Origin: Actibacterium sp. 188UL27-1
GTDB taxonomy: Bacteria > Pseudomonadota > Alphaproteobacteria > Rhodobacterales > Rhodobacteraceae
Length of the DNA stretch: 64,000 bases
Direction: 5' to 3'
Assembly: GCF_016901225.1 (NCBI RefSeq)
Contig: NZ_JAFEUL010000003.1
Coordinates: forward strand, 1 to 64,000
Shown: positions 1 through 64,000 of the stretch, piece by piece
Position numbering within the stretch: position 1 is the first letter of the stretch
Layout of the letters: every line of letters begins with the position of its first letter
Made by a program: the position numbers and the translations under genes
The notes under the pieces: generated by a model
Seen by the model: the letters and a program-made list of their open reading frames with translations, nothing else
Told to the model about the DNA's origin: nothing
The model's database searches: none

Positions 1-639
1 ACTTGAGCCGTTATCGCTAAGCAGGCGCGGTTTATGAACGACATGAACCTGGTCGCAGCCAGATGCTTGCAACGCCAGTTCCAGAGTATCCGTCACATCT
101 TCCGCCCGCATGTTCGTGCAAAGCTTCCAGGAGACGATATAGCGGCTGTAATCGTCTAGAACCGTGCTGAGATAGAACCAGCCCCAACCCAATACCTTGA
201 TGTAGGTGAAGTCGGTCTGCCAAAGCTGGTTGATGGCCGTCGTCTTATCTTTGAACTCGTTTGCCGCCTTGAGCACGATGAACGCCGGGCTGGTGATCAG
301 ATCATGCGCCTTCAGCACCCGATACACTGTAGATTCCGAGACAAAATAGCGTTCTTGATCTGTAAACGTCACCGCCAACTCGCGCGGCGACAGCTCTGTC
401 TCTTTCAAGGCGAAGTCGACAACCTTGCGTTTCACATCGTCCGGTACGCGGTTCCAGACGTGCTTTGGCTTGGGAGATTGATCTTCAAGGCCAGCCTCAC
501 CACGTTGCAGGTACCGGTCATACCAGCGGTAGAATGTGGTGCGTGGAAGGCCAAGCTTGGCCAAGGTCCGACGGGCCGACAGGTGGCTTTCCTCGACCAA
601 CCGGATGATCTCCAGTTTCTCAGATGCAGCATATCTCAT
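1..639 (-). CDS. IS3-family transposase OrfB (DDE integrase), partial
   Basis: This is the catalytic subunit of an IS3 transposase. From the ATG at 639 the frame is open to base 1 (213 codons) and continues outside the window. Visible features are an N-terminal helix-turn-helix (RTLAKLGLPRTTFYRWYDRY), the first catalytic Asp in QLWQTDFTYIKV, and the second in LLSDNGS at the very edge. The third catalytic residue (Glu) would lie outside. Because it has no stop in the window it is easy to miss in ORF lists. No internal stops are seen in the part present. Confidence 0.85.
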   Translation of the reverse strand, partial: MRYAASEKLEIIRLVEESHLSARRTLAKLGLPRTTFYRWYDRYLQRGEAGLEDQSPKPKHVWNRVPDDVKRKVVDFALKETELSPRELAVTFTDQERYFVSESTVYRVLKAHDLITSPAFIVLKAANEFKDKTTAINQLWQTDFTYIKVLGWGWFYLSTVLDDYSRYIVSWKLCTNMRAEDVTDTLELALQASGCDQVHVVHKPRLLSDNGSS

Positions 640-682
640 GCGTCATTCGACCATTGTCCTCGGACCAATGGCGGACAAGGTC

Positions 683-1039
683 TCATTCCCCATCCCCGAG
701 CATGCTTTTTTTGAGAAGACGCAATTCGAGCGTCTGCTCCGCAACCACCTCCTTGAGATCCTTTGCCTCCCGACGCAGTTCCTTGACCTCATCAGTGTTC
801 GCAGCACGCGCAGTGTCACCTGCAAGCCGCTTCTTCCCAGCCTCCATGAAATCTTTGGACCACTTGTAATAGATGCCCTGTGATATGCCCTCACGACGGC
901 ACAGCTCAGCAATGCTGTCCTCGCCCCGCAGGCCATCCAGCACAATCCGGATCTTCTCTTCGGATGAATAATGTTTGCGGGTTGCCCGCTTGATATCTTT
1001 GACGATCTTCTCGCAGGGGCTCTTTGTTGTCTGTCTCAT
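683..1039 (-). CDS. IS3-family transposase OrfA (DNA-binding subunit)
   Basis: This 118-residue protein binds the ends of the element. A helix-turn-helix (EEKIRIVLDGLRGEDSIAELCRREG, split over residues about 27-50) is followed by a leucine-rich coiled region ending LRLLKKSMLGDGE, the usual OrfA pattern. I chose the ATG at 1039 because a GAGGAG ribosome site lies six bases upstream; the frame stays open for 11 more codons. Near its 3' end the coding strand has a run of seven A followed by G (705-712), a typical site for the -1 frameshift that makes OrfAB in IS3 elements. Confidence 0.88.
   Translation of the reverse strand: MRQTTKSPCEKIVKDIKRATRKHYSSEEKIRIVLDGLRGEDSIAELCRREGISQGIYYKWSKDFMEAGKKRLAGDTARAANTDEVKELRREAKDLKEVVAEQTLELRLLKKSMLGDGE
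705..712 (-). promoter_or_regulatory. Putative -1 frameshift slippery run (A7G)
   Basis: On the coding strand the codons CTC AAA AAA AGC near the end of orfA form an A7G slippery run of the kind used by IS3 elements to make OrfAB. Shifting -1 here reads 22 codons and then meets TGA at 643-645, two codons before the orfB ATG at 639. The fusion would therefore stop just before OrfB, so this copy may rely on reinitiation or may be inactive. Confidence 0.45.
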
Positions 1040-1155
1040 CGTCCACTCCTCGGTGGTGACGATGAGCAACAAACACTCTCTTAGAAAATGACCCTATTTG
1101 GACCCATGGGCGCTGACGTCAGACATGAGGTTTCTCAATCGGACAGGAGGTTTCA

Positions 1156-1545
1156 ATGACACAGGAGAAGATAAGCCCGCTGCGTGCCCGTATGATCGAA
1201 GATGTGCGGATCAAAGGGCTAGGGGAAAGCTCGCAGACGGCGCATATCCGGGCAGTCAGTTATTTTGCCGAGTTCCTCGCGCGGTCACCGGACACCGCTA
1301 CAGAGGAAGACTTGCGCGCTTATCAGTTGCACATGGTCAACGCGAACGTCACCCCGTCGACCTACAATGTGCGGCTTGTTGGGTCGCGGTTCTTCTTCGA
1401 GACGACCTGCAAGCGCCCCGAACTGAAGGACTGCCTGCACTTTCGAACGGAACTGCGCAAGTTACCCGTCGTGTTCAGCGCCAAAGTTAACGTGACAACA
1501 CCAACAGAGCCCCTTCGACTTACAGAGCTTGCGGGATTTGCCTGA
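1156..1545 (+). pseudogene. Truncated tyrosine recombinase (N-terminal SAM-like domain only)
   Basis: Residues 1-110 match the N-terminal core-binding domain of integrases of the XerC/D-like group (SPLRARMIEDVRIKGLGES, then AVSYFAEFLARSPDTATEEDLRAYQLHM, then FRTELRKLPVV). After KLPVVFSAK the family similarity stops and a 20-residue unrelated tail (VNVTTPTEP onward) runs to the stop. The catalytic domain with its Arg-His-Arg-Tyr residues is missing, so it cannot recombine DNA. An AGGAGG ribosome site precedes the ATG. The break lies at about 1486, where a 15-base stretch nearly identical to 7446-7460 begins. Confidence 0.8.
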
Positions 1546-1592
1546 GCTTGGGTTAGACCCGCGTGATCCCGGCTGATCAAAGCGACAGAATC

Positions 1593-1621
1593 TTGACAAG
1601 TTGGGTGGTAGCCATTATCTA
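1593..1621 (+). promoter_or_regulatory. Sigma-70-type promoter for the DUF433/DUF5615 pair
   Basis: TTGACA (1593-1598) and TATCTA (1616-1621) are separated by exactly 17 bases, an almost consensus housekeeping promoter. It lies 20 bases before the ATG at 1642, leaving a short leader. A strong promoter next to the antitoxin-like gene fits the usual toxin-antitoxin layout. This is read from sequence only. Confidence 0.55.
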
Positions 1622-1641
1622 TCCCCCTGAAGGGAAAGATT

Positions 1642-2241
1642 ATGTTGACGCAAGTATCCGCAGATCTCACAATCAAGGAAGCCGCACATCTTGCTGGGGT
1701 CGCTCCAAGGCGGATTGAGAAGGATTGCGAAGAAGGTATCGTTCCAAGGCGTAAGACGAAGCTTTGGATGCGCAAGACGGTGGCTGCGCACGTGCCAATG
1801 CATGCAGTAGCCTATGCGCGAGCCATGCAGTCGCTTGATGGCATCAAGATGGAAAAGAAGTCGAAACGACGTGTTTGGAAGTTCCTGCGAAGCTCGAAAG
1901 CAGACAAGTTTGGCAGCTTGGAGCTATCACCGGGCCTGACGCTGCATCTTGAACCGCTTGTAACCGAGGTTTGGGATCGAACACTTAGCTACCTTGAAAC
2001 CAGGCATGAGCACTTGGCAGTAGATCCAGATATCTTGGGCGGTGAGCCGATCCTGAAAGGGACACGCATTACCTGCCAATCCGTTCTCGGGCGCATCGAA
2101 AGTGGCGAAACCTTGGACGATCTGGTCGAGGACTATTCCGAGATCAGCAAGGAGGCGTTCGAGGCGGCACTCGTCTATGCGAAGGCGCATCCGCCTCGGG
2201 GAAGACCGAGTGCTGGCAAGCCTTGGCGCAAGGCCGCATAA
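1642..2241 (+). CDS. DUF433 antitoxin-like protein with N-terminal HTH
   Basis: Residues about 125-185 are a DUF433 domain (VDPDILGGEPILKGTRIT, then GETLDDLVEDY), a family often paired with PIN-like DUF5615 toxins and presumed to be the antitoxin. At 199 residues it is much longer than minimal DUF433 proteins (about 75-110). The N-terminus (TIKEAAHLAGVAPRRIEKDCEEGIVPRR, residues about 9-40, shown here in two halves of a MerR/Xre-like HTH) suggests a built-in DNA-binding part. The gene ends nine bases before the toxin ATG, so the two are probably co-transcribed. Antitoxin function is inferred from domain pairing. Confidence 0.75.
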   Translation: MLTQVSADLTIKEAAHLAGVAPRRIEKDCEEGIVPRRKTKLWMRKTVAAHVPMHAVAYARAMQSLDGIKMEKKSKRRVWKFLRSSKADKFGSLELSPGLTLHLEPLVTEVWDRTLSYLETRHEHLAVDPDILGGEPILKGTRITCQSVLGRIESGETLDDLVEDYSEISKEAFEAALVYAKAHPPRGRPSAGKPWRKAA

Positions 2242-2250
2242 GCCTCATTG

Positions 2251-2631
2251 ATGCGGCTATTTCTGGACGAATGCCTGTCACCGCGCGTGGCGAACGAGCT
2301 TATGGCGGAGGAAGGCTACTATGTCGTTCATCCGCGCAATCAGGGCGGGCTCGGTGAGGCAGATCATACCGTGCTCGCCCGTTGTATCGAACACGACCTC
2401 ATCATTGTAACGGAGAATGCACGCGACTTCCGTGCGCTTGCGTCGCGCGCTGAAATACACCCTGGCATGATCGTCTTGCCGTGCCTCGGAAGGGTTCAGG
2501 CAAAGGCACTTATCAAAGCCGCCATCGCTCACCTGGAACAACTAGGAGATCCGACCGGCGTGATGGTGAACAAGGTATTGGAGGCTGAGGCCGACGGCAA
2601 GATGATGTTGTACGATCTGCCAGAAGGATAG
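2251..2631 (+). CDS. DUF5615 PIN-like toxin
   Basis: This 126-residue protein has the DUF5615 PIN-like fold signature: MRLFLDECLSPRVANEL at the N-terminus with the first acidic pair, DHTVLARCIEHDLIIVTENARDF in the middle (residues about 45-67), and a C-terminal helix. Family members are predicted RNases and typically act as toxins next to DUF433 proteins. I start at the ATG 2251; a TTG at 2248 would add one residue. The stop TAG (2629-2631) lies two bases before the end of an IS6-family fragment, so the last residues may have been altered by that insertion. Confidence 0.75.
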   Translation: MRLFLDECLSPRVANELMAEEGYYVVHPRNQGGLGEADHTVLARCIEHDLIIVTENARDFRALASRAEIHPGMIVLPCLGRVQAKALIKAAIAHLEQLGDPTGVMVNKVLEAEADGKMMLYDLPEG

Positions 2632-2633
2632 GG

Positions 2634-2940
2634 GGCTCTGTTGCATTAGTGCGGAGACCTTCAATTGGCCTATCTGGTCATTGGGACTACGCAGCCGCCG
2701 ACCTGAACAGGTTTGCAACGAATGCCACTTCGTTCAAGACGCCGGGCTCGTTGTTTGCGAAATGGCCCTTTTTGATGGCCCGGTGGGTTTCGATGCCTTT
2801 CAGAGTGTTCTTGGCTGAGGTCATCTTTCGGAACTCCCGTTTTGGTCGCAGAAGCTGCTTCAAAGCAGCGTGGTCAGCTTCAATCCGGTTGTTGAGATAC
2901 TTATGCGGCCCGCAGGCGTCGCCGAGAACCACGAACGGTC
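2634..2940 (-). pseudogene. IS6-family transposase, 3' fragment with one inverted repeat
   Basis: The minus-strand frame 2687-2932 encodes the last 70-80 residues of an IS6-family transposase (LNNRIEADHAALKQLL, then SAKNTLKGIETHRAIKKGHF, then VAFVANLFR). It keeps the DDE-domain Glu of the NNRIEADH motif but lacks the rest of the catalytic domain. The outer end begins GGCTCTGTTGCATT at 2634, the typical IS6 end. The element is broken at about 2940, before the ketoacyl synthase gene. Confidence 0.85.
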
Positions 2941-3028
2941 GCGAAACATACCTTGAGGGCTAAAGTAAACTCTTTGGCGGCTGGCGGGTTTGAAGGATTT
3001 CAACTCTAGGGCAGAACGACCAAGCTTC

Positions 3029-4297
3029 CTAGCAAATTCGGCTGAAGGCCAGGGCCGTATTCACCCCGCCAAAACCGAATGCGTTCGAAACAACATGATG
3101 CACGTCTTGCGAACGTGCGGCATCACGCACGAGGTCAAAGCCTCTGGCTTCTTCCATCGGATCGACGATGTTGAGGCCGACCGGCAGAATCTGATCACGA
3201 AGCGCCAGGATTGAGAATGCCGCTTCCATGGCACCTGCGGCCCCCAGCATATGCCCCGTCGCCGATTTGGTTGAACTGACTGGCACGCCTCCGCCATTCA
3301 CTCCAAATATTGTGGAAAGCGCACGAAGTTCGGCAGCGTCACCCACCGGCGTCGATGTCGCATGAGCATTCACGTAGTTGATCTTATTAGGTGCCAGCCC
3401 AGCCATCGCCAGTGCCATCTGAACCGCACGGGCAGCCTCCCGCCCGTCTGGCCACCCTGCCGTGACGTGATGGGCGTCTGTCGTTGTTCCATAACCAGAC
3501 AGTATCGCCAGTGGCGTCGCACCGCGTCGCTCCGCGTGGCTTAGCCGTTCGATCACCAGCATCGCCGCGCCTTCCGACAGGACAAAGCCTTCGTGACCGG
3601 CATCGAAGGGACGGGATGCGGCGGCAGGAGCCTCGTTATACCCCACGGAGAGCGCCCGGGCGGCGGTAAAGCCACCGATGGCGACCGGATCGACACAGGC
3701 TTCCGTCCCTCCGCACAGCGCTACATCAGCCTCACCCATGCGGATCAGGCGCATAGCGTCACCGATGGCCTGTGCCGATGCCCCGCAGGCCGTCACCGGT
3801 GCCCCTGACGGGCCATTGAAACCAAAACGGATGGCGATCTGGCCTGCCGCGAGATTGGGTAGAAATGACGGGATGATGAAGGGGGAAAGCCTGCGCACGC
3901 CGATTGTCCGGATCGTTTCCGCCGCGCCGGTGATAGCGGGTATCCCGCCCACACCCGTGGCGATTTGCGTGGCGGTCCTAGACTTGCCATGCCTGTCCTG
4001 GGGCTCCCAACCGGACTGCCGCAAAGCCTCATCTGCGGCGGCCATCGCGTAATGGATGAACAGGTCGGTCTTGCGCAAATCCTGCGGTGACATGGCGACC
4101 TCCGGATCGAAACCATCGGGCGCGTCAACCTGAGACGGGACGAGTCCCGCGATACGGCACTTCCAGCCCTCGGTATCGAAGCGATCATTTGTCTTTATGC
4201 CGCTTTCGCCAGCAATCAACCGTCGCCAGGTTGCCTCTACGCCAGACGCAAGCGGCGTCACCGCACCTAGCCCAGTGACGACGATAGGATCCTGCAT
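3029..4297 (-). CDS. Beta-ketoacyl-ACP synthase II-like (FabF/KAS II family)
   Basis: This is a thiolase-fold condensing enzyme that extends acyl chains on acyl carrier protein. The complete Cys-His-His set is visible: Cys171 in VTACGASAQAIG, His312 in VNAHATSTPVGD, and Lys344/His349 in SSTKSATGHMLGAAGA. The 422-residue length suits KAS II (about 410-425). I chose ATG 4297 because AGGTGG lies just upstream and the longer frame (to 4360) runs through a likely operator. No acyl carrier protein or other fab genes are adjacent, so this is a stand-alone accessory KAS. The MarR gene lies immediately upstream in the same direction. Its substrate is unknown; lipid remodelling or a small-molecule pathway are both possible. 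Confidence 0.85.
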   Translation of the reverse strand: MQDPIVVTGLGAVTPLASGVEATWRRLIAGESGIKTNDRFDTEGWKCRIAGLVPSQVDAPDGFDPEVAMSPQDLRKTDLFIHYAMAAADEALRQSGWEPQDRHGKSRTATQIATGVGGIPAITGAAETIRTIGVRRLSPFIIPSFLPNLAAGQIAIRFGFNGPSGAPVTACGASAQAIGDAMRLIRMGEADVALCGGTEACVDPVAIGGFTAARALSVGYNEAPAAASRPFDAGHEGFVLSEGAAMLVIERLSHAERRGATPLAILSGYGTTTDAHHVTAGWPDGREAARAVQMALAMAGLAPNKINYVNAHATSTPVGDAAELRALSTIFGVNGGGVPVSSTKSATGHMLGAAGAMEAAFSILALRDQILPVGLNIVDPMEEARGFDLVRDAARSQDVHHVVSNAFGFGGVNTALAFSRIC

Positions 4298-4311
4298 GGC
4301 CCACCTCATAT

Positions 4312-4336
4312 GTGCATTTGCACTGTGCATATACAC
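4312..4336. promoter_or_regulatory. Tandem dyads, candidate MarR operator
   Basis: GTGCATTTGCAC (4312-4323) is a 5+5 palindrome with a 2-base centre. It is followed one base later by the related GTGCATATACAC (4325-4336), so the two sites are 13 bases apart. They sit 15-39 bases upstream of the KAS start and between it and the MarR gene, overlapping an AT-rich promoter-like stretch. This is a typical place for repression by a MarR protein; the assignment is inferred. Confidence 0.45.
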
Positions 4337-4370
4337 TATATAATTTCGAGACAACCGCATTGCGCTATTT

Positions 4371-4790
4371 TTATTCCATGGAAAGTGCCTTAGCGACCCG
4401 TAGATAGGTCTCCGCCTCTTCCGCCGTCACACGGGACAGTAGATGATTTTGGGCCGTGTGCCATTCCTCGTTAAGATCGTCCTGAAGCCGCTCTCCTGCC
4501 GGGGTCAGCACACAACGGCGTGCATTGCCTGCTCCCGCCACCCGTTGAATAAGGCCTTTCTTTTCAAGCAGGTCCAGATTACGGGTCAAGCTGGTCCGGT
4601 CGAGCGCAACTCTTTCGGCAAGGCTTGCGACAGTCTCGGATGGACGCAAGCGGATCGTCGACAAAAGGGCAAATTGCTGAACCGTAACACCATAGGCCTT
4701 GAGCTTTTGGTCGTGCTGCCGCAGCAATATCCGAGCCGCTCTAACTGTGTTCAACACGAGACAATTCGAGTAAGGGTGAATATCGTCCAT
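4371..4790 (-). CDS. MarR-family transcriptional regulator
   Basis: This is a 139-residue winged-helix repressor. The N-terminal dimer helix starts YSNCLVLNTVRAARILLR; the recognition helix and wing are in SETVASLAERVALDRTSLTRNLDLLEKKGLIQRV and RRCVLTPAGERLQDDL, with residue spans about 55-105. I start at the ATG 4790 (MDDIHPY) because the longer open frame (to 5018) reads into IS6 and IS5 DNA. It lies directly upstream of the KAS gene in the same direction, with a tandem dyad between them, so it probably controls that gene. The ligand is not known. Confidence 0.82.
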   Translation of the reverse strand: MDDIHPYSNCLVLNTVRAARILLRQHDQKLKAYGVTVQQFALLSTIRLRPSETVASLAERVALDRTSLTRNLDLLEKKGLIQRVAGAGNARRCVLTPAGERLQDDLNEEWHTAQNHLLSRVTAEEAETYLRVAKALSME

Positions 4791-4864
4791 GTATCGAAAG
4801 ATGCGGATTGGATGCACATTGGTCAACATTGCCGGACACTTCATGAAATCTATTGCCAATGGCC

Positions 4865-5003
4865 GGCTCTGTTGCGTTAGCCCATCTGGCAAGCCAGACT
4901 TGGTCCAAGCATTCAGGAGGTGGGTATGCCACGTCGAAATCCGTTCAAACAGCATCGATTTCCGAAGGATGTGATCCTCATGGCGGTTCGTTGGTATTGT
5001 CGA
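4865..5003 (+). pseudogene. IS6-family element, 5' fragment interrupted by an IS5 element
   Basis: GGCTCTGTTGCGTTA at 4865 is an IS6-type end, followed 61 bases later by an ATG (4926) and 26 codons of transposase: MPRRNPFKQHRFPKDVILMA, then VRWYCR. This is the typical IS6 N-terminus. The frame breaks at about 5003, where a second terminal sequence (GGCTCTGTTGCACAAA at 5004) starts the IS5-type copy. The N-terminus differs from that of the fragment at 7191-7400, so at least two different IS6-type elements have been here. Confidence 0.8.
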
Positions 5004-5677
5004 GGCTCTGTTGCACAAATGCTATGGAGGATTCATCACGTGAATCCAGCGTGGTAGCTGGGCTGCATGGAGCAGACCTCCCCCCCCGATCTACAGGACC
5101 AGGAACTGGCCGGCCTATAACGAAGCGCTCAAGCGCCGTGGCTCGCTGACGATCTGGTTCGACCCCGAGATGAGCTGGGATGCCTCGCCGACAGGCAGGC
5201 GTGGCCGCCAGCAGACCTATAGCGATGCCGCCATCCAGATGTGCCTTTCGATGAAGGTGATATTCGGCATGGCGCTCAGGCAGACGACCGGCTTCGTCGA
5301 GAGCCTGCTGCAGCTGGTTGGCCTCGACTGGACGGTGCCTGACTTCAGCACCCTGTCCCGCCGCCAGAAGACCCTGGCTGTGAACATACCGTATCGCGGG
5401 TCCAAGGGGCCGCTGCACCTGCTGATCGACAGCACTGGGATCAAGGTTGAGGGCGAAGGCGAGTGGCACACACGCAAGCATGGCGGCCCGAAACGGCGCG
5501 TCTGGCGCAAGATCCATCTGGGGATTGATGAGGAAACGCTGGAGGTTCGGGCCGTGGAGATCACAGGTAGCCACATCGGCGATGCGCCGGTGTTACCCGA
5601 CCTGCTCAAACAGATTCCGGCGCACGAGCAGATCGGCAGCGTCACCGCCGACGGTGCCTACGACACCCGCAAAGCCA
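5004..5677 (+). pseudogene. IS5-family transposase, frameshifted and lacking the C-terminus
   Basis: The element end is at 5004. The transposase starts at ATG 5067 (MEQTS) but a run of eight C (5080-5087) puts it out of frame; with seven C it would read on into YRTRNWPAYNEALKRRGSLT. Further on, LLIDSTGIKVEGEGEW holds the first catalytic Asp and TADGAYDTRK the second. The C-terminal third with the catalytic Glu (RVETKMHC region in relatives) is replaced after DTRK by part of a PLP enzyme gene. An open frame from 5170 runs through both parts but has no sensible whole-protein function. Confidence 0.85.
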
Positions 5678-6624
5678 TCTTGGAACAGCGCATGGCCAGC
5701 CTCGAAGGTGCCGAAGCGGGTTTGGCCCTGGCCACGGTCATCGCGGCAATCACGATTGTCGCTTTCTCGCATTTGACGGCCGGCGACCGGGTCATCGTTG
5801 ATCAAGTGGTCCATGCTGTAGCTTCGCTTTTTCGCCACAGGTCTGCATGATTTTGGGGTTGAGACAATCTTTATCGACATGACTGATCTAAATGTTGTCG
5901 AGCAAGCATTGAGAAGATAGTCTTCTTTGACAGGCCTTCTAACCCCAATGTGCGCCTCATCGATATTCAGGCAGTTTCCTCCATAACCCATGCGGCTGGG
6001 GCAATCATCGTCGTCGATAACACCTTTGCGACCCCGGTTCTGCAAAGACCGGTCGAGCATAGCGCGGACATTGTCGTGCATTCGGCGACGAAGTTCCTTG
6101 GCGGACACGGCGACCAGCTCGGTGGTATTGCGGTGGGACGTCAAGACTTGAGTCAGGGGTAAAGGTCTACGCTACATAACTGGCGCGACAATGTGGCCAT
6201 TCACGGCGTTTCAGACCCCGCGCAGTCTCAGGACGCTCGTCTTGCGAGTTACGGCGCACTCAGCGTTTGCATTGCATATCGCAGAGGCTCTTAGCGCATC
6301 TGAAAGGTTAAAGTCCGTTCTGTATCCAGGCCCGTCTGGTTTTGCGCAACCGGAGCTTATGACGCGATCATTGGCTTGCGCTTTGATGGCGGTATCGTGG
6401 CAGGATGGCGGTTCATCAATGCGTTGGAACTGATCAAATGCGCCGTGAGCTTGGGCGACGCGGAAACGCTCGTACAGCACCCCGCGACGATGACACATGC
6501 GGTCTACAAGCCCGAAGAGCGTGTGCGGTTCGGGATCGACGATGCGCTCTCGCGGTTGGCGGTTGGGCAGGAAGAGGTCGATGACCTCATTTTCGATATC
6601 GAGAATGCGCTGGCCGGGATCTGA
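5678..6624 (+). pseudogene. Decayed Cys/Met-metabolism PLP enzyme (methionine gamma-lyase / cystathionine synthase type)
   Basis: Fragments in several frames together read as one enzyme of the Cys/Met PLP-dependent family: [51 protein letters not shown], then [19 protein letters not shown] with the PLP-binding Lys, and at the end HPATMTHAVYKPEERVRFGI and LIFDIENALAGI. The N-terminus (about 75 residues) is missing where the IS5 fragment joins at about 5677. Further shifts or stops occur near 5810-5830, 5918, 6160 and 6360. It cannot make an active enzyme. Which substrate the intact ancestor used cannot be told. Confidence 0.85.
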
Positions 6625-6643
6625 GGCCAGCGCGATCATGTGT

Positions 6644-7033
6644 TTAGGCTGCATTATCACTGCTGAAGATGTCATGGTGCCACAACCATTTCCCGGCTTC
6701 TTGTTTCCAGACAACGATGAATTTGCCGCTATCAGCGACAGAACCATCAGCGGTCTTCAGTTTGAATTTGCCGACCTCGTTGACGCTGTCTCCAACCTGA
6801 TCGAGCTCAACTGTGTCAAACTCAACCCCGGCAATGCCCATATCGATCAGGCCCTGCCAAAAGGCCGTCATGTTGGCGCGTCCTTGGATGATCGGGCTGT
6901 TCGGTGGCATGAGCATACCGTTTGAGGTGTAGACAGCGGCGAGCCCTTCGGCATTCAAAGCCTGAAACGCTTGCTCAAAATCACGGTTATTGGCAGAAAT
7001 TGCGTCGACAACGTAATTGCTAGGTGCGTTCAT
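6644..7033 (-). CDS. NTF2-fold protein (DUF4440/SnoaL-like)
   Basis: This 129-residue protein has the cone-shaped NTF2/SnoaL-like pattern: an N-terminal helix pair (DFEQAFQALNAEGLAAVYTSNGMLMPPNSP), a helix (ANMTAFWQGLIDMGI), then beta strands ending KFIVVWKQEAGKWLWHHDIF. Such proteins are small enzymes or ligand binders; no catalytic residues can be assigned with confidence. ATG 7033 is preceded by AGGAG eight bases upstream, so I prefer it to the longer frame from 7108. A dyad 90 bases upstream matches one in front of the azoreductase gene, suggesting shared control. It converges on the decayed PLP gene. Confidence 0.75.
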   Translation of the reverse strand: MNAPSNYVVDAISANNRDFEQAFQALNAEGLAAVYTSNGMLMPPNSPIIQGRANMTAFWQGLIDMGIAGVEFDTVELDQVGDSVNEVGKFKLKTADGSVADSGKFIVVWKQEAGKWLWHHDIFSSDNAA

Positions 7034-7123
7034 TCTTCGTGCTCCTGATGGATTGCAGTCCGCAAAGCTTGCGATGTGCCCTCCCTGTTTTCCATTCATT
7101 AAAGGCAAGCGTTCTGGCGATGT

Positions 7124-7139
7124 GTCCCACTAGTGAGAC
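7124..7139 (-). promoter_or_regulatory. Dyad upstream of the NTF2-fold gene, shared with azoreductase gene
   Basis: Read toward the gene this is GTCTCACTAGTGGGAC, an imperfect palindrome, 90 bases before the ATG at 7033. The azoreductase gene has GTCTCGTCAGTGGGAC in the same orientation 91 bases before its ATG; 13 of 16 positions agree. The likely binder is the GAF-Fis regulator at 13289, which is inferred from position only. Confidence 0.5.
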
Positions 7140-7190
7140 GCAGGGGTGCGCAATCTCGGCGAACTTACATCCGTCAAATATCTTAAGTGC

Positions 7191-7400
7191 CTAGCGACGA
7201 CGCAATCTGCTCGCGATCTTGGGGCCAAACTTTGCCGTCCACCGCCGCAATATTTCATAAGACACATCGACGCCGTGCTCGAGCAACATCTCCTCAACCT
7301 CGCGCAGGCTCAGATTGAATCGGGCATAGAGCCAGACGGCATGGGCGATGATTTCGGGCGGGAAGCAATGACGCTTGTAGCTGATCTTCGTCGGGTTCAT
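7191..7400 (-). pseudogene. IS6-family transposase, N-terminal fragment
   Basis: The 69 residues match the N-terminal zinc-finger/HTH part of IS6 transposases (ISYKRHCFPPEIIAHAVWLY, then ARFNLSLREVEEMLLEHGVD and RRWTAKFGPKI). A stop at 7191 ends it before the DDE domain, and no terminal repeat is seen on either side. Its N-terminus differs from the IS6 fragment at 4926, so it is a different element. Confidence 0.8.
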
Positions 7401-7445
7401 GAGCGTCCGCTACGCTGCCATCGGTGAGTTAACAAGCCGGAGAGC

Positions 7446-7460
7446 GTCAACGTGACAACA
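7446..7460 (+). repeat. 15-base sequence nearly repeated at 1486-1500
   Basis: GTCAACGTGACAACA here differs by one base from GTTAACGTGACAACA at 1486-1500, on the same strand. Both copies lie where one recognisable gene fragment stops and unrelated DNA begins, so they may be the end of a lost element or a recombination point. Confidence 0.35.
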
Positions 7461-7504
7461 TCCTTCCGTCAACTGCGCGTGTTGGCCGCAGCATCGACGC
7501 AAAT

Positions 7505-8167
7505 GTGCACAATGGGAAACAATCGAATAGCTACAATGATCTTATTGCTACCGGAAAAGATGGATCCCTCCGATATCTGGATTTGCTGGGCAATGAACTT
7601 CAAGGTGAACTGGACAAGTTGCCAGAAAGTGATCTTGAAGCATGCGCCAAAGAAGCCCATGACTATGGTGTAAAGGCTCAGAACTTTCAGAACTTTCAGA
7701 ACTTCGTTTCGATCCACTCACTCGGTCAAGAAAATCTAGACAAGCAGTTTGGGAAAGATACTTTAAAGTCCATTCCTCTTAATTCTGCCGATCCAAACTT
7801 CAAGGTTTCAGTAATCCCAGAAGAAAACAAAGCAAAAGTTCAAGACTACCATAAAAGCCTCGGAAATTACTTTGGTGGTCAGTTTGATGACAAAAGAAAG
7901 GTTGTTCCGGTTTTCGCAGACAATCCTGTCTTCAAAGAAATTGAGACGCAGCGTGGCCCAGCCTTCGATGCAAACGGGGAGCCTCGTATTGTTAGCGACA
8001 TCTCAGGACAGCTAGTCGAAAAATATCCAAAGCTTGGATACATTTACTATCCCAACGGGGAGGTAAAATGGACTGATGACATGCGCGCCGAGAGCGTTGC
8101 AAAAGGCTATGTCCTTAAAGGATTGAGATATAATACAAGCAATGTATATCAACTAATGATAGGGTGA
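7505..8167 (+). CDS. Unknown protein, AT-rich, possibly 5'-truncated
   Basis: I do not recognise this 220-residue protein. The frame is open from 7433; the first usable start is GTG 7505 and there is no clear ribosome site, so the true N-terminus may have been lost. It is lysine-, asparagine- and aspartate-rich, has a short repeat (QNFQNFQNF, residues about 58-66), no signal peptide, no membrane segment and no cysteine cluster. Base use is clearly more AT-rich than in all neighbouring genes, a sign of transfer from another genome. It lies between an IS6 fragment and the ISKra4 end, so it could be a passenger or a remnant of a larger foreign gene. Confidence 0.5.
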   Translation: MHNGKQSNSYNDLIATGKDGSLRYLDLLGNELQGELDKLPESDLEACAKEAHDYGVKAQNFQNFQNFVSIHSLGQENLDKQFGKDTLKSIPLNSADPNFKVSVIPEENKAKVQDYHKSLGNYFGGQFDDKRKVVPVFADNPVFKEIETQRGPAFDANGEPRIVSDISGQLVEKYPKLGYIYYPNGEVKWTDDMRAESVAKGYVLKGLRYNTSNVYQLMIG

Positions 8168-8226
8168 GTGATATATTCGGCAACGAACAATTCGCCAAGA
8201 TAAAAGCAGACATTGAAGCCAGTATC

Positions 8227-9602
8227 GGGATTGGGCAAAACTTGGGGGTCCGGCTGTGGTATGCGCTGGTCAACCTTCCGTCGAGACCGGCGGCCCGCAC
8301 GATGGCGACGCGATGGGCGCCTTTGGGTGACCACCTCATGCAACGGCGCTTTCCCATCCGTGTGTTGCCGATGTCGTCCACGCAGCCTTCTGCGCGGGAC
8401 GAGGAGATCGGAAGACCATTGCGATATCGCCTCCCATAGTCGGTCAGGCTATCCATGTTGTTTGCCAGATAGGTGTAGAGTTGCCGGCAACGCGCTTTTA
8501 CACGCGCAGCCGCGTCGCACAGTCTGGGATCATCTTTGCAGAGCCGCTCGCAATCGGTCTTCAGCCATCGAAGGTCCGTTGTGGCCGCTCGAACAACACC
8601 GAACTGCCAGAGAAACTCTTGGCTTGCAGCAGCCCCCTTACGGCGTTCTCAACATGTTTTACCCGCATCGAGATGTGCCACCAATCAAGGATATGGCGAA
8701 CCGGCCCGCCAACGGCGTAGCGCACCAGATTGGGCAATGCGGGTTCTTCATCCGAAATCACGGTGACAGGGCTCTCGCCGTCCCAGCCAGTTTCTTTAAG
8801 ATCTTACCTCGCTGGCGCTTGAGCCGCCTGCTGTACAAGCCCGAAACGACGGCACATGTGCGAACTCTCGATCTTGCCGACCACAACATCGAGGTGCCGC
8901 TTCTGGTATTCCGGTCTGCTCCGAATATGCGCACCGTCCGGAAAGACCGTCACCGGAGCCGCGCTCTTACCTGCGGACGAGACAGCCGGTTCCACATACT
9001 CGCTGCCGCTGATTTTCTTGGCGATCTTGCCGAGGCGATCACGTACCGAGGTGTTCGCTTGCTTGGCGCATGGCAGAAACATCTCCATGATACGCGCTGC
9101 TTCTCGAAACGAATGCCGCGCTCCGGGTTCAGCTTGAAGGCGCTGCAATTCAGGTGTTGATCGGTCCGGGGAGAAACGGGCCAGCGGCGACAATGGTCCA
9201 CCCAGGGCGACCTCAGATTTGGCGTTGCAGGCGCAACGGCGAATGCGTGGCGCCTTGACCTGGAAACGACCGAACAGTGTGTCCAGAACACTGGGTCGAT
9301 AGCCATGGATCGCTCTGACCTTGTTGCAGTCAGGGCTAACCCTGCTCGCCTCAGAGATCTCCTCGATCTGGTCACGAAGGATCGTTTGCTGCAATTGCCA
9401 GAGCATGGATTTTGCATCTTCGATCAGCAGTCCAAAACCCTTCGGCTGCGTATCTCGAAATGGCCGGGACAAGCGTCCCAGACGCCGCGTCTGCGTAGTT
9501 CCGTTCTCAAATGTTGTCTCGACGACGATCCGCACATCCATGGCAATTCCCTCGCCGTGAAACCAACATCATAGACAAAAAACCCCACGTTTTGCCCACT
9601 CA
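8227..9602 (-). mobile_element. ISKra4-family insertion sequence with both ends
   Basis: Inverted ends are visible: TTGGGCAAAACTTGGGG at 8231-8247 and its counterpart CCCCACGTTTTGCCCA at 9583-9598. They enclose a single broken transposase gene of the ISKra4 type. The right end resembles a solo copy at 14369-14414. Exact outer bases and target duplication could not be fixed by eye. Confidence 0.8.
8250..9541 (-). pseudogene. ISKra4-family transposase, several frameshifts
   Basis: The N-terminal 200 residues read from ATG 9541 and fit ISKra4 transposases (GYRPSVLDTLFGRFQVKAPR, then FSPDRSTPELQRLQAEPG and RHSFREAARIMEMFLP). Similarity then changes frame: ISDEEPALPNLVRYA and HILDWWHISMRVKHVENAV are at 8650-8761, and MDSLTDYGRRYRNGLPISSS with RAEGCVDDIGNTRMGKR and MRWSPKGAHRVA at 8260-8456. 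At least two shifts separate these blocks, so the copy cannot make its own transposase. Confidence 0.85.
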
Positions 9603-9679
9603 CATCTCCTTTGGTGCAGTAAATGCTATCAAAGGAGCGGCATCAAACCGCGACAGGTCCAATTGGGGCGCGGTCTTTG

Positions 9680-10528
9680 TCAGGCCGTGCCCGAGAAATA
9701 CTGCGTAGGCGCCGCGCCGAATTGCTTCCGAAAGAAGCGTGAAAAGTAAAGTGGATCGCCAAACCCGAGGTCAAATGCAACCTCTTTCACAGACCGATCT
9801 CCAGTCCGAAGTGCCACGCGCGCTTCAAGTGCCAGACGCTCTTGCGCCAACTGCTTTGCCGTCTGACCCAATTCATTTTTCACATGCCGATTTAGGGTCG
9901 CAATCGTAACGCCAAGCATATCGCAATACTCCGCAATCTCCAGATGTTTTGCATAGTTGTCTTCGACCAAATCCTGAAACCTTGCGACGATCTCGGACAC
10001 TTTTGCCGGTGTCACTTGGAAGGTTTCATCGGGATTTGCATACCTGATTTTGCAATCCGCCGCCTGAAGAAGCAGGGACTTGATCGTATTGATTGCATGT
10101 TCGGGTTTAAACAAGCTCTCACCGCTGATGATATTGCCCAGCTCCTCAAACCGCGCTCGCGCGGTTCGATAGCCATCCTCTTTCAGATCGACGATCGGCA
10201 AACCACGCAGGCGGTTAAAGACGACACCATCACAAAACACCTCGTTCCTCATTACCCGTACACAAAAGAAATTGTGGTGAAAAGCACAGGACAGAAACGA
10301 GGCACTTGGCGAGAAGCTGATCCGCTCTCCGGGAGACAGGGTGAGCAACTGAAACTGATCCAAGGTGATACCGCACCCTTCGATCACCACATCCACAGGC
10401 CCGCCAACTGGCAAAAAAAGTCGATAGAGCACTTCTGAATAGGCCGGAGGTTCCCCGGGCTGCGATTGGACACGTAAGCTTGCATCGGGGTCAGTTGAGT
10501 CTTGGATCGTAAGCGTGCGCGTTTGCAA
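9680..10528 (-). CDS. AraC-family transcriptional regulator
   Basis: This is a 282-residue regulator. The N-terminal half (about 1-170) is a ligand-binding or dimerisation domain without an obvious sugar-cupin signature. The C-terminal 100 residues hold the two AraC helix-turn-helices: HLEIAEYCDMLGVTIATLNR and SVKEVAFDLGFGDPLYFSR, then FFRKQFGAAPTQY. It is divergent from the cupin-sulfurtransferase pair with a 209-base gap, so it likely controls those genes and itself. Its effector is unknown. Confidence 0.88.
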   Translation of the reverse strand: MQTRTLTIQDSTDPDASLRVQSQPGEPPAYSEVLYRLFLPVGGPVDVVIEGCGITLDQFQLLTLSPGERISFSPSASFLSCAFHHNFFCVRVMRNEVFCDGVVFNRLRGLPIVDLKEDGYRTARARFEELGNIISGESLFKPEHAINTIKSLLLQAADCKIRYANPDETFQVTPAKVSEIVARFQDLVEDNYAKHLEIAEYCDMLGVTIATLNRHVKNELGQTAKQLAQERLALEARVALRTGDRSVKEVAFDLGFGDPLYFSRFFRKQFGAAPTQYFSGTA

Positions 10529-10737
10529 TTGTCCGTCCCCCTCGCTCCATCCGCTTATTCGCGCTGTCGAGTTTGTCCAGTTCCTTGGATTAATATGGCT
10601 TTCAAAAAAGTGTTATCTAGAGGGAAAAATGGTATGCACAACGATTTTGTCCATGCTGTTTTAGATTCCATGTATAGGGCAGGGCCACGTTCAAGGCTAA
10701 TTTTCTAGCAGATAAACTCCACAAAGGATCTGCTGAA

Positions 10738-11181
10738 ATGAGGCTTGCAACCCACCTGATTGCACTTACTGCCACCTCTCTGTTCACCACTGCCGGTCTT
10801 GCAAATGACCACGCGAAGGCCGGTCAATTCCTTGACGCGTCGGAAATTGTCTTTGAGGACATCGTCCCGGGCGTTGTTGCTTTTGCCACCGTGTCGGGTG
10901 ATCGCGAAAATGGCGCCCATGGCACCTTTGTGCGCATTCCTGCTGGTCAGGCGACGCCCCTGCATACCCACGGTGCCGCTTACGAAGCGGTCGTTATCCA
11001 AGGGAAATTCGAAAACCCGATTGAAGGCAATGACGCCTCAAACGTGACGCTGTCCGCAGGCAGCTTTTACAGCGTGCCAGCAGATGCGCCGCATGTCACC
11101 CAATGTGCGGCTGACAGCCCCGTCGATTGCGTGTCTTTCTTTTGGCAGGGCGTGCCTTTTGACTTCGCCCCGGTCGAATAA
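10738..11181 (+). CDS. Exported cupin-domain protein
   Basis: This is a 147-residue protein with a cleavable signal peptide (MRLATHLIALTATSLFTTAG, then LANDHAKAG), so it is periplasmic. The cupin barrel has the metal-ligand motif around PLHTHGAAYEAVVIQGKFENP (residues about 78-98, given as PLHTHGAAYEAVV) and a later His in VPADAPHVTQC. Two cysteines near the C-terminus (QCAADSPVDC) could form a disulfide. It overlaps the sulfurtransferase start by one base (TAATG), so they form an operon. The substrate is not known. Confidence 0.8.
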   Translation: MRLATHLIALTATSLFTTAGLANDHAKAGQFLDASEIVFEDIVPGVVAFATVSGDRENGAHGTFVRIPAGQATPLHTHGAAYEAVVIQGKFENPIEGNDASNVTLSAGSFYSVPADAPHVTQCAADSPVDCVSFFWQGVPFDFAPVE

Positions 11182-12050
11182 TGGCAATGTCACATGACTG
11201 GAAAGGAACGGTTGATGACCGCTCCCCTCTGATTTCAGCCAAGCAACTCGCACATCTGTTGGGCCGATCTGACGTAAAGATATTTGACGTCAGGGGCACA
11301 TGGGCCAAGCCTGCGCGTGCCCTGCCGGAGGAGTACGCCGAGGGTCACATCGAAGGCGCGGCTTTCCTTGACTGGACCAAGGAGTTTATCGCGACGGATG
11401 TCGCCACCAACTTGGCACCCATCTCGGACGAAGCTGGCGCACGTCAATCGTTCACGCGCCTCGGCATCAACCCTGGCGATCTCGTCGTGCTCTACGACGC
11501 CTCATCGCATATGCAAGCAGGGCGGATTTGGATGGCGATGCGCCATTGGGGCTTTACCAATGTGCGTGTCTTGAACGGAGGTTGGAAATTCTGGTCGGAA
11601 CAAGGCTTACCGATTTCCACAGAGCCAACGACCTATGGCACCGGCTCCGTCGAACCGCGTTTGCAAGACGGGTTGACGATAGATTTGGATACTTTCATCG
11701 ATCGGCGCGCCACGGCATGCGTCATCGATGCACGTGGGCCTGCGAATTACGCCGGGAAGCCGGATGATCCGCAGACAGGACATATCCCCGGGGCGCTCAA
11801 TGTCCCGTTCAGTGCGATGCTTGAACCCGAAACGGGTCTTTTCTTGGATCAACAGGGTATCCGCGCCGCTCTGGACGATTTGGCCCCCTGTTGGAAAACC
11901 AAACCCCTGATTGCGTCTTGCGGGTCAGGCTACGCGGCCACAGTGGTTCTGCTCGCCCTCGAATTAATCCACGAACAGGGCACCTTGTTTGATGGGTCAT
12001 TTGCTGTTTGGAAGCAGGATCCTGACCGCCCCGTCACACAGTTAATATAG
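11181..12050 (+). CDS. Two-domain sulfurtransferase (rhodanese/MST family)
   Basis: This is a 289-residue enzyme with two rhodanese domains, an inactive N-terminal one (about 15-145) and a catalytic C-terminal one (about 165-285). The active loop IASCGSGYAA has the persulfide Cys247. The loop begins CGSGY rather than CGSGVTA of 3-mercaptopyruvate sulfurtransferases or CRxGx of thiosulfate enzymes, so the donor is uncertain but closer to the mercaptopyruvate type. The start overlaps the cupin stop by one base. No signal peptide is seen, so it should be cytoplasmic, unlike the cupin before it. Confidence 0.88.
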   Translation: MAMSHDWKGTVDDRSPLISAKQLAHLLGRSDVKIFDVRGTWAKPARALPEEYAEGHIEGAAFLDWTKEFIATDVATNLAPISDEAGARQSFTRLGINPGDLVVLYDASSHMQAGRIWMAMRHWGFTNVRVLNGGWKFWSEQGLPISTEPTTYGTGSVEPRLQDGLTIDLDTFIDRRATACVIDARGPANYAGKPDDPQTGHIPGALNVPFSAMLEPETGLFLDQQGIRAALDDLAPCWKTKPLIASCGSGYAATVVLLALELIHEQGTLFDGSFAVWKQDPDRPVTQLI

Positions 12051-12105
12051 CGCAATTGCTCATCCGCCACCCAAGCGGACGAGCCCATAGCATCAGGAAA
12101 TTTCA

Positions 12106-12534
12106 ATGGATAACGCACCGATTCCAAACCGCATTCTCTATACGATGCTACGTGTTCGCGATTTAGACCGTTCCCTGAAATTTTATCAGGATGCGCTCGG
12201 CATGTATGAGATGCGGCGCGAAACTTTTCCAGAGGGCAAGTTCACTTTGGTGTTCATTGGGTACGGCGATGCAGCGTCTGATGCCGTGATCGAGCTGACC
12301 TACAACTGGGACGACAACGACTACGAACTTGGCAATGCCTATGGGCACATCGCACTCGAAGTCGATGATATCTACGCCATGGAAAAGCACCTGAAGTCCC
12401 TTGGTGTCCATGTCGTGCGTCCGGCAGGGCCGATGACCTTTGCGCCCGAAGAAACGGGCGTCAAAGAAGTCATTTCGTTCATCGAAGACCCTGATGGGTA
12501 CCGGATCGAGTTCATCGAAAAGATGGCACCTTGA
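12106..12534 (+). CDS. Glyoxalase I-like lyase with altered metal site
   Basis: This 142-residue vicinal-oxygen-chelate protein closely follows the GloA pattern (lactoylglutathione lyase, methylglyoxal detoxification). VRDLDRSLKFYQDALGMYEM, VIELTYNWDD, NAYGHIALEVDD and EDPDGYRIEFIE are all in place. Three of the four expected metal ligands are present (Glu63, His81, Glu135). The first, a His in the bacterial enzymes (LLHTMLRV), is Tyr12 here (ILYTMLRV). It may therefore bind metal differently, use another substrate, or be inactive. It lies 55 bases after the sulfurtransferase gene. Confidence 0.82.
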   Translation: MDNAPIPNRILYTMLRVRDLDRSLKFYQDALGMYEMRRETFPEGKFTLVFIGYGDAASDAVIELTYNWDDNDYELGNAYGHIALEVDDIYAMEKHLKSLGVHVVRPAGPMTFAPEETGVKEVISFIEDPDGYRIEFIEKMAP

Positions 12535-12544
12535 CGCAAAGACT

Positions 12545-12560
12545 GTCTCGTCAGTGGGAC
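12545..12560 (+). promoter_or_regulatory. Dyad upstream of azoreductase gene, shared with NTF2-fold gene
   Basis: GTCTCGTCAGTGGGAC lies 91 bases before the azoreductase ATG and matches the site 90 bases before the NTF2-fold gene at 13 of 16 positions in the same orientation. Both regions also carry a GCAC(A/G)TCGCAAG 12-mer between site and gene. The GAF-Fis regulator gene two positions downstream is the obvious candidate binder. Confidence 0.5.
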
Positions 12561-12651
12561 AGACATCAGAACCGTAATGCACGTTCAGCACGTCGCAAGG
12601 CCGAAATGAACCACGTTAGAGGCGGATGAAATTCTTTCTGGAGAAACTAAG

Positions 12652-13242
12652 ATGGTTTCAATTCTACATGTCAATTCAAGCGCCCGCATGACGGGATCGG
12701 CATCCCGCCTCGGCGGAGATATGGTGGTCGAACATTTGAGAGCGCGCTACAGCAACGTCGTTGTCGTCGAGCGCGAAGCCGTGGCCCAGGCAGCGTTCCT
12801 CTCTGAAGAGTGGATCGGCGCGAGTTTCACGCACATCGATGACCGCTCAGCAGAACAGGATGAGATCCTGGCCACGTCGAATGCGCTCGCCCAGGAAGTG
12901 CTGAATGCCGATATTCTGGTGCTCGGCGTCGCGATGTATAACTTTGGTCTGTCCAGCGCGATGAAGGCCTGGATTGATCATGTGGCACGGCCCGGGATCA
13001 CGTTCCGTCCAGATCCCGAACACACTTATGTTGGTCTGGCAACAGGCAAGAAAGCGTACATCGTTTTGGCCAGTGGTGAGACATCGGCCGGCTCTGAGAT
13101 GGATTTTGCAACACCGTACCTGAAGCACGTGCTGGAGTTTCTTGGCATCAGGGATGTTCAAGTCATTGGCGCCGATCTGACCGTGACATCTCCCGGCACA
13201 CTCGAAGACCGGATCAAGGCACAGGTGGCGCAGCTGACCTGA
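12652..13242 (+). CDS. azoR: FMN-dependent NADH:quinone/azo oxidoreductase (AzoR family)
   Basis: This 196-residue flavodoxin-fold enzyme reduces quinones and azo compounds with two electrons, using NADH and FMN. The N-terminal phosphate-binding stretch is LHVNSSARMTGSASRLG, the flavin-binding loop is VLGVAMYNFGLSSAMKAWIDHV (about 84-105; here PMYNFGIP of E. coli AzoR is AMYNFGLS), and RPGITF and SGETSAGSEMDF follow. Length suits the family (about 200). It precedes the GAF-Fis regulator by 46 bases, a common pairing for an enzyme induced by its own toxic substrate. Confidence 0.88.
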   Translation: MVSILHVNSSARMTGSASRLGGDMVVEHLRARYSNVVVVEREAVAQAAFLSEEWIGASFTHIDDRSAEQDEILATSNALAQEVLNADILVLGVAMYNFGLSSAMKAWIDHVARPGITFRPDPEHTYVGLATGKKAYIVLASGETSAGSEMDFATPYLKHVLEFLGIRDVQVIGADLTVTSPGTLEDRIKAQVAQLT

Positions 13243-13288
13243 AAACACGCCATCAAATCTGACATCCAACAGAAAAGGGATATCCACG

Positions 13289-14275
13289 ATGTTGAACAGC
13301 CGCGAAAGCCACATAGAGAATGTCATTTCAACGGCAGAATCTTCGAAGGCCGCAGCGCTGAGCCGTTTGGCTGCATCTTGGACCCGGTCGATGGCGATAC
13401 ATGGGCTTCATCCCGGAGAGCGCAGAGCGCCCGAGCGCGTCGATCAAGCAAACCTCAGGGAACGCCAACAACGGGAAGAACGCTTCACCGACATTGCTGC
13501 TCCCTATCTTGATCATCTTTTTGGGCTTGTCGGGCAGCCGGGGTGCTGCGTTCTTCTTTCTGACGCGCAGGGGGTGATCTTGGATCAGCGGATCAACACC
13601 GCCGACAGTGATCAGTTCAGGGAATGGGGCCTTTGGAAAGGGACCGACTGGAGCGAGAAGGCCGAAGGTACAAATGGGATCGGGACCTGTCTTGTTGAGG
13701 CCAAACAGACCGTCATCCATCTTGAGCAACACTTCTACGCCCGCAACACCGGCATGAGCTGCATTGACGCTCCGATCTTTGGACCGGACGGGTCGTTGAT
13801 CGGTGCACTTGATGTATCCTCTGCCAGGCATGACCATACCGAGAACCTAAATGTTCTCGTTCGCGCTCTTGTACAGCAGATCGCCCGCCAAATTGAGGCA
13901 GACAGTTTCCGAACGGCCTATGCAAAGGCGCGCATTCTGGATGTGCTGGGCGCGTCCGGTGGAGGTGCTGCATTCTTGGCCATTGACCAAGACGACGTTG
14001 TTGTTGGCGCAACAAGAAACGCCCGCCACAAGTACCAACTAGGAGGTGGAGGCATTATCATGCCGCAACTTGTCTCCGAGATATTGGACACGGATGATCG
14101 CCCGCAGGTCAGCTTTGAAAAGGCGGAACGGACCACCATTGTGCAGGCTCTCACTCAACACAATCGTAACGTCTCCGAAGCCGCGCGGGCACTCGAGATC
14201 GGCCGGGCTACGATGTATCGACGAATGACCAAGCTGGCGATTGATCCGAAGGCTGACGATCTATCAATTCACTGA
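13289..14275 (+). CDS. GAF-domain Fis-type regulator (AcoR-like, no AAA+ domain)
   Basis: This is a 328-residue protein. Residues about 75-205 form a GAF sensor domain (GCCVLLSDAQGVILDQRIN, WSEKAEGTNGIGTCLVE, then IFGPDGSLIGALDVSSARHD), as in the acetoin regulator AcoR. The C-terminal 45 residues are a Fis-type HTH (IVQALTQHNRNVSEAARALE, then IGRATMYRRM). The central AAA+ ATPase of sigma-54 activators is absent, and so are the GAFTGA motif and Walker boxes, so it should act on a sigma-70 promoter or as a repressor. Position after azoR and the shared dyads suggest it controls azoR and the NTF2-fold gene. Confidence 0.85.
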   Translation: MLNSRESHIENVISTAESSKAAALSRLAASWTRSMAIHGLHPGERRAPERVDQANLRERQQREERFTDIAAPYLDHLFGLVGQPGCCVLLSDAQGVILDQRINTADSDQFREWGLWKGTDWSEKAEGTNGIGTCLVEAKQTVIHLEQHFYARNTGMSCIDAPIFGPDGSLIGALDVSSARHDHTENLNVLVRALVQQIARQIEADSFRTAYAKARILDVLGASGGGAAFLAIDQDDVVVGATRNARHKYQLGGGGIIMPQLVSEILDTDDRPQVSFEKAERTTIVQALTQHNRNVSEAARALEIGRATMYRRMTKLAIDPKADDLSIH

Positions 14276-14368
14276 GTTCATGGCGAGAGCGCGCACGTTT
14301 GCATCACCGGGTTGATGACGGGACGCAGCCCGGCTTTGCGGAGCTGGAACAGACCTTTGAAGAAACGG

Positions 14369-14414
14369 GGAGTGGGCAAAACCTGGGAGTCTTTGTCTAT
14401 AATTTTCATTTCAC
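14369..14414 (+). mobile_element. Solo ISKra4-like end
   Basis: From 14369 the sequence GAGTGGGCAAAACCTGGG and the following TTTGTCTAT and TTTCAC blocks match the right end of the ISKra4 copy at 9560-9602 read inward over about 45 bases. No transposase follows, so it is the remnant of a second, largely deleted copy or of a related element. It lies 90 bases after the GAF-Fis gene. The rest of 14276-14520 holds nothing else I recognise. Confidence 0.6.
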
Positions 14415-14519
14415 TGCATATTTCGACAAGCATCAGCATGCTCTTCAATTTTCGTTCGGCGTTAAACACAATTTGCAATCAACGCCGATTCCAAGTTGAA
14501 ACAAGACCTTAGCATGTAG

Positions 14520-15119
14520 ATCGTCGAGACTTGCTTTGTTGCGTCATTGGCGTAGCCAATCGACCTCCGGTAGGCTGCTCAGCAACGCCCGGGCGCCAAT
14601 GTAGCCACTGACTTGTCCGGCGGTGACGAACGAATTCAGCGGTCGGCCCAGGCTGTCGCAGATGGCGTGCAGCTTCGTGTTCATGCCGCCCTTGGTGCGA
14701 CCAATTAGACGACCACGCCCCCCTTTTTGGCGCCCAAACTGGACGCCGTATGGTGTGCTTTGAGATAGGTCGCATCAATCATCGCGGTCGTCTCCTCGCA
14801 GTGATCGGCTGCCAGTCCCATCATCATCTTTGCGAAGATGCCCTTATCGCTCCAGCGTTTCCAACAGTTATAAAGCGTCTTGTGCGGACCGTGTTCCCTG
14901 GGCGCATCACGCCAGCGTAAGCCATTGCGATTGATGAAGATAATCCCACTCAACACATGCCTATCATCGACGCGAGGCTTGCCGTGGGACTTCGGAAAGA
15001 AGGGTTCAAGGCGCGCCATCTGCGCATCCGTCAGCCAGAATAGATCAGACGTGTTCACCGCTCTTTTTTTTTGAACCGTGAAGCATGCCGCCATTCAGAA
15101 ATTAATGGGTCCTGACCCT
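14520..15119 (-). pseudogene. IS5-family transposase (IS1031/ISL2-like), frameshifted and truncated
   Basis: From 15094 the frame reads LFWLTDAQMARLEPFFPKSH, then VLSGIIFINRNGLRWRDAPR, YNCWKRWSDKGIF and the first-Asp region TAMIDATYLKAHHTASSL. The frame ends at 14705, and the continuation (TKGGMNTKLHA, SLGRPLNSFVTAGQVSGY, ALLSSLPEVDWL) is in another frame down to about 14560. The C-terminal third is missing. The outer end (15106-15120) carries a GGTCAGGACCCATTA-type IS5 terminal sequence on the minus strand. Confidence 0.82.
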
Positions 15120-15134
15120 AAATAAGGTTCTGCC

Positions 15135-15960
15135 TCAATCTGTGTGATTGAACGGCAGCGTTCGTGCGCGCATTAGTTCCGGTCCTGCTCGGCCATACAT
15201 GGCTCTTTTCAGTGTTTTAAGGCGGTTGATCTGTCCTTCTGCTTGCCCGTTGCTCCACGGCAGAGCGATTGCATTCTTCACGGCATTGAGATCCCTGTGC
15301 AGGGCCCTCGCAAAGCGCAGCATTTCGGTAAGGTCGGTTTCGATTGCGGTGTCGATCCATTGCTCCAGTTTTTCAGGTTCTTTGATGCGGAAAAGGGCTC
15401 GAAACCGCATGGCCAGCTGACGCATGGTGCCAATGGCCAGGCATCCTTGTTTTAGCGCGTCAACTTTTCGGGCCTGTCTTGCCGAAAGCTTGCTCCGAGG
15501 CATCAACCACTGACCTTGTCTCGAGATCCACCATGATAGTTCCATAATGAGAGGATCGCCGCCACCTCCAATCATCAATGCCGAAGACATGGATGTCTTC
15601 ACCTTGGGCAAACTTTCATGCCCAGCCGTTGCATCAGGCTTTCAGCCGGACGACCGCCCAGCCTGTGACCTACGAACCCAACGATTTCAGCCATCCTGGA
15701 TGTTCTACGTGCATAGGGTCGCGCAATCGCCGGAAGCTCGTCGGAGAACGTGCGTCGCCTGCATTCGCGGCGCCTGCATTGCCAGCGGTTTAGCGTCAAC
15801 TTTACACGAACTATACGCCCTTGGATCGATAGATCAGACAGGCTGCGCCTGCGCCAACCATGTCGATGACGGCTTCGTGTACCACAATCAGGACAGAGAC
15901 CGACAGGTTGAGCCACCGCCGAAACCATACAGACATTGTCATCTTAGAAGATGATGTCCT
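15135..15960 (-). pseudogene. ISL3-family transposase with internal deletion
   Basis: The N-terminal part (15599-15928) shows the ISL3 zinc finger (LCPDCGTRSRHRHGW) and RRRECRRRTFSDELPAIARPYA. The C-terminal part (15135-15480) shows LPWSNGQAEGQINRLKTLKR and AMYGRAGPELMRAR. Between them the catalytic start (GIDDWRWRRSSHYGTIMVDLE, readable in a third frame near 15520-15590 as GIDDW and YGTIMVDLE) runs directly into late sequence, so about 150 residues are missing and the frame is broken. Confidence 0.82.
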
Positions 15961-16277
15961 GAACACTAACTCCTGTGCCAGGAGGCAATTTTGATTTTGT
16001 GATCATGACTATTAGGCATAGCCCAAACCAGAACAGTACCACACAGATTGAGGCAGAACCGCATTAACTGCAACGTGACAGACGTTGCAAATCGACGTAT
16101 TGCGAAGACAGAGTTGCTGCATGTGAATGCCGGGCACGACTTTGGTGCCTTGCGTGAGCCCGCCATGCTGGCGCATGTGGTGGCCTGCACGGCTAAGTTC
16201 CTGCTGGACAGCAAAGACGAGATGCCCAGCGAGCAAACGGAAACCAATTCGGAATGAGCAAGGCGGGGACCTGAGCC
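15961..16277. other. Intergenic stretch with one weak open frame
   Basis: This 317-base gap has no convincing gene. A plus-strand frame at 16048-16257 (69 codons, IAKTELLHVNAGHDFGALRE in the middle) has a plausible protein-like middle but no clear ribosome site and no family I can name; it may be the remnant of a larger gene. An antisense frame covering 15966-16565 looks like a shadow of the next gene. Confidence 0.3.
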
Positions 16278-16685
16278 ATGGATGACTTCGATCTGGCCCA
16301 TGACGAGGTTGTACGCCTGCACGTTTTTCTGGGGGCATGGTTTCGCGGAGAACTGGCCCAGGAGGCTCTTGACCGCGACTTTGCAGATGTCCTTCACACG
16401 GAGTTCGAAAATGTGCAGCCCGCTGGTGTGGTTCTGACCCGCGCCGACATCGTCACTGGTATAACCGCGGGCCGCGGCACGAACCCCGGTTTCCAGATCA
16501 CCATCGAAGCGCCACGGCTGCTGGGGTCCTGGCCTGGATTCATTCTGTTCCAGTACATCGAACATCAGACCGGCGCGCTTGCGTCCGCGCCGGAAAACAG
16601 ACGCCTCTCAACCGTGTTATTCGAGCGGGACGGAGAACAGTTGATCTGGCGCTACTTGACTGAAGTTGGCCGAGAGATCGGCTGA
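16278..16685 (+). CDS. Small protein, possible NTF2-like fold
   Basis: This 135-residue protein starts with two helices (EVVRLHVFLGAWFRGELAQE, then ALDRDFADVLHTEF) followed by alternating strands (FILFQYIEHQTG, RLSTVLFERDGEQLIWRYLTE). That order resembles DUF4440/SnoaL-like NTF2 folds, and the ending VLFERDGEQLIWRYLTEV is typical of them. No catalytic set is clear. The base use matches neighbouring real genes better than the antisense frame does. It converges with the methyltransferase gene. Confidence 0.55.
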   Translation: MDDFDLAHDEVVRLHVFLGAWFRGELAQEALDRDFADVLHTEFENVQPAGVVLTRADIVTGITAGRGTNPGFQITIEAPRLLGSWPGFILFQYIEHQTGALASAPENRRLSTVLFERDGEQLIWRYLTEVGREIG

Positions 16686-16728
16686 TCAGGACGGGGCAAA
16701 GCCTCAACCGGCCACCGCGCGGTTACAT

Positions 16729-17367
16729 TTACGCTGTGGCGAACGTCAGTAGCAGGTTGTTGGCGGGCATGTTATCGCGTGCTACTGAAGTGAAACCAGC
16801 GCTTTCGACAACGTCCGTAACCTCTTCCACAGACTTGTAGCCAATCGCAGGATCGCGGGCACGCAAGGATGCGTCAAAGGCCTGATCCCCGTCTGACACA
16901 AACGTGGTCCCGCGTCGGAATGGGCCATACACAATAACCCGGCCGCCGTCGCTCAATGCCACACGAGCTTCGACAAAAAAGCGCCTGACCAGCACCTCCG
17001 GGATCAGATGGAACAGGTTAACGGTGAGAACGGCCTGCACAGATCCCTGTGCGATGGGCCAAGATGTGGCCACATCAACGGCCAAAGGTTCTAGCAGGTT
17101 CACAAGACGCGTGGACTGATGCCACGCCGCAATGCTTTCGCGTTGTCCAGGATCCACATCCGATGGGGTCCACTCCAAAGCGGGAAAGGCCGCGGCGAAA
17201 GCGGCAGCGTGCTGGCCGGTGCCACTGGCCACTTCCAGAACGCGCCCCGTGGACGGCAAACGTGCGCCAAGCGCTTTGATCAAGGGCACCGTGTTACGGG
17301 AAGCCGCAGGTGCTGTTCGCCTGCCATCTTCTGAAGTGTCAGCTTGTTGGATGATGTGCCGTGTCAT
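16729..17367 (-). CDS. DUF938 SAM-dependent methyltransferase
   Basis: This 212-residue class I methyltransferase has the S-adenosylmethionine motif VLEVASGTGQHAAAFA (residues about 42-57), then LEWTPSDVDPGQRESI, and the DUF938 hallmarks SRNTVPLIKAL at the N-terminus, NLFHLIPE and VIVYGPFRRG. DUF938 members have no settled substrate. The start is preceded by broken IS5 DNA, so its original promoter may have been lost. It is otherwise complete, with the expected length. Confidence 0.85.
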   Translation of the reverse strand: MTRHIIQQADTSEDGRRTAPAASRNTVPLIKALGARLPSTGRVLEVASGTGQHAAAFAAAFPALEWTPSDVDPGQRESIAAWHQSTRLVNLLEPLAVDVATSWPIAQGSVQAVLTVNLFHLIPEVLVRRFFVEARVALSDGGRVIVYGPFRRGTTFVSDGDQAFDASLRARDPAIGYKSVEEVTDVVESAGFTSVARDNMPANNLLLTFATA

Positions 17368-17639
17368 GTCGGCACGCTGTCACCCCCAAGCGGTGTCGTC
17401 CAGTCCCTTCACCAAGCCAAAGCCGCTGAAATCGCAACTTGAGATCATTAGTGCAACATGAATTGCTTCGGGCGGCCGCCGTTCTCACGGGGGGGACAAA
17501 AGTTGGGGGTGTCCGGGTAAGCTGCAGGAGTTTTTCAATCACTGGGGACTCACATGGACGTTCGGATTGCCGATCTCGAACTTCCGCGCCAAAGGTTGCG
17601 TCGATGACATCGGAAACGTACGTATGGGCAAGCGCAGTT

Positions 17640-18138
17640 AGATTGTTATCCATCATCAAATCAAACCCCAGATAGTCCAAAGTTTGTCCTGGTGCGATGT
17701 CAGTTCTCATGGGCAGTCCTGTCGCACAGACCCGGAGGTGGGCCTTGGTCGTGAACCCACCTCTCGAGCGGTCCAAACCCTGTCGCGGCGTCCCCCTTTA
17801 GCGCCCGCTGCCTGGTGGTGGGCGCGGATGACGGGACTGTCGATGATTTGCAGGACGTCCGGAACAGCTCCGCCATGGTTCAGGGCTTCGAGAATGTCCT
17901 CCCACAGCCCCGCCAGCGTCTAGCGCCGGAACGGCCTGTAAACGCTTGACCATTTGCCGAACTCTTCGGGCAGGTCCCACCAAGGCGATCCGGTGCGCGC
18001 AATCCAGAATATCCGGTCCAGAACACTGCGATGATTGGAGGGTTTGCGCCCGTTCCGGGCACGTGCAGGAAGGATGACGTGTTCAAAGAACGCCCATTCG
18101 TCGTCCGTCATCAAATCTCGTGCCAAGCCGGTCTCCAT
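17640..18138 (-). pseudogene. IS5-family transposase, nonsense and frameshift, truncated
   Basis: The N-terminus reads LMTDDEWAFFEHVILPARAR, then FWIARTGSPWWDLPEEFGKW and SSVYRPFRR, after which a TGG of relatives is TAG (about 17922). In-frame similarity continues (TLAGLWEDILEALNHGGAVP, IRAHHQAAGAKGG), then a shift at about 17795 leads into RSRGGFTTKAHLR, GLPMRTDIAPGQTLDYLGFD and LMMDNNL, where it breaks off near 17640. The rest of the apparent frame to 17339 is unrelated. It lies just beyond the end of the kynureninase gene. Confidence 0.82.
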
Positions 18139-18237
18139 CGCAGATACCAGCTTAACGCATGCCTGCGACACAGTGCGAACCCATTTCGTCAAGACAACCT
18201 AATGTCGTCTCTATGATTTCCGAGCAAACTGTTCGCT

Positions 18238-19440
18238 TTAGGTGACAAGGGCCTGTTTCTTGTATTTGTCATGCTTCCAGAGCCCATTATTGATGACGTC
18301 TTCGATAACATCGACAGCTTTCCGTACATCTGCCTCGTCAATGTATAGCGGTGTAAAACCGAAACGCATGATGTTGGGTGCGCGGAAGTCTCCGATTACA
18401 TTTCGGTCGATAAGGGCCTGCATGGCGGCGTAGCCGTTGTCGAAGGCAAATGAAACCTGGCTCCCACGCGCAGCACTGTCGCGTGGGCTGACAAGAGTGA
18501 GAGCCGGGCAGCGCGCCTCAACCTCGCGGATAAAGCAGTCAGACAGCGCCACCGAGGCGCGACGCACCTTAGCCATATCGACACTGTCCCAAAGCCCTAG
18601 CGCATGTTCCAGTGCCGTCATTTGCATGACCGGCGGGGTGCCGACGCGCATGCGACCGATACCCGGCGCTGGGCGATAATCCAGCTCAAAGGCAAAAGGC
18701 GCATCATGCCCCAGCCACCCTGCAAGGGCTGGATCTACAGTCTCAGCAATATCGCGACGCACATAGATGAAGGCTGGTGCGCCGGGACCGCCATTGAGGT
18801 ATTTGTACGTGCATCCCACGGCAAATTCGCTATTGGATGCCACGAGATCCACCGGTACGGCACCTGCACTATGTGCAAGATCCCACACCATGACAGCCCC
18901 GGCCGTGTGGGCTGCCAGTGTGATCGCATTCATGTCATGCATGCGACCTGTACGGTAATCAACCTGGGTGATCATGGCGACCGCGACGGTTTCGTCCATG
19001 GCATCCGCCACTTCTTCCGGGTCCACGATCCGCAACTCATACCCTTGATCCAACTGCCCAATCAGCCCCTGTGCCATGTAAAGATCTGATGGGAAGTTGC
19101 CGCTGTCCGACAGGATCACCCGCCGCCGGGGGCGCATCTTGAGCGCAGCAGACAGGGCTTGGTATACCTTTATGGAAAGCGTATCGCCTATCGTGACACT
19201 GCCATCCGGAGCACCAATCAGCCGGGCAACCTGATTGCCGACGCGGGCAGGCTGTTCCATCCAGCCATCGCGATTCCATCCGGTGATCAGGTGGCCCCCC
19301 CACTCCTCGGTCAACATGAATTGAAGGCGTTCACTTGTGCCTTTGGGCAGCGGGCCAAGGGAGTTGCCATCAAGATAGATCACACCCTCAGGCAGATCGA
19401 ACCGCTCCTTTATCGGCAGGTCGTGTACGGTGTTTTTCAT
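18238..19440 (-). CDS. kynU: Kynureninase
   Basis: This PLP enzyme (400 residues) cleaves L-kynurenine to anthranilate and L-alanine. Typical blocks are GVIYLDGNSLGPLPKGT, HLITGWNRDGWMEQP, SDSGNFPSDLYMAQG and VGCTYKYLNGGPGAPAF, where Lys213 is the PLP-binding lysine; MRVGTPPVMQMTALEHAL and FRAPNIMRFGFTPLY follow. I start at ATG 19440, which overlaps the kynA stop as ATGA; the longer frame to 19461 would run into kynA. As the last gene of the GntR-kynA-kynU operon it should be translationally coupled. No kynurenine 3-monooxygenase is nearby, so the product is anthranilate. Confidence 0.95.
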   Translation of the reverse strand: MKNTVHDLPIKERFDLPEGVIYLDGNSLGPLPKGTSERLQFMLTEEWGGHLITGWNRDGWMEQPARVGNQVARLIGAPDGSVTIGDTLSIKVYQALSAALKMRPRRRVILSDSGNFPSDLYMAQGLIGQLDQGYELRIVDPEEVADAMDETVAVAMITQVDYRTGRMHDMNAITLAAHTAGAVMVWDLAHSAGAVPVDLVASNSEFAVGCTYKYLNGGPGAPAFIYVRRDIAETVDPALAGWLGHDAPFAFELDYRPAPGIGRMRVGTPPVMQMTALEHALGLWDSVDMAKVRRASVALSDCFIREVEARCPALTLVSPRDSAARGSQVSFAFDNGYAAMQALIDRNVIGDFRAPNIMRFGFTPLYIDEADVRKAVDVIEDVINNGLWKHDKYKKQALVT

Positions 19441-20267
19441 AGCTGACCTCTCACGTTCCAAAGTTCGGGGAAAAGCTCCACTTCAAGCATTTTGCGCAGA
19501 TATTTCATGCCCGACGTGCCGCCGGTGCCGCGTTTGAACCCGATGATGCGTTCGACAGTGGTGACATGGTTGAAACGCCACCTGCGAAAATAGTCTTCGA
19601 TATCAACCAGCTTTTCCGCCAGTTCGTAAAGCGGCCAATGCTGATCAGGCGCGGCATAGACTTGCGCCCAGGCATCCATGATGACCGGATCGGCCATATG
19701 CGGCTGGTTGAACCGGTAGACATCTGGCGCGAAGGTCACATCAAAATGGGCGGCCAATTGATCAAGCGCCACGTGATAGAGCGACTTCCGACCCAGTTCT
19801 TGCTCAAGCATATGATGCAACGCAGGGCGATGCGCATGCACCTTCATCATGGCGGCGTTGCGGTTCCCCAAAATGAACTCGATCAGGCGGTATTGATGGG
19901 ATTGAAAGCCCGAAGACTTGCCCAGATTATCCCGAAAAGCGGTGTATTCGCTAGGGGTCATGGTGCGCAGCACATCCCAAGCGTTATTGAGCTGTTCAAA
20001 GATGCGCGCCACCCGCGATAGCATTTTGAACACGGGTGAAAAGTTGCCCCGAGCGAGTTCATCACGGGCAACCGTGATCTCATGGAGCGCAAGGCGCATC
20101 CACAGTTCAGACGTTTGATGCTGAATGATAAACAACATCTCGTCATGGGAGTCCGACTGTCGGTTTTGTGCGCCCAGGATAGGATCAAGCGCGAGGTAAT
20201 CGATGTAGGACATGTCTTTGGCAAATGACATTTGCGCCCCCTCGGCCGAGGGATCATAAGCGGTCAT
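19437..20267 (-). CDS. kynA: Tryptophan 2,3-dioxygenase
   Basis: This heme enzyme (276 residues, normal length) opens the indole ring of L-tryptophan to N-formylkynurenine. Landmarks are MLFIIQHQTSELWMRL with His50 (active-site side), EYTAFRDNLGKSSGFQSHQYR with Arg112 for substrate carboxylate, and RWRFNHVTTVERIIGF with His234 as the expected heme ligand, followed by KRGTGGTSG. It overlaps the regulator before it and kynU after it by four bases each (ATGA). No formamidase gene follows, although one is needed to convert formylkynurenine to kynurenine. Confidence 0.95.
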   Translation of the reverse strand: MTAYDPSAEGAQMSFAKDMSYIDYLALDPILGAQNRQSDSHDEMLFIIQHQTSELWMRLALHEITVARDELARGNFSPVFKMLSRVARIFEQLNNAWDVLRTMTPSEYTAFRDNLGKSSGFQSHQYRLIEFILGNRNAAMMKVHAHRPALHHMLEQELGRKSLYHVALDQLAAHFDVTFAPDVYRFNQPHMADPVIMDAWAQVYAAPDQHWPLYELAEKLVDIEDYFRRWRFNHVTTVERIIGFKRGTGGTSGMKYLRKMLEVELFPELWNVRGQL

Positions 20268-21040
20268 ATCTGGATCTCCGCATTTGGTGCCTGCAAAATC
20301 TTGGCCACTTGGGTATTGGCAGGGATCAGTGTGCTGAGCCTTTCAAAAGCCTTGATGGATAAGTTCACATGGGCTTCAACGACCGTCTTTGCTGCGGATA
20401 CATCGCGCCCGATCGCCACTTGATACAGGGCGTCATGCGGTTCGGTGGCGAGGGCCGTCGCGTAGATCTCAGCTGCTTGGGGGGCCGCATCGGGGTGGGT
20501 TTGGTGTAGATCGCGCAGACCGGTTTGAATGAACCTCTGGTAGCGGACGAGTTGATCCCTGAGCTGCCGGTGAAAGTGCAACATCCACGGTGCATCGACC
20601 CGAGCAATCAGCGCGTCATGGAATGCGTCATGCCTTCGGTTCCAAAGCGTCAATTCATCCTCAGACCCCAGCACCGACATCGGTGAAATAGCCGTTAGGT
20701 GGTGGTAAGCTCCAATCAGTCCGGCCTCCCAGCTGTCATCGCCCTGCTCCATCGCGCGCGCAAATAGTGCGCCTTCAATAATGCAGCGGCTCCGTTCCAG
20801 ATCCAGCAATTCCATGAGCGACAGGCCCGCCACGCGGAACCCCTTGTTATGTTCGATCACAACCAGTTTGTCGGCGCTCAGCCGGTTCAGGCAATCGCGG
20901 ATCGGGGTTATGCCAAGGTCATAACGCTCCGACAACGCGGGCAGGCGCAATGCGCCGCCCGGTGGCAGTTTGAGCGACAGAATATCTGCCCTCATCCGAC
21001 TATAGAGTTCACCCGATTTCGAAGGTTTATGCATCGTCAT
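20264..21040 (-). CDS. GntR-family (FCD/FadR subfamily) regulator
   Basis: This is a 258-residue regulator. The N-terminal winged helix (LYSRMRADILSLKLPPGGAL, then RYDLGITPIRDCLNRLSADK and LVVIEHNKGFRV) is followed by an all-helical FCD ligand-binding domain (about 90-230) with the metal-site pattern HDAFHDAL, HRQL and ALYQVAIGRD. It is the first gene of the kyn operon and divergent from the aminobenzoyl-CoA operon. A perfect 7-3-7 palindrome lies 35 bases before its start. Tryptophan, kynurenine or anthranilate metabolites are plausible effectors; this is inferred. Confidence 0.88.
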   Translation of the reverse strand: MTMHKPSKSGELYSRMRADILSLKLPPGGALRLPALSERYDLGITPIRDCLNRLSADKLVVIEHNKGFRVAGLSLMELLDLERSRCIIEGALFARAMEQGDDSWEAGLIGAYHHLTAISPMSVLGSEDELTLWNRRHDAFHDALIARVDAPWMLHFHRQLRDQLVRYQRFIQTGLRDLHQTHPDAAPQAAEIYATALATEPHDALYQVAIGRDVSAAKTVVEAHVNLSIKAFERLSTLIPANTQVAKILQAPNAEIQI

Positions 21041-21074
21041 GCCACCTTTACGATATCAACACTACCATTCATAC

Positions 21075-21091
21075 ATGATTTTGTAAATCAT
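21075..21091. promoter_or_regulatory. Perfect 17-base palindrome, candidate GntR operator
   Basis: ATGATTTTGTAAATCAT has 7-base arms and a TGT centre. It lies in the very AT-rich gap between the divergent GntR-kynA-kynU and monooxygenase operons, 35 bases upstream of the GntR start. Size and place suit autoregulation by an FCD-type GntR dimer. Confidence 0.5.
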
Positions 21092-21365
21092 ATATGTTTT
21101 ATAATTTTATATTTTATTTCGATTTGACAAAGGATGTGTGGCTGGCGCGTCTTTGTCCTTCAGGTCTTGGATCAGCATGCGACGGTTACAATCGTCATCC
21201 GCTGCGCAGGTGGTTTGCGCAGCCGATCAGCCCTCATCCTGTCAGCCCGTTTCGCCTTTGGCATCGTAAGCGAAATATGGATCGCGCCGACCGCTTGCTC
21301 TTGACGATCCTCCCGTAAACTTACCTTCCGCCTCGTCGCTAAAAATCTGCTTTAAACATAAAATA

Positions 21366-21395
21366 TTCTTACTTGAAATTTTAGCTCTTACTGAA
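21366..21395 (+). promoter_or_regulatory. Direct repeat upstream of the aminobenzoyl-CoA operon
   Basis: TTCTTACTTGAA (21366-21377) and CTCTTACTGAA (21385-21395) are related direct repeats offset by 19 bases, about two helix turns, and end 38 bases before the GTG start. They could bind an activator or the operon-encoded MarR. The remaining gap (21092-21365) shows nothing else I can name. Confidence 0.3.
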
Positions 21396-21433
21396 TATCG
21401 TTAACGGCGTGACATCAAAGATGAGGCGTTGAA

Positions 21434-23728
21434 GTGCGTGTAGCTTGTCTTGGCGGCGGCCCGGCTGGCTTGTATTTCGGGATTTCTTTGAAACTCCGTG
21501 ATCCAAGTGCGGAAGTTGTGGTGATCGAACGGAACCGGCCCAATGACACATTTGGCTGGGGTGTCGTTTTATCAGACGAAACGCTCGAAAACCTTGCTTT
21601 GAATGACGCCGTCAGTGCGGCATCGATCCGCAAACACTTCGCCTATTGGGACGATGTCGCGCTCGTGCATCAGGGCAAGCGGACAGTGTCCGGCGGCCAT
21701 GGGTTTTGCGGGATCGGCCGCAAGCGGCTTCTGCTTTTGTTGCAAGAGCGTGCGCGTGACTTGGGCGTCGTCCTTCAGTTTGAAACAGAAGTCGAAAGCG
21801 CGAGCGCGTATAAAGACGACTTTGATGTGGTGATCGCAGCCGATGGGTTGAACTCCAAAACCCGGATGGAGTTTGCGCACGTCTTTCAGCCAGACATCGA
21901 TCAGCGTTTGTGCCAGTTTGTCTGGCTGGGAACCCATCAAAAATTTGACGATGCCTTCACTTTTATCTTCGAAAACACTGAAAAAGGGTGGGTCTGGGCC
22001 CACGCCTATCAATTCGATGATGAGACCGCGACGTTCATTGTTGAATGCACGCAAAACACATTTGAGGCGTATGGCTTTGGTGACCTGAGCCAGCAAGAAA
22101 GCATAGCCATCTGCGAAGACATCTTCCGCGATCATCTGGGCGGGCATGCCCTGATGACGAATGCAAACCACATCCGCGGCTCTGCCTGGTTACGCTTCCC
22201 GCGCGTGCTGTGTGAGACCTGGCATCACGAAAATATCGCCTTGTTGGGCGACGCGGCGGCCACGGCACATTTCTCGATCGGTTCGGGCACAAAGCTGGCG
22301 CTTGAGGGCGCGATTGCACTGGCCGATCTCATCCATACCGAAGACACGCTGGATGCGGCCTTTGCACGCTATCAAGAAGAACGCAGGTTGGAGGTATTGC
22401 GGCTGCAATCGGCGGCGCGAAACTCTGTCGAATGGTTTGAGGGCGTGGAGCGCTACCTTGATCTCGACCCAGTACAGCTGAACTACTCACTGTTGACGCG
22501 CAGCCAGCGGATCAGTCACGAGAACCTGCGGGAACGCGATGCCAATTGGCTGGGATCTGCAGAAGCATGGTTCATGGAGCAAGCTGGCGAAGGCCATAAC
22601 ACACCCGCCCGCGCGCCAATGTTTGCACCATTCCGTTTACGTGAGATGGCGTTGAAGAACCGTATCGTGGTCTCACCCATGGCGCAGTACAAGGCCGTCG
22701 ATGGCAATCCAACCGATTGGCACCTGATCCACTACGGCGAACGTGCCAAAGGTGGTGCTGGCCTAGTCTATACCGAAATGACCTGTACGTCCGCCCATGG
22801 GCGGATCACGCCGGGTTGTCCGGGTCTTTACGCACCTGAGCATGAAGCAGCTTGGGCGCGGCTCACGAACTTTGTCCACACTGAAACCGACGCCAAGATC
22901 TGCTGCCAGATCGGTCATTCCGGGCGCAAGGGGTCCACCCGCCTTGGGTGGGACGGTATGGATCAACCGCTGACCGACGGGAATTGGCCACTGATATCAG
23001 CCTCAGCAATTCCATGGGCCGCAGGAAGTGACACGCCCAAAGCGATGGACCGCGCAGATATGGATGCCGTGCGCGATGAGTTCATCGATGCGGCGCAAAT
23101 GGCCAACCGCGCCGGTTTTGACATGATCGAACTGCATGCCGCCCACGGCTATCTCATTTCATCATTCATCTCGCCGTTGTCCAACGCACGCGATGATGAC
23201 TACAGCGGCAGCTTGGAAAACCGATTGCGCTATCCATTGGAGGTGTTTCAAGCCATGCGTGCGGTCTGGCCAGCCGACAAGCCCATGTCGGTGCGCATCT
23301 CTGCCAGTGACTGGGCCGGAGACGATGGTGTGACGGCCGACGAAGCTGTTGAAATCGCCACAGCATTCGAAGCAGCGGGCGCTGACATCATCGATGTTTC
23401 AGCCGGGCAGACTTCGACGCGGGCCATGCCTGTCTATGGCCGCATGTTCCAAACACCATTCTCAGACCGCATTCGAAATGAACGTGGAATTAAGACCATG
23501 GCCGTGGGGAATATTTATGAAGCGGATCATGTGAACTCGATCCTGATGGCGGGGCGGGCCGATCTTGTATGTTTGGCGCGACCCCATCTGGCTGACCCGT
23601 ATTGGACATTGCACGCCGCATCCGAAATTGGGGACCGCCAAGAGGTTTGGCCGAAACCTTACGAGGCCGGCCGCGATCAGGCCTGGCGTTTGGCCGACCG
23701 TGCCACCGAGATGGCGGGGAAAGTCTGA
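21434..23728 (+). CDS. 2-aminobenzoyl-CoA monooxygenase/reductase-type flavoprotein (FAD hydroxylase-OYE fusion)
   Basis: This two-domain 764-residue flavoprotein has residues 1-390 as a class A FAD monooxygenase ([51 protein letters not shown]) and about 396-764 as an Old Yellow Enzyme-type reductase ([51 protein letters not shown]). This fusion occurs in 2-aminobenzoyl-CoA monooxygenase/reductase, which hydroxylates and then reduces the ring of anthraniloyl-CoA with O2 and NAD(P)H, and in salicylyl-CoA 5-hydroxylases. The adjacent kynureninase and CoA ligase favour the aminobenzoyl substrate. The start is GTG with GAGGCG upstream. It is the first gene of an eight-gene operon. Confidence 0.88.
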
Positions 23729-23730
23729 AC

Positions 23731-24459
23731 ATGCATGTCGTCGTCACAGGTGGCGGTTCCGGTGTCGGCGCGGACGTGGCACAGACTCTGGCGGCCTCCC
23801 ACCATGCGGTGACGATCATAGGCCGCACCAAGGCGGCTTTGGCTGCACAAAAGCTGCCTCATCAAACCTGCGATGTAACAGACGCTGCGGCGGTCGAAAC
23901 CGCCTTTGCAGCTGCACGCGTGGAACAAGGGCCCATTGAGGCTGTCATTGCCAATGCAGGTGCCGCGCATTCGGTGCCTTTCCACAAGATGGATGTGATG
24001 GACCTACAGGCGATGACCGACATCAATTTGGTCGGGGTTTTCAATGTGTGGAAAGCGGCGCTGCCAGATATGCAGGCGGCCAAGGCGGGCCGCATGATCG
24101 CCGTTGCCTCGACTGCCGGCCTCAAAGGCTATCCCTACGTGTCCGGCTATTGTGCGGCAAAGCATGGCGTTATTGGCCTGACCCGCGCTCTGGCACTTGA
24201 GCTCGCCCATACCGGGATCACGGTGAACGCGGTTTGCCCTGGCTTTGTGGAAACCCCCATGCTGGTACGTTCGATCGATACCATCGTCGAAAAAACGGGG
24301 ATGACACGCGAGGACGCGGCAAGATCGCTGTCTTCGTCCAATCCGCAAAAGCGCTTTGTCCAGACCGGGGAAGTGGCAAGCGCTGTCATGTGGTTGCTGT
24401 CACCCGCGGCACAGGCGGTGAATGGGCACGCACTTAGCCTGTCTGGAGGAGAGATATGA
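23731..24459 (+). CDS. Short-chain dehydrogenase/reductase (SDR)
   Basis: This 242-residue classical SDR has the cofactor loop VVTGGGSGVGADVAQTL (TGxxxGxG), NAG in AVIANAGAAHSV, and the catalytic Ser-Tyr-Lys in AVASTAGLKGYPYVSGYCAAKHG. The acceptor end is PGFVETPML. I start at ATG 23731, two bases after the previous stop; the open frame upstream lies inside the monooxygenase gene. In this operon it could oxidise or reduce the ring keto/hydroxy group formed by the monooxygenase/reductase. This role is inferred from position. Confidence 0.88.
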   Translation: MHVVVTGGGSGVGADVAQTLAASHHAVTIIGRTKAALAAQKLPHQTCDVTDAAAVETAFAAARVEQGPIEAVIANAGAAHSVPFHKMDVMDLQAMTDINLVGVFNVWKAALPDMQAAKAGRMIAVASTAGLKGYPYVSGYCAAKHGVIGLTRALALELAHTGITVNAVCPGFVETPMLVRSIDTIVEKTGMTREDAARSLSSSNPQKRFVQTGEVASAVMWLLSPAAQAVNGHALSLSGGEI

Positions 24460-24941
24460 GCATAACGCCACACAAGGACCCGTTAGAGGCACCTTCAAAG
24501 GAACGTTTGCGGCTGTGGTTGCGCTTCTTGAAAGCCAGCCGTTCAATCGAGACCACGCTGAGAGAGAATTTTAAAGCAGACTTTAACACTACCCTGCCGC
24601 GCTTTGACGTGCTCGCGGCGCTCTCGCGTTATGCCGATGGCCTGAAGATGAGCCAGATATCTGGCGTGCTCAAGGTCTCCAATGGCAATGTCACCGGCAT
24701 CGTGGATCGTTTGGCTGAAGAGGGCTTGCTGGTGCGGGTATCCGTGCAAGGCGACCGGCGCGCGTCCCTCGTGCGGCTCACGCAGCGGGGGCAGGAAGAG
24801 TTTGCCCGTCAGGCCGTGGCGCATGAAGGATGGGTCAACGACATGCTGTCGGGTTTTGACGCTGAAATGGCGCGGGCCTTGGCCGACGACCTGCAAGCGC
24901 TGGAAACAAGCTTAGCCGCGGAACCTGACAGCGATGGTTGA
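24456..24941 (+). CDS. MarR-family regulator inside the operon
   Basis: This 161-residue winged-helix protein has the DNA-binding region [20 protein letters not shown], then [20 protein letters not shown] and [15 protein letters not shown] (residues about 65-115). It overlaps the SDR stop (ATGA), and its own stop overlaps the next start by eight bases, so it is made with the enzymes. MarR proteins of aromatic CoA pathways often sense the CoA thioester; here 2-aminobenzoyl-CoA is a plausible ligand. Together with the divergent GntR this gives the island two local regulators. Confidence 0.88.
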
Positions 24942-25734
24942 AATCGTCCAACATTTCAAATGCCAGATCGAAGGGCGGATCGCCCATGTCGCACTGAATC
25001 GGCCCGACCGGAAAAATCCACTCACCTTCGAAAGCTACGCAGAGCTGCGCGATTGGTTCCGGGGGCTGGTCTATCGCGACGATATCAATGTCGTGATCTT
25101 TGGAGCAAATGGAGGCAATTTTTCCTCTGGCGGAGATGTGCACGATATCATTGGCCCACTCACCCGAATGAATATGAAAGAGCTTTTGACATTCACCCGG
25201 ATGACCGGGGATTTGGTCAAAGCCATTGTTCATTGCGGAAAGCCGGTGATCGCCGCGATTGATGGGGTCTGCGTCGGGGCCGGTGCGATCATTGCCATGG
25301 CGTCAGATCTGCGGATCGCCACACCCGCAGCGAAATGTGCGTTTCTGTTCACCCGCGTAGGGTTGGCGGGGTGCGATATGGGAGCTTGTGCGATCTTGCC
25401 CCGCATCATCGGCCAAACCCGCGCGGCGGAACTGCTATATACCGGTCGGTCGATGTCGGCTGACGAAGGGTCTGCCTGGGGGTTTTACAACCAAGTGGTC
25501 CCTCAAGACGCATTAAAAAATAGCGCGACAGAGATGGCGGAACGCATCGCCGCGGGACCGAATTTTGCACATATGATGACCAAAACAATGCTCGCGCAGG
25601 AATGGTCCATGTCGATCGAACAGGCGATCGAGGCTGAAGCGCAAGCGCAGGCCATATGCATGCAAACCGGCGATTTTGAACGGGCCTACAATGCTTTCGT
25701 CGCCAAGGAAAAACCGGTGTTCGAGGGCAACTGA
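24934..25734 (+). CDS. Crotonase-fold (enoyl-CoA hydratase/isomerase family) enzyme
   Basis: This 266-residue crotonase-fold protein has the oxyanion loop [11 protein letters not shown] and [20 protein letters not shown]. The stretch [20 protein letters not shown] replaces the usual PE(x)LLG..PGAGG segment, so the first catalytic Glu of hydratases appears to be Arg here, whereas the second (AAELLYTG) is kept. It is thus unlikely to be a plain hydratase; C-C bond hydrolysis or isomerisation of a ring CoA ester is possible. The start overlaps the MarR gene by eight bases, and the stop overlaps the next start by one base (TGATG). Confidence 0.85.
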
Positions 25735-26885
25735 TGGCAGATCAAAGCTATCTCTCATGGCCATTCTTTGCGCCCGAACATGCTGCCTTGGCCGCGCGGG
25801 CAGAAGAGGTGGCGCACGATCTGGTTGTTCAGCATGAAGACACTGACACGGCCTGCCGCGCTCTGGTGAGCCACCTTGGACGGGCCGGATTGCTGGAACA
25901 TACTGGCAGCCCGGAAGGCAAGCTGGACGTGCGCAGCCTGTGCCTGTGTCGCGAAATCCTCGCGCGCCATGACGGGCTGGCGGATTTCGCTTTTGCGATG
26001 CAGGGCCTGGGCACGGGCGCGATTTCACTGTTCGGCTCGGACGAGCAAAAACAGGAATGGCTGCCGCGCACGAGAACCGGTCAGGCAATTTCCGCCTTTG
26101 CGCTGACGGAGCCGGGGTCTGGTTCAGATGTGGCGAATAACACGATGTCGGCCACACCCGATGGCACGCATTTTATACTCAACGGGCAGAAGACCTGGAT
26201 CTCAAATGGTGGGATCGCCGACATGTACACGGTGTTTGCGCGAAGCAAAGATGTGTCGGGCGCCAAGGGTATGTCGGCCTTTATCGTCACCCCAGACCTG
26301 CCCGGCTTCGACGTTGTCGAACGGCTGGAGACCATTGCGCCCCACCCGCTCGCGCGGTTGCGCTTTGACGAGGTGCGTCTGCCAGCAACCGCGATGATCG
26401 GCGGGCCGGGGCAGGGTTTCAAAATTGCGATGTCAGTGCTTGATGTGTTCCGCTCCACTGTCGCGGCTGCGGCGCTTGGCTTTGCCCGCCGCGCGCTGGA
26501 TGAGGCGCTTGCCCGTGTGACTTCCAGGCAGGTACAAGGCGCACCTTTGGCGGCCCTGCAGATGGTGCAAGGTCATATTGCCGATATGGCACTTGATATC
26601 GATGCAAGCGCATTGCTGATTTATCGCGCGGCCTGGGCAAAGGACAGCGGTGCGCCCCGGGTGACCCGCGAAGCGGCAATGGCCAAGCTTTTTGCCACGG
26701 ATCAAGCCCAGCAGGTCATCGACAAGGCGGTACAGCTTTTTGGCGGCGATGGCGTGCGCTCGGGCACGGTCGTTGAAACGCTCTATCGCGAAATCAGAGC
26801 CTTGCGCATCTACGAGGGTGCCTCTGACGTCCAAAAGATCATTATCGCGCGCCAGGCAATGGCCGCTCATCAGGGAGAGGCGTGA
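25734..26885 (+). CDS. Acyl-CoA dehydrogenase family protein
   Basis: This 383-residue FAD enzyme has the full three-domain acyl-CoA dehydrogenase pattern: AFALTEPGSGSDVANNTMSA (FAD/substrate signature), KTWISNGGIADMYTVFA, the FAD-binding QLFGGDGVRSGTVVETLYRE and the catalytic-Glu segment RIYEGASDVQKIIIARQ. It would introduce a double bond next to the thioester in an alicyclic or opened CoA intermediate. It overlaps its neighbours on both sides by one base, indicating tight coupling. No dedicated electron-transfer flavoprotein is in the window. Confidence 0.9.
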   Translation: MADQSYLSWPFFAPEHAALAARAEEVAHDLVVQHEDTDTACRALVSHLGRAGLLEHTGSPEGKLDVRSLCLCREILARHDGLADFAFAMQGLGTGAISLFGSDEQKQEWLPRTRTGQAISAFALTEPGSGSDVANNTMSATPDGTHFILNGQKTWISNGGIADMYTVFARSKDVSGAKGMSAFIVTPDLPGFDVVERLETIAPHPLARLRFDEVRLPATAMIGGPGQGFKIAMSVLDVFRSTVAAAALGFARRALDEALARVTSRQVQGAPLAALQMVQGHIADMALDIDASALLIYRAAWAKDSGAPRVTREAAMAKLFATDQAQQVIDKAVQLFGGDGVRSGTVVETLYREIRALRIYEGASDVQKIIIARQAMAAHQGEA

Positions 26886-28507
26886 TGCGCGGCGCAACGG
26901 CCCATGTCGATACATTTGCCCAAGATAACCTGCCCCCCGTGGAGGATCAGCCTGACTTCCTGCTGGACGGGTTCGACTATCCTGAGGTCCTGAATGCCGG
27001 ACACGAGCTGACCGATGCGATGGTGGCCAAGGGTTTTGGCGATCATACCGCATTGATCGGCAATGGCCGGATGCGCACCTACAAAGAGCTGAGCGACTGG
27101 ACCAACCGGCTGGCCCATGTACTGGTTGACGACATGGGTGTGAAACCGGGAAACCGCGTGATGATCCGGTCTGCAAATAATCCCGCAATGGTCGCGTGTT
27201 GGCTGGCGGCGACCAAGGTAGGCGCGGTCGTCATCAATACGATGCCCATGCTGCGCGCGATTGAGCTAAAGACATATGTCGAAAAAGCTGAGGTTACCTT
27301 CGCGCTTTGCGACACGCGCCTGATGGAAGAGATGAACGGATGTGCTGCAACCTGCCCCGGCCTTCAGGTTGTGGCCTTTGATGGAACGTCAAATCACGAT
27401 GCGGAGTTGGACCGTCTGGCGCTGGAAAAACCTGTGAAATTCGAAGCCGTGCCGACCAGCAGCGATGATGTCGCATTGCTCGGATTTACCAGCGGATCAA
27501 CGGGAGAGCCAAAGGCCACGATGCATTTCCACCGCGATCTGATGATCATTGCGGATGGCTATGCGCGGGAGGTTCTGGGCGTGGTGCCCGATGATATATT
27601 CGTGGGGTCGCCACCGCTGGCCTTTACCTTTGGTTTGGGTGGTTTGGCGCTGTTCCCGCTACGTTTTGGCGCGACAGCCACGCTGTTGGAACAGGCAACA
27701 CCGCCCAATATGATCAAGATCATCGAGAAATACAAAGCCACGGTTTGTTTCACGGCCCCGACCGCCTATCGCGTGATGATGCGTGCAATGGAAGACGGGG
27801 CCGATCTTTCCAGTCTCCGCGCCGCGGTCTCGGCGGGGGAGACGTTGCCACAACCTGTCTATGATGAGTGGATCGAGAAGACGGGCAAACCCCTGCTTGA
27901 TGGCATCGGGGCGACGGAGATGCTGCACATCTTCATCTCCAATCGCTTTGAAGACCATCGCCCCGCCTGCACCGGGAAACCGGTATCGGGCTACGAGGCC
28001 AAAGTGCTGTCTGCCGATGGGTCGGAGGCACCGCGGGGGGAGGTCGGGCGGCTTGCTGTGCGCGGCCCGACTGGGTGCCGCTACCTGAAGGATGAGCGGC
28101 AAAGAAACTATGTGGCCCAAGGATGGAACATCACCGGTGACAGTTTCATGCAGGATGAAGAGGGCTATTTTCATTTTTCGGCCCGCAATGACGATATGAT
28201 CTTGTCTGCGGGCTACAACATCGCCGGTCCCGAAGTTGAAGCCGCGCTGCTCAGCCACGACGCCGTCGCCGAATGTGCGGTCATTGGCGCACCTGATAAG
28301 GATCGTGGACATATCGTTCAGGCACATATCGTGCTGTCAGAAGGGGCTGCGCGCGACGATAGGCTGGTCAAAACCCTTCAGGACCATGTCAAAGCAATCA
28401 TTGCGCCTTACAAATATCCGCGCTCTGTCGTGTTCACAGATGCCTTACCCAAGACGCAAACCGGCAAAATTCAACGCTTTGTCCTCAAAGGATCACATCC
28501 GTTATGA
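26885..28507 (+). CDS. Benzoate/2-aminobenzoate-CoA ligase-type enzyme (AMP-forming)
   Basis: This 540-residue adenylate-forming ligase has the P-loop LLGFTSGSTGEPKATMH, the A5 motif DGIGATEMLHIFIS, then ITGDSFMQDEEGYFHFSARND and the hinge DMILSAGYNIAGPEVEAAL. The catalytic Lys is near the end in LPKTQTGKIQRF. The closest type is benzoate-CoA ligase; with kynureninase alongside, anthranilate is the likely acid, giving 2-aminobenzoyl-CoA. I use ATG 26885, overlapping the previous stop by one base; GTG 26882 would add one residue. Confidence 0.9.
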   Translation: MRGATAHVDTFAQDNLPPVEDQPDFLLDGFDYPEVLNAGHELTDAMVAKGFGDHTALIGNGRMRTYKELSDWTNRLAHVLVDDMGVKPGNRVMIRSANNPAMVACWLAATKVGAVVINTMPMLRAIELKTYVEKAEVTFALCDTRLMEEMNGCAATCPGLQVVAFDGTSNHDAELDRLALEKPVKFEAVPTSSDDVALLGFTSGSTGEPKATMHFHRDLMIIADGYAREVLGVVPDDIFVGSPPLAFTFGLGGLALFPLRFGATATLLEQATPPNMIKIIEKYKATVCFTAPTAYRVMMRAMEDGADLSSLRAAVSAGETLPQPVYDEWIEKTGKPLLDGIGATEMLHIFISNRFEDHRPACTGKPVSGYEAKVLSADGSEAPRGEVGRLAVRGPTGCRYLKDERQRNYVAQGWNITGDSFMQDEEGYFHFSARNDDMILSAGYNIAGPEVEAALLSHDAVAECAVIGAPDKDRGHIVQAHIVLSEGAARDDRLVKTLQDHVKAIIAPYKYPRSVVFTDALPKTQTGKIQRFVLKGSHPL

Positions 28508-28602
28508 CGATCTGTGACGTTGACCAAATCTGCCAGGTGCCGGGAACGACCTGCGAAGTTGTCGTCGCGATCACAGCCAAAACGTTCTGATCGTGCGATG
28601 AC

Positions 28603-29010
28603 ATGACGTTTGACATGCGCCAGAGGGTTTTATTCCGCCACTGCGATCCCGCCGGCATCGTATTTTACCCGCGCTATTTCGAGATGATCAACGATGGCCT
28701 TGAGGCATTTTTTGAAGAGGCCTTGGACGCGCCGTGGGATATTCTGCACAAGGCAGCCGCTGTACCAACCGCCGAGATCAAGGCGCGGTTCGCGACACCC
28801 AGCCGCCAAGGCGACCTGCTTATTTTGCGGGTCTCGATCACGCGGGTCGGGCGCAGTTCCATGGGGTACGAGATGACGGCGCGGTGCGGCACAGTATTGC
28901 GGTTTGAGGCATCTGGTACGCTGGTCTTTGTCGATGAGGCAGGCAAAGCAACCGCATGGCCCGCTGATCTGCGCACCAAATTGGAAGAACACAAGGAAAA
29001 TGCGCCATGA
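28603..29010 (+). CDS. 4-hydroxybenzoyl-CoA thioesterase-type hotdog protein
   Basis: This 135-residue hotdog thioesterase has the catalytic Asp in the signature FRHCDPAGIVFYPRYFEMIN (residues about 12-31), as in 4-hydroxybenzoyl-CoA thioesterases, followed by the long helix and strands. It could release CoA from dead-end aromatic thioesters and so protect the CoA pool. It follows the ligase after 95 bases with no obvious terminator and overlaps the Rid gene (ATGA). Confidence 0.87.
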   Translation: MTFDMRQRVLFRHCDPAGIVFYPRYFEMINDGLEAFFEEALDAPWDILHKAAAVPTAEIKARFATPSRQGDLLILRVSITRVGRSSMGYEMTARCGTVLRFEASGTLVFVDEAGKATAWPADLRTKLEEHKENAP

Positions 29011-29402
29011 GCCACAAGACGATCCAACCCGAAGGCTGGTTGCCTGCAAAAGGATACGCCAACGGCATGCTCTCCAAAGACGGCACCCTGCATATCGGCG
29101 GGCAAATCGGGTGGGATGGCAATAAAACCTTCGTTTCGGATGATTTTGTCGGCCAAATGCACCAGGCCTTAAAAAACATCAAAGCGATCGTCGAAGCGGC
29201 TGGCGGACAGGTTTCAGACGTGACGCGACTGACCTGGTTTGTCACAGACAAGATGGAATATGCACGAAGACAAAGTGAAGTCGGTGCAGCCTACCGCGAA
29301 GTCTTTGGTAAGCACTTCCCCGCAATGTCGATGGTTGTCGTTTCAGCCCTTTTGGAGGATGAAGCGGTTGTAGAAATCGAAGCCACAGCACATCTTGGCT
29401 GA
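29007..29402 (+). CDS. Rid-family protein without the RidA catalytic Arg
   Basis: This 131-residue Rid/YjgF-fold protein has GMLSKDGTLHIGGQIGWDGN, FVGQMHQALKNIKAIVEAAG and the end AVVEIEATAHL. Canonical RidA enamine/imine deaminases have Arg in VARLP before the IEIEA strand; here the stretch is VVSALLEDEAVVEIEA, with no Arg. It therefore belongs to a divergent Rid group. Because the monooxygenase product has an enamine nitrogen, this protein could help remove ammonia from it, but this is inferred. It is the last gene of the operon. Confidence 0.82.
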   Translation: MSHKTIQPEGWLPAKGYANGMLSKDGTLHIGGQIGWDGNKTFVSDDFVGQMHQALKNIKAIVEAAGGQVSDVTRLTWFVTDKMEYARRQSEVGAAYREVFGKHFPAMSMVVVSALLEDEAVVEIEATAHLG

Positions 29403-29854
29403 GCCCGGACCGGTTACTGTTTGCTGCCATTCCCTTGATAACAATGACTGCACCACAAGGGCCGATCCATGGGAATAAGCCGGAGCAATAGATTTCTTTC
29501 AGCTACGGTGAACCCTGGTGGGCAAGGCCGTCTTGCTGCGCAGCGTTCGGGCCGCGCCCAAAGTCGCAATGGTGGCATCGCTGAATTCGGTTTGACGGCC
29601 TCGCTCGCCAATCTTCGGCGGCTGCCAATCCAGTTCGACACCAAAACAGATCGACAGCGAACCGCGCTGCTGTGTCCAAAGGCCACGCCCCGGTCTGGCA
29701 CTTCGTGGGAGACCAACGGCTCATGACCGTGAGCTGTCATGCCGGACCCAAAAATGAAGCCCTCTCACATTTCCACAACAGGCGGATCACGACCGAACAT
29801 ACGATAGTAACCACAGCGTCTGTCCGAAACAGTTCCCGATCACTCTTATTCAAA
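29403..29854. other. Gap of about 450 bases without a recognised gene
   Basis: Frames on both strands (for example 29469-29726 plus, 29414-29740 minus) have no start signal, no family resemblance and poor protein-like composition. No tRNA or inverted-repeat pair was found. It may be decayed coding DNA or the control region between the catabolic island and rpmJ. Confidence 0.4.
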
Positions 29855-29884
29855 AGAAAAAGGCCACTGAAACCGCGGCCTTCT
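29855..29884 (-). terminator. Rho-independent terminator of rpmJ
   Basis: On the minus strand AAGGCCGCGGTTTCAGTGGCCTT forms a 6-base stem (AAGGCC/GGCCTT) with an 11-base loop and is followed by TTTTCTTTTG. It starts 23 bases after the rpmJ stop and fits as its terminator. Confidence 0.7.
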
Positions 29885-29906
29885 TATCACATATCCCGGA
29901 GCGGGT

Positions 29907-30032
29907 TCAGCCTTGACGGGCTTTGAACCGGCGCTGTGTTTTGTTGATCACGTACACGCGGCCTTTGCGGCGCACGATACGGCAATCGCGGTGCCGGTTT
30001 TTCAACGAGCGAAGCGAATTCTTGACCTTCAT
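29907..30032 (-). CDS. rpmJ: 50S ribosomal protein L36
   Basis: This 41-residue protein starts [20 protein letters not shown] and continues [21 protein letters not shown], the alphaproteobacterial L36 pattern with a single Cys rather than the zinc-binding CxxC form. It is a component of the large ribosomal subunit. It is too short for usual ORF cut-offs but is clearly real, with its own terminator 23 bases downstream and a tRNA-Val gene 71 bases upstream on the same strand. Confidence 0.93.
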
Positions 30033-30102
30033 GGGTCGTCCTTTCTATGCGCGGCGCGCGGGCGCCTGTTTCGGTTACAGCCCTGCAAAGGGCCAAATTC
30101 AA

Positions 30103-30177
30103 TGGTGGGCGATACTGGGATCGAACCAGTGACCCCTTCGATGTCAACGAAGTGCTCTACCGCTGAGCTAATCACCC
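30103..30177 (-). tRNA. tRNA-Val (anticodon GAC)
   Basis: The minus strand folds as a 75-base cloverleaf including an encoded CCA: acceptor GGGTGAT/ATCGCCC, D stem GCTC/GAGC, anticodon stem CTTCG/CGAAG with loop TTGACAT (anticodon GAC, reading GUC/GUU), and T stem ACTGG/CCAGT with TTCGATC. It lies between rpmJ and the N-formylglutamate amidohydrolase gene. Confidence 0.95.
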
Positions 30178-30301
30178 GTGCATGACGTAAAGAACGACTC
30201 CCCGCGCCACGGTTTGAGCCGTATAAGTGGAAGGCGCACGCGGTTCAAGGGCTTTTGGACACCGGCAGAATCCGGCTATGTAGACCAGCAGAGGAGACGG
30301 A

Positions 30302-31162
30302 ATGGCCAAAAGATCGTACAGATTGTTGGAACCGACGGTGCGGTTGACCAGTGTTGTGTTTTCTTCGCCCCATAGCGGACAGGCATATCCTTGGTCATTC
30401 CTGCGTAAGACGGTGCTTGATGATCGTGCGATTCGCTCCTCCGAAGATGCATTTGTGGATCAACTGTTCGATGGTGCCCCTGCCTTGGGGGCCCCGCTTT
30501 TGGCGGCTGATGTGCCGCGCGCCTTTGTCGACCTGAACCGAAGCGCCGATGAACTGGACCCGGCCGTGATCGACGGGGTCAAGGGAACCACCCACAATCC
30601 GCGCGTCAGTTCCGGTTTGGGGGTCATCCCCCGCGTTGTCGCAAATGGCCGTGCGATCTATCGCGGCAAACTGGAACTTGCCGAAGCCAAGGCGCGCCTT
30701 GCCGATCACTGGCACCCCTACCATGCCGCGTTGCAGGCCGAATTGGACACCGCGAAAGACATGTTCGGCGCAGCAGTCCTGATCGACTGCCACTCCATGC
30801 CACATGAAGCTATCGATGCCATCTCGGGCGATACCAAGACATGGCCAGAGGTGGTGTTGGGCGACCGGTTCGGGGCGGCGTGCGCACCCGATATCATCTC
30901 CCGGATCGAAGCGGCGTTTCAGCGCGCCGGTTTGCGCGTCGCGCGCAACGCACCATTCGCGGGCGCCTATGTGACGCAAGCCTATGGGCGTCCCTCGCGC
31001 AATCAGCACGCCGTCCAGGTGGAGATTGATCGCTCACTTTATATGGATGAGGCGACCATCCAGCCAAATGAAAACTTCGACACGTTCAAACGCCAGATCA
31101 CCCAAGCCGTTGCAGAGATTATCGAAATCGGGCGTGTCGCCCAGCCCCTCGCGGCGGAATGA
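30302..31162 (+). CDS. N-formylglutamate amidohydrolase family
   Basis: This 286-residue zinc amidohydrolase has the family blocks VVFSSPHSGQAYPWSF, VDLNRSADELDP, ADHWHPYHAALQAEL, LIDCHSMPHEA and GAYVTQAYGRPSRNQHAVQVEIDRSLYM (His, Glu and Arg positions retained). Members hydrolyse N-formylglutamate at the end of one histidine-degradation route, but no hut genes are adjacent, so the substrate here is open. An action on N-formylkynurenine is conceivable given the missing formamidase but is not supported by sequence. Confidence 0.88.
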   Translation: MAKRSYRLLEPTVRLTSVVFSSPHSGQAYPWSFLRKTVLDDRAIRSSEDAFVDQLFDGAPALGAPLLAADVPRAFVDLNRSADELDPAVIDGVKGTTHNPRVSSGLGVIPRVVANGRAIYRGKLELAEAKARLADHWHPYHAALQAELDTAKDMFGAAVLIDCHSMPHEAIDAISGDTKTWPEVVLGDRFGAACAPDIISRIEAAFQRAGLRVARNAPFAGAYVTQAYGRPSRNQHAVQVEIDRSLYMDEATIQPNENFDTFKRQITQAVAEIIEIGRVAQPLAAE

Positions 31163-31320
31163 CGGCTAGCGCTTGCTAACGACTGACGCCGGAAATCCGT
31201 GGGGTTTTGCCAAGGTTTTTCAGATCCCGAAGGCACGATAACCTTCGCACGACCCCAGGCCCCATGCCAGGCTGACACCCATGGCAGATACCGCCTGTAG
31301 GTCCCGTTTGGCGACACCGC

Positions 31321-32574
31321 TTAACGCAGCGCGCGCCCCTTGACGATGGCATCGCTGCCGAACCTGTCGCGGATCGCATCGCTTGCCCGCTCTGCCTTGG
31401 CCCTTTGCTGCGCGCCGGGATCCAGCAGATCGCCGACACTGTCAGCGTCCGCCGCCGGGACCAGATCGCTGATCCCCACGCCCAACAGTCGGAACGGGCC
31501 GGGATCGCTCACCTGATCCAGCAAATCGCGCGCGGTACGATATATCTTGTCAGTCAACTGGGTCGGCTCGCGCAACGAGATCCGTTTGCTGAGCAAGGCG
31601 TGATTGGCCCGCTTCAGTTTCAGCGTCACGACCCGACCGGCGATATCCTTGGCCTTGGCCCTGTCCGCCACCTTTTCGGACAGCCGCCAGATATGCCCAT
31701 CCAGCAAATGATGGCTCGCCGTGTCATCATGGAACGTCGTCTCGTTCGAGATTGATTTGGCGCGGCTGTTGCGCGTCACCGCCCGGTGATCCCGCCCCCA
31801 GGCCAGGTTCCACAGCCGGTCACCCGAACCACCGAACCGCGCGGCCAATTCCTTCCGGTCCCACCGCCGCAGATCCGCAAAGGTGCGGATGCCTACTTTT
31901 TCAAGCGAAGCCTGGAATGCCTGACCCACGCCCCAAATCAACCGCACCGGCTGATCGCGCAGAAAATCCTCGGTCTCGGCCGCACCGATCACGGAAAACC
32001 CGCGGGGCTTGTCCAGATCGCTGGCGACCTTGGCCAGAAACTTGTTGTGGCTCAAACCGATGGAGCCGGTAATCCCGATCTCCTGCTCCATCCGCTGCAC
32101 CAGCCGCGCCAGCATCACCGCAGGCGGGGCGCCGTGCAGCCGGGCCGTTCCGGTCAGATCCAGAAAGGCCTCATCCAGTGAAAGCGGTTCGATCGCGGGG
32201 GTCAGATCCTCCATCAGCGCGCGCACCTGCCGGGACACCTCGACGTAGACCGACATGCGGCCTTTAACGACGACCGCCTCGGGGCAAAGCTGCAGCGCCT
32301 TGAACATCGGCATCGCCGACCGTACCCCCCGGATCCGCGCAATATAGCAGGCGGTGGAGACCACGCCACGCTTCCCACCCCCGATGATGACCGGTTTGTC
32401 AGCCAGGTCAGGATTGTCCCGCTTCTCGACCGAGGCATAGAAGGCATCGCAATCCATATGGGCGATGGACAGATCGAACAGTTCCGGATGCGCCATCACG
32501 CGCGGTGACGCACAGGCCGGGCAGCGCGTCCCGGCATCAAATTGGGTCAGGCAGGTGCGGCACAGGGCAGGCAT
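31321..32574 (-). CDS. dinB: DNA polymerase IV (Y family) with N-terminal zinc-finger-like extension
   Basis: This 417-residue translesion polymerase has catalytic acids in IAHMDCDAFYASVEKRDNP and PLSLDEAFLDLTG, GSIGLSHNKFLAKVASDLDK and the little-finger domain near 280-370. The first 25 residues carry two CxxC pairs (Cys5/8 and Cys18/21), a zinc-ribbon-like extension not present in E. coli DinB. A start at the internal Met (MAHPELFDLS, about 32496) would remove it, but the Cys spacing suggests the longer form is real. It is divergent from the small gene at 32631. Confidence 0.92.
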   Translation of the reverse strand: MPALCRTCLTQFDAGTRCPACASPRVMAHPELFDLSIAHMDCDAFYASVEKRDNPDLADKPVIIGGGKRGVVSTACYIARIRGVRSAMPMFKALQLCPEAVVVKGRMSVYVEVSRQVRALMEDLTPAIEPLSLDEAFLDLTGTARLHGAPPAVMLARLVQRMEQEIGITGSIGLSHNKFLAKVASDLDKPRGFSVIGAAETEDFLRDQPVRLIWGVGQAFQASLEKVGIRTFADLRRWDRKELAARFGGSGDRLWNLAWGRDHRAVTRNSRAKSISNETTFHDDTASHHLLDGHIWRLSEKVADRAKAKDIAGRVVTLKLKRANHALLSKRISLREPTQLTDKIYRTARDLLDQVSDPGPFRLLGVGISDLVPAADADSVGDLLDPGAQQRAKAERASDAIRDRFGSDAIVKGRALR

Positions 32575-32630
32575 GGCGGACTTGACGGTGGTGGTTGGGC
32601 ATATCTTAGCATCCCCTGCAGGAGGACACT

Positions 32631-32948
32631 ATGACTGACAGCTATCCCCATGAACCCCGCACAGAATGCCGAACCCCTGCCGAAGGGCGCGATGGCGTCA
32701 CGCGCATTCCCACCTGGAAATACACCACCATCCGCACCATCATCCTTGATCTGCTGGACGAGGCCGGAGCCGACGGCCTGGCCTTCAAGGATCTGTCGGC
32801 CCAGGTCAAATCGCATCTCTCCTCCAACGACCGCGCCCATCTTGGATCTGTCGGCTGGCACGTCACCTGCGTGAAGCTGAATATGGAGGTCGACGGGGAT
32901 ATCATGCGTCTGCCCGGAAAGGGCCCCCAGCGGATCATCCGCACCTGA
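32631..32948 (+). CDS. Small conserved protein (DUF6958-like)
   Basis: This 105-residue protein has a polar N-terminus followed by a winged-helix-like region (IPTWKYTTIRTIILDLLDEA, GADGLAFKDLSAQVKSHL, GSVGWHVTCVKLNMEVDGDI, MRLPGKGPQRI). This resembles the uncharacterised DUF6958 group as far as I recall. AGGAGG precedes the ATG. It is divergent from dinB and convergent with the ROK regulator, three bases from that gene's stop. Its function is unknown. Confidence 0.7.
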   Translation: MTDSYPHEPRTECRTPAEGRDGVTRIPTWKYTTIRTIILDLLDEAGADGLAFKDLSAQVKSHLSSNDRAHLGSVGWHVTCVKLNMEVDGDIMRLPGKGPQRIIRT

Positions 32949-32951
32949 CAT

Positions 32952-34163
32952 CTAAAGCATCGTCTGCGTCAGCAGATATCGGGACAGGATCACCTGATGG
33001 GCTGCCCCCATCGCACCGGCCATGGGGCCGATACTGCCGGGCACGATCTGCGGCGGCACAATTCCGGTCGTGTCCATGTCGCCCATGCACGCCGCCACCC
33101 GCTGTACCAAGGCGGATCGGACACCCGTGGGAAAATCCCCATCGATGACAATGGCCTGAAAGTCGATCACCGATGCAGCCGATACCGCAGCCAAAGCCAG
33201 GCTATGAGCCGTTTGATCCAACCAGGGGTGTAGGAACTGGTCAAACCCCGTCCAACTGGCATCCTCTCCGCGCAGCAGGTCCACCGAAAGACCGCTTGCC
33301 GCCAACTGCCGCTCCAGCAAATGCAGGGAGGCGTGGTGGATCAACTGCCGGTCGGATGCCTGATGCGCCGCGACCGGAAGCGACCCGAATGCGCCAGCAT
33401 TGCCCGACCGACCGGGATAGACCATGCCGTTCAGCACCACGCCCCCACCGCAGAAATCACCGATATAGAAATAGGCGTAATCGGCAAAATCGGCGCCCCG
33501 GCCCGTCACATGCTCGGCAATGCAGGCCACGGTGGCGTCATTGCCTGACACGACGGGCCGGTCACTCAACTGCGAAAAGGCCTTGGTAAAGCAGAAATCG
33601 CGCCAGGCGTTCATCTCTTCTTTAGGGGCGTTCAGGCGGTCCAACCAGTTCCACAGGTCAAACGGCGCGGCCACCCCGATACCGGCAAAGCGGGCCTGCT
33701 TGGCGGGATCCAAAGGTGCCATCAACTGCTCCAGCGCGTCGGCTGCAAAGGCCATCACCACAGCCGGGGTCGGATAGGCGTAGCGCACCGTCTTTTGCCC
33801 CCGGATCGCACCGACCAGATCCATCAGGATCAGATCAGCCCCGCGCCGTCCAATCCGCAGACCAACGGCAAATGCCCCATCAGGATGCAACCCCAAGGGC
33901 ACGGATGGCTTGCCGACCCGCCCGCGCACAGGCTCGCCCCGTTTCAGCAACCCATCCCGTTCCAGCGACCGCGTGATGACCGAGGCGGTCTGTGCCGACA
34001 GGCCGATGCGCCGCGCAATATCCGCACTGGGCAAGGCACCGTGACGCTGGATCAAAGACAGGACCAACCGCTCATTATGGTCGCGCAATCCCGTCCCGCT
34101 CATGCCGGTATGCAATTCAGTCGGTTTGTATTCACTCATGACGGGGTCGCATACCGCGCTCAA
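32952..34163 (-). CDS. frcR: ROK-family transcriptional regulator (FrcR-type)
   Basis: This 403-residue protein has an N-terminal winged helix (NERLVLSLIQRHGALPSADI, then GLSAQTASVITRSLERDGLL) joined to a ROK sugar-kinase-like domain (GVAAPFDLWNWLDRLNAP, VSGNDATVACIAEHV, FYIGDFCGGGVVLNGMVYPG, NAGAFGSLPV). The usual CxCGxxGCxE zinc motif of ROK regulators is not visible. It is divergent from the frcBCAK-type operon with a 153-base gap and very probably regulates it. ATG 34163 is used; ATG 34139 is an alternative. Confidence 0.85.
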   Translation of the reverse strand: MSAVCDPVMSEYKPTELHTGMSGTGLRDHNERLVLSLIQRHGALPSADIARRIGLSAQTASVITRSLERDGLLKRGEPVRGRVGKPSVPLGLHPDGAFAVGLRIGRRGADLILMDLVGAIRGQKTVRYAYPTPAVVMAFAADALEQLMAPLDPAKQARFAGIGVAAPFDLWNWLDRLNAPKEEMNAWRDFCFTKAFSQLSDRPVVSGNDATVACIAEHVTGRGADFADYAYFYIGDFCGGGVVLNGMVYPGRSGNAGAFGSLPVAAHQASDRQLIHHASLHLLERQLAASGLSVDLLRGEDASWTGFDQFLHPWLDQTAHSLALAAVSAASVIDFQAIVIDGDFPTGVRSALVQRVAACMGDMDTTGIVPPQIVPGSIGPMAGAMGAAHQVILSRYLLTQTML

Positions 34164-34316
34164 TGTTTATCTTCGATAGCATGCCCTGGATTAATCACCT
34201 AAGTTTATTTATTGACACTCCCCCGCCCAGCCCGCTTACTTGACGTTGGGAGACTTGACGACCTGAACGACTCGAGATCGCAGGCGTGCAAACCAACCCA
34301 AATGGGAGGAGATCAC

Positions 34317-35336
34317 ATGAAAAAGTTGTTTCTGGGCACCGCAATCAGCCTGGTTGCCATGGCAGGTACTGCCATGGCGGGCGGACATGCCGTTTCGGCC
34401 TGCCTGATCACAAAGACCGATACCAATCCGTTTTTCGTCAAGATGAAGGAAGGCGCGACAGCCAAAGCCGAAGAGCTGGGCATTTCGCTGAAATCATTCG
34501 CGGGCAAGGTCGATGGCGACCATGAAACCCAGGTCCAGGCGATTGAAACCTGCATCGCTGACGGGGCCAAGGGCATCCTGCTGACGGCATCTGACACATC
34601 CTCCATCGTGCCAGCCGTGCAGCAGGCGCGCGATGCCGGATTGCTCGTCATCGCGCTGGATACACCGCTTGAACCCATCGATGCCGCTGATGCAACCTTC
34701 GCCACCGATAACTTCCTGGCCGGGGAATTGATCGGCAAATGGGCCGCCGCTTCGCTGGGGGACGAGGCCGCCAATGCCAAGATCGCCATGCTCGACCTGG
34801 CCGTCAGCCAGCCATCGGTCGGCGTGCTGCGCGACCAGGGGTTCCTGCAGGGCTTTGGCATCGATCTGGGCGACCCTAACAAATGGGGGGATGAGACCGA
34901 CCCCCGCATTGTCGGCAATGACGTGACCGCCGGGAATGAAGAAGGCGGACGCAAGGCCATGGAAAACCTGCTGGCCACTGATCCAGAGATCAACGTTGTC
35001 TACACGATCAACGAACCCGCCGCCGCGGGTGCCTATGAAGCGCTCAAGGCGATCGGTCGTGAAAATGATGTGCTGATCGTCTCGGTCGATGGCGGCTGCC
35101 CCGGTGTGCAAAACGTCAAGGATGGCGTGATCGGTGCGACATCGCAGCAATACCCGCTGCTCATGGCCTCCCTCGGGATCGAAGCCATCGCCAAATGGGC
35201 CGAAGACGGCTCAAAGCCCGCCAATTCCGAAGGCAAGGATTTCTTCGATACCGGTGTGGCCCTGATCACAGACCAACCCGCCGAAGGGGTCGAATCCATC
35301 GACACCACCGAGGGCACCAACCTCTGCTGGGGCTGA
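34317..35336 (+). CDS. frcB: Fructose-type sugar ABC transporter, periplasmic binding protein
   Basis: This 339-residue precursor starts with a signal peptide ([20 protein letters not shown], cut after AMA) and carries a type I sugar-binding fold: [80 protein letters not shown] and [10 protein letters not shown]. These match FrcB of Sinorhizobium (fructose, mannose, ribose). ATG 34317 with GGGAGGAG upstream is the clear start; the open frame to 34212 is leader. It is first in the operon. Confidence 0.9.
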
Positions 35337-35401
35337 TCTGACCCAGTCATCGCACAGGGGCGGTCCACCGCCCCTGTCAGGCCAGGGTGGGGAGGACCCG
35401 G

Positions 35402-36526
35402 ATGAACACCGCCAACGATTTTGAAACCGCCGCATCCCGCACTGAAACCGTTGCCGAATTCGACGGTCACAAACGCGGTTTCGTCCATCGGCTGCAACAT
35501 CTGCTGCATACCAATCCGTCGCTGGTGCCGCTGATTGTGCTGGTTCTGTCGACCCTTGGCCTTGGCCTCTACATCGATTGGGAACCGATCAAGGTCTCCC
35601 TTGGCATCGCCCGTTTGGAGGACGTCTCCAACGGCAGCTACCGCTTCTTCAAATCCTTCACGCTGACTTTGATCCTGCAACAGGTGCAGATCGTGGGTGT
35701 CTTGGCCGCGGCACAGACCCTGATCATCCTGACCGCGGGCATTGACCTCAGCGTCGGGGCCATCGCCGTTCTGTGCTCGGTCATCATGGGGCAGTTCACC
35801 TTCCGCTACGGCATTCCACCCACATTCTCGATCATGATCGGCCTCGCCGTGGGTAGTGCGATTGGCGCCGTCTCCGGCTTTCTGGTCAGCCGGATCAAAC
35901 TCCCGCCGTTCATCGTGACGCTGGGCATGTGGCAGATCGTGCTGGCCGCCAACTATCTGTATTCCGCGAATGAAACGATCCGGTCCCAGGATATCGCAGC
36001 CCAGGCCAGTCTTCTGCAATTCATGGGCACCAAATTCACGATGGGTGGGGCGACCCTTACGCTCGGGGTGATCTCAATGCTGTTGATCGCCTTCATCCTG
36101 GCCTACGCGCTCAAATCCACACCATGGGGGCGGCATGTCTACGCGGTCGGCGATGATCCGGAGGCTGCAGAGCTGGCCGGGGTCAATCGCCATCGCACCC
36201 TAATGTCGGTCTATATGCTGGCTGGCTTGATCTGCGGCTTTGCAGGATGGGTGATGATCGGGCGGTTCAGCTCGGTCTCGCCATCGGCCACAACTGGGGT
36301 GATCGGCAATATCCAGGCCATTACTGCCGTGGTGATCGGCGGCATCTCCTTGTTCGGCGGGCGCGGCTCGATCCTCGGTGCCCTTTTCGGAGCGCTGATC
36401 GTCGGTGTGTTCGAGCTTGGCCTGCGCATGGCAGGCGCCGATCCGCAATGGACCTTTTTGTTGATCGGTGTCCTGATCATCGCCGCCGTGGCGGTGGACC
36501 AGTGGATCCGAAAGGTCTCGATATGA
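35402..36526 (+). CDS. frcC: Fructose-type sugar ABC transporter, permease
   Basis: This 374-residue inner-membrane permease of the ribose/xylose BPD_transp_2 type has about ten hydrophobic segments, for example PLIVLVLSTLGLGLY, ILTAGIDLSVGAIAVLCSVI (the family hallmark), FIVTLGMWQIVLAANYL, AVVIGGISLFGGRGSILGAL and FLLIGVLIIAAVAVDQW. ATG 35402 follows GGGGAGG; the GTG at 35387 would put the ribosome site inside the gene. It is coupled to the ATPase gene by ATGA. Confidence 0.9.
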   Translation: MNTANDFETAASRTETVAEFDGHKRGFVHRLQHLLHTNPSLVPLIVLVLSTLGLGLYIDWEPIKVSLGIARLEDVSNGSYRFFKSFTLTLILQQVQIVGVLAAAQTLIILTAGIDLSVGAIAVLCSVIMGQFTFRYGIPPTFSIMIGLAVGSAIGAVSGFLVSRIKLPPFIVTLGMWQIVLAANYLYSANETIRSQDIAAQASLLQFMGTKFTMGGATLTLGVISMLLIAFILAYALKSTPWGRHVYAVGDDPEAAELAGVNRHRTLMSVYMLAGLICGFAGWVMIGRFSSVSPSATTGVIGNIQAITAVVIGGISLFGGRGSILGALFGALIVGVFELGLRMAGADPQWTFLLIGVLIIAAVAVDQWIRKVSI

Positions 36527-37290
36527 CCGCGCCCATTTTGCAAGGCCGCAACCTGGTCAAACGCTACGGTCCCGTCACCGCCTTGGACCATTGCGATTTT
36601 GAGCTTTACCCAGGCGAGATTCTGGGGGTCATCGGTGACAATGGCGCGGGTAAATCCACGTTGATCAAAGCAGTCTCAGGTGCGGTCATTCCCGACGGTG
36701 GCGAGGTGCAGCTGGACGGCAAGCCCGTCCACTTCACCTCTCCGATCCAAGCCCGCGAACACGGGATCGAAACGGTCTACCAGACCCTCGCCATGTCCCC
36801 CGCCCTGTCGATTGCCGACAACATGTTCATGGGGCGCGAGCTGCGCCGCCCGGGCATTTTGGGCACTGTCTTCCGCATGCTCGACCGCCCGGCCATGGAA
36901 AAGTTTGCGCGCGATAAGTTATCCGAACTGGGCCTGATGACGATCCAGAACATCAACCAGGCGGTTGAAACCTTGTCCGGTGGCCAACGCCAAGGCGTCG
37001 CCGTGGCGCGCGCGGCTGCCTTCGGGTCCAAGGTCATCATCCTGGATGAGCCAACCGCGGCCTTGGGCGTCAAGGAAAGCCGCCGGGTGCTGGAACTGAT
37101 CCAGGATGTCCGGTCCCGCGGCATTCCCATCATCCTCATCAGCCACAACATGCCCCATGTGTTCGAGGTTTGCGACCGGATCCACATCCACCGGCTTGGC
37201 AAACGGCTGACGGTGATCAATCCGACCGACTATACCATGGCCGATGCCGTGGCCTTCATGACCGGCGCGAAAGAGCCTGAGGCCGCATGA
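36523..37290 (+). CDS. frcA: Fructose-type sugar ABC transporter, ATP-binding protein
   Basis: This 255-residue single-domain ATPase has Walker A GDNGAGKSTLIK, the signature ETLSGGQRQGVAVARA, Walker B KVIILDEPTAALG and switch His ILISHNMPHV. Most sugar ATPases of this class have two fused domains (about 500 residues); FrcA types have one, as here. ATG 36523 overlaps the permease stop (ATGA); the frame upstream is a shadow of the permease gene. It overlaps the kinase gene by four bases. Confidence 0.92.
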   Translation: MTAPILQGRNLVKRYGPVTALDHCDFELYPGEILGVIGDNGAGKSTLIKAVSGAVIPDGGEVQLDGKPVHFTSPIQAREHGIETVYQTLAMSPALSIADNMFMGRELRRPGILGTVFRMLDRPAMEKFARDKLSELGLMTIQNINQAVETLSGGQRQGVAVARAAAFGSKVIILDEPTAALGVKESRRVLELIQDVRSRGIPIILISHNMPHVFEVCDRIHIHRLGKRLTVINPTDYTMADAVAFMTGAKEPEAA

Positions 37291-37925
37291 CGCTCGCCCC
37301 CGTGGTGACCCGCATCCGCGCCCTTCCTGCAAAAGACGGCGGCCGGACCCTCATCGCCGTGGCAGGCCCGCCAGGCAGCGGCAAATCCACCCTGGCCGAA
37401 GCGTTGGTCCAGGCCCTTGGTCCAGACACCGCCTTGCTCCCCATGGATGGCTTCCACCTCGACAACCGTCTTTTGGAACCAAAGGGGCTGCTCTCTCGCA
37501 AGGGCGCCCCGGAAACATTCGATGTCGCGGGGTTCGCCACATGTCTGGAGCGTGTCGCCAGCGGTGCCCCGATCTTTGTCCCGCTCTTTGACCGCGACCG
37601 GGAGATCGCCGTTGCAGCGGCTGCCGAGATCCCGGCAACTTGCAAAACGATCATCATCGAAGGCAATTACCTTCTGTTTCAACAGCCGCCCTGGTCCGGC
37701 CTCGCCGCACTGTGGGATCTGACCATCTGGCTCGACATCCCGGACAACGTTCTGAAACAACGCCTCACCGCACGCTGGCTGTCCTATGGATTTGCGCCAG
37801 CTGCCGCAGCCGCCAAGGTGCAAAACAATGATCTCCCCAACGCCGTGGCAATCAAATCTCAAAGCGCCCCGGCAGACATAATCCTGGGGGCTGACTGGGC
37901 CTCCGCGGCCATAAAAAGCAAATGA
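37287..37925 (+). CDS. frcK: Sugar-kinase-like P-loop protein (FrcK type)
   Basis: This 212-residue P-loop kinase of the uridine kinase/phosphoribulokinase/PanK superfamily has Walker A VAGPPGSGKSTLAEAL, LLPMDGFHLDNRLLEPKGLL, FVPLFDRDREIAV and TIIIEGNYLLFQQPPW. It is the last gene of the frcBCAK set and may phosphorylate the imported sugar; the substrate is not proven even in model species as far as I know. GC-rich hairpins follow the stop. Confidence 0.87.
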   Translation: MTLAPVVTRIRALPAKDGGRTLIAVAGPPGSGKSTLAEALVQALGPDTALLPMDGFHLDNRLLEPKGLLSRKGAPETFDVAGFATCLERVASGAPIFVPLFDRDREIAVAAAAEIPATCKTIIIEGNYLLFQQPPWSGLAALWDLTIWLDIPDNVLKQRLTARWLSYGFAPAAAAAKVQNNDLPNAVAIKSQSAPADIILGADWASAAIKSK

Positions 37926-37933
37926 TTTCAAAT

Positions 37934-38019
37934 GTCCCCGCGGGGACAGCACGTCAATTCCATCATGTGTCCAAAAATATCCCGGGGGAGCAGCCGCAGG
38001 CTGCGGGGGCAGCGCCCCC
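37934..38019. terminator. GC-rich hairpins between frcK and alkB
   Basis: Three dyads lie in the convergent gap: GTCCCCGCGGGGAC (37934-37947, perfect), GCAGCC/GGCTGC with a 3-base loop (37990-38004), and GGGGGC/GCCCCC with a 3-base loop (38005-38019). No T-run follows, so they may be a REP-like element or mRNA 3'-end stabilisers for both genes rather than a classic terminator. Confidence 0.5.
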
Positions 38020-38056
38020 ATCGGTCGGATCGTGCAGGCGATCCGATACATCTGCC

Positions 38057-38671
38057 TCATGTCACGACCCTGAGGGTCAGATTGACCCGCCCGCCCTTGG
38101 GCATCAGCGTTGATGTTCCGGCACGGATCCGATCAACGCCGTGGTAAACCAGCCGTGCCGCGCCGCCCATTACCGCCACATCACCCGAGCGCAGCCAGAG
38201 GCTTTCCGTCTTCCCGCCGCGTGTCGTGTTGCCAACCCGAAACAACCCTTCATCGCCCAATGAGATCGAGACGACAGGCATGGTGAAATCCGCCTCATCC
38301 CGGTCCTGGTGCAGACCCATCCGCGCCTCGGCGCCATAGAAATTGATCAAACAGCATTCGGGTTGCCGGTCCACACCAGCCACCTGATCCCAGATCCGCA
38401 GGATGCGCCCTGGAATGGCTGGCCAAAGCTGCCCGTCCGGATGCGTCGGCGCATAGCGATACCCCTGACGGTCGGTGATCCAGCCATATTGCCCCGCCGC
38501 ACTCATTCTGACGGACATCGGCTTGCCGGACGGGGTGACCGGCTGAAACAACGGGGCTGCTTTCAACACCTTGCTCAAGTCGTCTAGTATCGCCGCCTGA
38601 TCTTCGATGGAGATTAATGAAGGGTAAATTAACACCCCACGTAAAGTCACCGGCGCGTTTGAGACTGTCAT
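38057..38671 (-). CDS. alkB: AlkB-type Fe(II)/2-oxoglutarate DNA repair dioxygenase
   Basis: This 204-residue oxidative demethylase removes 1-methyladenine and 3-methylcytosine from DNA. Metal and cosubstrate residues are all visible: His121 and Asp123 in GLHQDRDEADF, His177 in RLVYHGVDRI, and Arg195/Arg201 in GRVNLTLRV. Substrate-side blocks NFYGAEARMGLHQD and SISLGDEGLFRVGN fit. It stands alone and converges on the frc operon. Expected function: repair of alkylated DNA. Confidence 0.92.
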   Translation of the reverse strand: MTVSNAPVTLRGVLIYPSLISIEDQAAILDDLSKVLKAAPLFQPVTPSGKPMSVRMSAAGQYGWITDRQGYRYAPTHPDGQLWPAIPGRILRIWDQVAGVDRQPECCLINFYGAEARMGLHQDRDEADFTMPVVSISLGDEGLFRVGNTTRGGKTESLWLRSGDVAVMGGAARLVYHGVDRIRAGTSTLMPKGGRVNLTLRVVT

Positions 38672-38715
38672 GCGGTTTCCAGTCGATTCTCACTCAAAGT
38701 CCAGCCTTTTCTGCG

Positions 38716-38744
38716 CTTGCAGGCCCTATGGCCGCAACCTATAT
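38716..38744 (+). promoter_or_regulatory. Possible heat-shock (RpoH) promoter of dnaK
   Basis: CTTGCAG (38716) and CCTATAT (38738) are 15 bases apart, resembling the RpoH pattern CTTGAAA/CCCCATnT with several mismatches. It lies 110 bases before the dnaK ATG. No CIRCE inverted repeat for HrcA is seen in the gap 38672-38853. Confidence 0.3.
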
Positions 38745-38853
38745 ACCCTGCTGATGCTGCGCCGGGGTGATCCCGGGCGGTATGGGATTGGGCGGCATGT
38801 GCCTGAATGCAGGGCGAGCCCCCGCAACATCGCCAAAGAAGAGGTAGAGTTAC

Positions 38854-40770
38854 ATGGCCAAAGTCATCGGAATAGACCTTGGAACCACCAATAGCTGCGT
38901 CGCCATCATGGATGGCAGCCAGCCACGGATCATCGAAAACGCCGAAGGCGCGCGCACGACACCGTCGATCGTCGCGTTCACCGATAGCGAACGGCTCGTG
39001 GGCCAACCGGCCAAACGCCAGGCCGTCACGAACCCTGACAACACCATCTTCGCGGTAAAGCGCCTTGTGGGCCGTCGGTTCGATGATGCCGACATCGCGA
39101 AAGATAAAAAGAACCTCCCCTATTCCATTATCGATGGCGGTAATGGCGATGCCTGGGTCGAGGTGCGCGACGACAAGTACTCCCCCAGCCAGATCAGTGC
39201 TTTCATCCTGCAAAAGATGAAGGAAACGGCAGAAAGCTACCTTGGCGAAGACGTCACGCAAGCCGTGATCACGGTACCGGCCTATTTCAACGACGCCCAG
39301 CGTCAGGCCACCAAGGATGCGGGCAAGATCGCCGGCCTTGAAGTGCTGCGGATCATCAACGAGCCGACCGCGGCAGCCCTCGCCTATGGCCTCGACAAGA
39401 AAGAGACGCGCACGATTGCCGTCTATGACCTGGGTGGGGGTACGTTCGACGTGACCATCCTGGAAATCGACGATGGCCTTTTCGAGGTCAAATCCACTAA
39501 CGGTGATACATTCCTGGGTGGTGAAGATTTTGACATGCGCATCGTGTCCTACCTGGCCGACGAGTTCAAAAAAGAGAACGGCGTCGACTTGACCAAGGAC
39601 AAGATGGCGCTGCAGCGTCTGAAGGAAGCTGCCGAAAAGGCCAAGATCGAGCTGTCATCCAGCCAGCAGACCGAGATCAACCAGCCCTTCATCTCGATGG
39701 ATCCGAATGGCGGCCAGCCCTTGCACATGGTCATGAAATTGACGCGCGCAAAGTTGGAATCTCTGGTCAATGACCTGATCAAGGCGTCGATCAAGCCGTG
39801 CCAGGCCGCGCTGAAGGATGCCGGTCTAACGGTTGGCGATATTGATGAGGTCGTGTTGGTCGGCGGGATGACCCGCATGCCACGGGTCACCGAAGAGGTC
39901 ACGAAATTCTTTGGCAAGGAACCCCATAAGGGTGTGAACCCAGATGAGGTTGTCGCCGCCGGTGCGGCCATTCAGGCCGGTGTCCTGCAAGGCGACGTCA
40001 AGGATGTGGTGCTGCTGGACGTGACGCCGTTGTCTTTGGGGATCGAGACGTTGGGCGGTGTCTTTACCCGCCTGATCGACCGCAACACTACGATCCCGAC
40101 CAAGAAAAGCCAGATCTTTTCAACCGCCGAGGATAACCAGAACGCCGTGACGATCCGGGTGTTCCAAGGTGAGCGTGAGATGGCCGCGGATAACAAGATC
40201 CTGGGCCAGTTCAACCTGGAAGATATCCCTCCTGCACCGCGTGGCTTACCGCAGATCGAGGTGACCTTCGACATTGATGCCAATGGCATTGTGTCGGTCA
40301 GCGCCAAGGATAAGGGCACTGGCAAGGAACAGAACATCACGATCCAGGCCTCGGGCGGTCTGTCGGATGATGAAATCGACCAAATGGTCAAGGACGCCGA
40401 AGCCAATGCCGAGGCCGACAAGGATCGCAAGGAATTGGTCGAGACCAAGAACCAGGGTGAGAGCCTTGTCCATTCGACCAAGAAATCGCTCACCGAGCAT
40501 TCCGACAAAGTCGATCCATCCACGGTCGAGGCCATCGAACTGGCCATGGGTCCGCTGGAAGAAGCGCTTGAAACCGAAGATATCGCCAAGATCAAAGGCG
40601 GGATCCAGAACCTGACCGAAGCTGCCATGAAACTGGGTGAGGCCATCTACAAGGCCGAGCAGGAGAAGGCTGGCGAAGCCGCGCCTGAGATGGACGAAGA
40701 GGTTGCCGGTGTCGACGATGAGATTGTCGATGCCGATTTCGAGGATCTTGACGGTAACAAGCACGGCTAA
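38854..40770 (+). CDS. dnaK: Chaperone DnaK (Hsp70)
   Basis: This 638-residue Hsp70 has [18 protein letters not shown] at the N-terminus, [39 protein letters not shown] and [13 protein letters not shown] in the ATPase domain, [16 protein letters not shown] in the substrate-binding domain, and an acidic C-terminus ending EDLDGNKHG. It binds and refolds unfolded proteins with DnaJ and GrpE. An AGAGG-type ribosome site precedes the ATG. dnaJ follows 76 bases later. Confidence 0.98.
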
Positions 40771-40846
40771 CTGGCCCTGCGCGCGTACCCCTGTGGCCGG
40801 CCCCTGACCATGGGCCGGCCCTTGCGTTCAATGGAAGAGGGGTCCT

Positions 40847-41992
40847 ATGGCAAAACGTGACTATTATGATGTGTTGGGCGTCTCGCGCGGGGCATCCGAG
40901 GACGAGTTGAAGAAAGCCTATCGCCGCAAGGCCAAGGAGCTTCACCCGGATCGCAATTCTGACAATCCAACGGCCGAAGAGCAGTTCAAAGAGGTGAACG
41001 AGGCCTATGACGCGCTGAAAGACCCGGACCGCAAGGCAGCCTATGACAGGTTCGGCCATGCGGCGTTCGAAGGGGGCATGGGTGGCGGCCGCAGCGGCGG
41101 CGCCCGTCAGGGCGATTTCGCCGGTGCCTTCTCTGACGTGTTCGACGATCTGTTCGGTGATTTCATGGGCGGTCAGCGTTCCGGCGGTGGCGGCCGCAAC
41201 CGGGCCGCACGCGGCGCTGACTTGCGCTATAACCTGAAGATCTCGCTGGAAGAGGCGTATTCCGGCTCTCCGAAAACCCTGAATGTACCCAGCTCTGTCC
41301 AATGCGAGGCCTGTTCGGGTACGGGAGCAGAGGGCGGCGCAGAGCCGGTGACCTGCCCAACCTGCAATGGCATGGGTAAGGTGCGGGCACAGCAGGGTTT
41401 TTTCACGGTCGAACGCACCTGTCCGACCTGTGCTGGCCTGGGCCAGATCATCAAGAATCCCTGCCAGGTCTGTGGCGGCGCTGGCCGGATCGAGAAGGAG
41501 CGCGCCCTGTCCGTCAACATCCCTGCAGGTGTTGAAACGGGAACGCGCATTCGTCTGGCCGGCGAAGGAGAAGCCGGTCTGCGCGGTGGGCCAACAGGCG
41601 ACCTGTATATCTTTATCGAGGTGGCCGATCACGAGTTGTTCGTGCGCGACGGGCCGCATCTGTTCTGTCGGGTTCCGGTCAGTGTGACCTCTGCCGCGCT
41701 GGGTGGTGATATCGAGGTGCCGACAATCGATGGCGGTCGCAGCCGGGTCAAGGTGCCCGCGGGCAGCCAGTCTGGCAAGCAGATGCGCCTGCGCGGCAAG
41801 GGGATGCCGCCGCTTCGCCAAGGCAGCGCCGGTGACATGTTCATTGAACTGGCGGTCGAGACGCCCGTGAACCTGACCAGCCGCCAGAAAGAGCTGCTGC
41901 GCGAGTTTGAAAAGTTGAGTGAAGACAACCACCCGGAAGGGTCCAGCTTTTTCTCGAAAGTGCGGGGGTTTTGGGACAGCATGAAGGGCTGA
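40847..41992 (+). CDS. dnaJ: Co-chaperone DnaJ (Hsp40)
   Basis: This 381-residue class I Hsp40 has the J domain with HPD in [10 protein letters not shown] (residues about 30-40), a Gly-rich linker ([14 protein letters not shown] and [10 protein letters not shown]), four zinc-finger repeats ([32 protein letters not shown]), then the C-terminal substrate-binding domains. It stimulates DnaK ATPase and delivers substrates. It follows dnaK in the same operon, with AGAGG before the ATG. Confidence 0.98.
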
Positions 41993-42043
41993 TCCCGGCG
42001 AACATTAACCCTTCATTAGCCACGTCATGAGAGCGTCCGGACC

Positions 42044-42802
42044 ATGAGCCGGACCGCTTCACTTCAGGAATCACCGATGCCGCTGTTCGGTGGTGACGAG
42101 GCCCCGATTGTGGTCGAGGGCAGGGCACTGCCATCCTATATCAAGGATCATCGCCAGCGGTTGCGGGAACGGTTTCTGGCCGGGGGACCGGATGCGATGC
42201 CGGATTACGAGCTGTTGGAACTGGTCCTGTTCCGCGCCATTCCACGCCGTGATGTCAAACCCCTTGCACGGCTCTTGCTGGAGAGGTTTGGCGATTTCAA
42301 TCGCGTCCTGGCGGCGGGTCCCGGTCGCCTATCCGAGGTGCCGGGCGTGGGTAATGCCGTGATTGTAGAGTTGAAGATCGTCGAAGCCGCCGCGCAACGC
42401 ATGGCGCGATCCTGCGTGATGGGGCGCGATGTGATTTCGGGTTGGGATGCGGTGCTAGATTACTGCCACACCGCCATGGCCCACCGGGAAACGGAACAGT
42501 TTCGCGTCCTGTATCTGGATCGAAAGAACGTTTTGATTGCTGACGAACAACAGGCGCAGGGCACTGTTGATCATGTACCGGTTTATCCGCGTGAAGTGGT
42601 CAAGCGAGCCTTGGAACTGAATGCCAGCGCATTGATTCTGGTGCATAATCACCCGTCAGGTGATCCAACTCCATCTGAGGCTGACATCCAGATGACACAC
42701 CAGATTCAGTCTGCCGCGCACACATTGGGGATCGTGTTGCACGATCACCTGATCATCGGCAAATCAAGCGCGCTGAGTTTTCGGAGCGAGGGTAACCTGT
42801 AG
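42044..42802 (+). CDS. radC: RadC-family protein (JAB/MPN metalloprotease fold)
   Basis: This 252-residue protein has an HhH-like N-terminal region ([39 protein letters not shown]) and the JAMM zinc motif [19 protein letters not shown] (His, His, Asp positions intact). The family was once linked to repair, but its role is unsettled. It lies 51 bases after dnaJ and converges with the unknown exported gene. The start at 42044 gives a 12-residue leader before MPLFGGDE, and that second Met (42077) is a possible alternative. Confidence 0.9.
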
Positions 42803-42807
42803 GCGGT

Positions 42808-43878
42808 TCAGCGGGCAGCGACACGCATGTCGCGCAAGACATCATCCATAACCAAGACCCGACCCACGGCATTGCAGCGTGGCATGGCAATCGTCAAAGC
42901 GACCGGTTTGCTGCCAGCATCAAAGCCGGGTTGCAGGATCTTGGCCGAGATATTGCGCCCGCAGTTGCGGCGCGTGACTTCAGCTTCGACATTCAAGCGG
43001 ACGCGGGATGCAACGGTCAGGTCTTCGGTCGGGAAACTGTAGATCTCAACCTGCCAGCCTTGCAAAAGACGGGGATCACCGAGAACGGTCATGAAGCCGC
43101 CCCCTTGGCCGAAGGACTGCTTGGGATCGCCGGTATTGCGATGCCAGATATGGCCCGCCTGACCTCGCCGTTGATCACCTTCAAAGGCGTGCATGCGCAG
43201 AACGGGCTTACCCTTCCACTGCAGCGCAACCCTTTGAAACTGCGTATACTCTTCGAATTCAACCTTGGCGCGGGCAACCCAGCCATCGTCGAATGTCGCG
43301 GAAACGATCGTGGTCTGTTCCAGGGCGGGTATCTGCGCCTCGTAATGTCCCTTGGCATCGGTGAGAACGGTAAAGCGCAGGCCCCCCTGGCGCAGGTTGA
43401 CGATACTGCGCGGATAACAGGGCGCGTCCAGCACCAGATAGATCATGGAAGCCGTGGCGGGCGATGCCGTGAAATCGGCGATGCAGCTTTCCTCGGGACC
43501 AGCGACGCGCTCGTCCTGCGTCAGGGAAAAGTCACCTGAATATTGCTGAAATCCGCTGCCCACGGGCAGGGTCACGCCCTCATAGCTCAGCTTGGGATGG
43601 GGGCCCGACGGGATGCTGACAAGCTCTGGCAGCAGCGCATCATCAGCAGTGACGGTGGCATTTGGCGGTATGGCAACACCGATCAGCGGTTGAACATCCT
43701 GGAGGATGATCTCGGCCCCGGTGGGTTGCACGTCTGCGGTGTTCAAGGCGGCTGGAGCTGTGTCGGTCTGGGGTGCAGATGTACCGAACAAAAGATCGCC
43801 ATGCTGCATGACAAATCCGGTGGCCATGGCCAAGGAAAATGCGAGACCGGCTGTCTTGATACGCTGAAAATAACTCAT
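42808..43878 (-). CDS. Exported protein of unknown function
   Basis: I do not recognise a known family in this 356-residue protein. Residues 8-24 are hydrophobic (TAGLAFSLAMATGFVMQ), a signal peptide or membrane anchor, followed by a Thr/Ala/Pro-rich linker (25-60), then a mostly beta region with GDFSLTQDERVAGPEESCIA, YLVLDAPCYPRSIVNLRQGG, LRFTVLTDAKGHYEAQIPAL and a C-terminal half ending with a paired-Cys segment (RRNCGRNIS and MPRCNAVGR). Four cysteines in exported sequence suggest disulfides. It lies between radC and secA and looks like a lineage-conserved surface or periplasmic protein. Confidence 0.7.
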   Translation of the reverse strand: MSYFQRIKTAGLAFSLAMATGFVMQHGDLLFGTSAPQTDTAPAALNTADVQPTGAEIILQDVQPLIGVAIPPNATVTADDALLPELVSIPSGPHPKLSYEGVTLPVGSGFQQYSGDFSLTQDERVAGPEESCIADFTASPATASMIYLVLDAPCYPRSIVNLRQGGLRFTVLTDAKGHYEAQIPALEQTTIVSATFDDGWVARAKVEFEEYTQFQRVALQWKGKPVLRMHAFEGDQRRGQAGHIWHRNTGDPKQSFGQGGGFMTVLGDPRLLQGWQVEIYSFPTEDLTVASRVRLNVEAEVTRRNCGRNISAKILQPGFDAGSKPVALTIAMPRCNAVGRVLVMDDVLRDMRVAAR

Positions 43879-44075
43879 TCATCCCCCATCACTTTTCTAA
43901 GCGACAGGTTTGTTATCAGAGGTAATTCGGGCGGGGTCGTGGCAAGAGCACGCTCATTTTCAGCCAAATTGTGACGCGGTTAACATGCGTATAGGCCGGT
44001 TTCGGCGTAAAATACCGTTGTGGCTGTTCTTGGCCGCAACTGCGCCTCAATTCAGACTGTCAAATGCGGCGGCGA

Positions 44076-46799
44076 TCAGACCTTGGCACCGTGGCAGTGC
44101 TTGAATTTCTTGCCGCTCCCGCACGGGCAAAGCTCGTTGCGACCGGGATTGCCCCATGTCGAGCGATCATTCTCGTCAAAGCCGGGGCGGCGACCGGTGG
44201 GCAGCATCGGGTCGGCCTCGGCCTCAACCTCTTCACCAGCGACCATCTGGCTTGCGCCTTCGATCAAATCCGGCTGCTGCGCCATCAATTGCTGAATCAT
44301 GGCCTTTTGCTCCTCTTCCGTGAGGGGCCGGATCTGGCTGAGCTTTTTGGTGGTCTCGGTCCGCAAGCTGTCCAACATCCCTTCGAACAGCTGAAACGAC
44401 TCGGTCTTGTACTCATTCAGCGGATCGCGTTGGGCATAACCCCGGAACCCCACGACCGAGCGGAGATGTTCCAATGTCAGCAGATGCTCCCGCCATTTGC
44501 CATCGATTGTCTGCAAAAGGATCTGCTTTTCGATGTTGCGCATGTTTTCGGGGCCGAATTGAACCGCCTTTTGCGCCATGAATTCATCGGAGGCTTTGTA
44601 CAGACGCTCCCGCACGACATCATCGTCAACGCCATCTTCCTGGCCCCAGGCGATCAACGGGACATCCACGCCAAGGATTTCCAGCGTGGCGGCATAAAAG
44701 CCGTGCATGTCCCACTGGTCCGAATAGGATTTGGGCGGCATGAACTGGTCAATCAGGTCATCGATGACCTGGTGGCGCATGTCCTGAGTGACTTCCGAAA
44801 GGTCATCGGCCTCCATGATTTCCATGCGCTGGCCAAAGATCACCTTGCGCTGGTCGTTCATCACATCATCGAATTTCAGCAACTGCTTGCGGATATCGAA
44901 GTTGCGCCCTTCGACCTTGGCCTGCGCTTTTGCGAGGCTTTTGTTCACCCAGGGGTGCACGATTGCCTCGCCTTCCTGCATGCCGAGCTTGCCCAGCACA
45001 TTGTCGAGACGTTCAGAGCCGAAGATGCGCATCAGGTCATCCTCAAGGCTCAGATAAAAGGAGGACTTGCCAGGATCGCCCTGGCGGCCTGACCGGCCGC
45101 GCAACTGGTTGTCGATCCGGCGGCTTTCATGGCGCTCTGTCGCCAGAACGAACAAACCGCCTGCATCCAGGACCTTTTGCTTTTCGTCCACGACCTCAGC
45201 TTCGATCCGGGTGCGCACGTCATCCGGATCCGCATCCGGGGTTTCGGCCAGGGCCTGTAGGACGCGCATTTCCACGTTGCCGCCCAATTGTATGTCGGTC
45301 CCGCGGCCCGCCATGTTGGTTGCAATCGTAACGGCCCCTGTCTTACCCGCATCGGCGACGATCTGCGCCTCTTGCTCATGCTGGCGGGCATTCAGGACAT
45401 TGTGGGGGATCCCGGCCTCTTTAAGAAGCTCTGAGAGGCCCTCTGATTTCTCGATACTGGTGGTGCCGACAAGAACAGGCTGGCCCTTGTTGTTGGCCTC
45501 ACGAATAGCCTCGACAATCGCACCCAGCTTTTCCTTGGCGGTGCGGTAAACCTGGTCATGGTCGTCTTCACGCGCGATGCCCTTGTTCGTCGGGACCTCC
45601 ACAACGCCCAGGCCGTAGATTTCGGAAAATTCCTCGGCCTCCGTCAAGGCCGTGCCCGTCATGCCGGACAACGTGTTATAAAGCCGGAAGTAGTTTTGGA
45701 ACGTGACAGATGCGAGGGTCACGTTTTCGGGCTGAATTTCGCAGCCTTCCTTTGCCTCGATCGCCTGGTGCAGGCCATCGGATAACCGCCGCCCGGTCAT
45801 CATCCGGCCGGTGAATTCGTCGATCAGCATCACCTCGCCGTCGCGGACGATGTAATCCTTGTCCTTCGTGAACAGCTTGTGTGCCCGCAGGCCCTGGTTC
45901 ACGTGATGAACGATGGTGGTGCTTTCCGGGTCATAAAGGGACTGTTCCTCGGGCAGCAGACCGGCGGATTGCAGGATCCCTTCGAGGAACTCGTTGCCGT
46001 CATCGGTGAAGGTAACGTTGCGGGTCTTCTCATCCAGCGTGTAGTGATCGTCGTTCAGTTTCGGGATCAGTTCATCGATGCTGACATAAAGATCGCTGCG
46101 ATCCTGGGCGGGGCCCGAGATGATCAGAGGCGTCCGCGCCTCATCGATCAGGATCGAGTCGACCTCATCCACAATCGCAAAGTTGTGACCGCGCTGGGAC
46201 AGTTGCGACAATTCGGATTTCATGTTGTCGCGTAGATAGTCGAATCCAAGTTCGTTGTTTGTGGCGTAGGTGACATCGGCCGCGTAGGCGTCCCGCTTTT
46301 CGCCTTCGTCCTGCTGGGGATATACGACGCCGCAGGTCATGCCGAGCTGGGTATAGACCTTGCCCATCCATTCGGAGTCGCGCTTGGCCAAGTAGTCATT
46401 GACGGTGACGATATGCACGCCCTTTCCGGTCAGCGCGTTCAGGTAAGCCGGGAACGTGGCGACGAGTGTCTTGCCCTCACCCGTCTTCATTTCAGCGATA
46501 TTGCCCTGATGCAGGAAGATGCCGCCCATCAGTTGCACATCAAAGGCTCGCAAACCCAAGGCCCGGCGCGCACCCTCACGGCAATTGGCAAACGCTTCAG
46601 GCAGCAGATCATCCAGGCTTTCGCCCGAATTGGCGCGCTGCCGCAATTCCGCTGTCTTGTCTTGCAAACCCTCATCGCTGAGGGCTTCAAATTCCGGTTC
46701 CAGCGCGTTAATCTTATCGACAAGATGTCGGGTTGATTTAACCTTGCGATCATTGGGGGTGCCAAAGACCTTTTTCGCGATGGTTCCTAGACCCAGCAT
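44076..46799 (-). CDS. secA: Preprotein translocase ATPase SecA
   Basis: This 907-residue motor drives proteins through SecYEG. It has Walker [15 protein letters not shown], the DEAD-like [36 protein letters not shown] in the second nucleotide domain, and [17 protein letters not shown]. The C-terminus carries the zinc-binding SEC-C motif [18 protein letters not shown] for SecB and lipid contact. It is divergent from the parvulin gene with a 164-base gap. Confidence 0.98.
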
Positions 46800-46963
46800 A
46801 TCGGCTCCGCTTTAACGCTTACGTGTGTGGGGGCACCTTGCCCCTGGTTCCGGCCTTGCCTATGACGGCAGAGTGAAAGCCTCCCCCAGACCAACCGCGA
46901 TGTAAGGGGCCGGTTTCAGAGTGTCAACGTCGCCAAGCATCGCGACACAAGGGGAGAAGGCAT

Positions 46964-47881
46964 ATGATGAACCTGACAAAGACCGCTTTGCTGACAAGTG
47001 TCGTTGCATTGACCCTGTCATTCGGCGCCTGGGCCCAGGACAGCGAACAGCCCGCCGACCAAGATGCAGAGCAGGCAAATGAAGATACGGCTGCTCCGGT
47101 AATCGACGCCACCGCGGACACTGTCATCGCGACCGTGGGTGAAATTGAGATTACGCTTGGCCATATGATCGCCGCGCAATCGACCCTGCCCCAGCAGTAT
47201 CAGGAATTGCCAGACGACGTTTTATATGATGGCTTGCTGGACCAGCTGATCCAGCAAAATGCCCTGGCCCAGACGATCGAGGATGACCTGTCGCGCAAGT
47301 CCGAGTTGGGATTGGAAAATCAGGTTAGTGGTTTTCTGGCGGGTGAAGCACTAAAAAGCATTGCCGATGACGCCGTGAGCGACAGCGCGGTACAGGCCGC
47401 TTATGACGCCCGCTTTGCCGATCAGGAGCCCGCCAAAGAGTTTAATGCGGCGCATATTCTGGTTGAGACAGAGGAAGAGGCCAACGAGGTCAAGACACAG
47501 CTGGACGAAGGGGCTGATTTTGCGGAGCTGGCCAAGGAGAAGTCGACGGGTCCGTCCGGCCCCAATGGCGGCGCACTTGGCTGGTTTTCCAAGGGGATGA
47601 TGGTGCCGGAGTTTGAAACGGTCGTCATGGATATGGAGCCCGACGCGATCTCGGACCCGGTCCAGACCCAGTTTGGCTGGCATGTGATCAAGTTGATCGA
47701 GACCCGGCTGCAGGAGGCGCCAAGCCTGGACGAAATCCGCGCTGAGCTGGAGAACGAGATCAGGTCGAAGGCCATTGAAGATACGGTTGAAAATCTGACC
47801 GAGGGCGAAGAGATCCAGCGCATGGAGATCGAGATTGACCCCTCACTGATACGGAACCTCGACCTGTTGTCGACTGAGTAA
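46964..47881 (+). CDS. Periplasmic parvulin-type peptidyl-prolyl isomerase
   Basis: This 305-residue precursor has a signal peptide (MMNLTKTALLTSVVALTLSF, GAWAQ), an acidic low-complexity stretch (residues 25-50), a SurA/PrsA-like N-region and a rotamase domain (FNAAHILVETEEEANEVKTQ, STGPSGPNGGALGWFSKGMM, QTQFGWHVIKLIETR). It probably helps outer-membrane or periplasmic proteins fold after Sec export; secA is divergent next door. Its stop is directly followed by the argJ start with no gap. Confidence 0.9.
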   Translation: MMNLTKTALLTSVVALTLSFGAWAQDSEQPADQDAEQANEDTAAPVIDATADTVIATVGEIEITLGHMIAAQSTLPQQYQELPDDVLYDGLLDQLIQQNALAQTIEDDLSRKSELGLENQVSGFLAGEALKSIADDAVSDSAVQAAYDARFADQEPAKEFNAAHILVETEEEANEVKTQLDEGADFAELAKEKSTGPSGPNGGALGWFSKGMMVPEFETVVMDMEPDAISDPVQTQFGWHVIKLIETRLQEAPSLDEIRAELENEIRSKAIEDTVENLTEGEEIQRMEIEIDPSLIRNLDLLSTE

Positions 47882-49150
47882 ATGGCCGAACTTCCGGTCT
47901 CTCCGCTCGCGCCGGCGCGATTTCCAGACCTGCATGTCGTTCGGGGCGCCCGATTTGCCACCGCGGCGTCCGGGGTACGGTATGAAGGCCGAGATGACGT
48001 CATGCTGGCGGTTCTGGACCCGGGTACGGAAATCGCGGGCGTCTTTACCAAGTCTGCCACGCGGGCCGCGCCTGTCTTGGACTGTCAAGCCAAACTGGGC
48101 AACGATGCTCCTTTGAAGGAGACGCGCTTTGACGGGCCTGTTGTGGATGGCGCGGCCATCTTGGTGAATGCTGGCAATGCCAACGCATTTACAGGCAGGA
48201 ACGGTCGCGATGCTGTGAATATCCTGTGCGATGCGGTCCGTGAGGCGACGCAAATTCCGCTACATCGGGTGTTCACGGCCTCCACCGGGGTCATTGGGGA
48301 GACGCTGCCCCATGACAAGATCACCGCCCATATGGCGGGCCTCACCGCCCGGCTGGATGAGGGCGGGTTGGGTAAGGCGGCCCATGCGATCCGCACCACG
48401 GATACCTTTGCCAAAGGGTCTAGCCAAGTGATCGAAACCGAGGCGGGGCCGATCACGATATCGGGTATGGCAAAGGGCTCTGGCATGATCGCACCGGATA
48501 TGGCGACCATGCTAGCCTATATTTTTACGGATGCCACTGTCTCCCAAGCTTTGTTGCAGCAACTGGTGTCGCGTCATTCCGAAACCACGTTCAACGCGAT
48601 CACAGTGGACAGCGACACTTCAACCTCAGACACGGTCATGGTGGCGGCGACGGGGTATGGCCCAACTGTGACGGATCTGTCCAATGCCACCGGTCGGGTC
48701 TTTGCCGATGGTCTGCACGCGATTATGCTGGATCTCGCCCATCAAATTGTTCGGGACGGTGAGGGAGCAACCAAGTTTGTGCGGGTTTCCGTCAAGGGCG
48801 CGCTGGATGCCGCCGATGCAAAGCGGGCCGCCATGGCAATCGCGAATTCCCCTTTGGTCAAGACCGCGATTGCTGGGGAGGATCCGAATTGGGGCCGTAT
48901 CGTAATGGCTGTTGGAAAATCTGGGGCAACCGCGGACCGCGATCAGCTTTCCATTCATTTTGGTGACATTCTCGTTGCCGAGCATGGATGGGTTGCCAGC
49001 AGCTATACCGAAAGCGCGGGCGCAGCATACATGACCCATTCGGACATTGGTATTACGGTGGATTTAGGCGTGGGATCGGCCGAATTCACAGCCTGGACCT
49101 GCGATTTGACCCACGGTTATATCGAGATCAACGCTGACTATCGATCATAA
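47882..49150 (+). CDS. argJ: Arginine biosynthesis bifunctional protein ArgJ
   Basis: This 422-residue ornithine acetyltransferase/N-acetylglutamate synthase cuts itself into two chains. The cleavage site is seen in GMIAPDMATMLAYIF, with the nucleophilic Thr at about residue 207. Other blocks are TKSATRAAPVLDCQAKL, GNANAFTGRNGRDAV, TASTGVIGETLPHDKI, DPNWGRIVMAVGKSG and SAEFTAWTCDLTHGYI. It recycles the acetyl group from N-acetylornithine to glutamate. The ATG directly follows the parvulin stop, so they are probably co-transcribed although unrelated in function. Confidence 0.96.
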   Translation: MAELPVSPLAPARFPDLHVVRGARFATAASGVRYEGRDDVMLAVLDPGTEIAGVFTKSATRAAPVLDCQAKLGNDAPLKETRFDGPVVDGAAILVNAGNANAFTGRNGRDAVNILCDAVREATQIPLHRVFTASTGVIGETLPHDKITAHMAGLTARLDEGGLGKAAHAIRTTDTFAKGSSQVIETEAGPITISGMAKGSGMIAPDMATMLAYIFTDATVSQALLQQLVSRHSETTFNAITVDSDTSTSDTVMVAATGYGPTVTDLSNATGRVFADGLHAIMLDLAHQIVRDGEGATKFVRVSVKGALDAADAKRAAMAIANSPLVKTAIAGEDPNWGRIVMAVGKSGATADRDQLSIHFGDILVAEHGWVASSYTESAGAAYMTHSDIGITVDLGVGSAEFTAWTCDLTHGYIEINADYRS

Positions 49151-49171
49151 TCCTTTAATGAAACGCATTTG

Positions 49172-49570
49172 ATGAAAATTGTTCTCGTTTCAGCCGTCGC
49201 ATTGATTGATCCTGACAATCGCGTTCTGATCGCGCAGCGCCCCGAAGGCAAATCCATGGCCGGTTTGTGGGAATTTCCCGGGGGCAAGGTCGAGCAAGGC
49301 GAAACGCCAGAAGCCGCTCTTATCCGTGAGTTAGACGAAGAACTTGGCATAGACACCTGGCAAAGTTGTCTGGCGCCATTAACCTTTGCCAGTCACGGCT
49401 ATGACGATTTCCATTTGCTGATGCCTTTATTCGCCTGCCGGAAATGGAAAGGAACACCCGTATCGCGCGAAGACCAGGCTTTGAAATGGGTCCGAGTTAA
49501 CAACCTAAGAGATTATCCGATGCCCGCTGCGGACTTGCCGTTGATTCCCATTTTGAGGGATTGGTTGTAA
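49172..49570 (+). CDS. mutT: Nudix hydrolase (MutT-type 8-oxo-dGTP diphosphatase)
   Basis: This 132-residue Nudix protein has the full box GGKVEQGETPEAALIRELDEEL (spacing Gx5Ex7REUxEE) and the MutT-like start VSAVALIDPDNRVLIAQRPE with LWEFPGGK. It hydrolyses oxidised dGTP so that it is not built into DNA. I use ATG 49172; a TTG at 49169 precedes it. It follows argJ by 21 bases, the argJ-mutT order common in this group. Confidence 0.92.
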   Translation: MKIVLVSAVALIDPDNRVLIAQRPEGKSMAGLWEFPGGKVEQGETPEAALIRELDEELGIDTWQSCLAPLTFASHGYDDFHLLMPLFACRKWKGTPVSREDQALKWVRVNNLRDYPMPAADLPLIPILRDWL

Positions 49571-49629
49571 CTGCTGCATTGCAGCATGACGCTTCTGCGA
49601 CACATTGTTACGAATTTGCACATCATTTG

Positions 49630-49659
49630 GGCGAATTTTCCCGTATTAAGGCGAATTTA
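49630..49659 (+). promoter_or_regulatory. Direct repeat in front of the 45-residue gene
   Basis: GGCGAATTTT (49630-49639) and GGCGAATTTA (49650-49659) are offset by exactly 20 bases, two helix turns, about 63-92 bases before the small gene's ATG. The region is AT-rich compared with its surroundings (TTAAAACTTTTACTCTAATC further on), as expected of a promoter. The binding protein is unknown. Confidence 0.4.
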
Positions 49660-49721
49660 TGGATGGCGTATTAAAACTTTTACTCTAATCTTAGGGTGTA
49701 AGCGTTGGGGAGGAGATCAAC

Positions 49722-49859
49722 ATGCTAAAGACCATCACACTTGGTAGTTGTGTATCAGTTCAGGGCACGTTTGTTAAAAGCCTGACCGACGGCAAGATCC
49801 TTGTCCGCGTCGGTCAAAAACTCTTCGCCGGTTTTCCGATTGGTGGCCGCGCCATCTAA
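49722..49859 (+). CDS. 45-residue protein of unknown function
   Basis: This small gene has a strong ribosome site (GGGGAGGAG, 5-13 bases before ATG) and a strong terminator 18 bases after the stop. The protein reads MLKTITLGSCVSVQGTFVKS, LTDGKILVRVGQKLFAGFPI and GGRAI. Alternating polar and nonpolar residues with two glycine turns suggest a small beta structure; there is one Cys and no signal peptide or membrane segment. No family is recognised. The dedicated promoter-like region and terminator argue that it is an independently expressed gene and not a chance frame. Confidence 0.7.
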   Translation: MLKTITLGSCVSVQGTFVKSLTDGKILVRVGQKLFAGFPIGGRAI

Positions 49860-49877
49860 TCGGTTTTTTATCAGTAC

Positions 49878-49910
49878 AAAAAAGGGCGGTCGTGGGGACC
49901 GCCCTTTTTT
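49878..49910. terminator. Bidirectional rho-independent terminator
   Basis: AAAAAAGGGCGGT, a 7-base loop, and ACCGCCCTTTTTT form a 13-base perfect stem including the A and T runs. It serves the small gene on the plus strand and infB on the minus strand (41 bases after its stop). Confidence 0.88.
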
Positions 49911-49951
49911 GTGTCTTATACCCGTCATGGGAGGCCCGGCCTGATCTTTGA

Positions 49952-52462
49952 TCAGGCCAGCGTCCGCTCGACCTCTTCACGTTCAAAGATCTCGATCACG
50001 TCGGCTGGACGAATGTCATCATAATTCTCGAACGCCATACCGCATTCCTGACCTGACTGGACCTCGGCCACTTCATCCTTGAAGCGCTTGAGTGTTTTCA
50101 GCGTACCCTCGTGGATCACAACATTGTCGCGCAGCAGGCGCACACCGGCAGACCGGCGGGCGACCCCTTCAGTGACGAGGCAACCGGCAACCTTACCAAC
50201 GTTGGAGACCTTGAAGACCTCCTTGATCTCGGCATAGCCGATGAAGTTCTCCCGAACCTCGGCTGACAACAGACCACTTGCAGCGGCTTTGACGTCATCC
50301 ACCAGGTCGTAGATCACCGAGTAATACCGGATTTCGACGCCTTTTTGGTTGGCCGCTGCCCGTGCTGGCGCATTTGCCCGCACGTTGAAGCCAAAGACAG
50401 GAGCGCCGGAGGCTTCGGCAAGGCCGATATCAGATTCCGTGATGGCACCGACGCCCGAATGCAGCACGCGGACGCGCACTTCATCGTTGCCGATCTTCTC
50501 CATCGCTTGGCCAATCGCCTCGGCAGAACCCTGGACATCGGCCTTCACGACGATCGGCAGTTCCGAGACATTTTCGTCATCCTTCGCCTTGGCCAACAGT
50601 TGATCCAGCGTGGTTGCAGCACCTGCGGCGGCGCGTTTGTCCTTGGCCTGTTGCTCGCGATATTCAGCGATTTCGCGGGCCTGCGCCTCGGTATCCACCA
50701 CGTTGAGCACGTCGCCGGCTTCGGGCGTTCCGTTCAGACCAAGCACCTCAACCGGAACCGATGGCCCGGCCTCTTTGACGCGTTCGCCCTTGTCGTCGAT
50801 CAGAGCGCGGACCTTGCCCCACTGTTCACCCACGACGAAGATGTCGCCCTGCTGCAAGGTGCCGTTTTGCACCAGAACTGTGGCGACCGGCCCGCGACCG
50901 ACATCAAGCTGGGCTTCGATCACGGCACCAGAGGCTGCCCGTTTCGGATTAGCCTTCAATTCCAGGATTTCGGATTGCAAGGCGATGCTTTCAAGCAACT
51001 CGTTCAGACCTTGACCACTGATGGCAGACACTTCGACGTCCTGCACTTCGCCGGACATCTTTTCGACGATCACTTCATGCTGCAGAAGATCGGTGCGCAC
51101 TTTGTCCGGGTTGGCCTCAGGCTTGTCGATCTTGTTGATAGCCACGATCATAGGCACTTCGGCGGCCTTGGCATGGGCAATCGCCTCGATTGTTTGGGGC
51201 ATCACCGCGTCATCGGCGGCCACAACAAGCACAACGATATCAGTGACTTGCGCACCGCGAGCTCGCATCGATGTAAAGGCCGCGTGGCCGGGTGTATCAA
51301 GAAATGACAGCACGGCACCATCATCGGTCGTCACCTGATAGGCCCCGATATGCTGTGTGATCCCGCCTGCTTCCCCCGCCACAACCTTGGCATTCCGGAT
51401 CGCGTCCAGCAGCGAGGTCTTACCGTGGTCCACGTGACCCATGATCGTGATGACCGGGGGACGAGATTCCAGATCGCCTTCATCATCTTGAACCGAATCA
51501 ATCACATCTTCGACGTCGGCGTCAGACACCCGGACGATCTTGTGACCGAACTCTTCGACGATCAATTCCGCCGTATCGGCATCGATCGACTGGTTCTGGG
51601 TCAGCATCAGTCCGTTATTCATCAATGCCTTTACGACATCGGCAACGCGTTCAGCCATCCTATTGGCCAATTCCTGGACCACAATGGTCTCGGGCACCTG
51701 TACGTCGCGCACGACCTTTTCGCGTGTCTCGGTTCCGCCCATGGCCTTTTGCCGCGCACGCTCCTGTTTCCGCTTCATGGCGGCCATGCTGCGGTGCCGT
51801 CCACCCTCACCGCCCGACAGGGCCTGGTTCAGGGTTAGCTTACCGGCCCGGCGACCATCATCACGGCCCTTACTGGCGCGCCCTTTTTGATCGTCGCGCT
51901 CACGGTCGATTTTGCGCGGCGTGGCAAGGCCGGATTTGTTGGGCACCCTCGCCGTTTGCGCGCCGCCATCTGCATCTTGCTGCGGTGCAGTTGTAACGGC
52001 TGGCTTCGCTTTTTCCTGACGAGCCCGTTCGGCGGCGACTTCCGCTTCGCGTTTCTTACGCTCTTCTTCCTCGGCCTTGGCTTTCAACGCTTCTTCGCGT
52101 TCCCGCTCCGCGCGTTCCTTAGCGTCAATCTCTTCACGGCGGCGCGCGCGCTCTTCTTCGCGTGCCTTTTCATCGGCGGCGCGTTTGGCGGCGTCTTCGG
52201 CTTCGCGGGCTTTGGCGACCTGCAATGCCTTTAACCGGCGTTCCATCTCGCTATCGGTGATCCCGGCGGGGCGACGCGATGGGTCACCACCCGCGGCACC
52301 GCCAGCCTTTCCGGCAGCCGGCTTCGGCACGACGACCCGCTTTCGCTTGGTCTCGACCACCACATTTTTCGTCCGTCCGTGGCTGAAGCTCTGCTTCACT
52401 TGGCCCGGTCGCGACCCACCGCCGCGTAGCCCAAGAGTCTTTTTGCCGTCACTATCGCTCAT
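49952..52462 (-). CDS. infB: Translation initiation factor IF-2
   Basis: This 836-residue GTPase brings fMet-tRNA to the 30S subunit. The N-terminal 270 residues are charged and low-complexity (long Arg/Glu/Ala helix, residues about 75-160), as is usual for IF-2. The G domain has [37 protein letters not shown] and [15 protein letters not shown], followed by domains II-IV ending [21 protein letters not shown]. It is the last gene of the rimP-nusA-ylxR-infB operon; the stop precedes the bidirectional terminator. Confidence 0.97.
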
Positions 52463-52468
52463 GCGAAC

Positions 52469-53092
52469 TTATGTCCTTTCCGGGGCGTTTTCCCCGTTCA
52501 TCTCGCGCAGGCCAGATAACCTTGCGGCGTCTTCTACAACACGCTTTGTGAGTCCACCAGCCGCAAGAGCAGCGTGTATGACATGATCCCGGCCAAAGGA
52601 CAAACCCAATTCTTGGGCCGTCAAACAGCCGATAAACGTGTTCTCTCCATCCGGGGCGCGTAGTTTCGTCTTGCCCCGTTCCGACCCATCCGAAGCCTGG
52701 ATCAGAACCTTTGCCTCTTCGGTCAAAAGTGCGCCTTTGACCTTTTCATACCCAGCGATCGCCCGGCCTGCCTTGCGCGCCAACGAGATCAGATCGGTCA
52801 CCCGCTTCAGCATCAACGCCTCAAGTCGGTCACCCAGATCATCCGGCACCTCAACGCTTTGGCGTGCGGCGCGCGCAAACAACCGTTTCTTAATCGCCTT
52901 GGTCACCGCATCCCGTGTTGCGGCCACCCAAATCCCTCGACCTGGCAACTTTTCCGCCAGATCAGGGATGATAACACCTTCGGGACCCACAACAAAGCGG
53001 ATCAGCCCCGATTTGGGCTGAACCTCCCCGGTTGCGATGCACTTTCGCTCCGGACCGGCGTCCCGGTCTTTCTTGGTGCCCCCACGTCCCAT
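52469..53092 (-). CDS. YlxR/DUF448 protein fused to an L7Ae-like domain
   Basis: This 207-residue protein has an N-terminal YlxR RNA-binding domain (ERKCIATGEVQPKSGLIRFV, LPGRGIWVAATRDAVTKAI, residues about 15-75) and a C-terminal L7Ae/L30e-like domain (ISLARKAGRAIAGYEKVKGA, VLIQASDGSERGKTKL, residues about 95-180). In many bacteria the two are separate proteins; the fusion is common in alphaproteobacteria. It lies between nusA and infB, six bases before the infB start, and probably acts in RNA binding or transcription-translation control. Confidence 0.88.
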   Translation of the reverse strand: MGRGGTKKDRDAGPERKCIATGEVQPKSGLIRFVVGPEGVIIPDLAEKLPGRGIWVAATRDAVTKAIKKRLFARAARQSVEVPDDLGDRLEALMLKRVTDLISLARKAGRAIAGYEKVKGALLTEEAKVLIQASDGSERGKTKLRAPDGENTFIGCLTAQELGLSFGRDHVIHAALAAGGLTKRVVEDAARLSGLREMNGENAPERT

Positions 53093-53102
53093 CTTTATTC
53101 GA

Positions 53103-54722
53103 TCAGGCCTGTGCGTCCTCAGCCTCGGTCGTCTCGTCTGCTTCGGCGGCCTGCGCGATCAGCTCTTCGGGGTCAACCCAACCCAGCGCCACGCGCGCCG
53201 TCATGACCAGGTCCTGGGCTTCGGCCAACGATACATCGAACTTTTCAAGCAGGCCGTCATCCTTGACCCGTTCGCCATCGACCGTCGTCCAGCCGCCCGC
53301 CAATTCCCAATCGGCGCAGGTGGCAAAGTCTTCGAGCGTTTTCACACCATCCGCGGCCAGCGCTTCGATCATCTGGGGTGTCAGGCCCTCAAATTCAATA
53401 AGCGCCTCTTCAACACCGGCTTCGCGCGCTTTTTCCAGGGCTTTCCGGTTCTGTTCGTCCAGATGATCGCGCGCACGGGCCTGCAATTCGGCGGCCGTGT
53501 CATTATCAACGCCATCGATCACCAACAGCTCTTCCGCATCGACATAGGCCACTTCCTCAAGCGAGGTGAAGCCCTCGGACACCAGCAACTGGGCAAAGAA
53601 CTCGTCCAGATCCAGGGTCGAGACGAACAGGTTTGTCCGCTCCTCAAACTCAGCCTGCCTGCGGGCGCTTTCCTCTTCCTCGGTCATGATATCGATATCC
53701 AGACCAGTCAGCTGGCTCGCCAATCGCACGTTCTGGCCACGACGACCGATGGCAAGGCTCAGCTGCTCATCGGGGACCACCACTTCGATCCGCTCGGCTT
53801 CTTCGTCCAAAACCACCTTGGCCACTTCGGCAGGCTGCAGCGCATTCACCAGGAAAGTCGGCTGATCCTCGTTCCAGGGGATGATGTCGATCTTTTCGCC
53901 TTGAAGCTCGTTCACGACGGCCTGCACGCGGCTGCCGCGCATACCAACACATGCACCCACGGGATCAATCGAGTTGTCATAGCTGATCACCGCAATCTTG
54001 GCGCGGCTGCCCGGGTCACGGGCCACGGCCTTGATATCGATGATGCCGTCATAGATCTCGGGCACTTCCATCTTGAACAGCTCAGACATGAATTCAGGTG
54101 CGGTCCGGCTCAAAAAGATCTGGGGTCCGCGCGCCTCACGCCGCACGTCTTTAATAAAGCAGCGGATGCGGTCACCGGGGCGGTAGCTTTCGCGCCCGAT
54201 CTTCTCGTTCCGGCGCAGGATGCCTTCGCCACGGCCGATATCCACGATGATGTTGCCATATTCCTCACGCTTGACCAGACCATTGATGATCGTCCCGGCA
54301 CGGTCCTGGAATTCCTCAAACTGGCGGTCACGCTCGGCTTCGCGCACCTTTTGCAGGATCACCTGCTTGGCCGATTGCGCAGCGATCCGACCCATTTCCA
54401 CAGGCGGAACCTCGTCACGCAGCTCATCTCCCACGGTCGGATCGGCCATGTATTCCTTGGCCTGAGCCACGGTCAGCTCGGCCTGGTAGTTCTCAAGCAA
54501 CTCGTCTTCGACCACCGTGCGCACCCGGGTGAACGTCGCGCGGCCCGTCTTGCGGTCGATTGAGACGCGGATGTCCATCTCGGCCCCGTAACGAGATTTT
54601 GCGGCCCGGGCGAGGCTCTCTTCCATCGCCTCGACCACCAGTTCGGGGTCGATCATCTTTTCGCGCGCGACAGCCTCGGCGGTTTGCAACAATTCCAGCT
54701 GGTTGGCAGACGTAATGGCCAT
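53103..54722 (-). CDS. nusA: Transcription termination/antitermination protein NusA
   Basis: This 539-residue RNA polymerase cofactor has an N-terminal domain (LLQTAEAVAREKMIDPELVV, MEESLARAAKSRYG), an S1 domain (GIIDIK near 200), two KH domains (DPVGACVGMRGSRVQAVVNE, LAIGRRGQNVRLASQLTG) and C-terminal helical repeats (LLVSEGFTSLEEVAYVDAEE, LTPQMIEALAADGVKTLEDF). It controls pausing and termination. It lies 10 bases before the ylxR-type gene and five bases after rimP. Confidence 0.97.
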   Translation of the reverse strand: MAITSANQLELLQTAEAVAREKMIDPELVVEAMEESLARAAKSRYGAEMDIRVSIDRKTGRATFTRVRTVVEDELLENYQAELTVAQAKEYMADPTVGDELRDEVPPVEMGRIAAQSAKQVILQKVREAERDRQFEEFQDRAGTIINGLVKREEYGNIIVDIGRGEGILRRNEKIGRESYRPGDRIRCFIKDVRREARGPQIFLSRTAPEFMSELFKMEVPEIYDGIIDIKAVARDPGSRAKIAVISYDNSIDPVGACVGMRGSRVQAVVNELQGEKIDIIPWNEDQPTFLVNALQPAEVAKVVLDEEAERIEVVVPDEQLSLAIGRRGQNVRLASQLTGLDIDIMTEEEESARRQAEFEERTNLFVSTLDLDEFFAQLLVSEGFTSLEEVAYVDAEELLVIDGVDNDTAAELQARARDHLDEQNRKALEKAREAGVEEALIEFEGLTPQMIEALAADGVKTLEDFATCADWELAGGWTTVDGERVKDDGLLEKFDVSLAEAQDLVMTARVALGWVDPEELIAQAAEADETTEAEDAQA

Positions 54723-54727
54723 GTCGT

Positions 54728-55309
54728 TCAGTCCTCCGGCCCGAGATCATCGGGATTTTCTGTTTCTATCTCGTCGAATTGGTCTTCGTTCACAATGCCG
54801 GCGGCCTTGCGCTGGCGCAGCATCTCGCGGATCAACTCATCGGTCAGCACCAGCTTGGCGTCGCTCAGCCAGTCGAATTGCAGCCCGATTGTGCCTTCTT
54901 CGATCTCGATCAGGACCTCACCATCCTCGGTTCCGGCCAACTGGCCCTTGAACCGGCGCCGTCCGTCGATCATCTCGGTTGTCTCGATCTTGGCCTCATA
55001 GCCCGCCCAGGTGGCAAAATCCTTCAGCCGTGTCAGGGGCCGATCAATCCCGGGGCTCGAAACTTCAAGCGTGTAATTGTCTTCGATCGGGTCCTCGACG
55101 TCCATGATAGCGCTGACCGCGGTCGAGATTGTGGCGCAATCATCCACCTCGATCCCGCCCTCGGGGCGCTCGGCCATGATCTGCATCGTCTTGGTCTTGC
55201 CCGACATCAACCGAACGCGCACCAGTTCAAACCCCAGATCCTCGATCACGGGCGTGATGATCTCGGCCAGCCGCTGGTCGATATTGGTTTTGGCGATCAG
55301 GTCAGACAT
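54728..55309 (-). CDS. rimP: Ribosome maturation factor RimP
   Basis: This 193-residue protein helps 30S subunit maturation. It has an N-terminal domain ([60 protein letters not shown]) and a C-terminal SH3-like domain ([20 protein letters not shown]), plus an acidic tail. I use ATG 55309 (MSDLIAKTN); the open frame up to 55405 contains the leader hairpin and is not translated. It is the first gene of the nusA-infB operon. Confidence 0.94.
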
Positions 55310-55323
55310 GCGTGCTCCAAGCA

Positions 55324-55348
55324 CAAAAAAACGGGCCCGCGGCCCGTT
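55324..55348 (-). terminator. Terminator-like hairpin in the rimP leader (possible attenuator)
   Basis: On the minus strand AACGGGCC, a 3-base loop and GGCCCGTT form an 8-base GC-rich stem followed by a T-run, 15 bases before the rimP ATG. No gene lies upstream on this strand to be terminated, so it probably acts as an attenuator of the rimP-nusA-infB operon. NusA is known to regulate its own operon in E. coli; a similar role here is inferred. Confidence 0.6.
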
Positions 55349-55606
55349 ACGATAGTCCCGGTGGGCATCAGGTTTGGACCCCGACGCGCCGCTGTTGATA
55401 GGCAATTAGAAGTTGGGCTTGTCTTTTTCAAGGGAAAAGTCATCGACAGCGATACAACCTCCGGATGGCCCTCCTGTCGCCTTGCCACAAAATTGCGCAA
55501 AAACGCCCCGGATCCTCGCCATTTCTGACGGAAAAGACCCGTCGCGTTGCCTGCGGGGTAAAACCTGATATGGCCCTCCCGATAGATTTTGACCTTAGAG
55601 GTTCAG

Positions 55607-56170
55607 ATGAACATTGAAGAGACCGCTCTCCCGGGTGTCTTGATCATCACGCCTAAGCGTTTCGGCGATGATCGCGGCTTTTTTTCCGAAACCTATAATG
55701 CACAGAGTTTTGCCGAAGCAGATATCGCCATGACCTTTGTGCAGGACAATCACTCCCTGTCCGAACATGTCGGCACCGTGCGTGGGCTGCACTTTCAGGC
55801 CCCACCACGCGCGCAGGACAAGCTGGTGCGCTGTGGCCGTGGCGCGCTGTTCGATGTTGCTGTCGATATCCGTAAGGGCTCCCCAACCTACGGGCAGTGG
55901 GTGGGGGCTGAGTTGACGTTTGAAAATGCCAAGATGCTGTTGGTGCCTGCCGGCTTCGCCCATGGCTTTGCCACCAGGGCACCGGGGACCGAGATCATTT
56001 ACAAATGCTCCGATACCTACGCGCCCGAGACCGAGGGGGCCTTACATTTCGCTGATCCCGCCATTGGCATTGATTGGGGTCTTGACCAGACCACTGCAAT
56101 CCTGTCGGACAAAGACAAAACGGCACCGGGGCTCGTGGGCTTCGACTCGCCCTTCACATACGAGGGATAG
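55607..56170 (+). CDS. rfbC: dTDP-4-dehydrorhamnose 3,5-epimerase
   Basis: This 187-residue cupin-fold epimerase has FGDDRGFFSETYNAQSFAEA, FVQDNHSLSEHVGTVRGLHF (catalytic His in RGLHFQ), VDIRKGSPTYGQWVGAELT and PAGFAHGFATRAPGTEIIYK (catalytic Tyr region). It is the third step of dTDP-L-rhamnose synthesis. I use ATG 55607 with AGAGG upstream; a TTG at 55589 would add six residues. rfbB follows three bases after the stop. Confidence 0.95.
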   Translation: MNIEETALPGVLIITPKRFGDDRGFFSETYNAQSFAEADIAMTFVQDNHSLSEHVGTVRGLHFQAPPRAQDKLVRCGRGALFDVAVDIRKGSPTYGQWVGAELTFENAKMLLVPAGFAHGFATRAPGTEIIYKCSDTYAPETEGALHFADPAIGIDWGLDQTTAILSDKDKTAPGLVGFDSPFTYEG

Positions 56171-56173
56171 GCG

Positions 56174-57211
56174 ATGAAACTTCTGGTCACCGGCGGCGCC
56201 GGGTTCATTGGCTCTGCCGTCGTGCGGCAGGCCATCGCGGCGGGTCATCAGATCGTCAATGTCGACAAGCTGACTTATGCGGCCTGCCCCGACAACGTCG
56301 CGCAAGCGGCGCAATCCAACAGCTACCATTTTGAGCAGGCCGATATCTGCGACGCCCCAGCCATGGCGCGCATCCTGTCGGATCATCAGCCCGACGCGAT
56401 CCTGCATCTGGCTGCTGAGTCCCATGTCGACCGCTCCATCGATGGTCCGGCCGAGTTCATCCACACTAATGTCACCGGTACCTACACGCTGCTGGAAGCT
56501 GCGCGCGCCTATTGGACGGATCGTGGCAAGCCCGAGAACTTTCGCTTTCACCATATTTCCACCGATGAGGTGTTTGGATCGCTGGGTGCAAACGGCCTTT
56601 TTACAGAAGACACGCCATATGATCCGCGCAGCCCCTATTCCGCCTCGAAAGCCTCGTCCGATCACCTTGTCCAAGCGTGGTATCACACCTATGGGCTGCC
56701 GATCCTGCTGACCAACTGTTCCAACAATTACGGCCCCTATCATTTCCCCGAAAAGTTGATCCCAGTCGTCATCCTGAACGCACTGGCGGGCAAGCCAATC
56801 CCGATCTATGGCAAGGGCGAGAACATTCGTGACTGGCTTTACGTCGAAGACCACGCCGACGCCTTGCTGACCGTCCTGACCAAGGGTGAGGTGGGCCGCG
56901 GCTACAATATCGGGGGGGAGAACGAGGCGACGAACCTGGACCTCGTCCATATGATCTGCGCCATTCTGGACCGTCTGAAACCAGGGTCGCAGCCTTACAA
57001 GGACCAAATCACCTTTGTCACGGATCGCCCCGGCCACGATATGCGTTACGCCATTGATCCGACACGCATCCGGACAGAGTTGGGTTGGCGTCCCTCAGTG
57101 ACACTGGAACAAGGGCTGGAGAAAACCGTACAATGGTATCTGGATAACGAGGATTGGTGGCGGGCCCTTCAGGACCGCGACGGGGTCGGGCAGCGCTTGG
57201 GCACTGGCTGA
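56174..57211 (+). CDS. rfbB: dTDP-glucose 4,6-dehydratase
   Basis: This 345-residue extended SDR has the NAD loop [36 protein letters not shown], the catalytic Thr-Asp-Glu in [12 protein letters not shown] and Tyr-Lys in [13 protein letters not shown], then [18 protein letters not shown]. It makes dTDP-4-keto-6-deoxyglucose, the second step to dTDP-L-rhamnose. Its stop abuts the antisense acyltransferase gene base to base. Confidence 0.96.
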
Positions 57212-58312
57212 TCAGGCAGGTTTGGCCGGGAGCGGTTTACCATTCAGCAACAAGCGAAGCGCTGGCACGTTTCGAATGATCAAGCGGTGCATGCCGTACG
57301 AGATGGCAAGTGTCGCCAAACAGATCAGCGTATATTGCCACAGGAAAGGCTGGATCCCCGGCAGAACCCAGACGGCCAGCCCGTAGATCAGAAAATAATG
57401 CAGCAGGTAGATCGAATAGACCGCATCGTTCAGCGCGGTGACCACGGTTGTCCTTGCGGAGAGCATCTTGCGAAAGATAGCGAATAATGCGGCGGCAGCG
57501 GCGACGGTCAGCGTCTCTTCCGAGACGACCAGCGCCAATGTATCGATCCCACCGCTCAGCGGCAGATAGGGCCGCGCAAAAACGAGGATCAGCCCGACGC
57601 TCAGCATGGGCCAGCTGATCCGGTGCAGTGCCTCAAACAAGGCGGGAACCCTGAAGGCCGCCGCACCCAGCAAAAAATAGGGGGCATTGCGTAACGTGGC
57701 AATCACCAGCCAATCCGCCCAGGTGCCGCCGACCCATGCTTCAAAAGCCAGGCTATAGGTTGCCCGGCCCGCCAGTTCACCGGCGATGATCCCAACGGCA
57801 ACGATTGCCAGCAACAGATCGCCTTGCCGGTGGGCGATCCAATCGATGGCCCTGTGAACGGGCCGCCAGGAGATCAGCCGCTCGACCAAAGGAAGAAATA
57901 CCATGTAGACCATCAAGGTGAACAGGAACCAAAGATGCAGGTGCCAGATCGTGTCACGTTCGGCAGGCGCTGCGTTCCCCATGAGATAGGTCATAAATCC
58001 GATGGGCCCGACATGGTGCACATAGACGAGCCAATTAGTGATCGGGTTCAGCACAATCAGCACCACCACCAGGGGCACAGCGAGCGCTACGAGCCGGTGC
58101 TTGGCAAACCCGATCAAGCCCCGCTTGTCCAACATCATCACGGCAAAAAAGCCTGAGATGACGAAAAATGTTGGCATGCGAAAATGCTGCGACATCGCCG
58201 CGCTGACGATCCGCTCCAACGAGTCTGGCTGCAACGTCCCCGTGTGCAGCAAGATCCCAAACAGCATGCAAAAACTACGCAACGCATCAAGATAATACAG
58301 ACGAGAGATCAT
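57212..58312 (-). CDS. Membrane acyltransferase (acyltransferase-3 family)
   Basis: This 366-residue multi-pass protein belongs to the acyltransferase-3/OafA-like family: it starts MISRLYYLDALRSFCMLFGI with LLHTG (the catalytic-His helix), then FFVISGFFAVMMLD and LWFLFTLMVYMVFLPLVERL, with about ten membrane helices. Such enzymes O-acylate sugars of lipopolysaccharide or capsule. I start at 58312; MELAQPVPT at 58378 is possible, while the longer frame to 58648 would overlap rfbD. It is antisense between rfbB and rfbD, so it may decorate the rhamnose-containing glycan or be a later insertion. Confidence 0.85.
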   Translation of the reverse strand: MISRLYYLDALRSFCMLFGILLHTGTLQPDSLERIVSAAMSQHFRMPTFFVISGFFAVMMLDKRGLIGFAKHRLVALAVPLVVVLIVLNPITNWLVYVHHVGPIGFMTYLMGNAAPAERDTIWHLHLWFLFTLMVYMVFLPLVERLISWRPVHRAIDWIAHRQGDLLLAIVAVGIIAGELAGRATYSLAFEAWVGGTWADWLVIATLRNAPYFLLGAAAFRVPALFEALHRISWPMLSVGLILVFARPYLPLSGGIDTLALVVSEETLTVAAAAALFAIFRKMLSARTTVVTALNDAVYSIYLLHYFLIYGLAVWVLPGIQPFLWQYTLICLATLAISYGMHRLIIRNVPALRLLLNGKPLPAKPA

Positions 58313-58493
58313 GTGCCGTATCCCGAGCAGTCCGCCACGGGTGTTGTTGCAAGTCGGCACGGGCTGTGCAAGTTCCATCGCGTGATTAGGCGGAAATCCA
58401 AACCGCAATTGACGGGCAAATAAAGGAAGAGACCTTGCGGCACGTGGCCAATTTCTGTCGTTCTGGGCAGCCTTCGGTGGGTGGGCCAACCCT

Positions 58494-59342
58494 GTGAAGA
58501 CTGTTGTTTTTGGAAAGTCCGGCCAGGTTGCGACCGAGCTGCAACGCCGCGGTGAGGTGACGGCCCTTGGCCGAACGGACGTGGATCTGGCCGACCCTGA
58601 CGATATCCGCCGCGCCGCCGAAACGCTGGATGCCGATGTGTTTATCAATGCGGCGGCCTACACGGCCGTCGACAAGGCGGAGGAGGAGGAGGCACGCGCC
58701 CTCTCGATCAATGGTGTTGCCGTGCGCCTGTTGGCCGAAACGGCCAAACGCCGCGATATCCCGTTGATCCATGTCTCAACCGATTACGTCTTTGACGGAT
58801 CAGGCGAGCGACCGCGTGCACCTGACGCCGAAACAGGCCCCTTGGGCGCCTATGGTCGGACGAAATTGGTCGGCGAAGACGCAATCCGGGCGGTTGATGG
58901 CGATTATGCCATCTTGCGCACAAGTTGGGTTTTTTCGGCCCATGGTGGCAACTTCGTCAAAACCATGCGGCGCTTGGGCGCCGAACGCGACAGCCTGAAT
59001 ATCGTCGCCGATCAGATCGGAGGGCCAACCTCGGCGGCGGCCATCGCGGACGCGTTGCTGGCCATGGCCGTCAAGTTCCATGCCGAAACCGCCCCGTCCG
59101 GCACTTACCATTTCGCGGGCACCCCCGATGTCAGTTGGGCTGATTTCGCGCGCGAGATCTTTGCCCAGTCGGATATCGACTGCACCGTCACCGACATCCC
59201 CACCAGTGCTTATCCCACCCCGGCCCAGCGGCCCGCCAATTCCCGGCTCGACTGCACGACGCTTAGCCGCGAATACGGGATCGAGCGTCCGGATTGGCGC
59301 GCAGATTTGGCAGACGTCCTGAAGGAACTGAACACTCAATGA
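58494..59342 (+). CDS. rfbD: dTDP-4-dehydrorhamnose reductase
   Basis: This 282-residue extended SDR starts at GTG 58494 ([20 protein letters not shown], with V read as fMet), then [35 protein letters not shown] and the Tyr-Lys pair in [14 protein letters not shown]. It is the last step to dTDP-L-rhamnose. No strong ribosome site precedes the GTG. It overlaps rfbA by four bases (ATGA). Because the acyltransferase is antisense upstream, rfbD-rfbA need a promoter in 58313-58493 or read-through from rfbB. Confidence 0.95.
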
Positions 59343-60211
59343 CCCAACGCAAAGGCATTATTCTGGCAGGCGGCTCAGGCACCCGACTTTACCCGATCAC
59401 GATGGGCGTCTCAAAGCAGCTGCTGCCGGTCCATGACAAACCGATGATCTTTTACCCGCTCTCGGTTCTGATGCTAGGCGGGATCCGTGAAATTGCGATC
59501 ATCACCACGCCGGAGGATCAGGATCAGTTCAAGCGCCTGCTGGGCGATGGCAGCCAGTGGGGCCTATCCTTTACCTTCATTCAGCAGGCTTCGCCCGATG
59601 GTCTGGCCCAAGCCTATCTGCTGGCCGAGGATTTCCTGGCCGGCTCCCCCTCCGCCATGGTTCTGGGCGATAATATCTTTTTTGGCCACGGCCTGCCCGA
59701 GATCCTGCAAGCTGCCGATCAGAGAACCAGCGGTGGCACCGTGTTTGGGTACAGGGTGGCAGACCCGGAACGCTACGGTGTGGTGGACTTTGACGAAGCT
59801 GGAAAGGCCCGTTCGATCATCGAAAAACCTGAGATGCCTCCGTCAAACTTTGCGGTGACGGGCCTGTATTTTCTGGATGGTGACGCCCCCAAACGCGCCC
59901 GGCAGGTGAAGCCATCGCCGCGCGGCGAGTTGGAGATTACAACCCTGCTAGAGATGTACCTGAATGATGATGCCCTTTCTGTTGAACAGATGGGCCGTGG
60001 CTATGCCTGGCTCGATACCGGCACCCATGCCAGCCTTCTGGATGCCGGAAATTTCGTGCGCACTCTTCAGGAGCGTCAGGGCTTGCAAACCGGAAGCCCC
60101 GAAGAGATTGCCTATGCCGCCGGGTGGATCAATGCGGATCAACTGCGCGCCCGGGCCATGACTTTCAAGAAAAATGATTATGGGCAGTATTTGCTGCGAT
60201 TGTTGGACTGA
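59339..60211 (+). CDS. rfbA: Glucose-1-phosphate thymidylyltransferase
   Basis: This 290-residue nucleotidyltransferase has [57 protein letters not shown] and [20 protein letters not shown], with [19 protein letters not shown]. It makes dTDP-glucose, the first step of the rhamnose pathway. I use ATG 59339 overlapping the rfbD stop; the frame upstream is inside rfbD. After it, 60212-60459 shows nothing I recognise. Confidence 0.96.
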
Positions 60212-60459
60212 CACGTCAGGTTGTATTTTGAGATAGGCAAATACGCGCCATGGCAGTTGGTCGCTACAGCGACAGATTCTTGATAAATCTTCGTTTGAAA
60301 ACAGAGTCTTATAAAGGACCGGTCAATTAGTATCGGTTTGATCAGATCTGATGCCAATTTTGTGGGCAACAGGTAGCGTATACATAAAATATCGCCGACG
60401 ATGGGCAGTTATCCGCGACAGTCTATGCGCGATTTGATAATTCTTACTCACCCGATCCT

Positions 60460-62112
60460 TTGGGGAGGATCGATCCCGAGACAGCAGCTGATCAGACAAC
60501 TCCATTTGTCCGATCAGGTATGACAGAGGCCGCTTTTCGCGGCCGTAAAAGGAGTGGGGTAACGAACGAGAACGGTGCTGACGAGCGCTTTCGTGCTGGC
60601 GGTGTGCGTTTTTCGGCCCTTTCCGAACCGATCAAGTTGATCTCGGAAGTTGGCTGTCTGGATATCGAAGGTGAGTTGATCGAGTTCGACGGCCACATCT
60701 ACCGCGTCGAAACGCTCATGGGGCGGGTCAGTGTCCCCCTCACCGGGACGCTTTGTGCAGGTGCGCTGTGCCCGGATGGCGTTCCCATGGTCGCGGTCTC
60801 GGCAAAACCTGTTCTGTCACTGGCCGTCGCACCACCCTTGTCCATGGATTTGGTGACCGACCTGATCGTCAGCTTTGCCCAATCAGAACGGGTCAGTGCC
60901 GATCTTGCCCCCGGCACGAATGACACGATTGCGATCTCATTGGGTGGAACCGATCTTCCCGATCTTATAATCGGCAGCCTTGTCAGCCGATGGCGATCAA
61001 CCAGCGCTGACCGTGACAACTGCCACAGATCAGCCCAGCGAAACCGCGGAATTGATCGCCGCAACCGCGTTCCAACCTATCGTGTCGGGCAATGTGGGTG
61101 TCACCGACATCTCGCTGACTGATTTGGCCCGCATCCTGTCCGGCGATGTCACGAATTGGAACCGGGTCGGCGGCACCGATCTTGCCATCACGGTCCTGTC
61201 TACCTTCAACGACACGCCAACAAAGCAGGCCATGCGGGATCTGATCCGCGCTCCAGCAGGCAAATCCCTGACCGAAAATAACTTGATCACGCTCGAAGAT
61301 GACGTACGACTGGTCGAGGGTTTGCCCATTTTTCCAGGTGCGATCAGTGTTACACCCGCTCAGTTGGCGGATGGAAAATCGATGCTGACCATTCAATCCT
61401 GTATTGCACCCACCGGATCCGACATATTTCGCGTCAAGTCGCGTCGGCACGCGCTGACCGTGCCGGTGACACTTACCGCATCCGGGGCAGAGGGCGCTGC
61501 ATTCCTGACAGACTGGTCACGTTTTCTACGCTCTGACACTGCCGCTGAGACTTTGCGTCAGGCCGGTCACGCTGGCCTTCAGGTCCAACGCATATCGGAA
61601 GATCGCCGCAGGCAGGAGGTGGCAAGCCAGGTCGCACGGGCATTGGAAATGCGCCATCAACGCGCCTGAACGTCAACCTCCCCTGCTGGATCTGGTGAAA
61701 CTGATCCAAAGCACGGAACGGCTTACCACGACATTCCGCTATCCGTTCGCCGATGCCGCCACCGGGGGGGCAGGACCTTTGGCGCGATACACAGTTTGCC
61801 GCTTTGATGGGTCTGATCGCCAGCGACACGCTTGATAACAGCGAAATCGTGGGGGCTGGGGTTGTCGACCGGGCATTTCCGTCATTGCCCGCGGCCCAGG
61901 ACGCGTTCTAAGCCGCCGCTGAAACCGTCCGCGACGACATTCTTGGACTGGCCGGAGACGGACTGACAGCACGCGGGATCACCCTGCGCGCAGTAGTCCA
62001 TGGCGATATCGACCTGATCGCCTGCGACGACCATCCCCACAGCCGGTTCATCAATCAAAAGGTGGAGATTTTCGCCCCATTAGATAGAACGGATATCACA
62101 TGCCCGGATTGA
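60460..62112 (+). pseudogene. Degraded PstS-like binding protein with OmpA-type C-terminus
   Basis: Several frames read together as one exported protein: CLDIEGELIEFDGHIYRVET (N-region), a PstS-like segment with NVGVTDISLTDLARILSGDV and TNWNRVGGTDLAI (60980-61669 frame), and an OmpA-like end (LLDLVKLIQSTERLTTTFRY, RFINQKVEIFAP). Shifts are needed in the signal region (about 60600), near 60975, after 61669 and in the 61740-61920 stretch. It cannot give a full protein. The end overlaps the start of the next degraded gene at 62100, so they once formed an operon. Confidence 0.78.
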
Positions 62113-63176
62113 CAGCAGCGGCCCTTGCCGTTGGCATATGCTTGGCCGGTGGCGCGCTCCACGCCTGAAGTATGCAATGCGGGCAGGACTACACGGTGCA
62201 GCGGGGGGATTTTCTCTCCTCAATCGCTGCGGCCGCCTATGGGGAAGCAACCGCCTTCACACAGATCTACCGGGCGAATTCCCGAGCCATCGGGCCGAAC
62301 CCTGCGTTGATCCGCGCCGGCATGTCTCTGCGGATCCCCTGCCTGGACGGTGACCTTGTGCCCTCCACCGCAAGTACCGAGACGGTCGGACGGGGCGCAA
62401 CGGTGGAAGCGCTGCCAAGCCCGGCCGAAAGCCGCCCTATTCGCGTTTTAGCCGCCACCGATTGGGGGCCGTTCACCAACGAGGAGCAAGACCAAGGCGG
62501 CATGCTGACCGACATCATCAATGTCGCCCTCGAACAGGCAGATGGCGATCCCGACTACCAGATCGATTTCGTCAATGATTGGAACGCACATCTGCAGCCG
62601 CTGATCAGCGATCATGCCTATGACTTCAGCATCGGTTGATGCGCCCCAACTGCGATCTGGTCGAGCGGTTGGAGGACGAATCGAAATTTCGCTGCAACAA
62701 CCTGAACTTCACAGAACCGCTTTATGAACAGGTTCTGGGATATTTCAGCACGGTGGAGGCCGGCACCTTCACCGATCATGCCGCGATGGAAGGTAAATCA
62801 TCTGTCGGCCCGCGGGCTATCCCGTGGCCACATTGACAGAGGCTGGCTTGACCGAACCCACAATTACATTGGTCCGCGCCGAAAGCCCGCTGGCCTGTGT
62901 TGAAAGCCTGATCAGCGGCGAGTCTGATATTGCCCTTCTGGATATCGACACGGCCACCGGTCACATCGCTGACCTAGACGCCGGGGACAAGATCGTGCTG
63001 AGCGAGGGCCTCAACAGTACCTTGCCCTGCGCGCCGTTATTGCAAAAACCCATCCACAGAGCACCGAACTGGTCGAGGTGATTAATAGTGGCCTGCGGAA
63101 AATGAAGGATTCGGGGCTTTGGTTTGAAATCGTCCGGCGCCACCTGACCGAACACCGGCAAAAGACCCAATCCTGA
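62100..63176 (+). pseudogene. Degraded LysM/family-3 solute-binding protein
   Basis: ATG 62100 begins a signal peptide (MPGLTAAALAVGICLAGGAL, HA) that is stopped by an in-frame TGA at 62166. The same frame continues with a LysM-like domain (CGQDYTVQRGDFLSSIAAAA, PNPALIRAGMSLRIPCLDG) and then a family-3 binding fold (IRVLAATDWGPFTNEEQDQG). Shifts at about 62636, 62790 and 63030 separate the rest (RPNCDLVERLEDESKFRCNN, YPVATLTEAGLTEP, VEVINSGLRKMKDSGLWFEI). The final stop is at 63174. Confidence 0.82.
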
Positions 63177-63302
63177 CCAAGCCGCCCTTTGGGCGCACCG
63201 GAACCTTCAAAGCAAGGCCATGCCATATCCAACCGGCCTGGCCTAATCACTCTGCCGCCAGATCTTTGCTTAAAGCGAAACCGCCATGTTGGTCACCGCA
63301 GC

Positions 63303-63965
63303 CTAGTTGATGAACGGTGCACCATCGCCCCACAGGGCCTGTACGCGCTGATCTCGCCCGCAAGCCTCGCGATATAGCTTGTAAGCCTTAGCCTTGCTGC
63401 GTGGCCCGAACCGGGTGACGATCACCTTGGTGCTTTTGGAATAATCCTGATGGTAGGCCCCCGCCGGGTAAAACGGGCCTGCCTGCCGAATAGGGGTCAC
63501 AACCTTGAGGCCAAGTTGCCTTTGCGCTTTGGTTTTTTCGGCTTCGGCTACCTTAGCCTGATCGGCATTGGTCGCAAAGATCGCAGTGGCATAATGCGCG
63601 CCCCGATCACAGAATTGCCCACCTGCATCCGTTGGATCCACCGAGCGGAAAAACAGGTTGATCACCTGGGCATAGGAAATCTGCGCGGGGTCAAACGTGA
63701 TCTTCACGGCTTCCAAATGGCCGGTACCGCCTTTGCTCACTTGCTTGTAAGTCGGGTTGGCAACGTCGCCGCCGATAAATCCTGATACAGCTTCCGCCAC
63801 GCCTTTAACCTGTTCAAAGTCGTGCTCGACACACCAAAAGCATCCACCAGCCACAATGGCGGTCTCCAAAGGGGCGGCCTCAACACGGGTGCACTCAGCC
63901 ACAATCCCAAACAGGATCGCGATGCTCAAAAGCATGGGTTTGATCTGTTGAAAGGTCCAGGTCAT
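63303..63965 (-). CDS. msrA: Exported peptide-methionine (S)-S-oxide reductase MsrA
   Basis: This 220-residue enzyme has the catalytic motif VAGGCFWCVEHDFEQVKGV (Cys42), GGTGHLEAVKITFDP, QFCDRGAHYATAIF and AGAYHQDYSK. It reduces oxidised methionine in proteins. The first 31 residues contain a hydrophobic stretch (MLLSIAILFGIVAECTRVEA) typical of a signal peptide, so it likely works in the periplasm; the reductant there is not evident. It converges on the degraded binding-protein genes. Confidence 0.9.
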   Translation of the reverse strand: MTWTFQQIKPMLLSIAILFGIVAECTRVEAAPLETAIVAGGCFWCVEHDFEQVKGVAEAVSGFIGGDVANPTYKQVSKGGTGHLEAVKITFDPAQISYAQVINLFFRSVDPTDAGGQFCDRGAHYATAIFATNADQAKVAEAEKTKAQRQLGLKVVTPIRQAGPFYPAGAYHQDYSKSTKVIVTRFGPRSKAKAYKLYREACGRDQRVQALWGDGAPFIN

Positions 63966-64000
63966 CTGCGTTCTCCCTATCGTTGTCTCTACCCTTGCTG

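Follow-up and report, generated by a model that had tools for sequence, protein, structure and literature searches.

In E. coli RidA (K-12, NC_000913), the ligand-binding residues Arg105, Cys107 and Glu120 lie in the segment FPAR(105)SCVEVAR(112)LPKDVKIE(120), where Arg105 provides a carboxylate salt bridge and Cys107 and Glu120 bind the keto group (PMC4960622). The same arginine recurs in Rid proteins of catabolic pathways: RutC, the E. coli 3-aminoacrylate deaminase, carries it as Arg104 in a PAR motif, is inactive as an R104A variant and acts on a free acid (PMC8113886), and the 2-aminomuconate deaminase AmnE/AmnD keeps it as Arg117 and acts on a ring-opened free acid (PMC6742747). The residues listed for AmnE (Arg117, Val122, Leu125 and Pro126; PMC6742747) have a spacing that fits PAR and not VARLP. 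Arginine mutants of RidA and RutC, as well as Rid7, are reported to be inactive as deaminases with free acids as substrates, and these reports describe no deaminase activity to date for Rid proteins that lack Arg105 (PMC4433059, PMC8113886). Among such proteins, Rid4 and Rid7 have Trp at this position; Rid5 and Rid6 are variable and are listed in PMC4433059 with no known function.

The aerobic 2-aminobenzoyl-CoA route was described from Azoarcus evansii (review PMC4539516). In the literature on this pathway, on RidA/YjgF and on the Rid superfamily, we found no enzyme assigned to the nitrogen-removal step. Beside a MarR-like regulator, the abstract of Schuhle 2001 reportedly lists a "putative translation inhibitor protein" for the Azoarcus evansii cluster. 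Translation inhibitor protein is an old name for the Rid family. The presence of a Rid gene in that cluster is probably already in print, and a role for it might be as well.

We compared these systems with a locus in a 64,000-nucleotide stretch of Actibacterium sp. 188UL27-1 (the window), in which a compact operon, with overlaps of a few bases at most gene junctions, ends in a Rid gene. It runs from a fused 2-aminobenzoyl-CoA monooxygenase/reductase (ACMR) through SDR, MarR, enoyl-CoA hydratase (ECH), acyl-CoA dehydrogenase (ACAD) and aryl-CoA ligase genes to a thioesterase gene, which shares 4 bp with the start of the Rid gene. The SDR start given in the table was chosen because of its overlap with the ACMR stop (ORF as listed: 23602). 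Ligase, ACMR and beta-oxidation genes are shared with the Azoarcus evansii 2-aminobenzoate cluster. With ACMR above its model cut-off, a ligase below that of TIGR02262, and ECH and ACAD genes adjacent, the operon is, judged by gene content, predicted to be the aerobic 2-aminobenzoyl-CoA route as in that organism. NCBI labels the ACMR family bifunctional salicylyl-CoA 5-hydroxylase/oxidoreductase, one name for two activities; the context that bears on anthranilate versus salicylate is the adjoining pair of tryptophan 2,3-dioxygenase (TDO) and kynureninase-like genes. The latter we take to be kynureninase-like from family knowledge and its position beside TDO. In addition, kynU is annotated close to ACMR on a named plasmid.

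Table. Genes of the Rid-containing operon and its divergent neighbors in the window.
Feature	Position	Strand	Evidence
Kynureninase-like, presumed anthranilate release	18238..19461	-	ORF; beside tryptophan dioxygenase
Tryptophan 2,3-dioxygenase, presumed anthranilate source	19437..20267	-	TIGR03036 369.7 bits (cut-off 390.7, not reached)
GntR-family regulator, divergent	20264..21040	-	NF008576, under cut-off
ACMR, fused 2-aminobenzoyl-CoA monooxygenase/reductase	21434..23728	+	NF006101 1288.6 bits, over cut-off 1078
SDR dehydrogenase	23725..24459	+	PF00106; start inferred
MarR-family regulator	24456..24941	+	PF12802
Enoyl-CoA hydratase family protein	24934..25734	+	NF006107 471 bits, over cut-off 330
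Acyl-CoA dehydrogenase	25734..26885	+	PF00441, PF02770
Aryl-CoA ligase, presumed 2-aminobenzoate-CoA ligase	26882..28507	+	TIGR02262 351 bits (cut-off 375, not reached); PF00501
4HBT/YbgC-like acyl-CoA thioesterase	28603..29010	+	PF13279, PF03061; TIGR00051 under cut-off
Rid-family protein	29007..29402	+	PF01042; 131 aa; intact ORF; Met107 at RidA Arg105 position

The last gene of the operon had been predicted from the letters alone to encode a Rid protein, which our analysis bore out: the intact ORF contains VVSALLEDEAVVEIEA and matches the PF01042 profile with 80.7 bits (cut-off 27.3, E 1.1e-22), as one of 11 PF01042 genes in its genome. The AlphaFold2 model, a monomer computed with alignment A1 (see below) as input, has a mean pLDDT of 95.6 and the Rid fold; its top Foldseek matches are the chains of RutC 3v4d (TM 0.78-0.83 by query, 0.82-0.86 by target). 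Like RutC, the window Rid appears as a helper in a catabolic operon, and the beta-enamine acyl motif of its presumed substrate has its acyclic parent in that of RutC; however, it reaches only 51.2 bits in the RutC equivalog TIGR03610 (cut-off 169.1). It also falls below the cut-off of TIGR00004 (RidA/TdcF). With RidA/TdcF, the 2-aminoacrylate deaminase, it shares the fold, the catalytic cleft and, by alignment, Tyr17 and Glu120 (here Tyr17 and Glu123), but has Met107 instead of the Arg105 that characterizes RidA and Rid1-3. AmnE/AmnD resembles it in fold and in belonging to an aromatic-amine pathway. The absence of Arg105 is common to the window Rid and Rid4-Rid7, from which it differs in having an invariant Met, in place of the Trp of Rid4/Rid7, and an evident pathway; the comparison with Rid5/Rid6 covers the Arg105 position and not the rest of the subfamily footprint.

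The original prediction had noted that the catalytic arginine is missing, and had placed it in the VARLP motif of RidA. The absence is real, at another column: the arginine of VARLP is Arg112, and the catalytic Arg105 sits in FPARS. Met107, within FPAMSM, aligns without gaps to Arg105 both in solved Rid proteins, e.g. YabJ (1qd9), and in an alignment of 110 family members. In these 110 proteins the VARLP column is variable (A42 G40 D16 E5 R5 S2), and with Arg in just 5 of 110 we discarded Arg112 as a marker. A shift of the arginine to another position, which the prediction had named as its counter-case, was not apparent in the sequences, since a search of the 110 members found no Arg or Lys shared by at least 95% of them.

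We then asked how constant this position is in the family. Besides the window's own, 43 full-length ACMR loci were taken from 41 genomes, and at 29 of the 43 a Rid gene lies within ~8.8 kb of ACMR; these 29 and the window Rid form family A1 (30 rows). The 110-member set joins A1 to the best 80 named loci of one contig scan, beyond which more loci exist. All 110 proteins (30 A1 and the best 80 named loci) have Met at the Arg105 position; the scan patterns left this position out and hence could not select for Met, yet the best 80 are those nearest to the window Rid. Tyr17, Gly31 and Glu120 are likewise invariant (110/110 each) in the same alignment, and Met recurs in all 12 additional matches scoring at least 178 bits. 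The lack of Arg105 by itself is not rare among Rid paralogues: the 10 others of the same genome have R 3, W 2, S 2, A, T and L at this column. We rejected the idea that Met is a general trait of Arg-less relatives, as six of eight sister Rids (L188-L192 and L194) have Ser there, along with Phe at position 17; no pathway genes were found near these six in the stretches examined. Their source genomes are presumably Bradyrhizobium-like, judged from gene content. Met is also present in the relatives L193 and L195, neither of which was seen beside ACMR. In a tree of 64 rows, the proteobacterial and Deinococcus ACMR-linked Rids cluster with the sisters, and the actinomycete and haloarchaeal Rids form a neighboring group together with one long-branch paralogue; with four label changes and long branches present, the tree lends no support to a single origin of ACMR-linked Rids.

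The distribution of the two genes in the phylum is closely coupled. Full-length ACMR homologues occur in 42 of 299 genomes (39 above the cut-off, and G042, G167 and G083 just under it), and an A1-type Rid (E 1e-22) was detected in 41 of these 42 and in 0 of the 257 others (Fisher p 8e-50). At genus level, which handles relatedness only in part, the Rid is found in 26 of 27 ACMR genera versus 0 of 127 others (p 1e-28). As A1 was built from ACMR-linked Rids, the forward figure of 41/42 is partly circular; the absence in 257 genomes is free of this circularity, as is a reverse check, in which the source genomes of 12 named loci picked for their ACMR-free flanks all had ACMR (10 above the cut-off, 2 as pieces). 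Counting the genome of the window, 36 of the 42 have Rid and ACMR within ~13 kb of each other. In three others (G051, G196 and G200) a contig end falls between them, and in G083 and G115 they are far apart; the Rid cluster of G083 reads SDR-MarR-ECH-ACAD-ligase-TDO-KynU, with no ACMR within the stretch examined. The sole genome with ACMR and no Rid is G296. Among the 80 best named Rid loci, several of them cut by contig or flank ends, ACMR is present at 31, a cut ACMR piece at 7, other pathway genes at 25 and neither at 17, so that linkage inside the examined flanks is not universal. One of the named loci (L134), in a record titled Nocardioides marinus that may be mislabelled, encodes a Rhodobacteraceae-like Rid with 62% identity; its genome has ACMR.

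This coupling bears on the possibility that the Rid is protective, clearing reactive by-products (for example an imine that ACMR gives off), and performs no obligate pathway step. Damage prevention is the role of RidA; RutC is described as dispensable on uridine, where spontaneous hydrolysis also occurs (PMC8113886); and NADH-limited ACMR yields 5-hydroxyanthraniloyl-CoA according to PMC3534580. However, 41 of 42 ACMR genomes with a Rid is stricter than an optional helper predicts, and since PMC3534580 reports the ACMR product to be unstable below pH 5, its spontaneous breakdown may be slow under neutral conditions. We regard a purely protective role as improbable.

The association of Rid and ACMR extends to other phyla. 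A Rid gene lies beside an ACMR homologue on named plasmids of Deinococcus psychrotolerans, Arthrobacter, Tsukamurella and Streptantibioticus, in two Rhodococcus, once within the quinolone-degrading aqd cluster, and on named plasmids of the haloarchaea Natronococcus and Haladaptatus. The Rid gene of Halomicrococcus and Natronosalvus has as its neighbor, by annotation only, an FAD-dependent monooxygenase equal in size to ACMR. The Arg105 column holds Met in Comamonas, Ruegeria, Deinococcus and five of five actinomycetes; the four haloarchaea have Met in two cases and Val or Leu in the other two. Arg was found in none of these groups. The homologue of the window Rid in Ruegeria pomeroyi DSS-3 is SPO_RS21860. 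Our expectation that actinomycete Rids encoded beside a thioesterase would keep Arg was wrong (Met in 5/5). Four haloarchaeal loci (L176, L177, L179 and L185) combine an ACMR-like monooxygenase, an LLM-class flavin-dependent oxidoreductase, Rid and beta-oxidation genes, and these plasmid clusters are, by their gene content, apparently an archaeal version of the 2-aminobenzoyl-CoA pathway. Four actinomycete loci (L178, L181, L182 and L183) have an FAH-family hydrolase, a small cupin and a TesB-type thioesterase instead of ECH/ACAD, and ring opening in these clusters may differ. Among the matches listed, Rids in 192 Escherichia plasmid records are ~37% identical to the window Rid; these E. coli plasmid proteins (E 1e-10) are distant relatives. 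Predicted conjugative plasmids account for 182 of all 305 plasmid records with a Rid match.

Downstream modules thus vary by group (ECH/ACAD in Proteobacteria, FAH/cupin/TesB in Actinomycetota, LLM/ACAD/ECH in haloarchaea), and common to all three are ACMR and Rid, plus an aryl-CoA ligase wherever it is in view. Because ACMR and Rid are constant while the modules vary, the ACMR product is the likely substrate of the Rid. The same constancy speaks against the alternative that the Rid comes into play at least one step further on, its substrate being an amino intermediate that has been ring-opened or processed in some other way and is possibly CoA-free. That alternative draws on the thioesterase gene that adjoins Rid in many clusters, the window operon among them, on the TesB-type thioesterase and FAH-family hydrolase of the actinomycetes, and on the known Rid deaminases of aromatic pathways, which use ring-opened amines such as 2-aminomuconate (PMC6742747). 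A free-acid substrate, however, would favor retention of Arg105, and a deaminated C7 CoA ester has been found in cells (PMC3534580). We consider a later step unlikely, if slightly less so than a protective role.

Three ACMR clusters served as controls for a substrate that has no amine. A gentisate 1,2-dioxygenase-type gene, scoring under the model cut-off, is present in L056 (the ACMR locus of G296) and in L055 (the second ACMR locus of G225), and such a gene also accompanies the ACMR homologue of Natrinema salinisoli (L186); FAH-type or thioesterase genes occur in L056 and L186 as well. A search for a Rid gene down to E 10 found none in these 3/3 clusters. In these three cases, with the substrate deduced from the neighboring genes, the clusters look like salicylate-type clusters with an amine-free CoA ester. 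A gentisate dioxygenase gene together with the lack of a Rid gene is a context cue that separates salicylyl-CoA from 2-aminobenzoyl-CoA enzymes under their one NCBI name. Two unrelated bacteria have a pair of indolepyruvate oxidoreductase-like genes close to an ACMR homologue (L056:11668-15423 and L182:15845-19674).

On the basis of fold, residues, operon and co-occurrence determined here, and of published data for the ACMR product and for C7H8O4-CoA, we consider it likely that the window Rid is a deaminase of the ring enamine in the ACMR product, still a CoA thioester, for which the Arg105 clamp would be dispensable. It would hydrolyze the cyclic beta-enamine to 2,5-dioxocyclohexanecarboxyl-CoA and ammonia by RidA-type chemistry in the inter-subunit cleft, where Tyr17 and Glu123 would activate water on the imine tautomer. 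The invariant Met107 would take the place of Arg105, RidA's clamp for a free carboxylate, because the carboxyl group is a neutral CoA thioester that leaves the clamp without a partner. Activation of water would still call for the Glu, and the residues that are kept and lost agree with this. Catalysis, substrate, CoA placement and the role of Met107 are what we infer. As precedent for the role of the Rid, RutC deaminates 3-aminoacrylate (PMC8113886), the open-chain parent of the ACMR-product enamine. A C7H8O4 CoA ester was reported only in anthranilate-grown Arthrobacter and described by the authors as possibly cyclohexanedione-carboxyl-CoA; its amino precursor is reported to be unstable below pH 5, and part of the ester may be a chemical product because samples were dissolved at pH 3.5 (PMC3534580). 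The original prediction had already proposed a specialized Rid acting on the CoA-bound enamine. Its genomic side gained strong evidence from the co-occurrence, the absence in gentisate-type clusters, the retained Glu and the invariant Met; its structural argument fell, as it had rested on Arg112.

Several observations weigh against a deaminase of the thioester enamine. Published Rid proteins without Arg105 are inactive, albeit on free amino/imino acids; hydrolysis of the enamine could proceed unaided; Val or Leu replaces Met in two of the Rids linked to ACMR in haloarchaea; the Rid is remote from ACMR in two genomes; and Met occurs in the two relatives not seen near ACMR. Moreover, Met is no proof of a thioester substrate, because the actinomycete Rids beside thioesterases have it too. 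The protein might instead not be a deaminase and, without Arg105, have another role, perhaps in binding or regulation, in line with reports in which none of the tested Rid4-7 proteins had deaminase activity (PMC4433059, PMC8113886). We think this very improbable: the equivalents of Glu120 and Tyr17 are invariant, and the pathway requires a deamination, while the other enzyme families of the operon include no known deaminase.

The proposed activity runs counter to the rule in the literature by which deaminase activity of a Rid protein is predicted from Arg105. In more general form, we lean slightly toward the view that a Rid subfamily of bacteria and haloarchaea, strictly tied to ACMR, deaminates a CoA-thioester enamine without the arginine deemed essential for Rid deaminases, that the sole task of this arginine is to grip a free carboxylate, and that replacement of Arg105 by Met or another hydrophobic residue marks Rids with thioester substrates. 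If true, the rule "no Arg105, no deaminase" would give way to "Arg105 reads the carboxylate", which would allow substrate prediction for other orphan Rid proteins, and for marine Roseobacters, soil bacteria and haloarchaea that use tryptophan and anthranilate, the Rid would fill the nitrogen-removal step.
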